A stretch of 64,000 nucleotides of DNA from Pseudobutyrivibrio ruminis CF1b (GTDB lineage: Bacteria; Bacillota; Clostridia; Lachnospirales; Lachnospiraceae). Both the position numbers and the translations under genes were made by a program. Positions 1 to 64,000 of the stretch are shown here, piece by piece; position 1 is the first letter of the stretch; each line of letters starts with the position of its first letter. Below the pieces are notes generated by a model. That model was not told where the DNA came from, did not search any database, and saw nothing but the letters and a program-made list of their open reading frames with translations. Location of the stretch: assembly GCF_000424005.1 (NCBI RefSeq), contig NZ_AUJB01000010.1, positions 124,001 through 188,000 on the forward strand, in the 5' to 3' direction.

Positions 1-1
1 T

Positions 2-1096
2 ATGGCTAGAGGAGTTCAGTTTGCTGAAGGGGTAGACCCTAGAGAACGAGTTTGGTATAAGACTGCAGAAGCGCTAGGCCATACGGTAGTAATAGATCCT
101 TATTCCAGCGTATCGCGACCAGACATTATGATGGTAACAGTTGCCACCCCTGTTTATTGGGGAACAATGCTAGTTGGAGTTGTTGCTGTTGATGCAGATA
201 TTGCAACTGTTCAGGATTTTATTAATTCGATAGATTTTGAAAATGGTTCCTATGGGTTCCTTTTAGATAGCAAAAATAATATAATCGCTCATCCAAACGC
301 CGATTTTAATCCAAAGAATGGAAACATAACATCAGCAGTGGATGTTATGCCTGAACTGGATGATATTTTATCCACTTCAAAGCAGGATAAATATATAACA
401 GCTCCTGACTATACAGGTAAAAGAATGGTATATTCAGCTCAAACGCTTGAGGGTAGCAGGTGGACAGTGGCTGTGGCCTATCCAGAGTCTAACTTTCTTT
501 CGCATGTGGATCGAGGAATTCGAATTAGTTTGTTTGTGGCAATACTGTGTGCAATTCTAGCAGTTGGTGATATTACAGTTACAGTTAGCAGAGTACTGAA
601 GCCTCTAGGTAAGATTAATCCGGCAATGCGAAAAATCGTTGAAGGCGATTTCTCTACCAAGCTAAATTTCGCTGAAGCAAATGATGAGATTGGTGATTTA
701 CAGGATGAACTAGCTATTGTGTTAGCGGCTTTGTCAAAGGTAATTGACAAGCAGGCTTATGTGCTTTCTGAGATGGAAAATGGAAATCTTATTGTGGAGG
801 ATATTGAGAACTTCCCAGGAGAATTGAATCAGATTGCCAAGTCAGTTAATTCAATCAAGGAAACCTTCAACGATATTATTTCAGATATTCAGTTCTCAGC
901 AATCAATTTACAAAGCTATGCTATGGGTATTAATGAGACAACTGATATGGATGAAATGAGGATGATATTTGAGGAGCTTTCTGCAGAGGCAAATGCCCTG
1001 ATGGATAAGACTTCAAGGTTCGTCACAATGCCAGGTGGCCCAAAGGTAACATCACCTTCATCTGGTGGAATTCCAGAATATCGTGATGACTTTTAA
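2..1096 (+). CDS. Chemoreceptor-like protein, 5'-truncated by window, no signalling domain
   Basis: The window opens inside this gene: the first residues already look like the middle of an extracellular dCache sensor (a WYKTA motif near residue 18, then DPYSS). The visible order is the rest of the dCache domain to about residue 165, one membrane helix at about 172-195, and a HAMP-like stretch at about 195-300. A normal methyl-accepting chemotaxis protein would then have some 250 residues of coiled-coil signalling domain. Here the frame stops after about 60 more residues, ending in a Pro/Gly/Ser-rich tail (TMPGGPKVTSPSSGG). So this is either a degraded receptor or a sensor that works without CheW/CheA coupling. 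It is followed directly by a terminator. The family assignment is solid for the sensor half; the function is open. Confidence 0.75.
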   Translation: MARGVQFAEGVDPRERVWYKTAEALGHTVVIDPYSSVSRPDIMMVTVATPVYWGTMLVGVVAVDADIATVQDFINSIDFENGSYGFLLDSKNNIIAHPNADFNPKNGNITSAVDVMPELDDILSTSKQDKYITAPDYTGKRMVYSAQTLEGSRWTVAVAYPESNFLSHVDRGIRISLFVAILCAILAVGDITVTVSRVLKPLGKINPAMRKIVEGDFSTKLNFAEANDEIGDLQDELAIVLAALSKVIDKQAYVLSEMENGNLIVEDIENFPGELNQIAKSVNSIKETFNDIISDIQFSAINLQSYAMGINETTDMDEMRMIFEELSAEANALMDKTSRFVTMPGGPKVTSPSSGGIPEYRDDF

Positions 1097-1111
1097 TTAA
1101 ATAATTTATTT

Positions 1112-1143
1112 AGAGCCTCTGACGAAATTCAGGGGCTCTTTTT
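1112..1143 (+). terminator. Rho-independent terminator after the receptor-like gene
   Basis: The stem AGAGCCTCTGA pairs with TCAGGGGCTCT across a short CGAAAT-type loop and is followed by a T run. It separates the receptor-like gene from the lacI-type gene. Confidence 0.85.
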
Positions 1144-1162
1144 GTGCCCTTTTTACAAAATT

Positions 1163-1202
1163 AGCGCAACCGATTGCAAAGCGCAACAGGTTGTGCTAGG
1201 GT
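1163..1202 (+). promoter_or_regulatory. Promoter of the LacI-type gene with two overlapping operator-like palindromes
   Basis: A possible promoter reads TTGCAA (1174-1179), 17 bp, TAGGGT (1197-1202) with an extended -10 TGC just before it. Two LacI-style palindromes overlap it: GCAACCGATTGC at 1165-1176 and GCGCAACAGGTTGTGC at 1181-1196. Both resemble the CAACCGGTTG site in front of the transporter operon, so autoregulation is likely. The regulation is inferred; the sites are read from the sequence. Confidence 0.6.
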
Positions 1203-1223
1203 TTGTACTGAGGTGGAAAATAT

Positions 1224-2213
1224 ATGGGATACACATTAGATTCAATAGCTAAGGAGCTTGGTCTTTCAAAGACCACGGTCAGCCGTGCAATTTCTGGTAA
1301 AGGCCGCATTTCCGAGGAAACAAGACAAAAAGTTAATAAATACATCAAGGAGATTAACTACAGACCTAGCGCTGTGGCTCGCTCTCTTGCGGCCAATCGC
1401 ACATTCAACGTAGGTCTCGTAGTGCCTGCAGATTCAGCTCTTGGCGAGATGCCATACTTCCAGACTCTTATGACAGGAGTTTGCGACAGAGCTATGGATT
1501 ACGATTATGATGTCCTTATTCTGCTTGCTGATAACGATGGAATTACACCACTTAAGCACGCTGTTCAGAACCGCAAAATTGACGCAGTTATTGTCAGCCG
1601 TTGCGAGAGAGATTCCAAGGTTATCTCATTTTTAAAGGATTCTAATATCCCTTATATTGTTGTGGGAAATCCTATGGATGACAAAGTTCTCTATGTGGAC
1701 CATGACAACCAGGGCGCAGCAGCAAGAATGATTGAAACCCTTATAGATAAAGGGATTACCCGTATGGCTCTTATTGGCGGTGGTGAAAATATCAATGTAA
1801 CCCACAGCCGTCTACAGGGCTTTAGAGAGGGCTTTAAAAACAAAGGTCTTAAGGCAGACGAAAGTCTGATTTTCTTAAACATGCATAAAAGTGCAAGGAT
1901 GGACTCAGTATTGCGCGAGGCAATTTCGGAAGGGGCAGAATGTATTGTCTGTATGGATGATATGCTTTGCAACTCTGTTTTGAATTGCCTTCACAATGAT
2001 GGAATCGCAGTACCTGAGGACGTAAAGCTTTGCTCATTTTATGATTCTAATCTACTATCCACATCTAAGCCTTCGATTACCAGCTTGTATTTTGATGCAA
2101 AGAGACTGGGATCTGAATGCTTAGAGCTTCTTATGCGCAACTTAGATGGAGAAAGTGTCACAAATATGGTTGTGACAGACTTTAACATCCAGATGCGCGA
2201 CAGCACAACTTAG
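1224..2213 (+). CDS. LacI-family sugar-responsive transcriptional regulator
   Basis: This is a 329-residue protein of normal LacI/GalR length. The N-terminus carries the helix-turn-helix and hinge (TLDSIAKELGLSKTTVSRAI, then RPSAVARSLAANRT), followed by a periplasmic-binding-protein-like effector domain (about 60-325). It is a cytosolic DNA-binding protein that normally releases its operator when it binds a sugar. The start has GAGGTGG upstream. It lies just ahead of a maltose-type transporter and shares operator-like palindromes with that operon, so it very likely controls it. The effector is unknown; maltose or a maltodextrin is the natural guess from the transporter type. Confidence 0.9.
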   Translation: MGYTLDSIAKELGLSKTTVSRAISGKGRISEETRQKVNKYIKEINYRPSAVARSLAANRTFNVGLVVPADSALGEMPYFQTLMTGVCDRAMDYDYDVLILLADNDGITPLKHAVQNRKIDAVIVSRCERDSKVISFLKDSNIPYIVVGNPMDDKVLYVDHDNQGAAARMIETLIDKGITRMALIGGGENINVTHSRLQGFREGFKNKGLKADESLIFLNMHKSARMDSVLREAISEGAECIVCMDDMLCNSVLNCLHNDGIAVPEDVKLCSFYDSNLLSTSKPSITSLYFDAKRLGSECLELLMRNLDGESVTNMVVTDFNIQMRDSTT

Positions 2214-2259
2214 TAAAAATTCATAAAATTTATCTACAATAGTCGTTCAATTTGCTATG

Positions 2260-2312
2260 TTGACGAAAAACGCTACAAAGGATAGGATTATGTATGTAGA
2301 ACAACCGGTTGC
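2260..2312 (+). promoter_or_regulatory. Promoter and LacI-type operator for the first sugar transporter
   Basis: TTGACG (2260-2265), 17 bp, TAGGAT (2283-2288) is a plausible promoter. Just downstream, 2302-2311 is a perfect 10-bp palindrome CAACCGGTTG, extending to ACAACCGGTTGC. It matches the two sites before the lacI-type gene. Its position just after the start of transcription suits repression by blocking the polymerase. Confidence 0.65.
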
Positions 2313-2366
2313 ACAGAAGTGACAACCTGGGAGTATAAATAACATGTAAAAAATGGAGGAATAATC

Positions 2367-3650
2367 ATGAAGAAAAAGTTAGTTTCAGCACTTCTTGTTT
2401 CTACAATGGCAGTTTCTGCATTCGTAGGATGTGGTGCAGCAGCTGAGGAAACACCAGCAGCAGATTCAACAGAGGCTACAGAGGAAACAGCAGAGGCATC
2501 TACAGATGATGCAATTGCAAACCTTATTGCAGCAACAGAGGGAACAGTAAATATTGACCTTTGGTGCTCAGAGACAGAAGAATATCAGACAGTTATGAAG
2601 AAGCTCTGTGATGATTTCGCAGCACAGTATCCAGACGTAGATTTCAATATCACACTTGGTGCCGTTTCAGAGGCAGATATGAAGGATAGAGTACTTGAGG
2701 ACGTTGAGGCAGCAGCTGACGTATTCGTATTCCCTGATGATCAGCTCGAGGCACTTGTAAAGGCTGGCGCACTTAACGAAGTTGCAGCTCAGTACACATA
2801 TGATATGAATGAAACTGATACACCAGCAACAGTTGACGCTGGTAAGTATGATGGAAAGCAGTATGGCTATCCATTCACAGCTTCTAACGGATATTTCTTA
2901 TATTACGATAAGAATCAGTTATCTGATGAGGACGTAGCTTCTTGGGAGGCACTTACAGCTAAGGCTGAGGAGCTTGGCAAGGAAGTTGGTTGTGAGACAG
3001 CAAACGGCTGGTACTTATATGGATTTTTCAAGGGCGCTGGTTGCAACCTTACAGAGAACGAAGATCAGTCAAACAACTGTGATTGGAACAATGAGACAGG
3101 TCTTGCAGCAGCAGAGGCACTTCAGAAAATCGCTTCTTCTAAGGCATACAAGAGCTACGGAAACGATGACCTTCTTGCAAACCTTAACGATGGCAAGGTT
3201 GTAGCTTATGTATCTGGTACATGGAATGTAAACGCATTCTCAGAGGCTTATGGTGATGGCTATGCAGCTACAAAGCTTCCTACATTCGAAGTAAATGGCG
3301 AAGCTAAGCAGATGGCTTCTTACTCAGGATACAAGTTCGTAGGTGTTAACGCATACGCAGAGAACACAGGTTGGTCAATGCTTCTTGCTGAGTACCTTAC
3401 AAACGCAACATCTCAGGAAGCTGTTTACGAAGCAACAGGTGAGGGCCCTTCAAACACAGAGGCACTTGCAAAGGCTTCTTCTCCAGCACTTGAGGCACTT
3501 GCAGCTCAGTCTGAGTTCGCAGAGCTTCAGAGAGTTGGTGGCAACTACTGGACACCAGCAGAGTCACTTGGAAAGAACATCCTTGAGGGCAAGGTAAGCC
3601 AGCAGGTACTTGATGATGCTGTAGCAGGTATTACACAGCCTGTTGAATAA
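2367..3650 (+). CDS. Extracellular sugar-binding lipoprotein of an ABC transporter (MalE-type)
   Basis: This 427-residue protein starts with a lipoprotein signal peptide ending in the lipobox AFVGC (Cys22), followed by a Thr/Glu/Ala-rich linker (about 25-50) and a family 1 solute-binding domain. It should be anchored outside the membrane and pass a sugar to the two permeases downstream. Features of the maltose/maltodextrin group include the early VNIDLWCSETEEYQ strand and the later GKVVAYVSGTWN stretch. Strong GGAGG ribosome site. A hairpin separates it from the permease genes, which should favour its higher expression. Substrate not certain: maltose, maltodextrin or another oligosaccharide. 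Confidence 0.88.
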   Translation: MKKKLVSALLVSTMAVSAFVGCGAAAEETPAADSTEATEETAEASTDDAIANLIAATEGTVNIDLWCSETEEYQTVMKKLCDDFAAQYPDVDFNITLGAVSEADMKDRVLEDVEAAADVFVFPDDQLEALVKAGALNEVAAQYTYDMNETDTPATVDAGKYDGKQYGYPFTASNGYFLYYDKNQLSDEDVASWEALTAKAEELGKEVGCETANGWYLYGFFKGAGCNLTENEDQSNNCDWNNETGLAAAEALQKIASSKAYKSYGNDDLLANLNDGKVVAYVSGTWNVNAFSEAYGDGYAATKLPTFEVNGEAKQMASYSGYKFVGVNAYAENTGWSMLLAEYLTNATSQEAVYEATGEGPSNTEALAKASSPALEALAAQSEFAELQRVGGNYWTPAESLGKNILEGKVSQQVLDDAVAGITQPVE

Positions 3651-3686
3651 TTTGTAGCAGTTTAAACCCCAAATAAATAAATTCAT

Positions 3687-3716
3687 AAGGCTCATGAGAA
3701 TATCATGAGCCTTTTT
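3687..3716 (+). terminator. Intercistronic hairpin between binding protein and permeases
   Basis: AAGGCTCATGA / TCATGAGCCTT is a perfect 11-bp stem with a 5-nt GAATA loop, followed by TTTT. It has terminator form but lies inside an operon. Partial termination or 3' end protection would raise the binding protein above the permeases. Confidence 0.8.
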
Positions 3717-3729
3717 TAAGGAAGAGCCT

Positions 3730-5142
3730 ATGAAAAAAATTGCTAAGTATTTTAAAGACTTTGGTCATGCTGTCGCTCACGGTGACATCTGGGTAAAATT
3801 ATCTCTTATAATCATGGGCGCAGGCTACTTTGGAAGAAAGCAGATTATGCGCGGTATTTTAATGACATTACTTCAGGTTGGAGTGTTAGCATCAATCTTT
3901 GGTGTATTCGCACCTTATATGTCAAAGCTCAATACTCTTGGAACGGTTCAGAGAGAAGAGATTTTTGATATTGTAACTATGAAAAAAACTGTAAATAATT
4001 ACGATAATTCGCTTTTGATTCTTCTTTATGGAATCATTGGAATCCTTGTAATTATTGCATTTATCGCATTATATATTGGAAATATAAAGGCAACCTATCG
4101 CATTCAGAAGATGCAGGAGAACGGTGAAAAGCTAAATACATTTTTAGATGACATTGTTTCATTTAAAAATGAACGATTCCATATCACACTCCTTACTCTT
4201 CCAAGCTTAGGCGTAATTCTTATCAACATCATACCTATCTTATTCATGGTATGTATCGCATTTACGAATTATGATGAAAATCATCAGCCACCAACATATC
4301 TGTTTACATGGGTGGGTATTAAAAACTTCGTAAATCTTTTTACAACAAGCCAGACAATCACATTTGGTTACGCTTTTGTAAGAGTATTAATTTGGACATT
4401 GATTTGGGCTGTTCTTGCAACAGCAACAACCTTCCTTGGCGGTATTCTTCTTGCTCAGTTTATCAACCATGAGGACACTAAATTCAAGGGAATGTGGAGA
4501 ACACTTTTTGTAATCACAATCGGTATTCCACAGTTCGTTACACTTCTTCTTATCAGTAAGATGTTTGGTGATAATGGTATCGTAAATACGTTTTGTTCAA
4601 ATGTAGGAATACTTGATTTCTTCAAGAATATTGGATTGCTTAATGCAGGCGATGCATGCATCCCATTTTTATCACGTCCAGGTTGGGCACACATAACAAT
4701 TATTCTTGTAAATATATGGGTAGGTATTCCTTATCAGATGCTTGTTGCTACAGGTATTCTTATGAATATTCCATCAGACCAGATTGAATCTGCAAAGATT
4801 GATGGTGCAAACAAGTTCCAGATTTTCTGGAAGATAACAATGCCTTATGTAATGTTTATTACAGGCCCATCACTTATTCAGTCAGTTATCGGTAATATTA
4901 ATAACTTTAATGTTATTTACTTACTTACATACAATTACCAGACAACAAATATGGCTATGGCTAATTCACATGCCAACGAGGTTGACTTGCTTATCACCTG
5001 GTTATTCAGACTTACAAATGAGTACAGTAACTTCAAGATGGCATCAGTAATTGGTATTGTAACATTCGTAGTTTGTGCGGCCCTTTCACTTCTTACTTTC
5101 TCAAGAATGATAGGTGGAGATAAAGAGGGGGTATACAGATAA
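3730..5142 (+). CDS. Sugar ABC transporter permease (MalF-type)
   Basis: This 470-residue integral membrane protein has two N-terminal extra helices (about 37-60 and 90-115), then the core permease helices. The EAA loop that contacts the ATPase is seen as IESAKIDGANKFQIFWKI (about 356-373). The length and extra N-terminal helices match MalF rather than the shorter 300-residue CUT1 permeases. It pairs with the next gene, whose ATG overlaps this stop codon by one base. No ATPase gene is linked, so it probably uses a shared MsmK/MalK-type ATPase. Confidence 0.9.
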   Translation: MKKIAKYFKDFGHAVAHGDIWVKLSLIIMGAGYFGRKQIMRGILMTLLQVGVLASIFGVFAPYMSKLNTLGTVQREEIFDIVTMKKTVNNYDNSLLILLYGIIGILVIIAFIALYIGNIKATYRIQKMQENGEKLNTFLDDIVSFKNERFHITLLTLPSLGVILINIIPILFMVCIAFTNYDENHQPPTYLFTWVGIKNFVNLFTTSQTITFGYAFVRVLIWTLIWAVLATATTFLGGILLAQFINHEDTKFKGMWRTLFVITIGIPQFVTLLLISKMFGDNGIVNTFCSNVGILDFFKNIGLLNAGDACIPFLSRPGWAHITIILVNIWVGIPYQMLVATGILMNIPSDQIESAKIDGANKFQIFWKITMPYVMFITGPSLIQSVIGNINNFNVIYLLTYNYQTTNMAMANSHANEVDLLITWLFRLTNEYSNFKMASVIGIVTFVVCAALSLLTFSRMIGGDKEGVYR

Positions 5143-5984
5143 TGAAAAAAACATGGAAAATAGTCGGAAGACATATTGTTCTTGCAGTACTTGCATTTAT
5201 TTGGTTGATACCAGTTTTTTGGTTGGTAGTAACAACATTTGGTGTGGAAAAGGGAATTAATACAAATCACTTCTTCCCGGCACATTGGACACTTGCAAAC
5301 TATCATCAGCTTTTCTTTGAGCCAGATGCAGCAGCAAATTTCCCTGCATGGTTTAAGAATTCAATGATTATCGGTGTCTTTAGCTGTCTTGTTTCTTCAA
5401 TATTTGTAATCATGACAGCTTACGCATTTTCATTTATTGAATTCAAGGGTAGAAAGAAGCTTATGAGCTTTTCACTCATCCTTGGAATGTTCCCAGGCGT
5501 ACTTTCAATGATTGCTATGTACTTCATTTTGAAGATGCTTGGACTTACTGATAGTGTAGTAGGACTTATTATCCTTTATTCAGGTGCATCAGGTCTTGGT
5601 TACCTGATTTTGAAGGGATTCTTTGATACAATTCCTACTTCACTTCACGAAGCAGCAAAGCTTGAGGGCGCATCAGAGGCAACAATCTTCGCAAAGATTG
5701 TAGTGCCACTTTCAAAGCCAATGATTGTTTATACAGTTATCAACTCCTTCCTTAATCCTTGGATGGACTTCGTAATGGTTCGTCTTATGATTAAGTCAAA
5801 GAATGCATCGGACTGGACAATGGCTCTCGGACTGTTCAACTTATTACAGCGTGCTCTTGTTAACCAGTACTTCGCATATTTCTGTTGCGGTGGTTTGATG
5901 ATTGCGGTGCCAATCTCTATCCTCTTCATCATCATGCAGAAGTTCTACGTAGAAGGTGTTACTGGCGGTGCTGTTAAGGGCTAG
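5142..5984 (+). CDS. Sugar ABC transporter permease (MalG-type)
   Basis: This 280-residue permease has six predicted membrane helices and an EAA loop, LHEAAKLEGASEATIFAKI, at about 167-185. It completes the two-subunit membrane channel with the upstream MalF-type protein. Start and upstream stop overlap as TAATG, a sign of translational coupling; AGAGGGGG serves as ribosome site inside the previous gene. It ends the transporter operon, before a strong terminator. Confidence 0.9.
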   Translation: MKKTWKIVGRHIVLAVLAFIWLIPVFWLVVTTFGVEKGINTNHFFPAHWTLANYHQLFFEPDAAANFPAWFKNSMIIGVFSCLVSSIFVIMTAYAFSFIEFKGRKKLMSFSLILGMFPGVLSMIAMYFILKMLGLTDSVVGLIILYSGASGLGYLILKGFFDTIPTSLHEAAKLEGASEATIFAKIVVPLSKPMIVYTVINSFLNPWMDFVMVRLMIKSKNASDWTMALGLFNLLQRALVNQYFAYFCCGGLMIAVPISILFIIMQKFYVEGVTGGAVKG

Positions 5985-6032
5985 AAATTACCCTAAATTA
6001 TTTAAATTGTGCACATACTTTGGAAAAAATGT

Positions 6033-6065
6033 GAAATGCGCCCCACCTGAGGGCGCATTTCTATA
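6033..6065 (+). terminator. Terminator of the first sugar-transporter operon
   Basis: GAAATGCGCCC pairs perfectly with GGGCGCATTTC around a CACCTGA loop. The 3' side is only moderately T-rich. Confidence 0.8.
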
Positions 6066-6167
6066 ATATTTCATATTTTTTGCTTACTCTTTACACAATT
6101 ATAATGTAATATAATGTCCATAAAACGGGGGGATTTACAATCCTGAAACTTAAGGAGGGCACCCGCA

Positions 6168-6428
6168 ATGAACAATGAATTTAGAGAGTATATTACTTTT
6201 GTGGTGAAGACCAAGGATGGCAATGAAGTGGAAATGGCAGTCATTGACCAGTTTGAGTTTGAGAACAAAGGTTATGTCGCAGCTGCACTGGTTGATGGTG
6301 ACACAGTTAGTGATGAAGGCTGTTTCATTTATCGAGTTAAGGTTGGTGAAGAAGATTTTAAGGTAGAGAAAATCACAAACCAGGTTGACTACAACAGAGT
6401 TGCTGAAGCTTATATGGAAATGATATGA
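6168..6428 (+). CDS. DUF1292 family small acidic protein
   Basis: This 86-residue protein carries the DUF1292 pattern: an ITFVVKTKDGNEVEMAVIDQF start, then YVAAAL, an EGCFIYRV stretch and an EEDFKVEKI end. It has no signal peptide or membrane segment, so it is cytosolic. The family is common in Firmicutes next to RNA or cell-division genes, but its job is not known. A very good AAGGAGGG ribosome site lies 9 bases before the ATG. It stands alone between two terminators. Confidence 0.8.
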   Translation: MNNEFREYITFVVKTKDGNEVEMAVIDQFEFENKGYVAAALVDGDTVSDEGCFIYRVKVGEEDFKVEKITNQVDYNRVAEAYMEMI

Positions 6429-6433
6429 TCATT

Positions 6434-6463
6434 AAAAAGACCAGCTAGAAAGCTGGTCTTTTT
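6434..6463 (+). terminator. Terminator after the DUF1292 gene
   Basis: AAAAAGACCAGCT / AGCTGGTCTTTTT is a perfect 13-bp stem with an AGAA loop and T run. The symmetric A and T tracts could make it work in both directions. Confidence 0.9.
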
Positions 6464-6473
6464 GATTATCCAC

Positions 6474-6537
6474 GACGCACCCCACTTTGCACAAAGTGCA
6501 ATTATAATGGGTGCGTCTTCCCGTTTTATGGTATACT
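6474..6537 (+). promoter_or_regulatory. Nested palindrome and extended -10 promoter before larB
   Basis: GACGCACCC (6474-6482) pairs with GGGTGCGTC (6509-6517). Directly inside it, CACTTTG (6483-6489) pairs with CAAAGTG (6492-6498). An extended -10 TGG-TATACT (6529-6537) follows, so the right arm of the outer palindrome sits where the -35 box should be. This could be an operator for larB. Confidence 0.5.
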
Positions 6538-6561
6538 GAGAAAAAGTGAGGGAATGAAGCT

Positions 6562-7221
6562 ATGGAACACGCGAATTTAGATTTTGATCGTCAGAACCGT
6601 ACAGGATTTCCGGAGGTTATTTTTTGCGAGGGAAAGCCTGATGAATTTCTGGTGGATATATATAAGAAAATGTACGACAGAGACGGTCAGGTCTTTGGAA
6701 CCAGAGCTACTGAGCATCAGTATAATATCGTAAATACGATATTGCCAGATGCGTCATATGACAAAATCAGCAGAATTCTTAAAGTAGCACCTAAGGATGG
6801 ACGGAGTCAGGAGCTGATTGGAAATATCGCTGTTGTGACAGCGGGTACTGCAGACATTCCGGTGGCGGAGGAGGCTGCCCAGACTGCAGAATATTTTGGT
6901 AGCAAAGTTACAAGAGTGTTTGATGTGGGCGTTAGCGGTATTCATCGTCTATTGGCAAATACAGATGCATTGAATCAGGCTAACTGTGTTGTGGCAGTTG
7001 CAGGAATGGAAGGTGCACTTGCTTCAGTTGTAGGTGGACTTGTCAGAGTTCCAGTTATTGCAGTCCCTACAAGCGTTGGTTATGGGGCGAATTTGGGAGG
7101 TCTTTCAGCTTTACTTACTATGATTAATTCTTGTGCAAACGGGATTTCAGTGGTAAATATAGATAATGGCTATGGAGCGGGATACATAGCTACACAGATT
7201 AATAGATTGGCGGAAAGATAG
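6562..7221 (+). CDS. larB: LarB, nickel-pincer cofactor biosynthesis carboxylase
   Basis: LarB carboxylates and hydrolyses nicotinic acid adenine dinucleotide in the first step of nickel-pincer nucleotide synthesis, the cofactor of lactate racemase and related enzymes. The 219-residue protein has the AIR-carboxylase-like fold: the early RTGFPEVIFCEGK segment (about 12-24), VVTAGTADIPVAEEA (about 91-105), GVSGIHRL, VAGMEGALASVVGGL (about 144-158) and the terminal NGYGAGY. The usual partners larC and larE are not in this window. The next gene starts four bases after the stop, so the two may be cotranscribed. Confidence 0.88.
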   Translation: MEHANLDFDRQNRTGFPEVIFCEGKPDEFLVDIYKKMYDRDGQVFGTRATEHQYNIVNTILPDASYDKISRILKVAPKDGRSQELIGNIAVVTAGTADIPVAEEAAQTAEYFGSKVTRVFDVGVSGIHRLLANTDALNQANCVVAVAGMEGALASVVGGLVRVPVIAVPTSVGYGANLGGLSALLTMINSCANGISVVNIDNGYGAGYIATQINRLAER

Positions 7222-7225
7222 TTTA

Positions 7226-7963
7226 ATGAACAAGTTTTTTAATAAGCACAAAATACGAAAAGCGATTATCGTTCTCTTGATATGGGCGGTTTTAATTGTC
7301 AAAACTACCCTGGTTCTCCAGACAGTATATGAAGCAACAGATAACGCTCGTAGCTATATTGTAAATCCGGCACCTGGAGTTACCATAATTGATAAAACAA
7401 AGACTATTGAGTTTACACCTGAAAATGCAAAAATTGGATTTATTTTTTACCCAGGTGCATTGGTAGAACCAGATGCCTATGCGCCGTTGATGGAACAGCT
7501 GGCAGAGCATGGTATTAAATGTATTGTGGTAAGGATGCCACATTATATGGCGCTTTTAGATGCAAATGGTGCCAGAGGAATTATAGAACAGTACCCAGAA
7601 ATTGAAAAATGGTATCTTGGTGGTCATAGCCTTGGTGGTGCTATGGCATCTATGTACGGAGCCAGACATACAGATGAATATGAGGGATTAGTTTTCCTGG
7701 CTTCTTATGCCACAGATGATATTTCAGATAAAGACATCAAAGTACTTCTAATGAGAGGTGATCAGGACGAGGTACTCAATCCGGAAAGATACAATAGTAG
7801 TCTTGAAAATCTTCCTAAAGACTATGAAGAAGTGATTATCAAGGGTGGATGTCATGCATACTTTGGCGACTATGGCCCACAGCAGGGTGATGGTAAACCA
7901 TCTATCACTGTGGAGGAGCAGACAGCGATAACCGTAGAAAAACTAGTAGAATTTATGGAATAA
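7226..7963 (+). CDS. Membrane-anchored alpha/beta hydrolase
   Basis: This 245-residue protein has an N-terminal membrane helix (about 13-32) and an alpha/beta hydrolase fold outside it. The nucleophile elbow GHSLGG (about 132-137) supplies Ser. The acid is probably Asp in RGDQDEVL (about 174-181) and the His is in GCHAYFG (about 208-214), so the triad is complete. It resembles the dienelactone-hydrolase-like alpha/beta hydrolases of PF12695. The substrate is unknown. It follows larB by four bases; no functional link to nickel cofactor synthesis is evident. Confidence 0.8.
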   Translation: MNKFFNKHKIRKAIIVLLIWAVLIVKTTLVLQTVYEATDNARSYIVNPAPGVTIIDKTKTIEFTPENAKIGFIFYPGALVEPDAYAPLMEQLAEHGIKCIVVRMPHYMALLDANGARGIIEQYPEIEKWYLGGHSLGGAMASMYGARHTDEYEGLVFLASYATDDISDKDIKVLLMRGDQDEVLNPERYNSSLENLPKDYEEVIIKGGCHAYFGDYGPQQGDGKPSITVEEQTAITVEKLVEFME

Positions 7964-8052
7964 TCACGAAATTTTTGTGAAAGCAATTGTACAATTGAAA
8001 TTTTCTTTATATTCTTTAAGTGGGAGCATATTGTTTTGTGATAGGAGGCAAT

Positions 8053-9519
8053 ATGGAACTTAAGGATAGACACGTATACGAAAGAAATAAACTTGCATTC
8101 AAGTTTGGTAGTATCATTATGGGCTTTGAACTATTGTCCACAATAGTTTATCGTGCCGCCAGAGTTGGGTTTCTTACCACGACGGTGATGTTAGTGTGCC
8201 AAATATTGATTGCAGGTTTTTTTGTTTATAGTTACTTACGTTATAGTAAGAGAAATCGCGGAAAATATTTAATGATGATGGCGCTTTTGGGCAGTTATCT
8301 TGTAGTAATGCTTGGTAGTGTTCACATCACTTATATCTGGGCCTTTGGACCAGGTATTTTGGTTTTGGTGTTACTGTTTGCTGATAATAAGTTGACGCTG
8401 GTAACTGCAGTTTCAGTTGTAGGTATTAATGTTATTTATATACCACTGTTCTTTAAATATTCGGTAGAGGTTGCTGACAGACAATATGCCGTTTATACAG
8501 ATACTGTATTCTCGCTTCTTATTGCACTTATGTCAGTATTCTATGTTCTACTTAACAGCAGACATAATGCGGAGTCGGTAGAAGAGATTGAGGAGGGAGC
8601 CAGACTGCAGGAAGAAAATGCAAGAGTAATGAAGGAGATTGGTGAGCAGATTGCATCAAAGCTTGAGGATGCCAATGAGGCAATGGAAGGATTGGCATCA
8701 AAAGTTCAGTCTTCTGCTGAAAGTGCTCAGCAGATTTCGGAGTCTGTTACATTGACAGCAGAGGCTGTACAGACACAGACGGAGATGAATGCAAATATCA
8801 CAGAGTCTCTTGAAAATATAGCTCATCAGTCCCGGGCAATGAGACGAAATGCTGATGAGGTTACAGAAAATATCAGCGATGGTAATTCCCTTGTACAGGA
8901 GCTTAGAAAGAAGTCGGAGGAATCGTCTGCTATCAATGCAGAGACAGCTACAATGACAGCAGATTTGCAGCAGTCAGCAGATACAGTAAAGGATATCGTA
9001 AGTACGATTCTCGATATCAGTGGACAGACAAATTTGCTTGCTCTTAACGCTTCTATCGAGGCAGCCCGTGCCGGTGAGGCAGGAAAGGGATTCGCAGTAG
9101 TTGCTGATGAGATTAGAGCTCTTTCAGAACATACAAAGGAATCTGCAGAGGAAATTGCAAACACTATCGATGAGCTTATAAAGAAGGTAACTATCGCATC
9201 TGACAATATGCAGCGTTCCGTAGATTCTGCAAATCAGCAGGGTGAGATGATTGTGGAGACTGGAGATAAGTTCAAGGAGATTCTTGAGAAGGTAACTGAT
9301 TTAACAAGACGTGCCACAGTTATTTCTGAGGATGTTGATTCCTGCGTAGATGCAAATACAAAGGTTATGGATGCAATCAGTAATCTTTCTGCTACATCAG
9401 AAGAGGTTGCTGCATCAGCAGAGTCCAGCATCACAATTAGCGAGGATTGCGAGAATGATATGAAGAATACAGAAGATATTCTTCATGCGATTTTGGAAAT
9501 CAGCCGCGCAAACAATTAA
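8053..9519 (+). CDS. Methyl-accepting chemotaxis protein with a multi-helix membrane domain
   Basis: The start is set at 8053 by a perfect AGGAGG at 8044-8049; an in-frame GTG at 8020 is less likely. The 488-residue protein has about six hydrophobic helices in residues 15-160, no long extracellular sensor and no clear HAMP. A coiled-coil signalling domain follows. Its hairpin tip is intact ([20 protein letters not shown], then [13 protein letters not shown], about 318-355), so it should couple to CheW/CheA. Sensing is probably within or across the membrane. It stands alone, 60 bp before the uvrB promoter region. Confidence 0.9.
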
Positions 9520-9541
9520 TTGTGTCAAAGCAAACAGATGT

Positions 9542-9600
9542 TTGATTTATATTAAAGCTGTGTTATAATGGGACTATCCCATTTAATGCAGCTTTTTTTA
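9542..9600 (+). terminator. Terminator hairpin with the uvrB promoter inside it
   Basis: AAAGCTG (9554-9560) pairs with CAGCTTT (9589-9595), and inside it ATGGGA (9568-9573) pairs with TCCCAT (9577-9582); a T run follows. The same bases hold a promoter: TTGATT (9542-9547), 16 bp, TATAAT (9564-9569). Transcripts from upstream meet the whole hairpin, while those starting here do not. Confidence 0.75.
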
Positions 9601-9609
9601 GGTGAGAAT

Positions 9610-11589
9610 ATGGACTTTAAATTACATTCACAGTTTAAGCCTACAGGCGATCAGCCTCAGGCTATAGAAGATTTGGTCCGTGGTTTCAAAGAGGGAAATC
9701 AGATGGAGACACTTTTAGGCGTCACTGGTTCTGGAAAGACTTTCACCATGGCCAATGTTATAGAACAGCTGAATAAGCCTACCTTGATTATTGCTCACAA
9801 TAAGACACTGGCAGGCCAGCTTTATTCCGAGTTCAAGGAATTTTTCCCAGAGAATGCAGTTGAATATTTTGTATCCTACTACGATTACTATCAGCCTGAG
9901 GCCTACGTGCCTAGCACTGATACCTACATCGCAAAGGATTCTTCTATTAATGATGAGATAGATAAATTGCGTCTGTCTGCTACAGCATCTTTGTCTGAGC
10001 GCCGAGACGTTATTATCGTGTCATCGGTTTCTTGTATCTACGGTATTGGTGAGCCAGATGATTTCCAGAACATGATGGTTAGCTTACGTCCGGGAGATAT
10101 GAAGGACAGGGATGATGTTATCCATGAGCTTATTAATATCCAGTATATGAGAAATGATATGGATTTTGCCCGTGGTACCTTCCGTGTTCGTGGAGATACT
10201 CTTGAGGTTATTCCAGCCAACACCAGCGACTATGGTATCCGTATTGAGTTCTTCGGTGATGAGATAGACCGTATATGCGAAACAGAAATCATGACAGGTC
10301 AGGTGAAGCGAGAGCTGGAGCATGTGGCTATTTTCCCAGCCAGTCACTATGTTATCCCTCAGGACAAGATTAATTCAGCCTGCGCCAGCATTGAGGCAGA
10401 GCTGGATGAGAGAATCAAATATTTCAAATCAGAGGATAAGTTAATCGAGGCTCAGCGAATTGGTGAGCGTACTAACTTTGATATAGAGATGCTTCGTGAG
10501 ACAGGCTTCTGTTCTGGCATCGAGAATTACAGCCGTCATATGACCAATCAGCAGCCTGGGGAGCCACCTAAGTGTCTTATCGATTACTTCGGTGATGATT
10601 TCCTTATTATCGTGGATGAGAGCCATATTACATTGCCACAGGTTCGTGGTATGTTCGCGGGAGACCAGGCCAGAAAGCGTACCCTTGTTGAGTATGGTTT
10701 CAGACTTCCATCAGCACTTGATAACAGGCCACTGAACTTTGGTGAATTCGAGTCAAAGATAGACCAGATTATGTTCGTGTCGGCCACACCTGGCGACTAC
10801 GAAGAGGAGCACGAGATGCTTCGTACCGAGCAGGTTATTCGTCCAACAGGACTTTTGGATCCAGAGGTGGAAGTTCGCCCGGTTGAGGGACAGATTGACG
10901 ACCTGTTCAACGAGATTAAGAAAGAGACAGCTAAGAAAAATAAAGTAATGATTACCACCCTTACCAAGCGCATGGCCGAAGACCTTACGGATTACCTTGC
11001 AGAGCTTGGTGTCAGGGTTAAATACATGCATTCCGACATCGACACTATGGAGCGTGCGGAAATCATCCGTGACCTGCGACTGGACGTGTTTGATGTACTT
11101 GTTGGAATCAATCTTCTTCGAGAAGGTCTGGATATCCCAGAGATTACACTGGTGGCTATTTTGGATGCAGATAAGGAAGGCTTCCTTCGTAGTGAGCGTT
11201 CCCTTATTCAGACCATCGGTCGTGCTGCCAGAAACTCAGAAGGTCACGTTATCATGTATGCCGACACCATGACAGAATCAATGGAAAAGGCTATCTCTGA
11301 GACGGAGCGTCGTCGCGAGATTCAAAAGGCATACAACGAGGCCAATGGAATCACGCCTACCACTATCCAGAAATCTGTCCGCGAGCTTATCTCCATTTCC
11401 AAGGATATTGCCAAGAAGGAAATGCAGTTTAAGAAGGAACCAGAAGAGATGGATAAGCAGGAGCTTGAGAAGCTTATTGCAGACATCCAGAAGAAGATGC
11501 AGAAAGCTGCAGCAGAGCTGAACTTCGAGGCTGCGGCTGAGTATCGTGACAAGATGGTAGAGTTAAAGAACATGTTATTGGAGTTATAA
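9610..11589 (+). CDS. uvrB: UvrABC excinuclease subunit B
   Basis: UvrB is the damage-verifying helicase-like subunit of nucleotide excision repair, loaded onto DNA by UvrA and then joined by UvrC. The 659-residue protein shows the Walker A GVTGSGKT (about 37-44), the beta-hairpin region [12 protein letters not shown] (about 93-104), the DESH box (about 336) and a C-terminal UVR motif (about 620-655) that binds UvrC. An ATG at 9568 is in frame but lies inside the terminator hairpin, while ATG 9610 has TAGGTGAG in front and gives the normal N-terminus ([18 protein letters not shown]). uvrA follows one base after the stop. Confidence 0.97.
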
Positions 11590-11590
11590 A

Positions 11591-14419
11591 ATGAAAGAAC
11601 GAAAATACATCAAAATAAAAGGAGCCAACGAACACAATCTGAAGAATGTCAGCATCGACATTCCACGTGATGAGTTTGTGGTGCTAACAGGCCTTTCCGG
11701 CTCAGGAAAATCCTCATTGGCATTCGATACAATCTTCGCCGAAGGACAGCGTCGCTACATGGAATCATTATCATCCTATGCCCGCCAGTTCTTAGGCCAG
11801 ATGGAAAAACCAAATGTAGAGCATATGGAAGGTATGCCACCTGCCATCTCTATTGATCAGAAGAGCACCAACCACAACCCACGTTCTACAGTAGGAACAG
11901 TTACAGAGATTTACGACTACATGCGACTTCTCTATGCCCGCTGCGGTGTGCCACACTGTCCAAACTGTGGCAAGCCTATCAGCAAGCAGACAGTTGACCA
12001 GATGGTAGATGTGATTATGGCTCTTCCAGAACGTACCAGAATCCAGCTCCTTGCTCCAGTTGTAAGAGGCCGAAAGGGTACCCATGAGAAGCTTTTTGAG
12101 AAGGCAAAGAAGTCAGGTTATGTTCGTGTAAACGTAGACGGAAATGTTTACGATTTATCAGAGGAAATCCTTTTAGATAAAAATATCAAGCACAACATCG
12201 AGATAGTTGTAGACCGTCTCGTTATCAAGGAAGGCATCGAGAAACGTCTTACAGATTCTATCGAGGCAGTGCTAAAGCTGGCAGAGGGACTGATGATAGT
12301 AGATGTTATCGATGGTGAGCCTATCAGATTTTCAGAAGGATTCTCATGTCCAGATTGTGGCATCAGCATTGATGAGGTGGAGCCACGAAGCTTCTCTTTC
12401 AACAATCCATTCGGTGCCTGCCCAGAGTGTTTTGGTCTGGGATATAAGATGGAGTTTGACGAGGACCTTATGATTCCTGATAAGAGCCTTTCATTTAATG
12501 ATGGCTGTGTTCAGGTAATGGGCTGGCAGTCATCCAACAAGGCATCAAGCTTTGCCCACGCTTTGCTTGAAGCTCTTGCAAAGGAGTACAAGTTCTCCCT
12601 TGATACACCATACAAGGATTTACCTGAGAAGGTTCGCCACATGTTCATCCATGGTTTTGATAAGTCGGTGGATGTTCACTATGAAGGACAGCGAGGACGT
12701 GGTGTTTACCCTACAGTATTCGAGGGACTTATTGAAAATGTAAATCGTCGATATAAGGAGACATTCTCAGAGTCTGCCAAGAGAGAGTACGAGGAGTTCA
12801 TGTTCTACAGTGAGTGTCCTTGCTGCCATGGTCAGCGTCTGAAGAAGGAATCACTGGCTGTCACAATCGACGACAAAAATATCTTTGAGATGACTCAGTA
12901 TCCTATCCATGAGCTTTATGATTTGATTGAGAATCTTCAGCTTACAGAGCAGCAGAAGAAGATAGGTGCTGTAGTATTAAAGGAAATTAGAAACAGACTT
13001 AAATTCATGGTGGATGTAGGTCTTGATTATCTTACACTTAGCCGAGCTACTGCATCCCTTTCAGGTGGAGAGGCCCAGCGAATCAGACTTGCTACCCAGA
13101 TTGGCTCAGGTTTGGTGGGTGTTGCCTACATTTTGGATGAGCCATCTATCGGTCTGCACCAGAAGGATAATGACAAGTTATTAGCGTCCCTTAAGGGATT
13201 GAGAGACCTTGGAAATACGCTGATTGTGGTAGAGCATGATGCGGATACCATGAAGGCTGCGGATTATCTTGTGGATATCGGCCCTCGCGCCGGCAAGGAT
13301 GGTGGAGAAGTGGTTGCCGCCGGAACACCTGCAGAGATTATGGCTAATCCAAATTCCATTACAGGTCAGTACCTTAGCGGAAAGCTTTGCATCCCTGTTC
13401 CTTCTGAAAGAAGAGAGCCAAAGGGCTGGCTCACAATCAAGGGGGCAAGGGAGCACAACCTTAAGAATATTGATGTAGATATTCCACTTGGAATAATGAC
13501 AGTTGTTACTGGCGTTTCAGGTTCTGGAAAGAGCTCGCTTATTAACGAGATTCTTTACAAGGATTTGGCAAAGCGCCTGAACAGAGCAAGAAAGATTTCT
13601 GGAAAGCATGATGACATCATCGGCACAGAAGCTCTTGATAAAGTTATCGATATCGACCAGTCGCCAATCGGACGTACACCTCGTTCAAATCCTGCCACAT
13701 ATACAGGTGTATTTGATCTGATTCGTGATTTGTTTGCCGGTACTACCGAAGCAAAGGAGCGTGGCTATAGTAAGGGCCGATTCTCCTTCAATGTGAAGGG
13801 TGGTCGCTGCGAGGCATGCTCTGGAGACGGAATTATCAAAATCGAGATGCACTTCCTTCCGGATGTGTATGTTCCTTGTGAGGTATGTGGTGGAAAGCGT
13901 TATAACCGTGAGACTCTTGAGGTTCACTACAAGGGCAAGACCATCTACGATATCCTTGATATGACAGTAGAAGAGGCGGTAGAGTTCTTTAAGAATGTAC
14001 CTAGCATTCTCAATAAGATTCAGAGTCTTTACGATGTAGGACTGGGCTATATCAAGCTTGGTCAGCCATCTACTACACTTTCGGGTGGAGAGGCTCAGCG
14101 AATCAAGCTTGCCACTGAGCTTTCACGCCGTGCTACTGGAAAGACAATTTACATTCTTGATGAGCCTACAACAGGATTGCATTTTGATGATGTAAACAAG
14201 CTTGTAGAAATCATGAGAAAGCTTTCTGATTCAGGAAACACTGTTGTGGTTATTGAGCATAATCTTGATGTTATCAAGTGTGCAGACTACATTATCGACA
14301 TGGGACCAGACGGAGGAGACAGAGGTGGTACTGTGATTGCCAAGGGTACTCCAGAGGAGATTGTGAAGGTTAAAAATAGCTATACAGGACAGTATCTGAA
14401 AGAATACTTGAATCCTTAA
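11591..14419 (+). CDS. uvrA: UvrABC excinuclease subunit A
   Basis: UvrA is the dimeric ABC-type ATPase that first recognises bulky DNA lesions and delivers UvrB. The 942-residue length is standard. Both ATPase halves are complete: Walker [10 protein letters not shown] (about 34) and GVSGSGKSS (about 640), and two signature LSGGEAQRI motifs (about 490 and 830). Zinc-binding cysteines are present ([18 protein letters not shown] with CEVCGGKR). It forms an operon with uvrB and is probably damage-inducible with it, although no SOS box was identified. Confidence 0.97.
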
Positions 14420-14429
14420 GAATTTCGTA

Positions 14430-14474
14430 TATAATAGAAAAGTAAAAATGCGTAAATCTGTCCAAATCGGACAG
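14430..14474 (+). promoter_or_regulatory. -10 box and small palindrome before mreB
   Basis: A perfect TATAAT lies at 14430-14435, and the palindrome CTGTCC-AAATC-GGACAG at 14458-14474, just inside the predicted 5' leader. It may be an operator or leader hairpin. No clear -35 box was found. Confidence 0.45.
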
Positions 14475-14510
14475 TTCTAGAATATACAGAAATTAGAAAG
14501 GAATAAGAAA

Positions 14511-15491
14511 ATGGCAGGTTCAGATATCGGAATTGATTTAGGTACAGCTAGCGTTCTTGTATATGCAAAGGGCAAGGGCGTTGTTTTAAAAGAGCCTTCA
14601 GTAGTGGCTTTTGATAGAGATACTAACAAGATTAAGGAAATCGGTGAGGAGGCACGTCTTATGATTGGACGTACTCCTGGTAATATTGTGGCAGTTCGTC
14701 CACTTCGTCAGGGTGTTATCTCTGACTACACAGTTACAGAAAAGATGATTAAGTACTTCGTACAGAAGGCTATGGGCAAAAAGAGCTACCGCAAGCCTCG
14801 TATTGCTGTTTGCGTACCTTCTGGTGCTACAGAAGTAGAGAAGCGTGCCGTTGAGGATGCAGCTTTTGCAGCAGGCGCACGTGAGGTATCTATCATCGAA
14901 GAGCCTATCGCAGCAGCTATCGGTGCTGGTATCGATATTTCACTTCCAATGGGTAACATGATTGTAGATATCGGTGGTGGTACAGCAGATATCGCTGTTA
15001 TCTCACTTGGTAGCTCAGTTGTCAGCACATCTATCAAGGTTGCTGGTGATGATTTCGACGAGGCTATCGTTCGTTACATGAGAAAGAAGCACAATCTTCT
15101 TATTGGTGAGCGTACAGCCGAGGATATTAAGATTAAGATTGGTCGTTGCTTCCCACTTGGCGAGGCTGAGACTATGGATGTTAGAGGAAGAAACCTTGTT
15201 TCAGGTCTTCCAAAGACTATTACAGTTTCTTCAGAGGAGACAGAGGAGGCTCTTAAGGAGTCTACAATGCAGATCGTTGAGGCTATTCACTCTGTTCTTG
15301 AGAAGACTCCACCAGAGCTTGCAGCTGACGTTGCCGACAGAGGTATCGTTCTTACAGGTGGTGGTGCACTTCTTCGTGGTCTTGAGGAGCTTATCGAGGA
15401 CCGCACAGGTATCAACACAATGACAGCTGACGAGGCTATGACTTGCGTAGCTATCGGTACAGGCCGTTACGTAGAGCTTTTATCAGATTAA
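14511..15491 (+). CDS. mreB: MreB/Mbl-type bacterial actin
   Basis: MreB polymers guide the cell-wall synthesis machinery along the membrane and keep the cell rod-shaped. The 326-residue protein has the actin-fold phosphate loop GIDLGTASVLVYAKGKGVVL (about 7-26), the second phosphate motif MIVDIGGGTADIAVIS (about 152-167) and the adenosine motif GIVLTGGGALLRGL (about 285-298). It is isolated from mreCD and followed by flagellar rod genes, the arrangement known for mbl-flhO-flhP in Firmicutes. It may therefore be Mbl rather than MreB proper. A strong terminator follows. Confidence 0.92.
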   Translation: MAGSDIGIDLGTASVLVYAKGKGVVLKEPSVVAFDRDTNKIKEIGEEARLMIGRTPGNIVAVRPLRQGVISDYTVTEKMIKYFVQKAMGKKSYRKPRIAVCVPSGATEVEKRAVEDAAFAAGAREVSIIEEPIAAAIGAGIDISLPMGNMIVDIGGGTADIAVISLGSSVVSTSIKVAGDDFDEAIVRYMRKKHNLLIGERTAEDIKIKIGRCFPLGEAETMDVRGRNLVSGLPKTITVSSEETEEALKESTMQIVEAIHSVLEKTPPELAADVADRGIVLTGGGALLRGLEELIEDRTGINTMTADEAMTCVAIGTGRYVELLSD

Positions 15492-15511
15492 TTATATACG
15501 GGTAAATATTT

Positions 15512-15556
15512 ATAACCCCAATTGTTAAAATTTTTAACAGTTGGGGTTATTTTTAT
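15512..15556 (+). terminator. Terminator after mreB
   Basis: ATAACCCCAA-TTGTTAAAA pairs with TTTTTAACA-GTTGGGGTTAT, one long stem with an almost closed loop and a T-rich 3' side. Confidence 0.85.
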
Positions 15557-15620
15557 TTTAAAGTCTCCGATAACCTAGATGTAGAATATTGTAAAGATTG
15601 CTTTTTAGTAGGGGGCTCAC

Positions 15621-16424
15621 ATGGTAAAAGGACTCTATACAGGCTATACCGGCATGGTTAATGAGCAGAGACGAATGGATGTTATGACTAACAATCTTGC
15701 CAACTCTGCTACCACAGGATATAAGAAGGAAGCTATGATTGCCCAGGCTTTCGATGAGCGTTTAGCAATCAAAATCAAAGATACATCCCATTTACACAAT
15801 GCCCCAGAGGGAATCGGATATATTTCCCTTGGAACAAAGGTTGGAGAGACCTATACAAATTGGGATCAGGGTGCATTCCAGATTACCGATAAGGATTCGG
15901 ATGTGGCTTTGGCTGGAAAAGGATTCTTCGCCATTGAATTCACTAACAAGGCTGGTGAGACATCTATCAAATACACAAGAGACGGCGCCTTTGTAGTAGA
16001 TGTAGATGGATATCTCAGAACAGTGGATGGTGATTATGTCCTTACTCAGGATGGAGCGATGAATTCCCAGGGTGGAGAAGATAATTACGTACAGATTGAT
16101 CCTAATCTCAAATATCAGATATCTCCAGATGGAACAATCAGACAGAACGGAGAGGAAGTTACCACTATAGGTGTTGTAGATATTGAGGATTACGATTACA
16201 TAAATAAATATGGTGAGAACCTATATGATTTAATCGATGGAGGTACCATTATTGAAAGTGAGGCGTCAGTGCAGCAGGGTATGCTGGAGGCCTCAAATGT
16301 AAACGTAATTGATGAAATGGTTAGCATGATTACAATCGCAAGAGCATACGAGGCTGGACAGAAGATGATTCAGGCTGAGGATGAGACCTTGGAAAAGACA
16401 TGTAATCAGGTAGGCAATGTATAG
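15621..16424 (+). CDS. flhO: Flagellar hook-basal body protein, FlhO/FlgF-type rod protein
   Basis: This 267-residue flagellar rod component has the shared N-terminal rod signature (LYTGYTGMVNEQRRMDVMTN, then NNLANSATTGYKK) and the C-terminal partner segment (SNVNVIDEMVSMITIARAYEAGQKMI). The two ends form the coiled-coil core of the rod. It is exported by the flagellar type III system and has no Sec signal. It is 11 bp from the next, paralogous gene. FlgF and FlhO are hard to tell apart; position after mreB/mbl favours FlhO. Confidence 0.9.
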   Translation: MVKGLYTGYTGMVNEQRRMDVMTNNLANSATTGYKKEAMIAQAFDERLAIKIKDTSHLHNAPEGIGYISLGTKVGETYTNWDQGAFQITDKDSDVALAGKGFFAIEFTNKAGETSIKYTRDGAFVVDVDGYLRTVDGDYVLTQDGAMNSQGGEDNYVQIDPNLKYQISPDGTIRQNGEEVTTIGVVDIEDYDYINKYGENLYDLIDGGTIIESEASVQQGMLEASNVNVIDEMVSMITIARAYEAGQKMIQAEDETLEKTCNQVGNV

Positions 16425-16435
16425 GAGGTAGCTAG

Positions 16436-17254
16436 ATGGTAAGATCGTTATGGTCCGGCGCATCCGGAATGAAGGGCCAGCAGGTCCAGGTAGATACAAT
16501 TGCAAACAACCTTGCAAATGTTAACACCACAGCCTACAAGGCGCAGTCAGCCCAGTTTAAGACATTGCTCTATCAGACACTTGAGGCAACAAGTACAAAT
16601 GCTCAAGGCGAGTCAAAGCCTACAAGCGCACAGGTTGGTTTGGGAACAAGAGTAGCATCATTGAATGCAAACTTTACCCAGGGTGCCCAGATGGCTAACG
16701 ATAGCAAGACAGCAATGTGCATCATAGGTGAGGGCTTCTTCGCAGTACAGGATGGAGAAGAAACTCATTATACAAGAAATGGTAATTTTACTTGGGCAAT
16801 TGGTCCTGGTGGAAATAAGGTACTTACCACAGCTGAAGGCTATCAGGTTCTTGATCAGGCCGGACAGGTAGTAACACTTCCAGCAACAGCAGGTGAGCTT
16901 GGTTTTGCAGTAAATATTGATGATGGTTCTTTATCTTACAAGGACGCAGCAGGTAATATTATTCAGACAGGCCAGTCTATAGCTTTATATCAGTTTACTA
17001 ACCGAGTAGGACTTAATAAGATTGGCGAGAATCTTTACGACGAGTCAGATGCTTCTGGCGAACCTATCAGCGAATGGAACACTCAGGGAGTTATTCGAAG
17101 CCAGATTGCTCAGTGCTATTTGGAAGGCTCAAACGTAAATGTAGCTGATGAAATGGTAAATCTTATCATTGCTCAGCGTGCATATGAAATGAACTCAAAG
17201 GCTATTACCACTTCAGATACTATGCTGGAGCAGGCTAACAACCTTAAGAGATAA
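16436..17254 (+). CDS. flhP: Flagellar hook-basal body protein, FlhP/FlgG-type rod protein
   Basis: This 272-residue paralogue of the upstream gene builds the distal rod. It carries LWSGASGMKGQQVQVDTIAN, NNLANVNTTAYKAQ, a central LGTRVASLNANFTQGAQMAN segment and the C-terminal SNVNVADEMVNLIIAQRAYEMNSKAI. The start has TAGGAGGTAG just before it. With the upstream gene and the downstream rod-binding protein it forms a small rod-assembly operon, apart from the main flagellar locus. Confidence 0.92.
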   Translation: MVRSLWSGASGMKGQQVQVDTIANNLANVNTTAYKAQSAQFKTLLYQTLEATSTNAQGESKPTSAQVGLGTRVASLNANFTQGAQMANDSKTAMCIIGEGFFAVQDGEETHYTRNGNFTWAIGPGGNKVLTTAEGYQVLDQAGQVVTLPATAGELGFAVNIDDGSLSYKDAAGNIIQTGQSIALYQFTNRVGLNKIGENLYDESDASGEPISEWNTQGVIRSQIAQCYLEGSNVNVADEMVNLIIAQRAYEMNSKAITTSDTMLEQANNLKR

Positions 17255-17303
17255 AAGTAGTTAAAAAGGGATAGTAGTTGTTGTCACGAAAGGGGACAAA
17301 AAA

Positions 17304-17759
17304 ATGGATGTAACAGGAATGAGCACGTATTTACAAACTCAATACGCGAATCAAACAAAGGCAAATGCTGATGCAACTGCCAAATCTGTCAACGGCATTT
17401 CGAAGGATTCCAGCAAGGAAGAAATCACCAAGGCGGTAAAGGATTTCGAGACCTACATGATGGAGCAGGTCATCAAGCAGATGAAGGAGACCTTCGTAAA
17501 CGAGGATGAGGATAAAGATACAACAATGTCGCAGTACAAGGATCTTTATCTTGATCAAGCTATTACACATATTGCTTCACAGCTTGTGGACCAGATAGGC
17601 GGTTCGGTAACAGATGACTTCGTAGAGCAGATTATGAGAAACTATGGAATTACTGGAACAGTTAATCAGGCTGTCGAGAACACAGGTCTCAACAATGAAG
17701 ATGTATCTGACGATATAGCAAAGGCTAATTCTTCTACAGTGCAGTCAGTTCAAAGTTAA
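17304..17759 (+). CDS. flgJ: Rod-binding protein (FlgJ N-terminal domain type)
   Basis: This 151-residue protein matches the FlgJ N-terminal rod-capping domain: KAVKDFETYMMEQVIKQMKE (about 44-63), YKDLYLDQAITHIASQL (about 78-94) and GGSVTDDFVEQIMRNYG. It lacks the muramidase domain seen in proteobacterial FlgJ, as is usual in Firmicutes, so wall opening must be done by another enzyme. It is the last gene of the rod operon and is followed by a perfect terminator. Confidence 0.85.
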   Translation: MDVTGMSTYLQTQYANQTKANADATAKSVNGISKDSSKEEITKAVKDFETYMMEQVIKQMKETFVNEDEDKDTTMSQYKDLYLDQAITHIASQLVDQIGGSVTDDFVEQIMRNYGITGTVNQAVENTGLNNEDVSDDIAKANSSTVQSVQS

Positions 17760-17775
17760 TATGATTTTGATTACA

Positions 17776-17805
17776 TGCCACCCAGAGATTCTGGGTGGCA
17801 TTTTT
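17776..17805 (+). terminator. Terminator of the flagellar rod operon
   Basis: TGCCACCCAG-AGATT-CTGGGTGGCA is a perfect 10-bp stem followed by TTTTT. It marks the left edge of the AT-rich island. Confidence 0.95.
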
Positions 17806-17865
17806 GGGTTTTGGAATGATTGGAGACAAAAAATATAGATGAATAGTTTCACATTAATATCGTAG

Positions 17866-18166
17866 TTATCGCAAAGTAACGATGCTGTACTGCATTAGAG
17901 GTACTTTGCGATAAAATATCGGTCTTGATTCTATAAATATTATCGCAAACTAGTCACTTTACTGGTTTTATAGGAGCTCTTGTGATAGAAATCTATGTAT
18001 TTTCTTATAAAATCCTCATGAAAAGTTTGAAATATTGTAAATATCTATCGCGGAGTAGCTTGAAAGTAGTATAACCTCGTGGATTTGTGATATGGATAAG
18101 AATAAAATTAGACGCTGATTATCACATGAATGGCTATTATGGGTGAAATACTGTAAATTTGCGATA
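17866..18166. repeat. Left palindrome array: four 47-bp units
   Basis: The units lie at 17867-17913, 17941-17987, 18046-18092 and 18120-18166, each exactly 47 bp, with gaps of 27, 58 and 27 bp. Each starts with TATCGC (TATCAC in the fourth) and ends with GCGATA or GTGATA. The first has 13-bp perfect arms, TTATCGCAAAGTA / TACTTTGCGATAA. Interiors are otherwise unrelated. Where arms differ they mostly still pair as RNA through G-U: TATCGCAA with TTGTGATA, and TATCGCGGA with TTTGTGATA. No gene was found in 17,760-18,583 outside the leader of the nuclease gene. Confidence 0.9.
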
Positions 18167-18264
18167 GCAAACAACGATAATACACACAATTCAATCTAAA
18201 TATTGACTATAATTGCATTGGTGGGGGGTAATATATAACGCGAAACGAAAAACTCTTTTGGAAT

Positions 18265-18303
18265 GTAAAATGACAAAATAATTAATTCATTAATGTCATT
18301 ACA
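18265..18303. repeat. AT-rich palindrome upstream of the nuclease gene
   Basis: AATGACA (18269-18275) and TGTCATT (18294-18300) form an inverted repeat, extended by TGTA / TACA with a two-base bulge. It lies between the left array and the nuclease promoter and could be an operator or a weak terminator. Confidence 0.5.
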
Positions 18304-18454
18304 ATAATAGATTTAAAAAACAGATTATTTAAAGGCCGCCATTTTAAATTGATAGTCTTTTTGGCAGAAAAAAATAATGTCCTATATATTATGTGAAGCT
18401 AGAGTTATTAAAAGTTGGCGATAAGACGATTGGTTGCAATAATATAACTTTCTG

Positions 18455-18483
18455 TTGACCCAGAAAAAAATCTATGCTATCTT
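18455..18483 (+). promoter_or_regulatory. Likely promoter of the nuclease gene
   Basis: TTGACC (18455-18460), 17 bp, TATCTT (18478-18483). It would give a 5' leader of about 95 bases. A GGCGATAAG at 18417-18425 lies just upstream and is repeated exactly at 18573-18581 across the ribosome site; both contain the GCGATA half-site of the flanking arrays. Confidence 0.55.
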
Positions 18484-18583
18484 AATCTACGTCATTAATT
18501 TCTAAAATATTTCTTCAAGAAAATCAAATTTTTCCCATTGTAAAATTTACAAATTAAAACAAAATAACAGGAGGCGATAAGCT

Positions 18584-19366
18584 ATAGAAAAATATTTTGA
18601 AAACCAAATAGAGTCGATAAATCAAGAACTATCAGCAATAGATGACGAGATACAAAAACTTCCATCAGGGGAAATAAAGGTGTATCCCAATAATGATTCA
18701 TATAGATGGTATTTAGTTGATGGGGAGGCAAGACAGTATCTTCCGAGAAAAGAGAATAAGATAGCAGAAGACTTAGCATTAAAGAAATATTATCAATTGA
18801 AAAAGAATGCCTTGCTTGAAAAGCGAGAGAACATTATGAAAAGGCAGTGTGAATCATATGACGATAACGAAAAGCTACATAAGTTCTTAAATAATGAGGG
18901 CTATATACAATTGATTGGGCATTTGCTGAGTGGAGATAGCTTTGCAGAAAAATCTAAGTCTGTTTGGGCAAATGAAGAATATCGAAACAATCCAAAATAC
19001 CCGGAGCAATTGACAAATCTTGGCTCATCTGGAAATTATCTTAGATCAAAATCTGAAGTGTTCATAGATATGGCTCTGACTCAACATGGAGTTCCGTTTA
19101 GATATGAGTGCGAGCTGGTAATTGATAATCATATATTCTATCCGGATTTTACAATCTTCAATCCTGCTAATGGAGAAATCATCTATTGGGAGCATTTTGG
19201 AATGATGGATGATGAGGATTATGCTAGAAATGCATTCAGCAAATTAAAGCTATTTTATAATCATGGATTGATTCCGGGAGAGAATCTAATTATGACATTT
19301 GAAACTAAGTCTAAACCTTTCACATATTTTGATGCTGAGGCTACATTAAAGCAGTTAAAAATGTGA
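18584..19366 (+). CDS. PD-(D/E)XK-type nuclease-like protein, apparent AUA start
   Basis: I cannot name this family exactly. The N-terminus is a charged helix (IESINQELSAIDDEIQKLPS). A YRWYLVDGEARQYLPRKE beta segment follows, then a Lys/Glu-rich helix (about 65-90). The C-terminal half has a restriction-endonuclease-like core: helix Glu in RSKSEVFIDMAL (about 162-173), Asp in FYPDFTIFN (about 190-198) and Glu in IIYWEHFGMMDDEDY (about 204-218), where His stands where Lys often is. AGGAGG at 18569-18574 is 9 bases from ATA 18584, and an in-frame TAA at 18578 excludes earlier starts. The only other usable start seen near the N-terminus, GTG 18680, has no good ribosome site and removes the N-terminal helix. 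The gene is AT-rich compared with its neighbours and flanked by matched palindrome arrays. Confidence 0.7.
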   Translation: MEKYFENQIESINQELSAIDDEIQKLPSGEIKVYPNNDSYRWYLVDGEARQYLPRKENKIAEDLALKKYYQLKKNALLEKRENIMKRQCESYDDNEKLHKFLNNEGYIQLIGHLLSGDSFAEKSKSVWANEEYRNNPKYPEQLTNLGSSGNYLRSKSEVFIDMALTQHGVPFRYECELVIDNHIFYPDFTIFNPANGEIIYWEHFGMMDDEDYARNAFSKLKLFYNHGLIPGENLIMTFETKSKPFTYFDAEATLKQLKM

Positions 19367-19401
19367 CTTTAGTATATTGTCTTACTTTATCATTGTAGTT
19401 A

Positions 19402-19704
19402 CTATCGCAAAAACATGAACCATAGCTTGTTAGATAATTCTCTGCGATAGATAATGTCAACATCATAAATGTAATGCTATCGCAAACTATTGAAAACAAT
19501 GGATTTGCTTGAGGCCTTGTGATAAAAAACATCAAAAAATCTTTAAAATCTTAATTAAAAAGAGAGTTTTAAACAGATTTTTATCGCAAAGAAAACCTCA
19601 AGCTAGTATATTCTTGTTTCCTTGCGATAAGAGGACTTAAAAATTTCATTTCAAAATATCGCTGTATGCCGAGGTGTTCTTGGAAGTTCATTGCTTTGCG
19701 ATAA
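19402..19704. repeat. Right palindrome array: four 47-48-bp units
   Basis: The units lie at 19403-19449, 19478-19524, 19582-19629 and 19657-19703 (47, 47, 48 and 47 bp), with gaps of 28, 57 and 27 bp, mirroring the left array. Arms are TATCGCA/TGCGATA, TATCGCAA/TTGTGATA, TTATCGCAA-A-GAAA against TTTC-C-TTGCGATAA, and TATCGC/GCGATA. The second unit resembles the second left unit beyond the arm (both start TATCGCAAACTA). The far ends of the two arrays form an 11-bp inverted repeat, TTATCGCAAAG / CTTTGCGATAA. Nothing else is seen in 19,367-19,781. Confidence 0.9.
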
Positions 19705-19781
19705 ACTCCCCTAAAAAACAATAGAAAGATTGCACTACATCTTTTGCCAATAAAAAGAAGTAATGTGTTAATATATATCCC

Positions 19782-22025
19782 ATGGAAGAAATAACAGGAT
19801 ACGTTGAAAATATAATATATAGAAATGCGGACAATGGTTACACAGTGCTGGATTTCGTGGTAGACGAGTTTTTGATTACCTGCACAGGCCTGTTTCCAAC
19901 AGTAGGTGAGGGAGAGAACCTTCTTTTAAGAGGTGAATATGTAGACCATCCTACTTACGGAAAGCAGTTTAAGGTATCAAGCTATGACGCAGTGGCTCCT
20001 ACAGATGCAGCATCTATGGAACGATATTTAGGCTCAGGTGCAATCAGAGGAATCGGACCAAAGCTTGCTTCCAGAGTCATAAAGATGTTTGGCGCTGACA
20101 CCTTCAGAATCATAGAGGAAGAGCCTGAGCGTCTTGCAGAGGTAAAGGGAATTTCCATTAATAAAGCTATGGAGATTTCCGACCAGATTGTTGGCGCAAA
20201 GGACATCAGAAATGCCATGATTTTCCTTGATAGATATGGGCTTCATGGTAACAAGGCTATCAAGATTTACAATCGCTTTGGAAATGAGATTTACAACATC
20301 ATTCAGAGTAATCCATATAAGCTGGCAGACGAGGTTTCAGGAATCGGATTTAAGACTGCTGATGAGATTGCCAGCCAGGTGGGAATAAAGGTAGATTCAG
20401 AGTTTAGAATCAAGGGCGGCATTATGTACGTCCTTACTCAGGGCGCCAGCTTTGGTCATACATATCTTCCAGAGGATACTTTGGTAGATATGTCAGTGGA
20501 TTTGCTTAAGGTGGATGCTGAATCAATATCTGCACAGATTATGAATCTGGCCATGGATAAAAAGCTTATTATCAAGCGTGACCCAGAGGGCAATCGCCAG
20601 ATTTATTCCAGAGCATTTTATCGCATGGAGGAATCCATCGCAGGAATGCTGAAGGATTTGAATGTGACCTATAAGGTGGACAGGGAAGATTTGGAAAAGG
20701 TCATCCGCCGTATTGAAAAGGACGGAGAATTCCAGCTGGATGAGCTCCAGAAGGATGCAGTGCTTGCAGCAGTGGAGCGAGGATTTTTCGTTTTAACTGG
20801 TGGACCTGGTACAGGAAAGACCACCACTATCACCACCATGATTCATATATTCGAGGAAGAGGGTTACAACATTTTCCTTGGAGCACCAACTGGCCGTGCG
20901 GCAAAGCGAATGAGCGAGGCCACAGGATATGAGGCCCGTACCATCCACAGAATGTTGGAGGTTTCCGGCAGAGTGGGAGATGACGACGATGACGTTACCA
21001 GTTTTGCCAAGTTTGAGAGAAATGAGGATAACCCTTTAGAGTGCGACGTTATCATTATCGATGAGATGTCCATGGTAGATGTTTCTCTTATGTACGCACT
21101 TTTAAAGGCTGTTTCACCTGGAACAAGACTCATCCTTGTTGGTGATGAGCACCAGCTTCCAAGTGTCGGTCCTGGAAATGTTTTAAAGGATATTTTGGCT
21201 TCGGGAGAATTCTGCTCCGTTACTCTGGAGAAGATTTTCCGTCAGGCTCAGGAAAGTGATATTGTCATGAACGCTCACAAGATTCATCAGGGCGAGCATG
21301 TGGTACTGGATAATAAATCAAAGGATTTCTTTTTCCTTAAGAGAGATGAAGCTGACACAATCATCAATGTTATGCTCACGCTTGTAAGGGACAAGATGCC
21401 AAAGTATGTAGATGCGGGAATCAGTGAGATTCAGGTGCTTACTCCTACCCGAAAGGGATTGATTGGAGTGGAGCGACTGAATACTATTTTGCAGCGATTC
21501 CTTAATCCGGAAGCTCCTGGTAAGAATGAGTGGAAGGGTGAAACCCGTCTTTTCCGCGAGGGCGACAAGGTTATGCAGATTAAGAATAACTATCAGCTGG
21601 AGTGGGAAGTCACTGGAAATTACAACATCACGCTGGAAAAAGGTGTGGGTGTTTTCAATGGTGATGTGGGAATCATTAAAGATATAAATGACTGGGCAAA
21701 GACTGTGACAGTAGAATTTGAAGAAGGCAGAAAGGTAGTTTATCCTTTTGCCAATCTGGATGAGCTGGAGCTGGCATATGCCATCACCATCCATAAGTCA
21801 CAGGGCTCTGAGTATCCCGCTGTGGTAATGCCTATTATGGAGGGACCAAGGATGCTGATGAATCGTAACATCCTTTACACAGCTATTACCAGAGCAAAAA
21901 AATGCGTCACCATGGTAGGCGACGCAGATGTTTTCTATTCAATGATAGATAATGTTTCTCAGGCTAAGCGCTATTCTGGTCTCAAGGACAGGATAGAGGA
22001 AGCCTTTAGAGAATCGATTTTATAA
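19782..22025 (+). CDS. recD2: RecD2-type ATP-dependent DNA helicase
   Basis: This 747-residue protein is a 5'-3' helicase of the RecD2 group, which acts without RecBC in repair and replication-fork maintenance. It has the RecD2 N-terminal OB-like and helix-hairpin-helix part (about 1-190, including SGAIRGIGPKLASRVIKMFG). The helicase core follows: Walker A GGPGTGKTTT (about 341-350), Walker B VIIIDEMSMVD, GDEHQLPSVGPGN, and the C-terminal YAITIHKSQGSEYPAV and LLYTAITRAKK-like motif (NILYTAITRAKK). The ATG lies just after ATATATCCC with no strong ribosome site. The last 20 bases overlap the end of the convergent HD-GYP gene. Confidence 0.93.
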   Translation: MEEITGYVENIIYRNADNGYTVLDFVVDEFLITCTGLFPTVGEGENLLLRGEYVDHPTYGKQFKVSSYDAVAPTDAASMERYLGSGAIRGIGPKLASRVIKMFGADTFRIIEEEPERLAEVKGISINKAMEISDQIVGAKDIRNAMIFLDRYGLHGNKAIKIYNRFGNEIYNIIQSNPYKLADEVSGIGFKTADEIASQVGIKVDSEFRIKGGIMYVLTQGASFGHTYLPEDTLVDMSVDLLKVDAESISAQIMNLAMDKKLIIKRDPEGNRQIYSRAFYRMEESIAGMLKDLNVTYKVDREDLEKVIRRIEKDGEFQLDELQKDAVLAAVERGFFVLTGGPGTGKTTTITTMIHIFEEEGYNIFLGAPTGRAAKRMSEATGYEARTIHRMLEVSGRVGDDDDDVTSFAKFERNEDNPLECDVIIIDEMSMVDVSLMYALLKAVSPGTRLILVGDEHQLPSVGPGNVLKDILASGEFCSVTLEKIFRQAQESDIVMNAHKIHQGEHVVLDNKSKDFFFLKRDEADTIINVMLTLVRDKMPKYVDAGISEIQVLTPTRKGLIGVERLNTILQRFLNPEAPGKNEWKGETRLFREGDKVMQIKNNYQLEWEVTGNYNITLEKGVGVFNGDVGIIKDINDWAKTVTVEFEEGRKVVYPFANLDELELAYAITIHKSQGSEYPAVVMPIMEGPRMLMNRNILYTAITRAKKCVTMVGDADVFYSMIDNVSQAKRYSGLKDRIEEAFRESIL

Positions 22026-23181
22026 ATATATCGCTATAGGCGCTATCAGCTAAGTTGATGATTTCGCCTTCATCAAGCTGAACTACAGGTCGTGAAAGGT
22101 TAGATTTATTGATATAAACCACGCGGCCTGTTTTTGCATTATTCAGCATGACTCTGCTGTTGTTGTAGGTGTTAGCTATATGCTCAAGGAAGGTAAGGAT
22201 AAACTTCGTATTAAATTTCTGAAGACCCTTGTGTTCAAATTCACTGATTACCTGGAAAGAGCAGAGTGGATCGCGATGAGCTCTGGCTGAAGTCATGGCG
22301 TCGTATACATCGGCGATGCCTACGATGCTGGCTACATCGTCTATTTCATCTTCCTCCAAACCTCTTGGATAACCACTGCCGTCACATCTTTCATGATGCT
22401 GTAATGCGGCATACAGGATTCGTGGGTCAAAGCCCTTATCGTTAAGAATCTTTTTGCCCAGTGTTGTGTGGGTTTTCATTACGGCAAATTCTTCGTCAGT
22501 ATATCTGCCCGGTTTATTAAGAATCTCAAGAGGAATCTGAGTCTTTCCTATATCGTGGAGCAAGCCTGCAAGAGTTAAAAGATTAACATCTGCAAGAGGC
22601 CATTTCAGCCATTTTCCAATGACACGTGAGATAAGCCCGACATTTAAAGAATGAGAATAAATAGGATCCTCAAGATTTCTCATATTGCTGAGCATATTTA
22701 AAAGCTCGATTGTAGTCTTGGACTTAAATAGAGACTCACAATTCTTCAGCATCTCATCGGTAGAACATTTCTTTCCGGCCAGGATGTCATCAAAATTCTT
22801 TTGAAGAAAAGCTATATTGATAGCATAATCTGACTGGAATTTCTGGAACTGAGGTGATGCCTTTAATCTCTGAGTGTAAGGAATCTGGGAGTTAGATGCC
22901 TTTACAGTTTCCTTTGGTTTTGAAAGGTCTGTTTTTTTCTTCTCCTTATGGGCAGCCTTTGGCTTTTCAGGTTCAGGAGCTGGCTCTGGTTCTACTTCTA
23001 CAGGAGCCTCTTCTTCCACATCCTCAACAGTGGCAGACTCTATCTTATAAAAAGTGAGCTTTGCAATCATCTGAGGAGTAAGTTTTTCACCAGCTTTAAT
23101 AATGATCTGACCTCGTTTGGTGACCACTGGCTCGGCTACAATCATATTAGGTTCAAGTTTGTCTACAGTTAAAGTTGTCAT
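22006..23181 (-). CDS. HD-GYP domain protein, probable cyclic di-GMP phosphodiesterase
   Basis: This 391-residue cytosolic protein begins with an SAF-like segment (about 1-50, KLEPNMIVAEPVVTKRGQII), then a Pro/Glu/Lys-rich linker (about 55-95). The HD-GYP domain follows (about 165-330), with intact motifs HSLNVGLIS, LLHDIGK (metal-binding HD), KTHTTLG, HHERCDGSGYPRGL and DVYDAMTS. Such proteins hydrolyse cyclic di-GMP and commonly affect motility, which suits the flagellar and EAL-domain genes nearby. It is convergent with recD2, overlapping it by 20 bases, and divergent from metK. Confidence 0.9.
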   Translation of the reverse strand: MTTLTVDKLEPNMIVAEPVVTKRGQIIIKAGEKLTPQMIAKLTFYKIESATVEDVEEEAPVEVEPEPAPEPEKPKAAHKEKKKTDLSKPKETVKASNSQIPYTQRLKASPQFQKFQSDYAINIAFLQKNFDDILAGKKCSTDEMLKNCESLFKSKTTIELLNMLSNMRNLEDPIYSHSLNVGLISRVIGKWLKWPLADVNLLTLAGLLHDIGKTQIPLEILNKPGRYTDEEFAVMKTHTTLGKKILNDKGFDPRILYAALQHHERCDGSGYPRGLEEDEIDDVASIVGIADVYDAMTSARAHRDPLCSFQVISEFEHKGLQKFNTKFILTFLEHIANTYNNSRVMLNNAKTGRVVYINKSNLSRPVVQLDEGEIINLADSAYSDIFIKSIL

Positions 23182-23318
23182 ATTTAGACCTCATCTATTG
23201 TATATACAATTTAATTATAATGATTGAAAAATCTAAAGACAATATAGTTCACAGTACTTACAAAATTAAAACGTATGAATTTGTCCGTGATTAAAGACAA
23301 ATTAGGAAAAAATACTAT

Positions 23319-23372
23319 TGTTAAGTAGGTAAATTGGGAGTATACTTAACGTACCTAAGTATGCGCTTAGGT
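23319..23372 (+). other. Two hairpins in the metK leader
   Basis: GTTAAGTA pairs with TACTTAAC (about 23319-23350), and ACCTAAG (23353-23359) pairs with CTTAGGT (23366-23372). The bases between the HD-GYP start and metK hold no gene. I found no SAM-I riboswitch core, so metK control here is unexplained. Confidence 0.5.
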
Positions 23373-23411
23373 GTATTTCATTTTTAATTTTATATAGAAA
23401 GAGAGTCGAAA

Positions 23412-24593
23412 ATGGAAAAGTTACTTTTTACTTCAGAGTCAGTAACAGAAGGCCATCCAGATAAGGTATGTGATGCCATATCTGATGCCATCCTCGATGC
23501 TTGCTTAGCTGAAGATCCTATGAGTAGAGTAGCTTGTGAGTCTTGCTCATGTACAGGTTTCGTACTTGTTACAGGTGAGATCACTACAAAGGCTACACTC
23601 GATGTTCCAGCTATTGTTCGCAAGACTCTTCTTGAAATCGGTTATGACGATGGAAAGAAAGGCATTGATGGAAACTCTTGCGCTGTTATGGTCGCTCTTG
23701 ATCAACAATCCGCAGACATTGCAATGGGTGTTGACAAGGCTCTTGAGGCAAAGGAAGGCTCACTTACAGACGACCTGGATACAGGCGCCGGTGACCAGGG
23801 TATGATGTTCGGTTACGCTACAAACGAAACAGAAGAGCTCATGCCTTATCCTATTTCTCTTGCTCATAGACTTGCTCTACAGCTTGCAAATGTCCGCAAA
23901 GACGGTACATTATCGTACCTCCGTCCTGACGGAAAAACACAGGTTTCTGTAGAGTATGACGAAGCTGGCAAGCCAGTTAGACTTGAGGCAGTAGTTTTAT
24001 CTACTCAGCATGATGAAGACGTTACTCAGGAACAGATTCACTCAGACATCAAGAAATATGTCTTCGATCCAGTCCTTCCAAAGGACATGATTGATGATAA
24101 GACAAAGTTCTACATCAATCCAACAGGCCGCTTTGTTATCGGTGGCCCACACGGTGATGCAGGTCTCACAGGCCGTAAGATCATCGTAGATACTTATGGT
24201 GGATATGCTCGTCACGGCGGCGGTGCTTTCTCAGGAAAGGACTGCACAAAGGTAGACCGCTCAGGTGCTTATGCAGCACGTTATGTTGCAAAGAACATCG
24301 TAGCAGCAGGCCTTGCTGACAAGTGCGAGATTCAGCTTTCATACGCTATCGGTGTAGCTGAGCCAACATCAGTAATGGTAGATACATTTGGTACAGGAAA
24401 GGTATCAGATACAAAGCTTGTAGAGATCGTTCGCGAGAACTTTGATCTTCGTCCAGCTGGAATTATCAAGATGCTCGACCTTCGTCGTCCAATCTACCGT
24501 CCAACAGCAGCATATGGTCACTTTGGCCGTACAGATGTTAAGCTTCCATGGGAGCAGACAGACAAAGCTGCAGCATTAAAGAAATATCTTTAA
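23412..24593 (+). CDS. metK: S-adenosylmethionine synthetase
   Basis: MetK makes S-adenosylmethionine from methionine and ATP, releasing phosphate and pyrophosphate. The 393-residue protein has the family signatures: [20 protein letters not shown] at the N-terminus, [15 protein letters not shown] (about 117-131), [21 protein letters not shown] (about 239-259) and [19 protein letters not shown] (about 264-282). Codon choice is highly biased, in keeping with strong expression. It is monocistronic, with its own terminator. Its 5' leader has two hairpins but no recognisable SAM riboswitch. Confidence 0.98.
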
Positions 24594-24604
24594 AATTATC
24601 AATA

Positions 24605-24641
24605 TGATATAATGAAAGCAGTCCTATATAGGGCTGCTTTT
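24605..24641 (+). terminator. metK terminator with an extended -10 in front
   Basis: AAAGCAGTCCT-ATAT-AGGGCTGCTTT (24615-24640) is followed by T-rich sequence. TGATATAAT at 24605-24613 is an extended -10 box just upstream, possibly a promoter for the two-component genes. Confidence 0.8.
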
Positions 24642-24669
24642 GTTATTTAGCGGTGGATGAGGTGTAATT

Positions 24670-25731
24670 TTGAAACTTAAACATAGACTAATAATTTCAT
24701 TCTTTATAATCGCTGTCGTTCCAATCATCATGTATGTCCTTTTACTCTTGAGTGGAAGATTTGACCGCACTTTACTTAAATTCGTAATTGCGGAATTATT
24801 TATCATGTCTTTTACCGCATTTATGATGGTTACCTGGATTTACAGTGGTGTTGTTATCCAGCTAAAAAAGCTGATAAGAGCAGCTAATAATATCAAAGAG
24901 GGCAATCTGGATTACAGCGTTGCCAGTGCAGGAACAGATGAGATGAGTGAGCTTTGCAATTCCTTTGAGGATATGCGAGTTCGTCTTAAAAATAATGCCA
25001 AGGATCGTCTGGAGGATGAGGCAGAGCAGAGAGCTTTGATATCAAACATTGCCCATGATCTTAAGACCCCTATCACAGCCATTAAGGGTTATGCAGAGGG
25101 GATGCTTGACGGCGTGGCAGACACTCCGGAGAAGCAGGCAAAATACATTCGCACAATCTACAATAAAGCCAACGAGATGAACACACTCATCAATGAGCTT
25201 ACATTGTATTCAAATATTGATACCAACAAGATTCCATACAATTTCCAGAAGCTGAATCTCAGCGCATATTTTTCAGATTGTATCGAGGAGCTTGGAATGG
25301 ATTTGGAGAATCAGCATATCCGCCTGGATTATTCCAACTTTGTTGATCCGGATGTGCAGATTATCGCAGATCCAGAGCAGCTTGGTCGTATCATTCACAA
25401 CATCGTCAGCAATTCAGTGAAATACATGAGAGCAGATGTGGCATCGAGAATCAGCATATTGGTTAAGGATGTTGGTGATTTCGTTCAGATTGAGATTTCA
25501 GACAATGGCAAGGGTATTGCCACCCACGACCTGCCATATGTTTTCGACAGATTCTATCGCGCTGATGCGTCTAGAAATTCTGCAGCAGGTGGTAGTGGAA
25601 TAGGTCTTTCAATAGTAAAGAAAATCGTGGAAGACCACGGCGGTAAGATTTGGGTTACCAGCAAAGAAAATGAAGGTACAACAATGTACTTTGTAATACG
25701 TAAATACCTGGAGGAGGTTTACAGTGAGTAG
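24670..25731 (+). CDS. Sensor histidine kinase with HAMP domain
   Basis: This 353-residue membrane kinase starts at a TTG preceded by GATGAGGTG. It has two membrane helices (about 8-28 and 37-60) with only a very short outside loop, a HAMP linker (about 60-115), a dimerisation box NIAHDLKTPITAIKGYAEG with phospho-acceptor His129, then N-box (RIIHNIVSNSVKYM), G1 (ISDNGKGIA), and G2 (GGSGIGLSIVKKIVEDHGG). The tiny loop suggests sensing in or near the membrane, as in wall-stress kinases. The stop overlaps the regulator's start by 8 bases. Confidence 0.93.
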   Translation: MKLKHRLIISFFIIAVVPIIMYVLLLLSGRFDRTLLKFVIAELFIMSFTAFMMVTWIYSGVVIQLKKLIRAANNIKEGNLDYSVASAGTDEMSELCNSFEDMRVRLKNNAKDRLEDEAEQRALISNIAHDLKTPITAIKGYAEGMLDGVADTPEKQAKYIRTIYNKANEMNTLINELTLYSNIDTNKIPYNFQKLNLSAYFSDCIEELGMDLENQHIRLDYSNFVDPDVQIIADPEQLGRIIHNIVSNSVKYMRADVASRISILVKDVGDFVQIEISDNGKGIATHDLPYVFDRFYRADASRNSAAGGSGIGLSIVKKIVEDHGGKIWVTSKENEGTTMYFVIRKYLEEVYSE

Positions 25732-26413
25732 AATACTTATTATCGAAGATGAAGAATCCATTGCTGAGCTTGAAAAGGATTACCTTGAGCTTTCCAATTT
25801 CGAAGTAGATATTGAGGGAGATGGCGAGAAGGGCCTGCAGAAAGCTTTGGCTGGAAACTATGATATGTACATTTTGGATTTGATGCTTCCTGGCATTGAT
25901 GGTTTCGAGCTATGCAAGCGCATCCGTGAGGTTAAAAATGTACCAATTCTTATGGTTACAGCAAAGAAAGAAGAAATCGACAAGATTAGAGGTCTTGGCC
26001 TTGGCGCAGATGATTACATTACAAAACCATTTTCACCAAGTGAGCTTGTAGCCCGCGTAAAGGCACATTTATCAAGATATGAGAGACTGGTGCAGTCGCC
26101 AAATATTCAGAAAGATGAAATCAGCATCCGTGGTCTTAGAATTGATAAGGCCAGCCGCAGGGTTTGGATTAACGGTGAGGAAAAGGTTTTCACAGCCAAG
26201 GAGTTCGACTTGCTGGCATTTTTGGCAGAGAATCCTAATGTGATTTACTCTAAGGAGCAGTTGTTTGAGACGCTCTGGGGAGAAGAATCAATTGGAGATA
26301 TCTCCACAGTTACAGTTCATGTAAATAAGATTAGAGAAAAAATTGAGTTGAACACTTCAAAGCCTCAGTATATTGAGACAATTTGGGGAGTGGGGTACCG
26401 CTTTAAAGTGTGA
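25724..26413 (+). CDS. OmpR/PhoB-family response regulator
   Basis: This 229-residue regulator pairs with the kinase just upstream. The receiver domain (about 1-115) has the acidic pocket IEDEE, phospho-acceptor Asp52 in YILDLMLPGIDGF, and Lys in YITKPFSP. The C-terminal winged helix (about 130-228) ends in the usual VNKIREKIE and TIWGVGYRFKV. The translated overlap with the kinase points to coupled synthesis. The last 25 bases of the gene are repeated just after the stop. Confidence 0.94.
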   Translation: MSRILIIEDEESIAELEKDYLELSNFEVDIEGDGEKGLQKALAGNYDMYILDLMLPGIDGFELCKRIREVKNVPILMVTAKKEEIDKIRGLGLGADDYITKPFSPSELVARVKAHLSRYERLVQSPNIQKDEISIRGLRIDKASRRVWINGEEKVFTAKEFDLLAFLAENPNVIYSKEQLFETLWGEESIGDISTVTVHVNKIREKIELNTSKPQYIETIWGVGYRFKV

Positions 26414-26462
26414 TTTGCCTGCAAATCACATAAAATGGTGGGGTACCGCTTCAAAGTGTGAT
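26390..26462. repeat. 25-bp tandem copy of the response-regulator gene end
   Basis: 26390-26414 and 26438-26462 match at 24 of 25 bases (GTGGGGTACCGCTTYAAAGT core), offset by 48 bp. The spacer between them contains the palindrome TGATTTG-CCTG-CAAATCA (26411-26428). The second copy restates the final codons after the true stop. Confidence 0.9.
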
Positions 26463-26496
26463 AAACTTTAATTATCACTTGAGGGGGTGTAATGAA

Positions 26497-27153
26497 ATGG
26501 AAGTATTATTTGAAGACGACAGCATCGTAGTATGCTATAAGCCTGCAGGGCTGGCTACACAGACCAGAAATATAGGTGAAAAGGATATGGAAAGTGAGCT
26601 TTCCAACTATCTCAAGGCCAAGGGGGAGAGCCCTGAGATTCACGTGGTTCACCGTCTGGATCAGCCAGTAGAGGGTGTTATGGTTTTTGCAAAGACAAAG
26701 GCCGCAGCCAACAATCTTACAAGACAGATTGCTGAGCATCAGTTAAAAAAACATTATTATGCAATCATTACAAGAGAGTCTTTCCCGGACGAGGGCGACT
26801 TAGTGGATTACCTTGTAAAGGACAATCGCACTAATCTTTCTAAGGTGGTTTCACAGAACGATCCTAGAGCAAAGAAGGCATCTCTTCGTTATCATACAGT
26901 TGATGAGTGGGATGACAGAAAGCTTCTTGATGTAGAGCTTTTTACAGGCCGTCATCACCAGATTAGAATACAGCTTGCCAGCAGAACAGCGCCTATTTTA
27001 GGGGATATTAAATATGGCGGAGTTTCTACAGGACATAATTTAGCGCTGTGTTCATATTCAATTGGATTTACACATCCTAAGTCTGGGGCTCCAGTGGAGT
27101 TTCAGGTTAAGCCAAAGGGAGAGGATTTTTTAGATAGTAAGGTTGCAAATTAA
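26497..27153 (+). CDS. RluA-family pseudouridine synthase without S4 domain
   Basis: This 218-residue enzyme converts specific uridines in rRNA or tRNA to pseudouridine. The catalytic Asp is in HRLDQPVEGVMVFAKTK (about 54-70), and the later FTGRHHQIRIQLA and LCSYSIGFTHP motifs complete the RluA core. It lacks an N-terminal S4 domain, like RluA/TruC rather than RluD. ATG 26497 is chosen because GAGGGGG lies at a proper distance; an upstream in-frame ATG at 26458 overlaps the repeat copy and has no ribosome site. Confidence 0.9.
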   Translation: MEVLFEDDSIVVCYKPAGLATQTRNIGEKDMESELSNYLKAKGESPEIHVVHRLDQPVEGVMVFAKTKAAANNLTRQIAEHQLKKHYYAIITRESFPDEGDLVDYLVKDNRTNLSKVVSQNDPRAKKASLRYHTVDEWDDRKLLDVELFTGRHHQIRIQLASRTAPILGDIKYGGVSTGHNLALCSYSIGFTHPKSGAPVEFQVKPKGEDFLDSKVAN

Positions 27154-27175
27154 TTGACAAAACAGGGGGTTTCAA

Positions 27176-29458
27176 TTGATTAAACTCTACGTAGCAGTTT
27201 TTTTGCTTACAGCATTTATAATGCTTGTGTGTGGAGTCTACATAGCTACCAAACACACAATAAAGCAAAACAAACTTAATATTTCAATTATGCAGTTGCT
27301 AGCTGTGGGAATTGTTGCGTGCCTGACTTACACTCACGCTATTTCCGTGCGTACAGAGCTGGCAGCTGAATTTGGTTATGCATTTTATTTTATAAGCATA
27401 GACTGGATTCTTATCACATTTCTTTTTTATTCCAGACAGTACACGAGAATATGGATTGATCAGTATGCATCAGCCCTGATTACGGCTACCATTGCAGTTC
27501 TTGATTCTATCAGTTTATTCTTCAACTACAAATGGCATCATGCATTTTACCTGGTAAAAAAAGAATTTGATGGAGAATGGTTCTACGTATTTAAAATCAA
27601 CGATTATTACGTGGTGCATCTTGTATTCTGTTACATAATTGTAGCCATGATAATTATGATTTTTATTCAGAAATCATACCTGACAAGCGGATTCCATAGA
27701 AACCGATATCTTTCAATCCTGGTTATCTTTGTGGGTATTATTCTGCTTGATGTGGTGTATTTGTTCTTTGATTATCCGGTGGATATTTCCATTTGCCTGT
27801 ATTCAGTTGCGTCGATATTCGTAAGCTACTACACGCTACTGTATAATCCAAAGACCTTCGTTGAATACATGCTTAGTACCATCACTGAGAGAATGGAATG
27901 TGCTCTTGTTTCATTTGATGAGAATGACAATTGTATCTATTCAAATCAGCAGGCTAACAGAATGTTTTCTCCAGGTGGAGATACAAAGCTTATTGAGGAC
28001 AGATTCAAGAGATGGAGAGAGGGAAGAGAGACCAACTCCATTTCCAATACCAGCTGGAACGAGATTTATAATTTTAATGGAGAGGAATATCGCTTTGATA
28101 TCCACTTCAATAAAATTTACGATAAGAGGGGCTTCTACTGCGGATGCTATTTCTCATTCTACGATGTAACTGGAGATTTCCTTGCATACGAGGAGGAGAA
28201 ATATCGTTCAAGCCACGATGCTCTTACAGGCGCTCTTAACAGAGAGAGCTTTTACGAGGAAGCAAGAAATATTCTGGATGAGAATCCTGAGATTGACTAT
28301 GTAATGGTTTGCTGTGACATCAAGGGCTTTAAGCTTATAAATGATGTCTTTGGTGTAGATAAAGGCGATGAACTTCTGGTTCGTTGTGCTGATACCATTC
28401 GTGACAGAATTGCAGGGGGCGCTACCTTTGCAAGACTTGAGGCGGACCGCTTCGCAGTATTGGTTCCAAAGAGCCGATACAGTGAAGAAATCTTTATGAC
28501 AGGAATGAACCAGATCAGTCATTCTCTGGATAATTCCCAGTATCGAATGGTAATTCTCGCAGGTGTTTATGACATCTACGACAGAGATGCTCCTATTGTT
28601 TCAATGTGTGATGGTGCATTCCTTGCCATTGAATCAATCAAGGACAGCTTTAAGAATGCCATTGCTTACTACGGCGACATGCTGCGCCACGAATATATGA
28701 CAGAGCAGAAGATTCTGGCTGAGTTTGAGACAGCTCTTCAGACTGGTCAGTTTGCTATGTTCCTTCAGCCAGTAGTTACTGTTGATGGCAGAATTACCAT
28801 GGCAGAGGCTCTGGTTCGCTGGATACATCCTGACAGAGGAATCATTGCTCCACTTTCTTTCATTCCGCTTTTGGAGAAGACAGGTTACATTTACAAGCTT
28901 GATCAGTACATTTGGGAGCAGGCAGCAAAGAGACTTGCTTACTGGACATCCCTTGGACATGAGGAGTTATCCATTTCAGTAAATATCTCTGTTAAGGATT
29001 TCTATTACATGGATATTTATGAGACCCTGGTTTCAATTGTTGAAAAGTATCACATCGAGCCATCACGATTGAAGCTTGAGATCACAGAGACCATTTTCAT
29101 GACGGAGAAGGAACGTCAGATTGACATTATGTCCAGCTTGAAGGATTATGGATTCCTTATTGAAATCGATGATTTCGGAAGCGGATATTCATCACTGAAT
29201 ATGCTTAAGGAGGTTCCTGCTGATATTCTTAAGATGGACATGGCTTTCCTGGCTATGGATAAAAATATCACCAGAGGCCGCAAGATTGTAAATACCATAA
29301 TCACTCTTGCAAAGGCCCTTGGAATGATGGTTACAATCGAGGGTGTTGAGAATGAAGATCAGCTGAATTACCTTAAGGGAACTGGTGCTGATTATCTTCA
29401 GGGCTATTATTTCAACAAGCCACTTCCAGTTAAGAAGTTCGAGGAATTATATTTGTAG
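27176..29458 (+). CDS. Membrane PAS-GGDEF-EAL protein, likely c-di-GMP phosphodiesterase
   Basis: This 760-residue protein starts at TTG with AGGGGG in front. Seven or so membrane helices fill residues 1-225. A PAS-like domain follows (about 230-340), then a GGDEF domain (about 345-500) and an EAL domain (about 515-757). The GGDEF active-site loop is degenerate (RLEADRFAVLV where RxGGDEF is expected), so it should not make c-di-GMP. The EAL side looks active: FLQPVV, AEALVRW, ISVNISVKDF, LKLEITETIF, IDDFGSGYSS, ILKMD, TIEGVEN and QGYYFNKPLP. It probably degrades c-di-GMP in response to a membrane signal. Confidence 0.9.
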   Translation: MIKLYVAVFLLTAFIMLVCGVYIATKHTIKQNKLNISIMQLLAVGIVACLTYTHAISVRTELAAEFGYAFYFISIDWILITFLFYSRQYTRIWIDQYASALITATIAVLDSISLFFNYKWHHAFYLVKKEFDGEWFYVFKINDYYVVHLVFCYIIVAMIIMIFIQKSYLTSGFHRNRYLSILVIFVGIILLDVVYLFFDYPVDISICLYSVASIFVSYYTLLYNPKTFVEYMLSTITERMECALVSFDENDNCIYSNQQANRMFSPGGDTKLIEDRFKRWREGRETNSISNTSWNEIYNFNGEEYRFDIHFNKIYDKRGFYCGCYFSFYDVTGDFLAYEEEKYRSSHDALTGALNRESFYEEARNILDENPEIDYVMVCCDIKGFKLINDVFGVDKGDELLVRCADTIRDRIAGGATFARLEADRFAVLVPKSRYSEEIFMTGMNQISHSLDNSQYRMVILAGVYDIYDRDAPIVSMCDGAFLAIESIKDSFKNAIAYYGDMLRHEYMTEQKILAEFETALQTGQFAMFLQPVVTVDGRITMAEALVRWIHPDRGIIAPLSFIPLLEKTGYIYKLDQYIWEQAAKRLAYWTSLGHEELSISVNISVKDFYYMDIYETLVSIVEKYHIEPSRLKLEITETIFMTEKERQIDIMSSLKDYGFLIEIDDFGSGYSSLNMLKEVPADILKMDMAFLAMDKNITRGRKIVNTIITLAKALGMMVTIEGVENEDQLNYLKGTGADYLQGYYFNKPLPVKKFEELYL

Positions 29459-29482
29459 AAAAATTAATAAAAATACTTCCAG

Positions 29483-29530
29483 GTCCACTCCATCTAAGGG
29501 GTGGACTTGTTTTGTATAATCCTTTATAAT
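29483..29530 (+). terminator. Terminator after the EAL gene, then proS -10 boxes
   Basis: GTCCACTCC (29483-29491) pairs with GGGGTGGAC (29498-29506), followed by TTGTTTTG. Two TATAAT boxes at 29515-29520 and 29525-29530 follow and probably drive proS. Confidence 0.7.
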
Positions 29531-29575
29531 AGTGAAGCTTGAAAAGATTTTTAAAGAATTGAAAAGGAGAAAAAA

Positions 29576-31015
29576 ATGGCACAGGAAAAAAAGCTGGTAG
29601 AAGCGATTACCTCCATGTCAGAGGATTTCGCACAGTGGTATACCGATGTAGTTGTTAAGGCTGATTTGATTGCATATTCATCAGTAAAGGGATGCATGAT
29701 CATTAAGCCCGATGGGTATGCTATTTGGGAAAATATCCAGCACGAGTTAGACAGAAGATTCAAGGAGACAGGCGTACAGAACGTTTACATGCCTATGTTC
29801 ATCCCGGAGAGTCTTCTTCAGGTTGAGAAGGACCATGTAGAGGGATTTGCACCAGAAGTAGCTTGGGTTACACACGGTGGTCTTAACCCGCTTCAGGAGC
29901 GTCTTTGCGTTCGTCCTACTTCAGAGACTCTTTTCTGTGATTTCTATAAAGATATTATTCACTCTCACAGAGATTTACCAAAGGTTTACAACCAGTGGTG
30001 TTCAGTAGTTCGTTGGGAGAAGGAGACACGTCCATTCCTTCGTTCTAGAGAGTTCTTATGGCAGGAGGGCCACACAGCTCATGCTACAGCTGAGGAGGCA
30101 GAGGAGCGTACAGTTCAGATGCTCAACCTTTACGCAGACTTCTGTGAGGAAGTTCTTGCTATGCCTGTAGTTCGCGGACAGAAGACTGAAAAGGAAAAGT
30201 TCGCAGGAGCAGAGGCTACATATACAATCGAGGCACTTATGCACGACGGTAAGGCTTTACAGTCTGGTACATCACACAACTTTGGCCAGAACTTCTCTAA
30301 GCCATTTGGTATTCAGTACACAGATAAGAACAATCAGCTTCAGTATGTTCACCAGACATCTTGGGGCATGACTACACGTCTTATTGGTGCTATCATTATG
30401 GTACATGGTGATGACAGTGGTCTTGTACTTCCACCACGTATCGCACCTACACAGGTAGTTGTTATTCCTATTCAGCAGAAGAAGGAAGGCGTACTTGAAA
30501 AGGCTGCAGAGGTTTGTGAGAAGCTTGGCAAGACTATGCGTGCTAAGCTTGATGATTCAGACAAGTCACCAGGCTGGAAGTTCTCTGAGGCAGAGATGCG
30601 CGGTATCCCTGTTCGTGTAGAGCTTGGACCAAAGGATATCGATGCAGGCAAGTGCGTACTTGTTCGCCGTGATACACGTGAAAAAATCGAGTGCCCACTT
30701 GATCAGGTGGAGACAAAGGTGGCAGAGCTTCTTGAGACAATCCAGAAGGATATGTTTAAAAGAGCAAAGGCTCACCGTGATAGCCATATCTGGGATGCTC
30801 ACAACTATGCTGAGTTCACAGAAATCGCTAACAACAAGCCAGGCTTCATTCGCGCTATGTGGTGCGGTGATGTAGCTTGCGAGAACAAGATTAAAGAAGA
30901 TTTAGCTGTTACTTCACGTTGTATGCCATTCAAGGATCAGGAGCAGATTTCTGACGTATGTGCATGCTGCGGCAAGCCAGCTAAGAAATTAGTATATTGG
31001 GGTAAAGCTTATTAA
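29576..31015 (+). CDS. proS: Prolyl-tRNA synthetase, archaeal/eukaryotic-type short form
   Basis: ProRS attaches proline to tRNA-Pro. At 479 residues this is the form without the inserted editing domain of the long bacterial type. Class II motifs are visible: [15 protein letters not shown] (about 70), [17 protein letters not shown] (motif 2 area, about 110), [18 protein letters not shown], and [20 protein letters not shown] (motif 3). The anticodon-binding domain is followed by a C-terminal zinc-binding part with Cys in WCGDVACE and VCACCGKP, typical of this type. It starts a compact operon with cca one base downstream. Confidence 0.96.
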
Positions 31016-31016
31016 T

Positions 31017-32342
31017 ATGAATTTACCAGCAGACGTTCAAAATATTATATCGGTATTAGAATCTAACGGACACGAAGCCTATGCAGTAGGCGGCTGTGTC
31101 CGTGACTGCATTCTGGGGAAAGTTCCACACGACTGGGACATTACCACATCGGCCTTGCCAGAACAGGTGAAGGCTCTGTTTGAGCGCACTTTTGATACTG
31201 GAATCGAGCACGGCACGGTGACAGTTTTGATGCACGGCATTGGATACGAGGTCACTACTTACCGTGTAGACGGAAAGTACGAGGATGGCCGCCACCCTAA
31301 GGAGGTTACATTCACAGCTTCTTTAGAGGAGGATTTAAAGCGCCGCGATTTCACTATCAATGCCATGGCCTATAATGATACAAAGGGTTTGGTGGATTTG
31401 TTTGGTGGAGAGGCTGATTTACAGGCTGGTATCATCAGAGCTGTAGGAAATCCTATCGAGCGTTTCACAGAGGATGCCCTTCGTATGCTTAGAGCTCTTC
31501 GTTTCTCTGCACAGCTTGGTTTTGAGATTGAGAAGGATACTTACGAGGCTATCAAGACTCTTGCGCCTACTCTTGAGAAAATCAGCGCTGAGCGTATTCA
31601 GGTGGAGATGGTAAAGCTTGTGACATCTGCTCATCCAGAGCGCATCAGAGATGTGTATGCCACAGGCCTTACAAAGATTTTCTTCCCAGAGTTTGACGCC
31701 ATGATGGAATGCGACCAGGTGAACAAACACCACATGTACTCAGTAGGAGAGCACACTATCGTTTCTATGGGGCTGGCTCCTGATGATAAGGTGATTCGTC
31801 TTACAATGATGCTTCACGATATAGCAAAGCCAGTATGCAAGACTACCGATGAAAACGGCCAGAATCATTTCAAGACACACCCAGTAAAGGGCGCAGATAT
31901 GGCCCGTACTGTGCTTCGTCGACTGAAGTTTGATAATGACACTACAGACAAGGTTTGTAATCTTGTAAAGAATCATGATGATAGACCTGAGATTAACCAT
32001 CGCAATGTTCGCAGAATGATTATTCGTGTAGGTCAGGAGAATTTCAATGATCTTCTAGCTGTTAAAAGAGCAGATACTCTGGCTCAGAGCATGTATCATC
32101 GTGAGGAAAAGCTTTCTTATATAGATGAGCTTGAAAAGGTATTTAATGAGGTGGTTGCAGCAGGTGATTGCCTTCGAATCAAAGATTTAGAGATAAATGG
32201 CAAGGATTTAATTGCCATGGGCCTTCCACAGGGACAGAGAATTGGAGAGGTTTTATCCACTATTTTCGACTCAGTTGTGGAAAATCCAGAACTTAATCAG
32301 AGGGAAACTCTGTTAAACATGGCTAAAAGTATGATAAAATAA
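31017..32342 (+). CDS. cca: CCA-adding tRNA nucleotidyltransferase with HD domain
   Basis: This 441-residue enzyme adds or repairs the CCA end of tRNAs. The N-terminal nucleotidyltransferase core has VGGCVRDCILGKVPHDWDITTSALPEQ (about 22-48) with the metal-binding DxD. The flexible-loop/template region has RRDFTINAMAYND and EDALRMLRALRFSAQLGF. The C-terminal HD domain is intact (MLHDIAKP, and KNHD further on), so a phosphohydrolase activity on tRNA ends is possible. It is next to proS, both acting on tRNA. Confidence 0.95.
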   Translation: MNLPADVQNIISVLESNGHEAYAVGGCVRDCILGKVPHDWDITTSALPEQVKALFERTFDTGIEHGTVTVLMHGIGYEVTTYRVDGKYEDGRHPKEVTFTASLEEDLKRRDFTINAMAYNDTKGLVDLFGGEADLQAGIIRAVGNPIERFTEDALRMLRALRFSAQLGFEIEKDTYEAIKTLAPTLEKISAERIQVEMVKLVTSAHPERIRDVYATGLTKIFFPEFDAMMECDQVNKHHMYSVGEHTIVSMGLAPDDKVIRLTMMLHDIAKPVCKTTDENGQNHFKTHPVKGADMARTVLRRLKFDNDTTDKVCNLVKNHDDRPEINHRNVRRMIIRVGQENFNDLLAVKRADTLAQSMYHREEKLSYIDELEKVFNEVVAAGDCLRIKDLEINGKDLIAMGLPQGQRIGEVLSTIFDSVVENPELNQRETLLNMAKSMIK

Positions 32343-32346
32343 TCCC

Positions 32347-33606
32347 ATGAGAGGGATTTTTACGAAAAAATGGTCTAATTTAATAGTGTTGTCAGTTATT
32401 TGTGCAGGGGCATTGCTGGGATGTGGATATCGTAACAATGCCACTGTTACTAACTATACTGGGTCCGCTTTGCAGAATTCCAGTCAGGATACTGGAGAGG
32501 TGGAGAATCAGGAAGCTCAGACTGAAGCAGAGCCTGAGGCACTTGAGCTGTATATTGTCGAGAATCTGGATATGACAGATGAGACGATAGCTCTCTATTC
32601 TATAGATTCTGACCAGCAGCTTCGCTACAAATATAACATGACCACTAAATTCTTAAATAAATACGGCAGCACCGACACCTGGGCCGAGTTTACCACCGGC
32701 ACGGTTGTTTCTATCGGGGATTTTCTGCCGGCTTCCGGAGCACTTAGTCAGGTGCAGAAATCAGCAGATGTATGGATGTACGAGGATATTTCAAAGTATT
32801 CTATTGATGCATCACGAAATTTAATAACTATCGATGGCAAGAACTACAAGATTACGGATAAGACCAAAGTCTATTCCGACAGTGCCAAGATTCTTTTGGA
32901 GAATATAGGAAAAGATGACGCCATTACTGTAACAGGAAAGGATAAGGAAGTTCTTTCTATTGCAATAACTACAGGACACGGCTTTATCAGCCTTGTGAAT
33001 ACTTCAGTTTTTGATGGCAGTCTGATATTTATAGGAAACAAGATTGTTTCCATGGTAAATGGAAACGAGACTATCGAGGTGCCTGAGGGAACTTACCTTG
33101 TTACCGTGGCAAACAACGGTTGGGGCGGTTCTCAGGAAATAACTGTTAACCGTGATGAGAACATTCTGGTTGATTTGGACTTAATGAAAGGAGATGGCCC
33201 GTCATATTGTCTGATGACATTCCTTGTGACTGTGCCGGAAACCTACGTATATATAGATGGAAAGATTGTGGATACAAACGAGCCTCAGTATGTCCAGTAC
33301 GGAAGCCATAAACTGGTTGTAAAATGCTCCGGCTACAAAGCCTGGAGGAAGACCCTGGTGGTCAATTCAGAGACAGCTGAGATAACACTAGCCATGGAAG
33401 CTGAAACTGAAAGCGGAACAACTACAAATGAGACTTCAAATGAAACTGCTGGAGAGGCGTCTGAACAGGCGCAGGAAATTATTGACGAAACTGTTTCAAA
33501 TGGTCCAGAAGAAGAGACTGCAGGCAGCTCAATTAAGAGTGATTATGACTACGAAGTTGACTATTTATCAACGATTTCCGACCTTATAAGCAACTTAATG
33601 AACTAA
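32347..33606 (+). CDS. Surface lipoprotein with PEGA-like domain
   Basis: This 419-residue protein has a signal peptide ending in the lipobox ALLGC (Cys26), so it should be lipidated on the outer face of the membrane. Residues 60-200 are a repeated beta-type region of no family I recognise. At about 290-350 a PEGA-like domain is visible (LVTVPETYVYIDGKIV, later GSHKLVVKCSGYKAWRKTL). A low-complexity Thr/Glu/Ser tail follows (about 355-400). No enzyme motif was seen. It follows cca by four bases and ends the operon. Confidence 0.75.
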   Translation: MRGIFTKKWSNLIVLSVICAGALLGCGYRNNATVTNYTGSALQNSSQDTGEVENQEAQTEAEPEALELYIVENLDMTDETIALYSIDSDQQLRYKYNMTTKFLNKYGSTDTWAEFTTGTVVSIGDFLPASGALSQVQKSADVWMYEDISKYSIDASRNLITIDGKNYKITDKTKVYSDSAKILLENIGKDDAITVTGKDKEVLSIAITTGHGFISLVNTSVFDGSLIFIGNKIVSMVNGNETIEVPEGTYLVTVANNGWGGSQEITVNRDENILVDLDLMKGDGPSYCLMTFLVTVPETYVYIDGKIVDTNEPQYVQYGSHKLVVKCSGYKAWRKTLVVNSETAEITLAMEAETESGTTTNETSNETAGEASEQAQEIIDETVSNGPEEETAGSSIKSDYDYEVDYLSTISDLISNLMN

Positions 33607-33700
33607 TTTGTGTGAAAAAGATGTGAACATCCTAGAAAATCAAGGGTTTGTAAATAGTAATTATAGTTAAAAATCACGTTAGAAATTTGTAATATTTCAT

Positions 33701-33737
33701 AAAACCCTTATAAAATCGGGATTTTTTGGGGTTTTTG
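33701..33737 (+). terminator. Terminator of the proS-cca-lipoprotein operon
   Basis: AAAACCC (33701-33707) pairs with GGGTTTT, and inside it AAAATC pairs with GATTTT. The T-rich arm runs into the hup promoter. Confidence 0.75.
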
Positions 33738-33739
33738 TG

Positions 33740-33768
33740 TTGACACTGTTATATAAAACAATTATAAA
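33740..33768 (+). promoter_or_regulatory. hup promoter
   Basis: TTGACA (33740-33745), 17 bp, TATAAA (33763-33768), close to the sigma-A consensus. Confidence 0.85.
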
Positions 33769-33835
33769 GGATATTGTAGTTATTAAGGATTTTGGTCCTA
33801 AAATAAAAATAACAATTCTCGAGGAGGAATAAGTA

Positions 33836-34108
33836 ATGAACAAGACAGAATTAGTAGCAGCTATCGCTAGCAAGGCTAACATTTCTAAGAAGGATGCTGA
33901 GGCTTCTGTAAAGGCTTTCACAGAGGTTGTAGCTGAAGAGCTTAAGAAGGGGGAGAAGATTCAGCTCGTTGGCTTCGGTACATTCGAAGTTTCTAAGAGA
34001 GCAGCTCGTACAGGTAGAAATCCACAGACAGGCGCTGAGATGAAGATTCCTGCATCTAAGGCTCCTAAGTTTAAGGCTGGTAAGGCTCTTAAGGATTCTA
34101 TCAACTAA
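33836..34108 (+). CDS. hup: HU-type DNA-binding protein
   Basis: This 90-residue HU protein compacts and bends DNA as a dimer. It shows the helical body NKTELVAAIASKANISKKDAEASVKAFTE and the DNA-contacting arm GFGTFEVSKRAARTGRNPQTG, with the AxKxPKFKAGKALKD end. The GAGGAGGA ribosome site is strong, and codon use is highly biased. It is monocistronic between its own promoter and terminator. Confidence 0.97.
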   Translation: MNKTELVAAIASKANISKKDAEASVKAFTEVVAEELKKGEKIQLVGFGTFEVSKRAARTGRNPQTGAEMKIPASKAPKFKAGKALKDSIN

Positions 34109-34136
34109 TTAATTTCTTGATTTTTAGAATCATTAT

Positions 34137-34165
34137 GGGGTTCGGGTTTCCGAGCCCCTTTATTT
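34137..34165 (+). terminator. hup terminator
   Basis: GGGGTTCGG-GTTT-CCGAGCCCC (34137-34158) is followed by TTTATTT. Confidence 0.9.
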
Positions 34166-34179
34166 ATTCTAAAGCCTAC

Positions 34180-34264
34180 GCTGGTTACGGATACAAGCCT
34201 TAGTGTTTCTTCATTCAGCTAAGAATGCTTCATTCAGAAACCTAAGAGCTTGTTTCCTACCAGC
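34180..34264 (+). ncRNA. Long leader hairpin before the rqcP-ftsH operon
   Basis: An 85-base segment folds back on itself with about 26 paired bases: GCTGGT/ACCAGC, GGA/TCC, ACAAGC/GCTTGT, CTTAG/CTAAG and GTTTCT/AGAAAC, with only small bulges. The loop holds CTTCATTCAG twice, at 34209-34218 and 34228-34237, and the small stem CATTC/GAATG. It ends 24 bases before the rqcP start. I do not recognise it as a known RNA; it may be a regulatory leader or a MITE-like hairpin. Confidence 0.6.
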
Positions 34265-34288
34265 TTATGTTGAGATAAGAGGTACGCT

Positions 34289-34528
34289 ATGAGACTAGAT
34301 AAGTATTTAAAAGTAAGTAGATTGATTAAACGACGCACAGTAGCCAATGAGGCTTGCGACAGCGGTCGTGTACAAATTAATGGAAAAATTGCGAAAGCTT
34401 CCACCGACGTTAAAGTTGGTGATATAATAGAAATAGCATTTGGAAATAAAAATGTGAAAGTTGAGGTCCTTGATATTCAGGACACTACAAAGAAGGATGC
34501 AGCTGCAGATCTTTTTAAGTATTTATAG
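34289..34528 (+). CDS. rqcP: S4-domain RNA-binding protein (RqcP type)
   Basis: This 79-residue protein is almost only an S4 domain: MRLDKYLKVSRLIKRRTVAN, then GRVQINGKIAKASTDVKVGD and IEIAFGNK. RqcP (the YlmH-like or Hsp15-like small S4 protein) helps RqcH extend stalled nascent chains in ribosome quality control. Position ahead of divIC in Firmicutes operons matches the known yabO/rqcP neighbourhood. AAGAGG is the ribosome site. The next gene is two bases downstream. Confidence 0.9.
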   Translation: MRLDKYLKVSRLIKRRTVANEACDSGRVQINGKIAKASTDVKVGDIIEIAFGNKNVKVEVLDIQDTTKKDAAADLFKYL

Positions 34529-34530
34529 TT

Positions 34531-34842
34531 ATGGCAAAAAAAAGAAAACAAGTTAGAAGACGAAAGAAAACCTCCACAGGTAGAATATATGTAGCCGTCA
34601 TTATGCTTTTTATGATTGGCGTAATGACAGTTCAGATTGTGCGCCTTTACGATAAGAATGAGGAGCTCAAGAAGAAGGAGGAGACTCTACAGACTCAGCT
34701 GGATGCAGCTAACGAAAAAAGTCAGCAGCTTAAGGAACAGGAAGAATACGTCGGTAGTGACGAATACATAGAAAATGAGGCTTCACAGAAGCTTGGATTG
34801 ACACATGACAATTGGATCATTTTTAGACAAAAAGAAGATTAG
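34531..34842 (+). CDS. divIC: Septum formation initiator, DivIC type
   Basis: This 103-residue single-span protein has a very basic N-terminus (KKRKQVRRRKK), a membrane helix (about 20-40), then a heptad coiled coil (about 42-75) and a short C-terminal domain (YIENEASQKLGL). DivIC/FtsB proteins link early and late division proteins at the septum. It is encoded between rqcP and tilS as in Bacillus. Its last 38 bases overlap the start chosen for tilS. Confidence 0.88.
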   Translation: MAKKRKQVRRRKKTSTGRIYVAVIMLFMIGVMTVQIVRLYDKNEELKKKEETLQTQLDAANEKSQQLKEQEEYVGSDEYIENEASQKLGLTHDNWIIFRQKED

Positions 34843-36166
34843 AGATTATATTCAAAAACATAATATGTTAAACAAAGGCGACAGGGTGGTCTTAGGTTTA
34901 TCCGGAGGACCTGATTCTGTATGCCTTTTTTTTGTACTCCTTGCTCTAAAGGAGGAGTACGACTTAGATATTCATGCCATTCACGTAAATCACTGCATAA
35001 GAGAAGGTGATGCCGATGAGGATCAGGCATATGTGGAGAGCCTTTGCAGGGACTTTGAAGTGCCTTTAAAGGTAGTCAGAGCGGATATACCGGCTATGGT
35101 TGCAGAATCAGGCCGCTCTACCGAAGAGGAGGCCCGTATGGCCCGATATGAGACCTTTGAAGCCTACGCCATGGAGTTGGAAGCAGAGGAAGAAGAGGGC
35201 TCGGTAAAAATCGCTGTAGCCCACAATGCGGACGATAACGCAGAAACAGTACTTTTCCATATGGCAAGAGGTACAGGACTAGATGGAATGTGTGGAATTG
35301 TTCCTACCAGAGGCCGAATCATCCGGCCACTGCTTGAGGTTCCAAAAGCGGAAATCCTTGAATTTATCCATGATAATGAGATTGCTTATTGCGTGGATGA
35401 AACCAACGCTGAGGTGACCTATGACAGGAACAGGATAAGACACAATATTTTACCAGAACTTTCAGAAATAAATCCTAAGGCCCTGGAGCATATTACCGAT
35501 ATGACTAACAGATTGATGGAAGTTGCGGATTATATCTCACTTGAGGCGAAAGGGCTTTTAGCTATCGCTAAAGATGAAGGTGATAAGCTGAGAAAGCGGG
35601 CGTTCATTACCGCACCCCGTGTTATTGCCAGCCAGGCATTGAAGGAGTATCTCAGCGGATTTATGCCAAATCAGAAGGATGTAAGCGCAGTTCATATAGA
35701 AAGCATTCTGGGACTCCTACAGGAGGAGGGAGAACGCCAGGTGCAGCTTCCATACAAAAAAACTCTTGTCATTTCCTATGAGCATTTATATGTGATTGAT
35801 GAGGAGGATGATGAGCCAAAAGGTACCATTTCCTACCGAGAATTCGACCTTGAGCCGGGCATGAAATACCCTACAGGAACCTATACTAAATGGTTTGATT
35901 GTGATAAAATATCGGATAATGTTGTTATACGAACCCGCGCTGAAGGGGATTATCTTACTATCGATTCGGCTGGAAATCACAAGTCCATTCAGGACTACTT
36001 TGTGGATGAAAAAATACCTCGTCACAAGAGGGATAAAATCATCCTGGTGTGTGATGGCAGCCATGTAATGTGGGTGGTAGGCTATAGAATCAGCGAATAT
36101 TATAAAATCTCTAATAATACCACTCGTGTATTAGAGATAGTTTACGGAGGAACAGGAAATGAGTGA
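34805..36166 (+). CDS. tilS: tRNA(Ile)-lysidine synthetase
   Basis: TilS changes C34 of tRNA-Ile(CAU) to lysidine so that it reads AUA codons. The 453-residue protein has the ATP-binding loop VLGLSGGPDSVCLF (about 28-41), VNHCIREGDADED (about 64), the VAHNADDNAETVLFHMARG segment (about 138-156) and the C-terminal tRNA-binding domains. The start overlaps divIC by 38 bases; later ATGs would cut into the first helix (YIQKHNML). It precedes hpt with an 8-base overlap and ftsH, the classical tilS-hpt-ftsH operon. Confidence 0.95.
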   Translation: MTIGSFLDKKKIRDYIQKHNMLNKGDRVVLGLSGGPDSVCLFFVLLALKEEYDLDIHAIHVNHCIREGDADEDQAYVESLCRDFEVPLKVVRADIPAMVAESGRSTEEEARMARYETFEAYAMELEAEEEEGSVKIAVAHNADDNAETVLFHMARGTGLDGMCGIVPTRGRIIRPLLEVPKAEILEFIHDNEIAYCVDETNAEVTYDRNRIRHNILPELSEINPKALEHITDMTNRLMEVADYISLEAKGLLAIAKDEGDKLRKRAFITAPRVIASQALKEYLSGFMPNQKDVSAVHIESILGLLQEEGERQVQLPYKKTLVISYEHLYVIDEEDDEPKGTISYREFDLEPGMKYPTGTYTKWFDCDKISDNVVIRTRAEGDYLTIDSAGNHKSIQDYFVDEKIPRHKRDKIILVCDGSHVMWVVGYRISEYYKISNNTTRVLEIVYGGTGNE

Positions 36167-36683
36167 GAACATCAGAGTCCTTTTACCAGAGGATGAATTA
36201 GCAGCACGTATTGCTGAGCTTGGAGCACAGATTAGTAAGGACTACGAGGGTGAGACAGTATTTTTGGTTTGCATCCTTAAGGGAGCTTCATTCTTTGCAT
36301 GTGAGCTTGCTAAGAGAATTACAGTGCCAGTTATCATCGATTTCATGGCTACATCAAGCTATGACGGAGGCACAGTATCATCCGGAGTAGTTAAGATTAA
36401 GAAGGACCTTGATTTAGACCCAACAGGTCAGAACGTAATCATTGTTGAGGACATTATTGATAGTGGTAATACACTTAACTACCTCGGTCAGCTCTTCAAG
36501 GACCGCGGTGCAAAGTCAGTTCGCATGGTTACAATGCTTGATAAGCCAGACCGCAGAGAAGTTGATGTTCATGTTGACTATACAGGCTTTACAATTCCAG
36601 ATCAGTTTGTAGTTGGTTATGGTCTTGATTATGACCAGAAGTATCGCAACCTTCCATACATCGGCATTGTAGAGTTAGACTAG
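36159..36683 (+). CDS. hpt: Hypoxanthine phosphoribosyltransferase
   Basis: This 174-residue enzyme salvages hypoxanthine and guanine with PRPP. The PRPP-binding motif VIIVEDIIDSGNTLNYLGQL is intact (about 95-114), as are the FLVCILKGASFFACELAKR strand-loop (about 31-49) and MDFMATSSYDG-like flexible loop (FMATSSYDGGTVSSG). The ATG overlaps the end of tilS by eight bases. In Bacillus, Hpt and TilS jointly activate ftsH; the same gene order here suggests the link may be kept. Confidence 0.96.
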   Translation: MSENIRVLLPEDELAARIAELGAQISKDYEGETVFLVCILKGASFFACELAKRITVPVIIDFMATSSYDGGTVSSGVVKIKKDLDLDPTGQNVIIVEDIIDSGNTLNYLGQLFKDRGAKSVRMVTMLDKPDRREVDVHVDYTGFTIPDQFVVGYGLDYDQKYRNLPYIGIVELD

Positions 36684-36692
36684 GAGGACATT

Positions 36693-38576
36693 TTGAAGAA
36701 AAACAGAGCTTCAGGAATGATAATCTATGCCCTATTTGTTGTGGTTGTTTTAGCTATTCTCTATAGCAGTATGGGCAACAAAACTACCACCTATTCAATG
36801 GCGGAGTTGAAATCTGCAATCAAGAGGGAGCAGGTTAAGGCTGTTAACATTACTCAGAATGAGGAGGTACCTACAGGTGCCGCTACTATCAAACTATCTA
36901 CTGGAGATACTGTCACATTGTATGTATCAGATGTAAATGATTTACAGCAGATACTTACAGAGGCTAATATTGCCTACAACGTCAGTGATATTCCACATGA
37001 CAGCTGGCTTTCTGAGCTTTTACCTATGTTAATAGTCCTTGGAGCAGTATTCATCCTTTTCATGATAATGATGAATGCTCAGGGTGCAGGCGGTGGCGGC
37101 GCCAATGCCAAAATGATGAATTTCGGCAAGAGTCGTGCCAAGATGTCTACAAAAGAAGACATTAGCACCAGATTTAATGATGTTGCTGGTCTTAAGGAAG
37201 AAAAGGAAGAAGTTGAGGAACTTGTTGATTTCCTCAAGGATCCTAAGAAATATACTAAGCTTGGAGCACGTATCCCTAAGGGAGTTATTCTTGTAGGCCC
37301 TCCTGGAACAGGTAAGACACTTCTTGCCAAGGCTATCGCAGGTGAGGCAGGTGTTCCATTCTTCTCCATTTCAGGTTCTGATTTCGTGGAGATGTTTGTC
37401 GGTGTAGGTGCATCCCGAGTTAGAGATCTTTTTGCTGAGGCAAAGCAGAATGCACCATGTATTGTATTTATTGATGAGATTGATGCGGTTGCAAGACGCC
37501 GTGGTACAGGTATGGGTGGCGGCCATGATGAGCGTGAGCAGACATTGAACCAGCTTCTTGTTGAGATGGATGGTTTTGGTGTTAATGAGGGCATCATCGT
37601 TATGGCAGCTACAAACCGTGTTGATATTTTGGATCATGCTATTATGCGTCCAGGACGTTTCGACAGAAAGGTATTTGTTGGCCGTCCAGATGTTCAGGGC
37701 CGCGAGGAAATCCTCAAGGTTCACGCATCTAATAAGATGCTTGGTTCAGATGTAGATTTACATCAGATTGCCCAGACTACAGTTGGATTTACCGGTGCAG
37801 ATTTGGAGAACCTTCTTAATGAGGCAGCCATTCTTGCAGCAGGTGAAGACAGACAATATATTACAAATGACGATATTAAGAAGTCCTTTGTAAAGGTTGG
37901 TATTGGTAAGGAAAAGAAGAGCCGTGTGGTTTCTGACAAAGAAAAGAAGATTACAGCCTACCACGAGAGTGGACATGCGATTTTATTCCATGTGCTTCCA
38001 GATGTAGGCCCTGTTTATTCAGTTTCTATTATTCCTACCGGCGCTAGCGCAGCAGGATATACAATGCCTATAAATGAAAATGACGAGATGTTCAATACCA
38101 AGGGCAAGATGCTTCAGGATATTATTGTTTCGTTAGGTGGACGTGTTGCTGAGGAGCTTATCTTTGATGATATTACTACTGGTGCATCACAGGATATTAA
38201 GCAGGCTACTCAGGCAGCCAGAAATATGGTTACTAAATTTGGTTTCTCAAAGAATATTGGTATGGTTCATTATGGCGATGATGACGAAGAAGTCTTCATC
38301 GGAAGAGATTTGGCTCATACTAAGGGATTTTCAGATGCCACAGCTAAAGCCATTGATGATGAGGTAAAGATGATCATCGATGAATGTTATGAAAAAGCTG
38401 TGAAACTTTTGAAAGAGTATGAACCTATCCTACACAAATGTGCTAATCTATTATTAGAGAAAGAAAAGATTAGCAGAAGTGAGTTCGAAGCTCTATTTGG
38501 TGATGAATTAAAGGATGATGATACCGAAGAAAGCCTCGAGGGAGTCGCTGTAGAAGGTATTAATTGGGAAAATTAG
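36693..38576 (+). CDS. ftsH: FtsH ATP-dependent membrane metalloprotease
   Basis: FtsH unfolds and degrades membrane and short-lived cytosolic proteins. The 627-residue protein begins at TTG 36693 after a perfect AGGAGG. It has two membrane helices (about 7-25 and 108-128) around a small outside domain, then the AAA module with Walker [20 protein letters not shown] (about 200), Walker [16 protein letters not shown], and arginine-finger region [10 protein letters not shown]. The zinc protease motif HESGH is at about residue 424. A terminator follows; this ends the rqcP operon. Confidence 0.97.
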
Positions 38577-38719
38577 TGCAATATGCACAAAAAATATTGT
38601 GGAGTTTTGGTATGTTTGTGCACACTTGAGTGTTGCATCGCCATATAATAAACATCGTAAAAACCCCCCAATACATTATATAATTTTTACTAACCCCATA
38701 GTAAAAATACCTTCTCCTA

Positions 38720-38748
38720 AAAAGACAGCGATCGTTGCTGTCTTTTTT
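38720..38748 (+). terminator. ftsH terminator
   Basis: AAAAGACAGC-GATCGTT-GCTGTCTTTT (38720-38746) and further T residues. The 140 bases before it hold no gene that I can see. Confidence 0.9.
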
Positions 38749-38787
38749 ACTATCTAAAAATATTGCTATTCAGCCAGGGGGATTCAC

Positions 38788-40821
38788 ATGAATATCCACG
38801 CAATATACTCGGATGGAACAGCTGAATATAGATATCCCATGGAGCCGGATGAGAATTCTCTGGTAACTATCAGCATCAGAGTTTATCACCAGGAAGATGT
38901 AGATGTTTTTTTGATGTCAAAAACTGACAATCTTAGTCAGCGAATGCACCTGGACAGAACCCGTGGTGAGTTCGATTTCTATTCCTGTACAGTACAACTG
39001 GGCGAAAAGGAATTTAGATATTATTTTGAGCTCGTAGTGGGCCTTGATCACTATTACTATGACCGTGTAGGTCTGTGGAGAGATTACAGGGAGCACTACG
39101 AATTTTCTATTATGCCAGGTTTTTCCACACCAGCCTGGTCTAAAGGTGCGGTTATGTACCAAATCCTTGTGGACAGATTCTACAATGGAGACCCTTCAAA
39201 TGATGTGGAGACAAACGAATATCATTATGTTGGCGCGCCTGTAGAGGGCGTGAAGGACTGGAGTTCCCTGCCAGCAAATCTTGATATAGGCAGATTTTAC
39301 GGTGGAGATTTAGAGGGCGTACGCCAGAAGCTTCATTACCTGAGGAGTCTTGGCGTGGAGGTCATCTATTTCAATCCACTGTTTGTGTCGCCTTCAAATC
39401 ATAAATACGACACTTCAGATTACGATTATATTGATCCACACCTTACAGTAATTAAAAATGATGGCGGAGAATGTCTTGATCCATCTGATTATGACAATAC
39501 TCACGCTACAAAGTATAAATTGCGTGTTACCAACAAGGAGAACCTTGAGGCCAGCAACAAATTCTTTGCTGACTTTGTTAATGAGGCTCACCAGAAAGGT
39601 ATACGTGTAATTATCGACGGCGTATTTAATCACTGCGGTTCCTTCAACAAGTGGTTGAATCGCGAGAAGATTTACTCAAAGGACGAAGGCTATGCCCCTG
39701 GTGCCTATGAGAGTAAGGACAGCCCTTATAACAGCTTCTTTAAGTTCTATGAGGACAGCTGGCCAGATAATAAGAGCTATGACGGCTGGTGGAGCCATGA
39801 CACCCTTCCTAAGCTAAATTATGAGGATTCACCTAAGCTGTATGAGTATATTTTGAATATAGGCAAGAAATGGGTTAGCGAGCCATATAACTGTGATGGC
39901 TGGCGTCTTGACGTTGCGGCTGATTTGGGTCATTCCGAGGAATTTAACCACAAGTTCTGGCGTGATTTCAGAAATGCTGTAAAAAGCGCTAATCCTAATG
40001 CTATTATTTTGGCTGAACATTACGGAAATCCTACCGCCTGGCTTTCAGGTGACCAGTGGGATACTGTAATGAATTATGACGCTTTTATGGAGCCTCTCAC
40101 CTATTTCCTGACAGGTATGGAAAAGCATTCCGATGAATTCCAGCCAAGTGCTTTGGGAGATGGTGACAGATTTAAAAATACTATGCTTCATTTCATGGCA
40201 AGACTTAAGACACCATCGTTGCTATGTGCTATGAATCAGCTTTCAAATCATGATCATTCCCGTTTCCTCACCAGAACCAATCATACGGTGGGAAGAATTG
40301 CTACAAAGGGAGCACAGGCTGCAGAAGACGGTGTCAGCATCCCTGTAATGAAGCTGGCGGAGATGATTCAGTTTACATGGCCGGGTGCCCCTACTCTCTA
40401 TTATGGAGATGAGGCTGGTGTGTGCGGATTTACAGATCCTGACAGCCGCCGTACATATCCTTGGGGCAGTGCAAATTACGATTTGATTGATTATACCCGA
40501 GACATTATCATGATTCACAAGCAGAGCCATGCCATTAAGGAAGGCTCATTCAGATTCCTGAATTGTGGACAGGGATTTATCAGTTACGGAAGATTTACCA
40601 GCAATGAACAAATCATTGTTTTGATTAATTCAAATGGCAATGAAATCAGCGTAGATGTGCCTGTTTGGATGGCTGGCGTTCCATTAAATTGTCAACTTGA
40701 ACGATTGATTTTAAGTAATGAGGTTGGGTATTCTATCATGCCGACCGATATAACTGTTGAGGGTGGAAATCTTCATATTGCACTTGGACCATATTCGGGC
40801 ATAGTGTACAAAAGAATTTAA
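38788..40821 (+). CDS. GH13 alpha-glucan hydrolase, neopullulanase/cyclomaltodextrinase type
   Basis: This 677-residue cytosolic protein has an N-terminal beta-sandwich (about 1-120, CBM34-like) and a GH13 barrel. The conserved regions are all visible: DGVFNHCG (about 275), GWRLDVAADL with the nucleophile Asp (about 375), ILAEHYGNP with the acid Glu (about 410) and NQLSNHDHSRF with the transition-state Asp. The fingerprint places it with enzymes that cut maltodextrins, pullulan or cyclodextrins. No signal peptide was seen, so it should act on imported oligosaccharides, possibly those brought in by the MalEFG-type transporter at 2.4-6 kb. It is monocistronic. Confidence 0.9.
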   Translation: MNIHAIYSDGTAEYRYPMEPDENSLVTISIRVYHQEDVDVFLMSKTDNLSQRMHLDRTRGEFDFYSCTVQLGEKEFRYYFELVVGLDHYYYDRVGLWRDYREHYEFSIMPGFSTPAWSKGAVMYQILVDRFYNGDPSNDVETNEYHYVGAPVEGVKDWSSLPANLDIGRFYGGDLEGVRQKLHYLRSLGVEVIYFNPLFVSPSNHKYDTSDYDYIDPHLTVIKNDGGECLDPSDYDNTHATKYKLRVTNKENLEASNKFFADFVNEAHQKGIRVIIDGVFNHCGSFNKWLNREKIYSKDEGYAPGAYESKDSPYNSFFKFYEDSWPDNKSYDGWWSHDTLPKLNYEDSPKLYEYILNIGKKWVSEPYNCDGWRLDVAADLGHSEEFNHKFWRDFRNAVKSANPNAIILAEHYGNPTAWLSGDQWDTVMNYDAFMEPLTYFLTGMEKHSDEFQPSALGDGDRFKNTMLHFMARLKTPSLLCAMNQLSNHDHSRFLTRTNHTVGRIATKGAQAAEDGVSIPVMKLAEMIQFTWPGAPTLYYGDEAGVCGFTDPDSRRTYPWGSANYDLIDYTRDIIMIHKQSHAIKEGSFRFLNCGQGFISYGRFTSNEQIIVLINSNGNEISVDVPVWMAGVPLNCQLERLILSNEVGYSIMPTDITVEGGNLHIALGPYSGIVYKRI

Positions 40822-40915
40822 AAATACTTGACCAATGTTCTAATTTACAATGCTTAAGTTACCATGTTAGAATAAAGCAAACCAAGTTAATGGTAATTTA
40901 AGCGGGAGAAATATT

Positions 40916-41377
40916 ATGGCGAAGAATCTCACATGTCAGGATAAGATCGACATGCAGGCACTTGAGAAGCGACATAAAGAGTTAGAAAAAGCATGGAACG
41001 ATTTATTAAAAGAAAAGAGAGAGGTGGAAGCTAGAATTCACACCCTCGAGCAGCAGGAAAAGCAGTTTGAGATGAAATGGGAAATGCTCATTCGCGAGAC
41101 TCAACAGCTTGCTGATGACAAAAAACAGTTTGAACGCAAAAAGAAATTTTATGATCAGGTTCAGGCTAATAATGCGCAGGAATCCTATTCTGTCACAACA
41201 TCAGACAATATTGTCCACGGAGAAATGTTCTTCTCTGGTGTATCTACTCAGAAGGCTCTTAAGAAGCGCTACAAGGATCTCATTAAGATTTATCATCCAG
41301 ATGGAGATGCTGGCGATACAGCTACAGTAGCTGAAATCAACAGAGAGTACGAGGACCTTAAGTCTCAGATGAACTAA
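40916..41377 (+). CDS. Coiled-coil protein with C-terminal J-domain core
   Basis: This 153-residue protein is a long, highly charged coiled coil (about 10-90) followed by a partial J-domain: LKKRYKDLIKIYHPDGDAGD with the HPD tripeptide at about residues 129-131, then AEINREYEDLKSQ. A J-domain at the C-terminus and without the G/F region suggests a DnaK co-chaperone recruiting Hsp70 to one partner, not a general DnaJ. GCGGGAG is the ribosome site. No function is known to me for this architecture. Confidence 0.8.
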   Translation: MAKNLTCQDKIDMQALEKRHKELEKAWNDLLKEKREVEARIHTLEQQEKQFEMKWEMLIRETQQLADDKKQFERKKKFYDQVQANNAQESYSVTTSDNIVHGEMFFSGVSTQKALKKRYKDLIKIYHPDGDAGDTATVAEINREYEDLKSQMN

Positions 41378-42266
41378 ATATTGTAGACATATCATCAGGT
41401 AATGGAGCCACAAACTCCATTACCTTTTTTGTTATAGGGTGTTCGAATTGTATTCTATGAGAATGAAGAGCCTGCCTCTGCATATACTCATAATCAGGAT
41501 TATATAGATCGTCCCCAATAAGAGGATGTCCTATATATTTAAAATGAACACGAATCTGATGAGTGCGGCCTGTCTCAAGATGAATTGAGATGAGGCTGTG
41601 CCCATTTTTTTCTTCTATAACCTTATAGTGGGTGATGGCGCGTTCTCCATATTCAAAATCAACCTGTCTGGTGATGATGGAATCACTGACACGTCCGATA
41701 GGAGCATCAATAGTGCCCTCTGATTGCTCTAGGTGGCCTCGCACAATTGCGTAGTACTCCCTGTGAAACTCTCTTTTTTTTACCATTGTAGAAAGAATAT
41801 TGCCACTGACAAGATGCTTGGCAATAACGGTGAGACCAGACGTGTTCTTATCCAATCGGTTTGCACATCTGAATATAAAAGGTTTCCCCTGGACCTCATA
41901 GTAGTAAGCCAGACCATTAGCCAGAGAATCCTCATAATGATTCAGGCTTGGATGTATGGAAAGGCCAGCGGGTTTATTAATCACAATAATATCTTCGTCT
42001 TCATAAACAATATCTAAAGGCATTTCTACTGGTGGAATCTTTTCAGAAGACTCTTCCTCAGAAATGTTCACAGTTAAAACTTCTCCAGCCTTTAGCTTGC
42101 GGTTCATATGAACCCACTCGCCGTCTATAACTACGTTATTTGGCATTTTCTTAATTGCGGTGATATTGGCAGAAGAATAGCCCTGGGTTTTAAGAAATTT
42201 ATCTATTTGAAATCCATCATATTCAGTTGGGATTGTGTAAGTAAGTGTTCGATTCATACTCATCAT
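41358..42266 (-). CDS. RluD-type pseudouridine synthase with S4 domain
   Basis: This roughly 300-residue enzyme modifies uridines in large-subunit rRNA. It has an N-terminal S4 RNA-binding domain (DKFLKTQGYSSANITAIKK) and the RluA-family core with catalytic Asp in ANRLDKNTSGLTVIAKH, then ETGRTHQIRVHFKYIGHPLIGDD and the C-terminal SHRIQFEHP. ATG codons at 42266, 42263 and 42257 cluster just after the hairpin that ends the GH94 gene. The longest frame, from 42293, would start inside that hairpin and is rejected. No proper ribosome site is visible for any of them. The 3' end overlaps the J-domain gene by 20 bases. Confidence 0.88.
   Translation of the reverse strand: MMSMNRTLTYTIPTEYDGFQIDKFLKTQGYSSANITAIKKMPNNVVIDGEWVHMNRKLKAGEVLTVNISEEESSEKIPPVEMPLDIVYEDEDIIVINKPAGLSIHPSLNHYEDSLANGLAYYYEVQGKPFIFRCANRLDKNTSGLTVIAKHLVSGNILSTMVKKREFHREYYAIVRGHLEQSEGTIDAPIGRVSDSIITRQVDFEYGERAITHYKVIEEKNGHSLISIHLETGRTHQIRVHFKYIGHPLIGDDLYNPDYEYMQRQALHSHRIQFEHPITKKVMEFVAPLPDDMSTIFSSSET
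41398..41430 (+). terminator. Terminator of the J-domain gene, inside the convergent gene
   Basis: GGTAATGGAG-CCACAAA-CTCCATTACC is a perfect 10-bp stem with TTTTTT after it. The same bases encode the VMEFVAP segment of the convergent RluD-type protein on the other strand. Confidence 0.9.
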
Positions 42267-42274
42267 TAAACAGC

Positions 42275-42306
42275 AAAAGAGCCGAACGGTCAACGTCGGC
42301 TCTTTT
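42275..42306 (-). terminator. Terminator of the GH94 gene (minus strand)
   Basis: AAAAGAGCCGA (42275-42285) pairs with TCGGCTCTTTT (42296-42306) around a 10-base loop. On the minus strand the stem ends in TTTT, just before the RluD-type start codons. Confidence 0.8.
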
Positions 42307-42351
42307 TTCGAAGGAGAATAAATTAATATATATGAAGAAAATGAAAAGAAA

Positions 42352-44787
42352 CTATTTCATAGTAGCAACTACGCTTACTGTCTTCTTGCTACCATCGAAT
42401 GGAATTATGTTTCCTTCGATTTCCTTACCATCAACAAGTAAGCTTGCTACACCCTTCTGAACCTTGTTAGGGTTCTTGATTTCGATGTTGTATGTAACAC
42501 CACGGTATACACGTGTAACATTGAAATCACCAAACTCAGCTGGAGTACATGGATTTACTGAAAGTCCCTCAAGTGTTGGGTAAATACCTAAGATGTACTG
42601 AGAGATGTTTGTAAACGTCCATGCTGCTGTACCAGTAAGCCAGCTGTTCTTTGCCTCACCATGGAACTTAGCGTCAGCACCAGCAACCATCTGTGAGTAA
42701 ACATATGGCTCAGTTCTATGAATCTCAGAAATGTCCTCGATGTATGATGGACATGTCTTCTTGTAAACTTCAAATGCTCTGTCGCCACGACCAATGCAAG
42801 TCTCAGCGATAGAAATCCAAGGATTGTTGTGGCAGAAGATACCTGCATTCTCCTTGTATCCTGGTGGATATGATGTGATTTCACCAAGCTCGAGATGATA
42901 TCTTGTGTAAGCTGGCTGAAGAATCATAACACCATACTTTGTATCAAGCTTCTCTTTAACTGAATCAAGGGCCTTCTTAGCGTTGCCATCTTCAACACCA
43001 ACACCAGCCATTACGCACATACCCTGTGGCTCGATGTAAATCTGTCCCTCATCACATTCTTTAGAACCAACCTTGTGGCTGTAAGCGTCATAAGCACGTA
43101 CGAACCACTCGCCGTCCCAGCCATCTTTCTCGATAGCTTTAATCATCTTATCTACTTCAGCAAGAACTCTCTCAGCCTCAGCATTGTCGCCCATGAGCTT
43201 GCAAAGATCTGCATACTCACGACCATATTTTACAAACATACCAGCGATGAATACTGACTCTGCAACTGGTCCTTCTGAAGGGCCGAAGCACTGGAAGCTC
43301 TCGCCTGGATGCTCAGAGAAGCAGTTAAGGTTCAAGCAGTCATTCCAGTCAGCACGACCGATAAGTGGAAGATCGTGTGGACCCTTGTGATTTACGATGT
43401 AATCAAATGAACGCTTTAAGTGCTCCATAAGAGATGTTGCAACTGACATATCATTGTCATATGGAACAGTCTCATTAAGGATTGATGTATCACCTGTCTC
43501 ACGGATGTAAGCAGATGTACCAGCGATGAGCCAAAGTGGATCGTCGTTAAATCCAGAACCGATATCAGAGTTACCCTTCTTAGTAAGTGGCTGATACTGG
43601 TGGTAAGCTGAACCATCCTGGAACTGTGTAGAAGCGATATCAATGATACGCTCTCTTGCACGGTCTGGAATAAGGTGAACGAATCCGAGAAGATCCTGGC
43701 AAGAATCTCTGAATCCCATTCCACGACCAATACCTGTCTCGTAGTAAGAAGCAGAACGTGACATGTTGAATGTAACCATACACTGATACTGATTCCAGAT
43801 GTTAACCATACGGTTTACATGCTCGTCCTTAGACTCGATATGGAATTTGCTAAGAAGGTCATTCCAGTAAGCATTGAGAGCTGCAAAAGCCTTATCGAAA
43901 TCCTCTGTAGTCTGGTATTTAGAAAGAAGAGCAGTAGCCTTCTTCTTATTGATTACGCCTGGCTTCTCCCACTTGTCATCCTCAGCGTTTTCTACATAAC
44001 CAAGTGCGAATACAAATGTCTTTGACTCGCCTGGATTTAAGCTAACGTTGAGCTGGTGTGAAGCGATTGGATACCAACCAGAAGCGATAGTGTTATGAAG
44101 CTTTCCTTCGATAACAGCTGCTGGCTTATCAGGACCATTGTAAGCTCCTCTGAACTCATCACGGCTTGTTTCGAAACCATCAATCTTAGCGTTTACAGAG
44201 TAAACAGCGTAGTGATTACGACGCTCTCTGTATTCTGTTTTATGATAGATTGTAGAATCAATTACCTCAACCTCACCGATTGAAAGGTTACGCTGATAGT
44301 TCTTCATATCATCATCAGCATTCCAGAGGCACCACTCTACATATGAGAAAAGAGTAATATCTTTCTTTGCATTTCCTTTATTTGTAAGAGTGACCTTAGT
44401 AAGCTCTACAGGATCATCATAAGGAACGAAAGTAACAAGAGCTGCTTCGACATCGTTCTTAACACCTGTGAACTTGCTGTAGCCAATACCATGGCGGCAC
44501 TCGTAAGAGTCAAGTTCAGTCTTTGTTGGCTGCCAACCTGGGTTCCAGATTGTATCACCATCCTTAATATAGAAATACTTACCATTTGTATCTGGTGTAG
44601 TATCGTTGTAACGATATCTAGTCATGCGAAGAAGCTTTGCATCTTTGTAGAAGGTATAACCTCCGCAAGTGTTTGATAATAATGTAAAGAAATCCTTGCA
44701 GCCCAGATAGTTAATCCATGGCAAAGGAGTCTTTGGAGTTGTGATAACATATTCCTTATTGTTATCATCGAAAAATCCGTATTTCAT
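42352..44787 (-). CDS. GH94 cellobiose phosphorylase
   Basis: This 811-residue cytosolic enzyme splits cellobiose with phosphate into glucose 1-phosphate and glucose, saving ATP. It shows the N-terminal beta-sandwich ([20 protein letters not shown]), the helical barrel with [16 protein letters not shown] and the catalytic Asp in [12 protein letters not shown] (about 480), [18 protein letters not shown] and the closing GTAAWTF segment. Length and motifs match cellobiose phosphorylase rather than cellodextrin or chitobiose phosphorylases. GGGAGG is the ribosome site. It is divergent from a LacI gene and a sugar transporter, an evident cellobiose uptake and use locus. Confidence 0.93.
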
Positions 44788-44845
44788 GTTTTCCTCCCTT
44801 TTAGTAATCTAATTTATATTATCTCAAAGCACGGCTTGTATAAAA

Positions 44846-45103
44846 TTTAAGTAAACGATTAAGTAGCTGAGAGCCTATACATAAGCCGTTTTCGAGATAT
44901 AATAACCTAAAACGTTTAAGTAAATAAACATGGTTATTTCACTTAAAGAATATCATAACGGGCTTAAAAAGCAAATACATATTGAATTTTTGTGCAAAAT
45001 GCACTAAACTGTAGCAAGAAAATCTAACGAAAATCCAAATTTTCGAAAAAGACTTGTTTATCTACTTAAATCGAGCTATATTTAAGTTGCGAAAACGATT
45101 AAG
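44846..45103. promoter_or_regulatory. Divergent control region with three LacI-type operators
   Basis: The 348-bp gap between the GH94 and LacI genes holds three related sites: TAAACGATTAAG (44852-44863), the near-perfect palindrome CTAAAACGTTTAAG (44907-44920), and AAAACGATTAAG (45092-45103). CTTAAAT...ATTTAAG (45064-45086) is a further inverted repeat. The shared core AAACGWTTAAG suggests one LacI-family protein binding all three and controlling both directions. No gene is seen in the gap. Confidence 0.65.
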
Positions 45104-45135
45104 GGAGAAACAAAATATACAGCTGGGAGAGAGCA

Positions 45136-46149
45136 ATGGTTTCACTGAAAGACATTGCATCTGAGTGTGGCGTATCAATAGCTACTGTTAGTAAGGCTTT
45201 GAACGACCATAGCGATATTGGTGCAGAAACAAAGACCAGAATTCGAAAAGCTGCTAAAGATATGGGATATGTTCCTAATGCAGCTGCGAAATCAATGAAA
45301 ACAAATCGCACCCATAATATAGGAGTTCTTTTTATGGATGATGCGAACAGCGGATTGACACATGATTTCTTTGCAGGAGTTCTGGAAAGCTTTAAGAGGG
45401 AAGTAGAACGAGAGGGGTACGATATAACATTTATATCGAATGATAGAAGCAGACCGGGAAGAGCATCTTATCTTGAACATGCAAGATACAGACGATTTGA
45501 TGGAGTAATTATAGCAAACGTTCATTTTGATGATCCGGAGGTAGTTGAACTGGTAAAGAGCAACATTCCGGTGGTCACAATTGATCATATCTATAATGAA
45601 ACAACAACAATCCTTTCCGATAATGTTGGCGGAATGTCAGATTTGGTCGATTTTGTAGTGCAGAATGGACATAACAGAATAGCATATATTCACGGCGCTG
45701 AATCTGCTACAACAAATCTAAGACTAGTTACATTTAATAGAAAACTTGAAGAATACGGGATAGAAGTTCCTGAAGAATACATCAAGGAATCTCCTTATAG
45801 AGATACTCACGGTGCTTACGAAAGAACGCTAGAGCTTCTTAAGCTTAGAACTAGACCAACCTGTATTTTTTATCCAGACGATTACGCTACATACGGCGGC
45901 ATGAGAGCTATAGCAGAACGAGGACTTAAAATTCCGGATGACATTTCGGTAATAGGATTTGATGGAATTAAAGTTGCAAGACATATCAGACCTCGTTTAA
46001 CAACCTACAGACAGAATACTGAGGAGCTTGGCACTCTGGCAGCGAAGAGCCTGGTTGCGTTAATTGAAAAGCCTAAGACAACATTGATTCAGCAGATTAC
46101 GGTGAAGGGCTGGTTGCTTGAGGGTGATACTCTTAAGAAACTAAATTAG
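45136..46149 (+). CDS. LacI-family regulator of the cellobiose locus
   Basis: This 337-residue LacI-type repressor has its helix-turn-helix at VSLKDIASECGVSIATVSKAL, the hinge PNAAAKSMKTNRTH, and an effector domain (about 62-330) with NVGGMSDLVDFVV and FYPDDYATYGGMRAI. It shares its upstream region with the GH94 gene and precedes a sugar transporter, and three palindromes with a common AAACGWTTAAG core lie there. It therefore most likely senses cellobiose or a cellodextrin. The start follows GGGAGAGAGC. Confidence 0.92.
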   Translation: MVSLKDIASECGVSIATVSKALNDHSDIGAETKTRIRKAAKDMGYVPNAAAKSMKTNRTHNIGVLFMDDANSGLTHDFFAGVLESFKREVEREGYDITFISNDRSRPGRASYLEHARYRRFDGVIIANVHFDDPEVVELVKSNIPVVTIDHIYNETTTILSDNVGGMSDLVDFVVQNGHNRIAYIHGAESATTNLRLVTFNRKLEEYGIEVPEEYIKESPYRDTHGAYERTLELLKLRTRPTCIFYPDDYATYGGMRAIAERGLKIPDDISVIGFDGIKVARHIRPRLTTYRQNTEELGTLAAKSLVALIEKPKTTLIQQITVKGWLLEGDTLKKLN

Positions 46150-46155
46150 GCATTT

Positions 46156-46214
46156 AGTTGAGAAATCAACTTAAATAAATGCAGTTACTTAAAAAAATAC
46201 GTGAGAGACACGTA
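46156..46214 (+). other. Two hairpins between the LacI gene and the second binding protein
   Basis: AGTTGA-GAAA-TCAACT (46156-46171) and TACGTG-AGAGA-CACGTA (46198-46214) are perfect short palindromes. Neither has a clear T tail; they may be leader structures or regulator sites. Confidence 0.5.
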
Positions 46215-46236
46215 AAAATTTTGGGAGGAACACAAA

Positions 46237-47631
46237 ATGAAAAAAAGAATTGTTAGTTTGCTTGTATTAGCAACAATGACAGCAACAATGTTTGCTGGCT
46301 GTGGCGGCTCTGATTCAGCTAACACAGAAGCTCCAGCAGACAGCGCAGCTGCAGAGACAGCGGATGCTGAAGTAGCAGCAGAGTTACCTGCAGACACAGG
46401 TAAGGTACTTAATATCCAGTGCTGGAATGATGAGTTCCAGTCAAGACTTAAGTCACACTATCCAGGATATGAGGAAGTTGACGCTACTCATGGTAAGATT
46501 GGTGATGTTGAGGTAGTTTGGACAATTACTCCTTCAACAGACAACGCATACCAGAACAACCTTGACGAGGCACTCCTCGCTCAGGAGTCAGCAGCAGCTG
46601 ATGATAAGGTTGATTTATTCTTAGTAGAAGCTGATTACGCTCTTAAGTATGTTGATACAGATTATGCTATGGCTCTTTCAGACCTCGGCATTACAGATGC
46701 AGATCTTGCAGATCAGTACACATATACACAGAGCATCGTTACAGATAGCAAGGGTAAGTTAAAGGGTTCTTCATGGCAGGCTTGCTCAGCTGGTCTTATC
46801 TACAACAGAGAAGCAGCTAAGGAAATTCTCGGAACAGATGATCCTGATGAAGTACAGGCAGCTGTATCTGATTGGAGCAAGTTCAATGAGACAGCAGCTA
46901 AGGCTGTAGAGGCTGGTTACACAATGTGTTCAGCAAACGATACATTCCGTACATACTCTAACAACGTATCTGGCAAGTGGGTACAGGATGGTAAGGTTGT
47001 AATTGATAAGAACATCGAGAAGTGGATTGATGATTCTAAGGAGCTTGTAGACGCAAAGGCTGAGAGCACAACAGACCTTTGGGGTGATGACTGGGCAAAG
47101 GGTAAGAATCCTGAAGGAAAGGTATTCTGCTACTTCGGACCAGCTTGGTTCTTCAACTTCTGCCTTAACGCAGATGATCCTGCTTCAATCGCTGGCCAGG
47201 GTGGCTGGGGATACTGTGTAGGACCACAGTCTTACTACTGTGGTGGTACATGGATCTGCGCTGCAACAGGTACAGACAATGCAAACCTTGTTAAGGATAT
47301 CATCCTTAAGATGACAACAGATAAGGGTATCCTTAAGGATATCGCTCAGCAGGATGCTGACTGTGTAAACAGCAAGTCAGTTCTTGCAGAACTTGCATCT
47401 GATGATTCAGGTAACCTTGATCTTCTTGGCGGACAGAACCCATACAAGCAGCTTGCTGATGGTGCTGAGAAGGTAGATCTTTCAAACATTTCTGCATATG
47501 ACCAGGGATGTAACGAAGAGCTTCAGAAGGCAGTTAAGAATTACTTCCTTGGCAACGCTACAAAGGACGAAGCACTTGATATGTTCAAGAAGGCAGTTGT
47601 TGAGAAGTATCCAGAGCTTACAGCAGAGTAA
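46237..47631 (+). CDS. Extracellular sugar-binding lipoprotein of the second transporter
   Basis: This 464-residue binding protein has a lipoprotein signal peptide with lipobox MFAGC (Cys22), an Ala/Glu/Asp-rich linker (about 25-50), and a family 1 sugar-binding domain with several aromatic residues in the binding half (YCGGTWICAATG, FCYFGPAWFFNF). Next to cellobiose phosphorylase it should bind cellobiose or cellodextrins. GGGAGG is a strong ribosome site, and codon use is strongly biased, so it is probably abundant. Confidence 0.9.
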   Translation: MKKRIVSLLVLATMTATMFAGCGGSDSANTEAPADSAAAETADAEVAAELPADTGKVLNIQCWNDEFQSRLKSHYPGYEEVDATHGKIGDVEVVWTITPSTDNAYQNNLDEALLAQESAAADDKVDLFLVEADYALKYVDTDYAMALSDLGITDADLADQYTYTQSIVTDSKGKLKGSSWQACSAGLIYNREAAKEILGTDDPDEVQAAVSDWSKFNETAAKAVEAGYTMCSANDTFRTYSNNVSGKWVQDGKVVIDKNIEKWIDDSKELVDAKAESTTDLWGDDWAKGKNPEGKVFCYFGPAWFFNFCLNADDPASIAGQGGWGYCVGPQSYYCGGTWICAATGTDNANLVKDIILKMTTDKGILKDIAQQDADCVNSKSVLAELASDDSGNLDLLGGQNPYKQLADGAEKVDLSNISAYDQGCNEELQKAVKNYFLGNATKDEALDMFKKAVVEKYPELTAE

Positions 47632-47665
47632 TTCGAAAATTACATTGCGGGAAATATAATAATGG

Positions 47666-47692
47666 GGGCGCATGGGTTAGGCCTGTGCGCCC
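47666..47692 (+). other. Intercistronic hairpin after the second binding protein
   Basis: GGGCGCA (47666-47672) pairs with TGCGCCC (47686-47692). No T run follows, so it is more likely an mRNA-end protector than a terminator. Confidence 0.65.
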
Positions 47693-47722
47693 TATATTAA
47701 AGAAATACAAAAGGGAGCACTT

Positions 47723-48631
47723 ATGAACAAGAAGAGCAAAGTAGTAAGCTACAACAAATGGGGCTACATTTTCTTAATACCATTTACTGTAATCTTTTTA
47801 ATTTTCCAGTTGGTGCCATTGGCTACAACTATTTACAATTCGTTTTTTGAGAATTACCGTTCAGGTCTTACTCAGATTGGCCCTAACTTCGTAGGGCTTC
47901 AGAATTATGGCACAATTATCGCAAACGGTGATTTGCCAACATATTTTGCTAACACAATGATTATGTGGTTAATGGGATTCATTCCACAGATTCTTCTTTC
48001 ATTACTGTTGGGAGCATGGTTTACAGATCCATCTCTTAGATTGAAATGTCAGACATTCTTCAAGACAGTAATCTATTTACCTAACTTAATCATGGCATCT
48101 GCTTTTGCGATGTTATTCTTTACATTGTTTGCAGATAGCGGTCCAATTAATTCAATGCTTTTACAGATTGGAGTTATTAGTAAGGCTTATCAATTTATGA
48201 GTCATGTATGGACAGTTCGAACACTGGTAGCTACAATGAACTGCCTTATGTGGTTTGGAAATACGACAATTCTTCTGATGGCCGGAATGTTGGGTATTGA
48301 CCCATCACTCTTTGAGGCTGCACAGGTAGATGGCGCTACATCTACTCAGATTTTCTATAGAATTACATTACCGCTGCTTCGACCAATTCTTATTTTTGTT
48401 ATGATTACATCACTTATTGGTGGTCTGCAGATGTTCGATGTTCCACAGATTTTAACAAACGGAACTGGAGATCCAATGCGTTCATCAATGACACTTATCA
48501 TGTACTTGAACAAGCATCTGTTCAGCAAGAACTACGGTTTAGCTGGTGCGCTTTCAGTATTCCTGTTTATCATAACTGGTATCCTGAGCTTGATTGTATT
48601 CAAGTTTACAAATTCAGATAAAGTGAAATAG
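47723..48631 (+). CDS. Sugar ABC transporter permease (MalF/UgpA-type, short)
   Basis: This 302-residue permease has six helices, with the first at about 13-32, and the EAA loop FEAAQVDGATSTQIFYRITL at about 196-215. It lacks the extra N-terminal helices of the first transporter's MalF-type subunit. It follows the second binding protein and is paired with the next permease. It should carry cellobiose or cellodextrins across the membrane. No ATPase gene is present, so a shared ATPase is expected. Confidence 0.9.
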   Translation: MNKKSKVVSYNKWGYIFLIPFTVIFLIFQLVPLATTIYNSFFENYRSGLTQIGPNFVGLQNYGTIIANGDLPTYFANTMIMWLMGFIPQILLSLLLGAWFTDPSLRLKCQTFFKTVIYLPNLIMASAFAMLFFTLFADSGPINSMLLQIGVISKAYQFMSHVWTVRTLVATMNCLMWFGNTTILLMAGMLGIDPSLFEAAQVDGATSTQIFYRITLPLLRPILIFVMITSLIGGLQMFDVPQILTNGTGDPMRSSMTLIMYLNKHLFSKNYGLAGALSVFLFIITGILSLIVFKFTNSDKVK

Positions 48632-48683
48632 TTTGTAGAAACTTCTATTGTAATGTTTAGATAGAAATAAGGAGAAATATATT

Positions 48684-49562
48684 ATGGATATGGCAGCAAA
48701 CGCAACTATAGCGGGAAAGAAAGACAATGGAGCTTCTGTTCACGCTAGACGTGTGGTATCATACGTAGTGCTTATTTTAATTTCCTTCTTGTGCCTGTTT
48801 TGGTTTTACGTATTATTTATTAATGCAACAAGAAGTAATTCAGAACTTAGTTTAGGATTTACTCCACTTCCAAGTACACACCTGGTAGAGAACTGGACTA
48901 ACTTAAGAAATGGAACACTTCCTATATTTAATGGATTAATTAATTCGCTTGTTATTGCAATTTTGACAGCAGGTCTTGCAACATACTTCTCTGCAATGAC
49001 AGCTTATGCAATCCATTGCTATGACTTCAAAGGAAAGAAGTTTATGTTTACCTTCATTCTTATGATTATGATGATTCCAACACAGGTAACTGTTCTTGGT
49101 TTCTTACAGTTAATCGGTAAGATGGGGCTTGATAACAACGCAGCTGCACTTATTGTGCCAGCAATTGCTTCACCAGCAGTATTCTTTTATATGAAGCAAT
49201 ACATGGATTCAACACTTCCTCTTTCACTTGTAGAGGCAGCCAGAATCGATGGATCTGGAGAGTTTAGAACATTTAATCAGATTGTAGTACCACTTATGAA
49301 GCCAGCTATTGCCGTACAGGCAATCTTCAGCTTCGTAAACAGCTGGAACAATTACTTCACTCCAGCACTTGTACTTCATGATGATACAAAGAAGACTCTT
49401 CCTATATTAATAGCTCAGTTACGTTCGGCAGATTGGCTTAAGTTTGATATGGGACAGGTTTACATGATGATTGCATTCTCAATCTTCCCTGTAATCATTG
49501 TTTACCTTATTCTTTCTAAGCACATCGTTGGTGGTGTAACTCTTGGTGGTGTAAAGGGCTAA
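48684..49562 (+). CDS. Sugar ABC transporter permease (MalG/UgpE-type)
   Basis: This 292-residue partner permease has an EAA loop VEAARIDGSGEFRTFNQIVV at about 179-198 and ends in the typical VGGVTLGGVKG. The N-terminal 25 residues are hydrophilic, then six helices follow. GGAGAAAT is the ribosome site. It is the last gene of the cellobiose transport operon and is followed by a structured, T-poor region and then a terminator. Confidence 0.9.
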   Translation: MDMAANATIAGKKDNGASVHARRVVSYVVLILISFLCLFWFYVLFINATRSNSELSLGFTPLPSTHLVENWTNLRNGTLPIFNGLINSLVIAILTAGLATYFSAMTAYAIHCYDFKGKKFMFTFILMIMMIPTQVTVLGFLQLIGKMGLDNNAAALIVPAIASPAVFFYMKQYMDSTLPLSLVEAARIDGSGEFRTFNQIVVPLMKPAIAVQAIFSFVNSWNNYFTPALVLHDDTKKTLPILIAQLRSADWLKFDMGQVYMMIAFSIFPVIIVYLILSKHIVGGVTLGGVKG

Positions 49563-49571
49563 TAGGAGGGG

Positions 49572-49650
49572 CCCACTTGTGGGAGGAACCTGTTAGCTAC
49601 AGCGGGCCTATTGCCGAAGGCAATTTGTATGGGCCCTGCTTTCCCGTAGC
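49572..49650 (+). other. Structured 3' region after the second transporter
   Basis: A hairpin CCCAC-TT-GTGGG (49572-49583) is followed by a larger nested fold: GCTAC/GTAGC outside (49596-49650), AGC-GGGCC against GGGCC-T-GCT within it (one bulge), and TTGCC-GAA-GGCAA at the tip. No poly-T follows. I do not recognise it as a known RNA; it may protect the operon mRNA end. Confidence 0.5.
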
Positions 49651-49670
49651 CTTAAAAAATGTATAATAGA

Positions 49671-49736
49671 AAAAGACTTGACAGTTCTTGCGTCGTGTGA
49701 TAAATTTAGCTAGCGACTAAGAAAAGCAGGTCTTTT
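49671..49736 (+). terminator. Terminator before the rpmG-secE-nusG operon
   Basis: AAAAGACTTG (49671-49680) pairs with CAGGTCTTTT (49727-49736), followed by more T residues. The 46-base loop includes a weaker GTCG/CGAC stem, and contains TTGACA (49678-49683). Confidence 0.6.
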
Positions 49737-49827
49737 TTTTATGCTCTTTTTTCGCCTCATCAAATTGTTCGCTATGATGAGTGAGTGTAAGTAAGACCAA
49801 AGTAGAATTATAACGGAGGTGGAAGTT

Positions 49828-49977
49828 GTGCGCACAAAGATAACATTGGCATGTACAGAATGCCAGCAGCGTAATTACAACATGACAAAAGACAAGAAGA
49901 CACACCCTGACAGAATGGAAACAAAGAAGTACTGCAGATTTTGCAAGAAACACACAATGCACAAGGAGACTAAATAG
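49828..49977 (+). CDS. rpmG: Ribosomal protein L33
   Basis: This 49-residue protein starts at GTG and is preceded by GGAGGTGGA. It reads [19 protein letters not shown], then KNKKT-like [27 protein letters not shown]. The four zinc-binding cysteines are present (CTEC and CRFC), so it is the zinc-containing form. It sits just before secE-nusG, the usual Firmicutes position. Confidence 0.95.
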
Positions 49978-49995
49978 TCTAACGGGGGTGCTATT

Positions 49996-50193
49996 ATGGC
50001 AGAAGAGAAGAAAACCAAGTCAGGACGTTTCGCAGGTCTCAAGGCAGAATTTAACAAGATTGTCTGGGCAGACCCAACAGACGTGTCAAAGCAGACAACA
50101 GCAGTTGTTGCTGTGTCAGTAGTTGTAGCAGTGATCATCATCGTATTAGATGCAGTGATCAACAAAGGTGTAAATATCCTAGTTAATTTATAA
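49996..50193 (+). CDS. secE: SecE, preprotein translocase subunit
   Basis: This 65-residue protein is the small clamp subunit of the SecYEG channel. It has a charged N-terminus, the amphipathic segment RFAGLKAEFNKIVWADP (about 11-27) and one membrane helix (about 35-58), the short single-span form typical of Firmicutes. It lies between rpmG and nusG. Confidence 0.93.
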   Translation: MAEEKKTKSGRFAGLKAEFNKIVWADPTDVSKQTTAVVAVSVVVAVIIIVLDAVINKGVNILVNL

Positions 50194-50207
50194 TGGAGGC
50201 ATCGGAT

Positions 50208-50738
50208 ATGGCAGAGGCAAAGTGGTATGTAGTTCATACTTACTCAGGCTATGAGAACAAAGTCAAGACAAACATTGAAAAGGCTATCGAGACACAACAT
50301 CTCGAGGAGCAGATTCTTGATGTACGCGTACCTATGGTTGAGGTAACAGAGACAAAGGACGGCGTAAAGAAGCAAGTTTCAAAGAAGATGTACCCTGGTT
50401 ACGTTCTTATTGAGATGATTATGAATGACGAGACCTGGTACGTTGTCAGAAATACCAGAGGTGTTACAGGCTTCGTAGGACCAGGAAGCAAGCCAGTGCC
50501 ATTGTCAGAGGCAGAAGTTAAGGCTTACTTACTAGGTGATAACACTGAGAAAGTCAGCGTTGAGGTTGACTTCGAGGTTGGCGATACACTTAGCGTTATC
50601 GACGGTACATGGAAAGATACTGTTGGTGTTGTTAAGTCTATCAACGCTAAGAAGCAGACAGTTACAATCAGCGTTGAAATGTTCGGACGTGAGACTCCAG
50701 TAGAGATTGATTTCACGGACGTACGCAAATTAGATTAA
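50208..50738 (+). CDS. nusG: Transcription elongation/antitermination factor NusG
   Basis: This 176-residue protein joins RNA polymerase and couples it to the ribosome or pausing signals. It has the NGN domain ([43 protein letters not shown]) and the C-terminal KOW domain ([21 protein letters not shown]). ATG 50208 is preferred over the overlapping ATG 50193 because GGAGG lies 8 bases before it. Confidence 0.96.
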
Positions 50739-50763
50739 GATTTTTTGCAGGAGGAATAGGATA

Positions 50764-51189
50764 ATGGCAAAGAAAATCGAAGGCTATATCAAGTTGCAGA
50801 TTCCAGCAGGCAAGGCTACACCAGCCCCACCTGTAGGTCCAGCACTTGGTCAGCACGGTGTAAATATCGTGGAGTTTACAAAACAGTTTAACGCAAAGAC
50901 AGCAGATATGGGAGATACAATCGTTCCTACAATCATCACTGTTTATGCAGATAGAAGCTTCAGCTTCATCACAAAGACTCCACCAGCAGCAGTTCTTATT
51001 AAGAAGGCATGCAAGATCCAGAAGGCATCTGGCACACCTAATAAGACAAAGGTTGCAAAGATCACAAAGGCTCAGGTTCAGGAGATCGCAGAGACAAAGA
51101 TGCCTGATCTTAACGCAGCTTCACTTGAGGCAGCTATGAGCATGATCGAGGGAACATGTAGATCAATGGGCGTTGAGGTTGTAGAGTAA
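50764..51189 (+). CDS. rplK: Ribosomal protein L11
   Basis: This 141-residue protein forms the GTPase-associated centre with 23S rRNA. It shows [29 protein letters not shown] and the C-terminal [12 protein letters not shown]-like end ([15 protein letters not shown]). GGAGGA is the ribosome site. It is followed by rplA. Confidence 0.98.
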
Positions 51190-51271
51190 TCACAGCTTAG
51201 CGAAAACAACGTTCTTACTATTAATTATTGAGTGGGAGAGCTTAAGGCTCGATTAACCACAGGAGGTAAAC

Positions 51272-51967
51272 ATGAAAAGAGGAAAGAAATACGTTGCAGC
51301 TGTAGCTACATACGATAAGTCAGTTGCATACGATCCAGCAGAAGCAATCGCTCAGGTTAAGAAGAATGCTACTGCAAAATTTGATGAGACAATTGAGGCT
51401 CATATCAGAACTGGTTGTGACGGACGTCACGCAGAGCAGCAGATCCGTGGTGCTGTTGTACTTCCACACGGAACAGGTAAGTCAGTTAGAGTATTAGTAT
51501 TCGCTAAGGGTGCTAAGCTTGACGAGGCTCAGGCTGCTGGTGCTGATTTCGTTGGCGGCGAGGAGCTTATTCCAAAGATCCAGAACGAAGGATGGAATGA
51601 GTTCGATGCAGTAGTTGCTACACCAGACATGATGGGTGTTGTTGGTCGTCTCGGTCGTGTACTTGGACCTAGAGGACTTATGCCAAACCCTAAGGCTGGT
51701 ACAGTTACTATGGATGTTGCTAAGGCTGTTGAGGAAATCAAGGCAGGTAAGATTGAGTATAGACTTGATAAGACAAACATTATCCATGTACCTATCGGAA
51801 AGGCTTCTTTCTCAGAGGAGCAGTTAGCGGACAACTTCCAGACTCTTATGGATGCAATCAACAAGGCTAAGCCATCAAGCTTAAAGGGTCAGTACATTAA
51901 GAGCATTTCACTTGCTCCTACAATGGGACCTGGCGTTAAGCTTAATGTTGCAAAGGTTTCAAACTAA
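51272..51967 (+). CDS. rplA: Ribosomal protein L1
   Basis: This 231-residue protein forms the L1 stalk that moves deacylated tRNA out of the E site. It has [44 protein letters not shown] and the closing [16 protein letters not shown]1 often represses its own operon by binding the mRNA; no clear site was identified here. An AGGAGG site precedes the ATG. Confidence 0.98.
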
Positions 51968-51970
51968 TTG

Positions 51971-52130
51971 TTGACAATCCAATATACATAATGATATAAT
52001 GCACAAAGTTGTTGCCGAAGACAGCAGGTGGCGTTAGCCGTAAAGAGATTTATCTCTACCAGCCGAGGACGATTAAGTATTTATCGACTAATCAAACCTC
52101 TATGTCTTTATGGCATAGAGGTTTTTTAAT
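51971..52130 (+). promoter_or_regulatory. rplJL promoter and L10 autoregulatory leader
   Basis: TTGACA (51971-51976), 18 bp, TGA-TATAAT (51992-52000) is a strong extended promoter. The leader that follows has the L10-binding signature TTGCCGAAGACAGCAGGTGG and the downstream GCCGAGGACG, then a terminator-like hairpin AACCTCTATG / CATAGAGGTT with T run at 52095-52129. This is the known L10 leader layout, in which excess L10(L12) favours termination. Confidence 0.82.
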
Positions 52131-52182
52131 TACTTTATCCTCATATAAGCAACACAAAAATATTATAAGGAGGAAAAAATTC

Positions 52183-52755
52183 GTGGCAAAAGTTGAATTA
52201 AAGCAGCCAATCGTTGACGAGATTTCAGCACAGGTTAAAGATGCAGCTTCAGTTGTAGTTGTTGATGCTCGTGGACTTACAGTTGCAGAAGACACACAGT
52301 TACGTAAGCAGCTTCGTGAAGCTGGCGTTACATATAAGGTTTACAAGAACACTCTTATGAAGCGCGCTTTCGAAGGAACAGACTTTGCACAGCTTGACGA
52401 GGTTCTTGAAGGACCTAGCGCAATCGCTGTTTCAAAGGATGATGCTACAGCACCAGCAAGAATTCTTGCTAAGTTTGGTAAGACAGCTCAGAACCTTGAG
52501 ATCAAGGCAGGTGTAGTTGAAGGAACATTCTATGATGCAAAGGGTATGGCAGCAGTTGCAGCAGTACCAAGCAGAGAGGAACTTCTTTCAAAGTTACTTG
52601 GAAGCTTACAGTCACCAATCACAAACTTCGCTCGTGTTCTCAACCAGATCGCAGAGCAGGGTGGTGCATCTACAGAGGCACCTGCAGCAGAGGAAGCTCC
52701 AGCAGCAGAGGCAGAGGCACCAGCAGAGGAGCCAGCTGAGGCTCCAGCAGAGTAA
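52183..52755 (+). CDS. rplJ: Ribosomal protein L10 with an Ala/Glu/Pro tail
   Basis: This 190-residue protein starts at GTG 52183 behind AGGAGG; the open frame extends upstream through the leader, but that part is not translated. The core (about 1-163) has SVVVVDARGLTVAEDTQLRKQ and VYKNTLMKRAF and anchors L7/L12 dimers on the ribosome stalk. About 27 residues of Ala, Glu and Pro follow (EAPAAEEAPAAEAEAPAEE), an unusual end. L10 also represses its own operon through the leader upstream. Confidence 0.96.
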   Translation: MAKVELKQPIVDEISAQVKDAASVVVVDARGLTVAEDTQLRKQLREAGVTYKVYKNTLMKRAFEGTDFAQLDEVLEGPSAIAVSKDDATAPARILAKFGKTAQNLEIKAGVVEGTFYDAKGMAAVAAVPSREELLSKLLGSLQSPITNFARVLNQIAEQGGASTEAPAAEEAPAAEAEAPAEEPAEAPAE

Positions 52756-52814
52756 TTTAGAATACTCAAAACAAATTATTATTTATATTAATTTTTTAAT
52801 GGAGGAAAATTATC

Positions 52815-53189
52815 ATGGCAAAGATGACAACAGAAGAGTTTATCGCAGCTATCAAAGAGCTTAGCGTATTAGAGTTAAATGACCTTGTAAAGGCATGTGA
52901 GGAAGAGTTCGGCGTTTCTGCAGCAGCAGGCGTTGTAGTTGCAGCAGCAGCTGGCGATGCAGCAGCAGCTGAGGAGAAGGACGAGTTCGACGTAGAGCTT
53001 ACAGAAGTAGGTTCTGAGAAGGTTAAGGTTATCAAGGTTGTTCGTGAGGCAACTGGCCTTGGTCTTAAGGAAGCTAAGGAGCTCGTTGATGGCGCTCCTA
53101 AGGTTATCAAGGAAGCAGCTGATAAGGCTACAGCAGAGTCAATCAAGGCTCAGCTTGAGGAGATCGGTGCAAAGGTTACTCTTAAGTAA
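52815..53189 (+). CDS. rplL: Ribosomal protein L7/L12
   Basis: This 124-residue stalk protein has its N-terminal dimer helices ([20 protein letters not shown]), an Ala-rich hinge (about 35-55) and the C-terminal domain [20 protein letters not shown] that recruits translation factors. GGAGG precedes the ATG. The terminator that follows splits it from rpoB. Confidence 0.98.
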
Positions 53190-53208
53190 TCATTGTTACG
53201 AATTTTCT

Positions 53209-53241
53209 ATTGGCAGGTCTTTAGGGACCTGCCAATTTTTT
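53209..53241 (+). terminator. rplJL terminator
   Basis: ATTGGCAGGTC (53209-53219) pairs perfectly with GACCTGCCAAT (53226-53236), with a T run after it. Confidence 0.95.
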
Positions 53242-53267
53242 GCTTTAAAATAAATACAATTTTTTTC

Positions 53268-53297
53268 TTGACTTTAGTATTGCATTTGGCATAGAAT
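53268..53297 (+). promoter_or_regulatory. rpoBC promoter
   Basis: TTGACT (53268-53273), 18 bp, TAGAAT (53292-53297). The leader to the rpoB ATG is about 115 bases. Confidence 0.7.
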
Positions 53298-53417
53298 GTA
53301 GTTTGCACTATTATGGTGCAGTGTGCATTCCTATGCCTTTTTTCATGGCAGGAAATATGCCACACTATTATTGAAAGATATATCCAAATTAAAAATAAAA
53401 TGAGAGGTGGAACGTCA

Positions 53418-56400
53418 ATGGAGAAAAACAGAATACGTCCAGTGAAAGCTGGAAAGAACTTGCGTATGAGTTACTCGAGACAAAAAGAGGTACTTGAGAT
53501 GCCTAATTTAATCGAGGTCCAGAAGAACAGTTACGACTGGTTCGTTAAGGACGGATTAAAGGAAGCATTTGCAGATATCTCACCTATTCAAGACAGGGGT
53601 AACCAGCTTGAATTGCATTTTGTTGACTTCACACTGTGTAAAGACGAGGTGAAGTACACAATTCCACAGTGCAAGGAGAGAGATGCAACATACGCAGCAC
53701 CTTTAAAGGTTAAAGTGCGCCTTGTAAACAAGGAGTCCGGCGATATGCAGGAGCACGAAATCTTCATGGGTGACTTGCCACTTATGACAGATACAGGCAC
53801 ATTCGTAATTAATGGAGCGGAGCGTGTTATCGTATCGCAGCTTGTTCGTTCACCAGGTATTTACTATGCAATTGGCCACGATAAAATCGGTAAGGAGTTA
53901 TATTCATGTACTGTAATCCCTAACCGTGGTGCTTGGCTTGAGTACGAGACAGATTCCAATGACGTTTTCTATGTTCGTGTAGACCGTAACAGAAAGGTAC
54001 CTGTTACAGTTCTTATTCGTGCTCTTGGCTTAGGAACTAACCAGGAAATTATTGATGTATTTGGCGAGGAGCCAAAGATTCTTGCTACATTTGCAAAGGA
54101 TCCAGCTATTACAGAGAAGAACCCACAGGGTAGCTACGAAGGAGGTCTTTTAGAGCTCTATCGTAGACTTCGTCCAGGTGAGCCTCTTGCTAAGGATAGC
54201 GCTGAGTCACTTATTCATGGTATGTTCTTTGACCCAAGACGTTACGATCTTGCAAAGGTTGGTCGTTATAAGTTCAATAAGAAGCTCATGCTCAGAAACC
54301 GTATTGCTGGTCATGTTCTTGCTGAGGACGTTATCGATACAACAACTGGCGAGATTATCGCTAAGGCTGGAGATAAGATTACACTTGAGATGGCCGATGA
54401 TATCCAGAACGCAGCTGTTACACATGTATTCATCCAGACTGAGACTCGCAACGTAAAGGTTCTTTCTAATATGATGGTAGACATCACAAAGTTCGTAGAT
54501 TGTGATGCTAAGGCTCTTGGTATTACAGAGCTCGTTTACTATCCAGTTCTTGAGAGAATTCTTTCAGAGAACACAACAAAAGAAGATATTGAGGATGCAA
54601 TTGCTCGTTCAGTAGCAGATCTTATTCCAAAGCACATCACTGTTGAGGATATTTTTGCATCTATTAACTATAACATGCACCTTGAGTACGCTATCGGTAA
54701 GGATGATGATATCGATCACCTTGGTAACCGTCGTATTCGTGCAGTTGGTGAGTTATTACAGAACCAGTACAGAATTGGTCTTTCACGTCTTGAGAAGGTT
54801 GTACGTGAGCGTATGACTACTCGTGATCTTGAGGACATTTCTCCACAGACACTCATCAACATTAAGCCTGTTACAGCTGCAATCAAAGAGTTCTTTGGTT
54901 CATCACAGTTGTCACAGTTCATGGATCAGAATAATCCACTTTCAGAGTTGACACATAAGAGACGTCTTTCAGCTCTTGGTCCTGGTGGTCTTTCAAGAGA
55001 CCGTGCAGGTTTCGAGGTTCGAGACGTTCACTATTCTCACTATGGACGTATGTGCCCTATCGAGACACCTGAAGGACCTAACATCGGTCTTATCAACTCT
55101 CTTGCTAGCTATGCTCGTATTAATGAGTATGGTTTTGTTGAGGCGCCATACAGACGTATTGATAAGTCAGACCCAGAGAATCCTCGCGTAACAGATGAGG
55201 TTATCTATATGACAGCTGACGAAGAAGATAACTATCACGTAGCACAGGCTAACGTCAAGCTTGATGAAGAAGGCCACTTCATGAGAAAGAACGTATCTGG
55301 TCGTTTCCGTGAGGAGACACAGGAGTACGATAAGAAGATGTTTGATTACATGGACGTATCTCCTAAGATGGTATTCTCAGTTGCTACAGCTTCAATTCCA
55401 TTCCTTCAGAACGATGACCCTACACGTGCCCTCATGGGATCAAACATGCAGCGTCAGGCCGTTCCACTTCTTACTACAGAAGCACCAGTTGTTGGTACAG
55501 GTATGGAGCCAAAGACAGCAGTCGATTCAGGTGTCTGCGTAGTTGCTAAGCGCGCAGGTATTGTTGAGATGTCTGAGACAAATAGAATTATCATTAAGGC
55601 TGACGAGGACGGAACTCGTGATGAGTACACACTCTTCAAGTTCACACGTTCTAACCAGTCTAACTGCTATAACCAGAGACCTATCGTATTCAAGGGCGAC
55701 CATGTAGAGGTTGGCGAGGTAATCGCTGATGGTCCTTCTACAAAGAATGGTGAGCTTGCCCTTGGTAAGAACCCACTTATTGGTTTCATGACATGGGAAG
55801 GTTATAACTACGAGGATGCTGTACTTCTTTCAGAGAGATTAGTACAGGATGATGTTTACACATCTATTCATATTGAAGAGTACGAGATTGATGCTCGTGA
55901 TACTAAGCTCGGACCAGAGGAAATCACTCGTGATGTAGCTGGTGTTGGTGATGATGCTCTTAAGGATCTTGATGAGAGCGGTATCATCCGTATCGGTGCT
56001 GAGGTTCGTGCAGGTGATATCCTTGTTGGTAAGGTTACACCTAAGGGAGAGACAGAGCGTACTCCAGAAGAGAGACTTCTTCTTGCAATCTTCGGTGAGA
56101 AGGCTAGAGAAGTTCGTGATACTTCACTTCGTGTACCACACGGAGCTTACGGTATCGTTGTTGATGCTAAGGTATTCACACGTGAGAATGGCGATGAGCT
56201 TTCTCCAGGTGTTAATAAGTCAGTACGTATCTACATCGCTCAGAAGAGAAAGATCGGTGTAGGTGATAAGATGGCCGGTCGTCACGGTAACAAGGGTGTA
56301 GTTTCCCGCGTGCTTCCAGTAGAGGATATGCCATATCTTCCAAACGGTCGTCCACTTGATATCGTACTTAACCCATTGGGCGTACCTTCACGTATGAACA

Positions 56401-57323
56401 TTGGTCAGGTCCTTGAGATTCACCTTTCACTTGCTGCAAAGGCTCTTGGATTTGATATTGAGACACCAGTATTTGATGGTGCAAAGGAAATTGATATTCA
56501 GGATACTCTTGAGCTTGCAAATGACTATGTAAATATGCCATTTGATAAGGAAGAGGCTACAAACGGTGAGGAGACATTCTACGATAAGTATGTTGATATT
56601 CTTCGTGACGATGTTATGGAGTACTTATCTACAAACCGTGCTCACAGAGCTCTTTGGAAGGGTGTTCCTATTTCTAGAGATGGTAAGGTTCAGCTTCGCG
56701 ACGGTCGTACAGGCGAGCCATTCGATGGTCCTGTTACAATCGGACACATGCACTACCTGAAGCTTCACCACCTTGTAGATGATAAGATTCACGCACGTTC
56801 AACTGGTCCTTACTCTCTTGTTACACAGCAGCCACTTGGCGGTAAAGCACAGTTCGGTGGACAGCGTTTCGGAGAGATGGAAGTTTGGGCCCTCGGGGCT
56901 TATGGTGCATCATACACACTTCAGGAAATCCTTACAATGAAGTCAGATGATGTTATCGGACGTGTTAAGACATACGAGGCTATTATTAAGGGTGAAAACA
57001 TCCCTGAGCCAGGCATCCCTGAGTCATTCAAGGTATTGCTTAAGGAATTACAGTCACTTGGTCTTGACGTTCGTGTTCTTGATGAGAACCGCGAAGAGGT
57101 TGAGCTCATGGAGACAAGTGAATATGGAAATACTGACCTCAATGCAATTATCGCAGGTAGTGACAGAAACTTCGCATTCGAAGATGACAGCTCATTTGCA
57201 CAGGCAGGCTTCTCTACAAAGAAGTTTGATACTGAGGGCGAACTCGTAGATGACGAGGACGAGCAGTTCGAAGATGAAGAAGATGATTTTTCTGATATAC
57301 CAACAGATTTTGATGAGGAATAA
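53418..57323 (+). CDS. rpoB: RNA polymerase beta subunit
   Basis: This 1301-residue subunit holds the rifampicin pocket and half of the active-site cleft. The start is ATG 53418 behind AGAGGTGG; the open frame extends 35 codons upstream without a ribosome site. Landmarks are [37 protein letters not shown] (rif region, 494-530 area), [29 protein letters not shown] and the C-terminal [12 protein letters not shown]. It ends in a strongly acidic tail ([16 protein letters not shown]). rpoC follows 19 bases on. Confidence 0.98.
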
Positions 57324-57342
57324 ATAGGAAGGGAGCTACAAA

Positions 57343-60300
57343 ATGCCAGAGAATAAAGAAGCGACATATCAACCAATAGCATTTGACGCAATACAGATTG
57401 GATTGGCATCACCTGAGAAGATCAGACAGTGGTCTCGTGGCGAGGTTAAAAAGCCTGAGACAATCAATTATCGTACACTGAAGCCTGAAAAGGACGGTCT
57501 TTTCTGCGAGAAGATTTTTGGACCTAGCAAGGACTGGGAATGTCACTGCGGAAAGTACAAGAAGATTCGTTATAAGGGTGTAGTTTGTGATCGTTGTGGT
57601 GTTGAAATCACAAAGGCATCAGTTCGTCGTGAGCGTATGGGTCACATCGAGCTCGCTGCACCAGTTTCACATATTTGGTATTTCAAGGGTATTCCTTCAC
57701 GTATGGGACTTATTCTTGATCTTTCACCAAAGACATTAGAGAAGGTTCTCTACTTTGCATCATACATCGTACTTGATGCAGGTGAGACAGCTCTTATGTA
57801 CAAGCAGGTTCTTACAGAGGCTGAGTACCAGGAAGCTAGAGAGCAGTATGGTAACGGCTTTAGAGTAGGAATGGGTGCTGAGGCTATCCAGGAGCTTCTT
57901 AGAGATATCGATCTCGATGAAGAGGCTACAAAGCTTCAGATTGAATTAGACAGCGCTACAGGCCAGAAGCGTTCACGTATCATTAAGAGACTTGAGGTTG
58001 TTGAGGCATTCCGCGAGTCAGGAAACAGACCTGAGTGGATGATTATGACAGTTATCCCTGTTATCCCACCAGATCTTCGTCCTATGGTACAGCTTGACGG
58101 TGGCCGTTTCGCTACATCTGATTTGAACGATTTATATCGTCGTATTATTAATAGAAATAACCGTCTCCGCAGATTATTAGAGCTTGGTGCTCCTGATATC
58201 ATCGTTCGTAACGAGAAGAGAATGCTTCAGGAAGCTGTTGATGCTCTTATCGATAACGGTAGACGTGGTCGTCCTGTTACAGGTCCTGGTAACAGACCTC
58301 TTAAGTCACTTTCAGACATGCTTAAGGGTAAGTCAGGACGATTCAGACAGAACCTCCTTGGTAAGCGTGTTGACTACTCAGGACGTTCGGTTATCGTCGT
58401 TGGTCCAGAGCTTAAGATTTACCAGTGTGGTCTTCCAAAGGAGATGGCACTTGAGCTCTTCAAGCCTTTCGTTATGAAGGAGCTCGTTGGTAATGGTATG
58501 GCCCACAACATTAAATATGCTAAGAAGATGGTTGAGAAGTTTGAGCCAGAGGTTTGGGACATCCTCGAAGATGTCATTAAAGAGCATCCAGTTATGCTTA
58601 ACCGTGCTCCTACACTTCACCGTCTTGGTATTCAGGCTTTCGAGCCAATCCTTGTAGAAGGTAGAGCTATTAAGCTTCACCCACTCGTATGTACAGCGTT
58701 CAACGCCGACTTCGATGGTGACCAGATGGCCGTTCACCTTCCACTTACTCAGGAGGCTCAGGCAGAGTGTAGATTCATGCTTCTCTCTCCTAATAACCTC
58801 TTGAAGCCTTCAGATGGTGGTCCTGTAGCCGTTCCTTCACAGGATATGGTACTTGGTATTTACTACCTCACACAGGAGCGTGGTACTACTGTAGGCGATG
58901 GCAGAGAAGAGCTTGGTGAAGGTAAGGCATTTAAGAACCTTAACGAAGCAATTCTTGCTTATGAGAACGATGCTCTTACAATGCACGCTCGTATCACAGT
59001 ATGTGTTTCTAAGACACGTCCAGATGGTACAGTTGTAACAGGTAGAGTTTCATCTACACTTGGTAGACTTCTCTTCAACGAGATCATTCCACAGGATCTT
59101 GGTTACGTAGATCGTACAAATCCTGAGAACGAGCTTGTTCCTGAGGTAGACTTCCACGTTGGTAAGAAGCAGTTAAAGCAGATTCTTGAAAAAGTTATTA
59201 ATACACACGGAGCTACAAAGACAGCAGAAGTTCTTGATGATATCAAGGCAATGGGTTACCACTACTCAACAATTGCTGCCATGACAGTTTCAATTTCAGA
59301 TATGACAGTTCCACCTCAGAAGCCAGAGCTTATTGCACAGGCTGAAGAGACAGTTGATAAGATTACTCGTCAGTACAAGCGTGGTCTTATTACTGAGGAA
59401 GAGCGTTACCGTGAAGTTGTAGATACATGGAAAGAGACTGATGATCAGCTTACAAAGGACCTTCTCGATGGTCTTGATAAGTACAACAACATCTTCATGA
59501 TGGCTGACTCAGGTGCCCGTGGTTCTGAAAAGCAGATCAAGCAGCTCGCAGGTATGCGTGGTTTGATGGCTGATACAACAGGTAAGACTATCGAGCTTCC
59601 TATTAAGTCTAACTTCCGTGAGGGTCTTGATGTACTTGAGTACTTCATGTCAGCTCATGGTGCTCGTAAGGGTCTTTCAGATACAGCTCTTCGTACAGCC
59701 GATTCTGGATACTTGACACGTCGAATGGTTGACGTTGCTCAGGAGCTTATTATCCGTGAGTCAGACTGTGTTGCTGGAACAGACCGTGAGATTCCAGGTA
59801 TGTGGGTATACGCATTCATGGATGGTCGTGAAGAGATCGAGTCTCTTAAGGACCGTATCACAGGTAGATTCTCTTGCTACTCTATCTACGATGCTAAGGG
59901 CGAGATGATTGTTAAGGCAAATCATATGATTACACCTAAGCGTGCAGCTGCAATCATTGAGCGTGGTGTTGATGATAAGGGCGAGCCAATCAAGAAGGTT
60001 AAGATTAGAAACGTACTTAACTGCCGTTCACACGTTGGTGTTTGCGCTAAGTGTTATGGTGCTAACATGGCTTCAGGTCGTGCCGTTCAGGTCGGTGAAG
60101 CAATCGGTATCATCGCTGCACAGTCAATCGGTGAGCCAGGTACACAGCTTACCATGAGAACATTCCATACTGGTGGTGTTGCTGGTAACGATATTACACA
60201 GGGTCTTCCTCGTGTAGAGGAGCTTTTCGAGGCTAGAAAGCCTAAGGGACTTGCTATCATCACAGAGATTGCTGGTACAGTTTCTATTGAAGAGGACTCT

Positions 60301-61017
60301 AAGACAAAGAAGAGAGAAGTAGTTGTAACAAACTCTTCTACAGGCGATGTTGAGAAATATCTCATCCCTTACGGATCACGTATCAAGGTTCTTTCAGGAC
60401 AGGAACTTGAGGCTGGTGATGAGCTTACAGAAGGTTCTGTAAACCCACATGATATCCTTGCTATCAAGGGTAAGGCAGCCGTTCAGGATTACCTCATCCG
60501 TGAAGTACAGCGTGTATACCGCTTACAGGGTGTTGATATCAACGATAAGCATATCGAGGTTCTTTGCCGTCAGATGCTTAAGAGAATCAGAATCGACGAA
60601 GCAGGTGATACAGGATTCATGCCAGGTTCACTTGTAGATTGGCTTGATTTTGAGGAAGCTAACGAGCAGATGGAAGCAGAGGGCAAGGAGATTGCAACAG
60701 GTACACAGGAGCTTCTTGGTATCACAAAGGCAGCTCTTGCTACAAACTCATTCCTTTCAGCAGCTTCATTCCAGGAGACAACAAAGGTTCTTACTGATGC
60801 AGCTATCAAGGGTAAGGTTGATCCACTTAACGGTCTTAAAGAGAACGTTATCATCGGTCGCTTAATCCCTGCTGGTACAGGTATGAAGAGATACTCAAAT
60901 ATTCCTCTTTCAACAGACAACGATTTAGCTAATGTTGAGATTCCAGAGGATTTCGAGGATGTAACTGGTGAGTCTGAAGAATTAGTTTCAGACGAATTAG
61001 TAGAAATTGAGGAGTAA
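57343..61017 (+). CDS. rpoC: RNA polymerase beta' subunit
   Basis: This 1224-residue subunit carries the catalytic magnesium site [15 protein letters not shown] (about 454-468). The N-terminal zinc finger is [20 protein letters not shown] (about 66-85), and the trigger-loop and second zinc sites ([13 protein letters not shown]) are present. AFTDGREE-type lid and [16 protein letters not shown] are intact. The C-terminus is acidic. The ribosome site is GGGAG. A perfect terminator follows. Confidence 0.98.
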
Positions 61018-61045
61018 TCTCGAGATTATATATTGAAATTGATGG

Positions 61046-61075
61046 ACTAGGGTCAGAAATGACCCTAGTTTTTTC
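61046..61075 (+). terminator. rpoBC terminator
   Basis: ACTAGGGTCA-GAAA-TGACCCTAGT is a perfect 10-bp stem followed by TTTTTT. Confidence 0.95.
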
Positions 61076-61087
61076 ACATTTTTAGGG

Positions 61088-61116
61088 TTGACATAATGAT
61101 TTCAAGGAAATATAAT
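61088..61116 (+). promoter_or_regulatory. Promoter of the rpsL-rpsG-fusA operon
   Basis: TTGACA (61088-61093), 17 bp, TATAAT (61111-61116): a perfect sigma-A consensus. Confidence 0.95.
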
Positions 61117-61187
61117 GTTCTAGCATGCGCTAATAGGATAACTATGCCTATATCCATGCGAAGAAATAAATTAGGAGGTAAAAAAGA

Positions 61188-61607
61188 ATGCCAACATTCA
61201 ACCAGCTAGTTAGAAAAGGTCGTCAGACATCTGTAAAGAAGTCTACAGCACCAGCACTTCAGAGAGGTTATAACTCTCTTCAGAAGAAGCCTACAAACAC
61301 TTCTTCACCACAGAAGCGTGGTGTATGTACAGCTGTTAAGACAGCTACACCTAAGAAGCCTAACTCAGCTCTTAGAAAGATTGCCAGAGTTCGTCTTTCA
61401 AACGGAATCGAAGTAACATCATACATTCCAGGCGAGGGTCACAATCTTCAGGAGCATAGCGTTGTTTTGATTCGTGGTGGTCGTGTTAAGGATTTACCAG
61501 GTACACGTTATCACGTAATCAGAGGTACACTTGATACAGCCGGCGTTGCTAACCGCAAGCAGGGACGTTCAAAGTACGGCGCTAAGAGACCTAAGGACGC
61601 TAAATAA
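61188..61607 (+). CDS. rpsL: Ribosomal protein S12
   Basis: This 139-residue decoding-site protein has NQLVRKGR near the N-terminus, [17 protein letters not shown] with Lys43-type streptomycin-site residue, [24 protein letters not shown] and the basic end KYGAKRPKD. It is the first gene of the str operon, with AGGAGG ribosome site. Confidence 0.98.
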
Positions 61608-61749
61608 GATATTTAGCAAAAAGTTGTAATTCACATTTATTTTGGTTAATGTTGTTATTTTTTCTCTATAGAATAAATAGCGCATGAACACATAGTTTTA
61701 AGTGTGAGTACCGTTGATCTAACAAATTTTAGTTAAGGAGGGAAGTATC

Positions 61750-62220
61750 GTGCCAAGAAAAGGACATACTCAAAAGAGAGACGTTTTGGCAGATCCTATA
61801 TACAACAGCAAGGTAGTTACAAAGCTTATCAACAACATCATGCTTGATGGTAAGAAGGGTGTAGCTCAGAAGATTGTATATGGTGCATTTGGCAAAGTCG
61901 AGGAAAAGACTGGAAGACCTGCGCTTGAGGTTTTCGAGGAAGCAATGAACAACGTTATGCCTGTACTTGAAGTAAAGGCTAGACGTATCGGTGGTGCTAC
62001 ATATCAGGTACCTATCGAGGTAAGACCAGATCGTCGTCAGGCCCTTGGCCTTAGATGGCTCACAATGTTCTCACGTTCACGTACAGAGAAGACAATGGAA
62101 GAGCGTCTTGCAAACGAGATCATGGATGCAGCTGGCAACACAGGTTCAGCTGTTAAGAGAAAAGAAGAAATGCATAGAATGGCAGAAGCTAATAAGGCAT
62201 TTGCTCATTACAGATTCTAA
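61750..62220 (+). CDS. rpsG: Ribosomal protein S7
   Basis: This 156-residue protein nucleates the 30S head. It starts at GTG behind AAGGAGGG and reads [19 protein letters not shown], then [32 protein letters not shown] and [16 protein letters not shown]. The 142-base gap to rpsL holds no gene; S7 can repress its operon in some bacteria, but no site was assigned. Confidence 0.98.
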
Positions 62221-62235
62221 TAGGAGGGACGAACA

Positions 62236-64000
62236 GTGGCAGGAAGAGAATATCCACTTGAGCGTACCAGAAATATCGGTATTATGGCTCATATCGATGC
62301 CGGAAAGACTACACTTACAGAGCGTATTCTTTACTATACTGGCGTAAATTACAAGATTGGTGATACTCACGAAGGTACTGCAACCATGGACTGGATGGAG
62401 CAGGAAGCTGAGAGAGGTATCACAATCACTTCAGCTGCTACAACATGTCACTGGACTGAGCAGGAAAACTGCAAGCCTAAGAAGGGTGCTCTTGAGCACC
62501 GTATCAATATCATTGATACACCAGGCCACGTAGATTTCACTGTTGAGGTTGAGCGTTCCCTTCGTGTACTTGATGGCGCCGTTGGTGTCTTCTGTGCAAA
62601 GGGTGGCGTTGAGCCACAGTCAGAGAATGTTTGGAGACAGGCTGACACATATAACGTACCAAGAATGGCTTTCATCAATAAGATGGATATCCTTGGTGCA
62701 AACTTCTACGGAGCTGTTGATCAGATCCGTGACAGACTTAAGAAGAACGCTATCGTTCTTCAGCTTCCAATCGGTAAGGAAGATGATTTCAAGGGAATCA
62801 TCGATCTTTTCGAGATGAAGGCATACATCTATAACGATGATAAGGGTGATGATATTTCTATCACAGACATCCCAGCTGATATGGCAGAGGATGCTGAGCT
62901 TTATCACACAGAGCTTGTTGAGAAGATCTGTGAGTTAGATGATGATCTTATGATGGAGTATCTTGAGGGCGAAGAGCCATCTGTAGATGCTCTTAAGGCA
63001 GCACTTCGTAAGGGTACTTGCGAGTGTAAGGCTATCCCAGTATGCTGTGGATCTGCTTATAGAAACAAGGGTGTTCAGAAGCTTCTTGATGCAATCCTTG
63101 AGTTCATGCCAGCTCCTACAGACGTACCAGCTATCCAGGGTGTAGATATGGATGGCAACCCAGTTGAGAAGCACTCATCAGATGATGAGCCATTCGCAGC
63201 TTTAGCTTTCAAGATTATGGCTGATCCATTCGTTGGAAAGCTCGCATTTATCCGTGTATATTCAGGTACATTGAACTCGGGTTCATACTGCCTTAATGCT
63301 ACAAAGGATAAGAAGGAGCGTGTAGGTCGTATTCTTCAGATGCACGCTAACAAGCGTACAGAGTTAGAGAAGGTTTACTCTGGTGATATCGCAGCTGTTG
63401 TAGGTCTTAAGGTTACAACAACTGGTGATACAATCTGCGACGAGCAGCACCCAGTAATCCTTGAGTCTATGGAATTCCCAGAGCCAGTTATCGAGCTTGC
63501 TATCGAGCCTAAGACTAAGGCTGGACAGCAGAAGATGGGTGAGGCTCTTGCAAAGCTTGCTGAAGAGGATCCTACATTCCGTCAGCATACTGACCAGGAG
63601 ACAGGTCAGACAATCATCGCTGGTATGGGTGAGCTTCACCTTGAGATTATTGTTGATCGTCTTCTTAGAGAGTTCAAGGTTGAGGCTAACGTTGGTGCAC
63701 CTCAGGTTGCATACAAGGAAACATTTACAAAGCCTGTTGACCAGGAATACAAGTATGCTAAGCAGTCAGGTGGTCGTGGACAGTACGGTCACTGTAAGGT
63801 TAGATTTACTCCAATGGATGCTAACGCTGAAGAGACATTCAGATTTAAGTCTTCAGTAGTTGGTGGTGCTATTCCTAAGGAATACATCCCATCTGTTGGT
63901 GAGGGTATCGAGGAAGCAGCTAAGGCTGGTATCCTTTGCGGATTCCCTGTTCTTGGTGTAGAAGCAGACGTTTACGATGGTTCTTACCATGAAGTCGATT
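62236..64000 (+). CDS. fusA: Elongation factor G, 3'-truncated by window
   Basis: The gene starts at GTG 62236 behind TAGGAGGGA and runs off the window after 588 codons; about 100-110 more are expected. It has the GTPase loops AHIDAGKTT (G1), the switch [22 protein letters not shown] (G3) and NKMD (G4), then domains II to IV ([21 protein letters not shown] and [13 protein letters not shown]). EF-G moves the ribosome along mRNA. It is the third gene of the str operon; tuf is expected next. Confidence 0.97.

What the first reader, a model, noticed from the sequence alone, without database searches (positions are those of the whole stretch)
17866..19704. Nuclease gene between two matched four-palindrome arrays: a possible new element
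Eight bounded units of 47-48 bp flank one PD-(D/E)XK-type gene. Left units sit at 17867, 17941, 18046 and 18120 with gaps 27, 58, 27; right units sit at 19403, 19478, 19582 and 19657 with gaps 28, 57, 27. Both arrays are about 300 bp, and their outer ends form an 11-bp inverted repeat, TTATCGCAAAG. Arms, lengths and gaps are nearly the same on both sides, while interiors differ. That is too ordered for chance. The layout could be the two ends of a mobile element, as REP/RAYT or Tn7-type ends are, or a chromosomal site system served by the nuclease. The sequence does not say which.
Basis: partly seen in the sequence, partly recalled or inferred. Interest (0 to 1): 0.93.

Follow-up and report, generated by a model that had tools for sequence, protein, structure and literature searches.

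The report
Nuclease gene with matched palindrome arrays
A rumen-type bacterium carries a family of likely DNA-cutting enzymes, each paired with its own orderly set of short mirrored DNA sites beside its gene and at other places between genes, which looks like an undescribed counterpart of the known REP/RAYT repeats run by an unrelated enzyme.

Summary
The eight units at 17867-19703 are exact. The gene between them (18584-19366, AUA start) belongs to a multicopy, Pfam-less family whose PD-(D/E)XK-like residues E159, E176, D189, E204 are invariant in 110 of 110 aligned members. Of 113 family loci, 71 have a regular inverted-arm array beside the gene; 0 of 452 shuffles do. Arms differ by paralogue, spacings are whole helical turns, and a core is shared by two differently armed families. 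Arrays also lie away from the gene, mainly in genomes holding a cognate gene. In four gene-less array pairs shared by species, arms changed at 6 of 306 bases, the DNA between at 110 of 853. The 1.8-kb element is absent from all 25 relatives with adjacent flgJ and recD2. Best reading: a REP/RAYT-like two-part system served by a PD-(D/E)XK nuclease, but not a RAYT: no Y1 transposase in the genome. Binding, cutting and movement in trans are inferred, not shown. Five literature searches found no description.

The parts
17775..17801 (+). flgJ terminator hairpin, left neighbour of the element
   Evidence: nearly identical in G022
17866..18166 (.). left array, four units, core order > > < < by sign of score
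17867..17913 (+). unit 1 (47 bp): arm 17867-17874, core, inverted arm 17906-17913
17941..17987 (+). unit 2 (47 bp)
   Evidence: core not significant on its own
18046..18092 (-). unit 3 (47 bp), left arm TATCGCGG imperfect, core reversed
18120..18166 (-). unit 4 (47 bp), left arm TATCACAT imperfect
   Evidence: core not significant
18569..18574 (+). Shine-Dalgarno AGGAGG
18584..19366 (+). nuclease gene, AUA start, 260 aa; invariant R155 S156 K157 E159 E176 D189 E204 H205 (numbered in the 261-residue frame from 18581)
19403..19704 (.). right array, four units, core order > > < < by sign of score
19403..19449 (+). unit 5 (47 bp), right arm CTGCGATA imperfect
   Evidence: core not significant on its own
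19478..19524 (+). unit 6 (47 bp)
19582..19629 (-). unit 7 (48 bp), core reversed
19657..19703 (-). unit 8 (47 bp), left arm TATCGCTG imperfect
   Evidence: core not significant on its own

Best explanation
A two-part, REP-like system: a single-gene PD-(D/E)XK-type nuclease plus cognate arrays of oriented palindromic units, beside the gene and in gaps between genes elsewhere. SHOWN by sequence: nuclease-like residues are invariant; arms are paralogue-specific and co-diverge with the protein; a core is shared between two families with different arms; spacings are whole helical turns; arms are constrained also at gene-less sites; arrays and genes are present in some species and absent at the same site in others. 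INFERRED: the variable N-terminal half binds the arms; two protomers on the inverted arms place their catalytic domains over the roughly 31-bp core; neighbouring units on one DNA face assemble into a complex; cleavage within or next to units lets arrays be copied, lost or moved into intergenic sites, the protein acting in trans; the AUA/AUU/AUC start keeps a dangerous enzyme scarce.
For: Family-wide arrays: 71 of 113 loci with 3 or more arm pairs at a fixed spacing, 0 of 452 shuffles; an exact-match version gave 40 of 118 with 3 or more, with no shuffle and none of 29 control loci (recD2 loci) above 1. Own genome: 9 homologues, each with a different best arm, 7 of 9 scoring 3 or more. Helical phasing: 225 spacings from 87 arrays, best period 10.5 bp, R 0.61; one modal spacing for each of 23 arm families, R 0.75, p about 2e-6. 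Shared core of TATC and CTGT units: PWM r 0.72, 0 of 2000 column permutations. Arm similarity follows protein similarity over 51 loci, 0 of 300 permutations. Dispersal: TATCGCAA units at 6 further places in G000; a second own-genome family, TACTACCT, has 18 units at 6 places, the gene at one. Units away from the gene, holders against others: TATC 8, 28, 7, 3, 4, 1 against 23 genomes with 0-6 (p 4e-4); CTGT 2, 20, 12, 11, 0 against 24 with 0-2 (p 2e-5) (counted). Site differences between species: flgJ-recD2; gltA flank, array in 1 of 28 loci; a G025 array faces a contiguous G018 site. Array copies in G021: three pairs of direct repeats of 227-264 bp at 95-97% identity.
Against: No transposition event, target duplication or intermediate was seen. 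The G018 site keeps 6 bp of an arm and may be a deletion scar. Of the six ends of the three G021 array copies, only two fall on an arm by sequence; a third does so next to a run of N, and three lie 34-109 bp beyond the last recognised unit, so the copies do not show cutting at arms. Gene-less array places number about 6-11 in the three genomes I counted (G000, G021, G025), against more than 100 REP copies per genome (PMC2817692 abstract). Arms at solo sites are constrained, which a purely selfish dead copy would not need. 42 of 113 loci scored below 3. G008, G014 and G005 carry arrays though no gene of the matching clade was in my list; G012 has the TATC gene but no clear array elsewhere; G015 has the CTGT-type gene but 0 hits with the N32 pattern. 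Structure prediction was off, so the binding model is untested.
Confidence: 0.47

Rival explanations
1. A host-serving chromosomal site system: the protein binds arrays to organise, recombine or regulate DNA, with nuclease activity used in repair or recombination; spread is slow and by ordinary recombination.
For: Arms at gene-less arrays shared by species are strongly conserved (6 of 306 changes against 110 of 853 between arms); 33 of 37 arrays lie outside ORFs of 100 aa or more; protein under purifying selection (dN 0.034, dS 0.378).
Against: Patchy, multicopy genes with many arm types; arrays and the gene absent at the same site in relatives; no shared neighbour function was noticed, though neighbours were not systematically annotated.
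Confidence: 0.27
2. A defence or suicide nuclease held in check by its own chromosomal arrays, released or redirected when foreign DNA enters.
For: The nuclease domain resembles that of PADLOC candidates PDC-S68 (46 of 46 members, best 6e-31) and HEAT_CxxC_PDDEXK (38 of 46); non-AUG start in 45 of 113 loci; several different specificities per genome.
Against: For the window protein the PDC-S68 match is limited to the C-terminal end of models about 1200-1270 long; I saw no operon partner, but did not test for defence islands.
Confidence: 0.12
3. A classical transposon whose two array-bearing ends are cut by the nuclease as transposase.
For: Window and G009 loci have arrays on both sides; the 1.8-kb element is absent from all 25 other adjacent flgJ-recD2 sites.
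Against: Both sides in only 14 of 71 array loci; no target duplication seen; no second long ORF in the element; in phages, plasmids and viral contigs only partial matches were found.
Confidence: 0.08
4. An RNA array (CRISPR-like or TIGR-like guides, recalled) or a structured RNA.
For: Short repeats with variable interiors next to a nuclease gene.
Against: Whole-turn spacing argues for duplex DNA; interiors drift by substitution between orthologues and share a core; no Rfam match reaches its gathering score.
Confidence: 0.03

Closest known systems
REP / REPIN sequences with RAYT (TnpA-REP) genes
   Same: Gene beside inverted palindromic repeats; gene-less copies scattered between genes; repeat families paired with specific proteins (PMC2817692 abstract and passages; PMC3116915 abstract).
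   Different: RAYTs are tyrosine enzymes related to IS200/IS605 (PMC2817692); this is a PD-(D/E)XK-type protein and PF01797 is not found in the genome. Units are arm-core-arm sites in helically phased arrays, fewer in number, with a core shared between two arm families.
T7 endonuclease I (PD-(D/E)XK junction resolvase; class recalled)
   Same: Profile match over about 40 positions round the E..PDF part, E 5e-4.
   Different: Only a short part matches; T7 endonuclease I is not known for cognate arrays and cuts by DNA structure (recalled).
PADLOC candidates PDC-S68 / HEAT_CxxC_PDDEXK
   Same: Shared nuclease domain.
   Different: PDC-S68 models are about 1200-1270 positions long and match only at their C-terminal end; no arrays are part of those models.
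FokI-type designer nucleases (zinc-finger nucleases, TALENs), recalled
   Same: The inferred geometry: two inverted binding sites with a fixed spacer beneath a paired nuclease.
   Different: Man-made, for targeting; geometry only, no kinship implied.

Membership tests
REP/RAYT | Y1 HUH tyrosine transposase (PF01797) | tested here: not met
   0 matches in G000; the control search rang in 5 of 14 named genomes; the window protein has no Pfam match of note
REP/RAYT | gene flanked by its cognate palindromic repeats | tested here: met
   an array beside the gene in 71 of 113 loci; but on both sides in only 14, whereas RAYT genes are described as always flanked by two REPs (PMC2817692 abstract)
REP/RAYT | gene-less repeats dispersed between genes | tested here: met
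   33 of 37 arrays outside ORFs of 100 aa or more, random placement 14%
REP/RAYT | GT(A/G)G head next to a GC-rich palindrome | tested here: inconclusive
   only read by eye in the window units, where arms are TATCGCAA with a 31-bp interior; no scan for heads was run
REP/RAYT | single-strand cleavage and transposition | not testable with these tools
   needs biochemistry
PD-(D/E)XK nuclease superfamily | conserved acidic core E..D..E with lysine | tested here: inconclusive
   E159, E176, D189, E204 in 110 of 110; no E-x-K, but H205 is invariant and K221 is K in 108 and R in 2 of 110; fold not predicted
Classical (DDE or Tn7-like) transposon | transposase gene and target duplication within or around the element | tested here: not met
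   no second ORF above 65 aa in the element; no duplication seen at flgJ-recD2, though flanks there are too diverged to fix the junction. Other transposases in the genome were not searched
Intrinsic terminator or known RNA | Rfam match at gathering score or terminator within the arrays | tested here: not met
   the only terminator-like site is that of flgJ, outside the arrays

The most novel reading that the evidence does not exclude
Lachnospiraceae carry a new class of genetic system in which a PD-(D/E)XK nuclease and its own helically phased arm-core-arm arrays form a unit that multiplies within chromosomes. Up to about ten systems with different arms coexist in one cell: an independently evolved counterpart of REPIN-RAYT, the variable domain giving specificity and the shared core being the cleavage site.
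Probability: 0.48. Interest if true: 0.92.

Novelty: categorically new. Interest (0 to 1): 0.85.

Why it matters
If right, it is a second, unrelated solution to the REP problem: how bacterial chromosomes come to hold families of intergenic palindromes tied to one enzyme. Many protein-arm pairs (at least 23 arm families by my clustering; 588 related stretches in one capped scan) would make a natural code of DNA recognition that can be read from sequence, and a set of nucleases with long two-arm sites. The constraint on arms at gene-less sites makes the question 'selfish or useful?' directly testable.

Tried and rejected
Chance, low complexity and terminators: rejected by shuffles, control loci and scans. 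RAYT elsewhere in the genome: not found. Phage or plasmid cargo, window protein as query: phages 3 records at under 37% over about half the query; plasmids 9 partial matches, 8 under genes named AAA ATPase or helicase and 1 in a record without annotation; viral contigs, alignment A1 as query, 2 partial hits. Known RNA: five sub-threshold Rfam matches, four of them microRNA models, taken as chance. tRNA at the one array place shared by G000, G022 and G008: none found. The similar spacings of G000 C6:143k and G022 C56, and of C10:16k and C19, first looked like orthology; flanks did not match, so 1 of 6 G000 gene-less places is shared with G022 at this reach (units with up to 2 mismatches, 1.5-kb flanks). 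A hit recurring in several genomes (G000 C2:32150 and likes) reads, by my own translation of the letters, as ARALAVNPKFIVCD of an ABC-transporter ATPase, so single hits in non-holder genomes are partly coding chance. L263's counterpart in G018 was too rearranged to use. Literature: five searches listed REP/RAYT papers and nothing on this family; subscription journals and most preprints are not in that library.

Rows dropped: spacing tests left out loci with near-palindromic arms and arrays with fewer than 4 arms, and used spacings of 40-130 bp (45-130 bp and families with a modal spacing seen at least twice); core PWMs used 91 and 57 units with at most 1 arm mismatch; the window core test was trained without G000, G022, G008 and G012; duplicates removed 127 to 118 to 113 loci; 3 of 113 gave no protein of 200 aa or more. 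The intergenic test left out L056 (a single unit at a gene end) and the L085 array; several of its 37 arrays are orthologues of each other, and some lie 2-3 kb from a family gene. The solo-array arm test used 4 collinear locus pairs of those matched; each locus had been found through at least one well-matching unit, a bias towards kept arms.

Full report
OBSERVATION. The strict pattern gives 6 hits in 64 kb, all here, and none in 100 shuffles. A motif-free scan flags no other place in the window, though it is not very sensitive. The gene between the arrays opens with AGGAGG and, 9 nt on, AUA at 18584; its frame has no ATG, GTG or TTG before codon 34. Across the family, 45 of 113 loci have only AUA, AUU or AUC as a Shine-Dalgarno-preceded in-frame start near the N-terminus, 41 have ATG/GTG/TTG, and 27 gave none under my lenient rule. 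No control set of ordinary genes was run for this.

THE ORTHOLOGOUS ELEMENT. G022 holds the same element at the same place. The coding region is 91.6% identical and the arms 112 of 128 bases, but the interiors only 137 of 249 and the gaps 148 of 224. Unit starts are 73, 105, 74 and 75, 105, 74 bp apart in G022 against 74, 105, 74 and 75, 104, 75 in the window. Coding change is mostly silent (dN 0.034, dS 0.378; 18 of 260 residues differ). So arms and distances are kept while most of the DNA between them drifts.

THE FAMILY. Of 61 genomes (G000 and 60 relatives) 32 have a match: 28 of the 29 genus members, 3 of 8 others of the family and 1 of 24 others of the order, with 9 copies in G000 and up to 11 elsewhere. 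There is no Pfam, PHROG or NCBIfam match of substance. The C-terminal half of the window protein matches the C-terminal end of PADLOC candidates PDC-S68, which 46 of 46 members hit; the family profile weakly matches T7 endonuclease I (E 5e-4). R155, S156, K157, E159, E176, D189, E204 and H205 are invariant in 110 of 110 aligned proteins. The C-terminal half is the conserved one (mean pairwise identity 0.48 against 0.24-0.32 in N-terminal and middle stretches).

ARRAYS ARE A FAMILY TRAIT. Testing 800 bp on each side of the gene, 71 of 113 distinct loci carry 3 or more inverted arm pairs at one fixed spacing; none of 452 shuffles does. A stricter exact test gave 40 of 118, with no shuffle or control locus above 1. 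The array is upstream in 29, downstream in 27, on both sides in 14 and weak in 1. Arms differ by paralogue: TATCGCAA, CTGTSACAG, TTTGWCAAA, TATCAATA, CGCCCAAA, GTATAACC, TGGCTGAC, TACTACCT, TTACGGGT, TACGTGAG, GGCATAAA, CGGGGTAG, TGGGTGTA and more. Over 51 loci with clear arrays, arm similarity follows protein similarity (0 of 300 permutations reach it). The correlation is highest with residues 20-90 (rho 0.34), then 1-60 and the nuclease half (0.30 each), then the middle (0.15), so assigning specificity to the N-terminal part is an inference with modest support.

WHOLE-TURN SPACING. Same-orientation arm spacings cluster near 41, 52, 62, 73, 83, 94 and 104 bp (41 comes mainly from the pseudo-palindromic CTGT arms). 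Over 225 spacings from 87 arrays the best period is 10.5 bp (R 0.61). Taking one modal spacing for each of 23 arm families, R is 0.75 and p about 2e-6. The window's spacings are 7, 10 and 7 turns. This is how sites on one face of duplex DNA look, and it argues against an RNA reading.

A COMMON CORE UNDER DIFFERENT ARMS. Oriented alignments of 91 TATCGCAA units and 57 CTGTSACAG units give cores ac.AACGAaa.tATGcgg.tT...aga..tt and ggg.AACGaAAATA.tGGGTTTGtaGgaattc (r 0.72, 0 of 2000 column permutations); the TTTGWCAAA units show the same by eye. Arm families outside this group were not tested for it. In the window the cores have decayed but together are above all of 2000 shuffles. Inference: arms are read by a variable part of the protein, the core by a conserved part, probably the catalytic one.

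ARRAYS AWAY FROM THE GENE. With the fixed-spacing pattern (at most 1 mismatch), 18 of 29 genus genomes have hits; the reversed-pattern control gave 2 hits in all. Leaving out units beside the gene, genomes with a TATCGCAA-type gene hold 8, 28, 7, 3, 4 and 1 forward units (the 1, in G012, is the coding chance match named under Tried and rejected); 23 others hold 0-6, median 0 (p 4e-4). Counting gene-side units too gives 12, 32, 11, 8, 7, 5 and p 7e-5. CTGTSACAG units occur in 5 of 29 genomes, 4 of which hold that gene type; G005 has 2 units without it and G015 the gene without hits (p 2e-5 with or without gene-side units). In G000 a second family, TACTACCT, has 18 exact units at 6 places, the gene at one of them, control 0; at gltA its array lies directly beside a TATCGCAA array. 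Of 37 arrays with 4 or more arms in 43 fetched stretches, 33 lie outside ORFs of 100 aa or more; random placement gives 14%. Three of the 43 stretches did contain a family gene or a similarity to it: L095, L275 and weakly L260.

ARE GENE-LESS ARRAYS KEPT? In four orthologous pairs of CTGT arrays, arms differ at 6 of 306 bases, the DNA between arms at 110 of 853 (Fisher 1.3e-9) and flanks, coding included, at 219 of 2438. Defining arms in the other genome of each pair gives 3 of 288 against 102 of 789. So the sites are maintained, by selection or by the protein, with the caveat that the loci were found through well-matching units.

GAIN AND LOSS. recD2 is found in 29 of 29 genomes. Besides G000 and G022, 25 have flgJ next to it and none of these holds the gene between them: 24 have gaps of 2-141 bp between match ends and one (G002) has 689 bp of other content; in G010 and G006 flgJ was not in the stretch. 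Gain in the G000/G022 line is the simpler reading. The gltA-side array is in 1 of 28 fetched loci; many of the others have different neighbours there. An array of about 0.38 kb in G025 faces a contiguous site in G018 whose left flank is 99% identical over 405 bp and right flank 71% over 414; G023 and G005 also lack it. G018 keeps CTGTCA, six bases of an arm, so a deletion in G018 is as possible as an insertion in G025. In G021, arrays recur as three pairs of 227-264-bp direct copies at 95-97% identity; only two of their six ends fall on an arm by sequence. Unit numbers differ between some orthologous arrays, with breaks near arms.

MECHANISM AND STANDING. Best reading: a REP-like partnership of a nuclease and the arrays it recognises, with arrays spreading or being maintained in trans. 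The anatomy, specificity, constraint and species differences are shown; binding, cutting and movement are inferred. The main rival is a host-serving site system, because of the arm constraint. Membership in REP/RAYT fails on the enzyme, so it may work like one without being one. Searches of the open-access library found no description; that is not proof of absence. From papers I saw the abstract and passages of PMC2817692, the abstract and outline of PMC3116915, and search listings for the rest.

Noticed in passing
L228, L229, L220 (HK-gltA gap): Where G000 has two arrays, G008, G022 and G013 hold other sequence in the same gap, in G008 with inverted TACG(G/T)AA-like arms by eye; the array score found nothing of 3 or more there. 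Possibly an intergenic hotspot.
   Followed up: partly
L056:2995-3041: One TATCGCAA unit overlaps the 3' end of a bioB-like ORF in G000; the region is shared at 93-95% identity with G026 and G009.
   Followed up: no
L079:3658-5407 and L080:4641-8288: In G021, near-identical direct array copies bracket a 320-aa membrane-protein-like ORF and, separately, a stretch with a DUF1016-like ORF (names by eye); the second copy in L080 abuts a run of N.
   Followed up: partly
window 18584 and 45 of 113 family loci: Recurrent AUA/AUU/AUC start codons after a Shine-Dalgarno site, suggesting translation is held low, as recalled for infC.
   Followed up: partly
L092, L104, L091: One gene-less array place is shared by G000, G022 and G008, next to a conserved block of about 90 bp, present twice in G000, that is not a tRNA.
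   Followed up: partly
L121 (G002 flgJ-recD2 gap): The only other relative with a long gap (689 bp) at this site; its content was not identified.
   Followed up: no
window 18167-18583: A 417-bp leader between the left array and the gene with no ORF of 60 aa or more on its own and no Rfam family at gathering score.
   Followed up: partly
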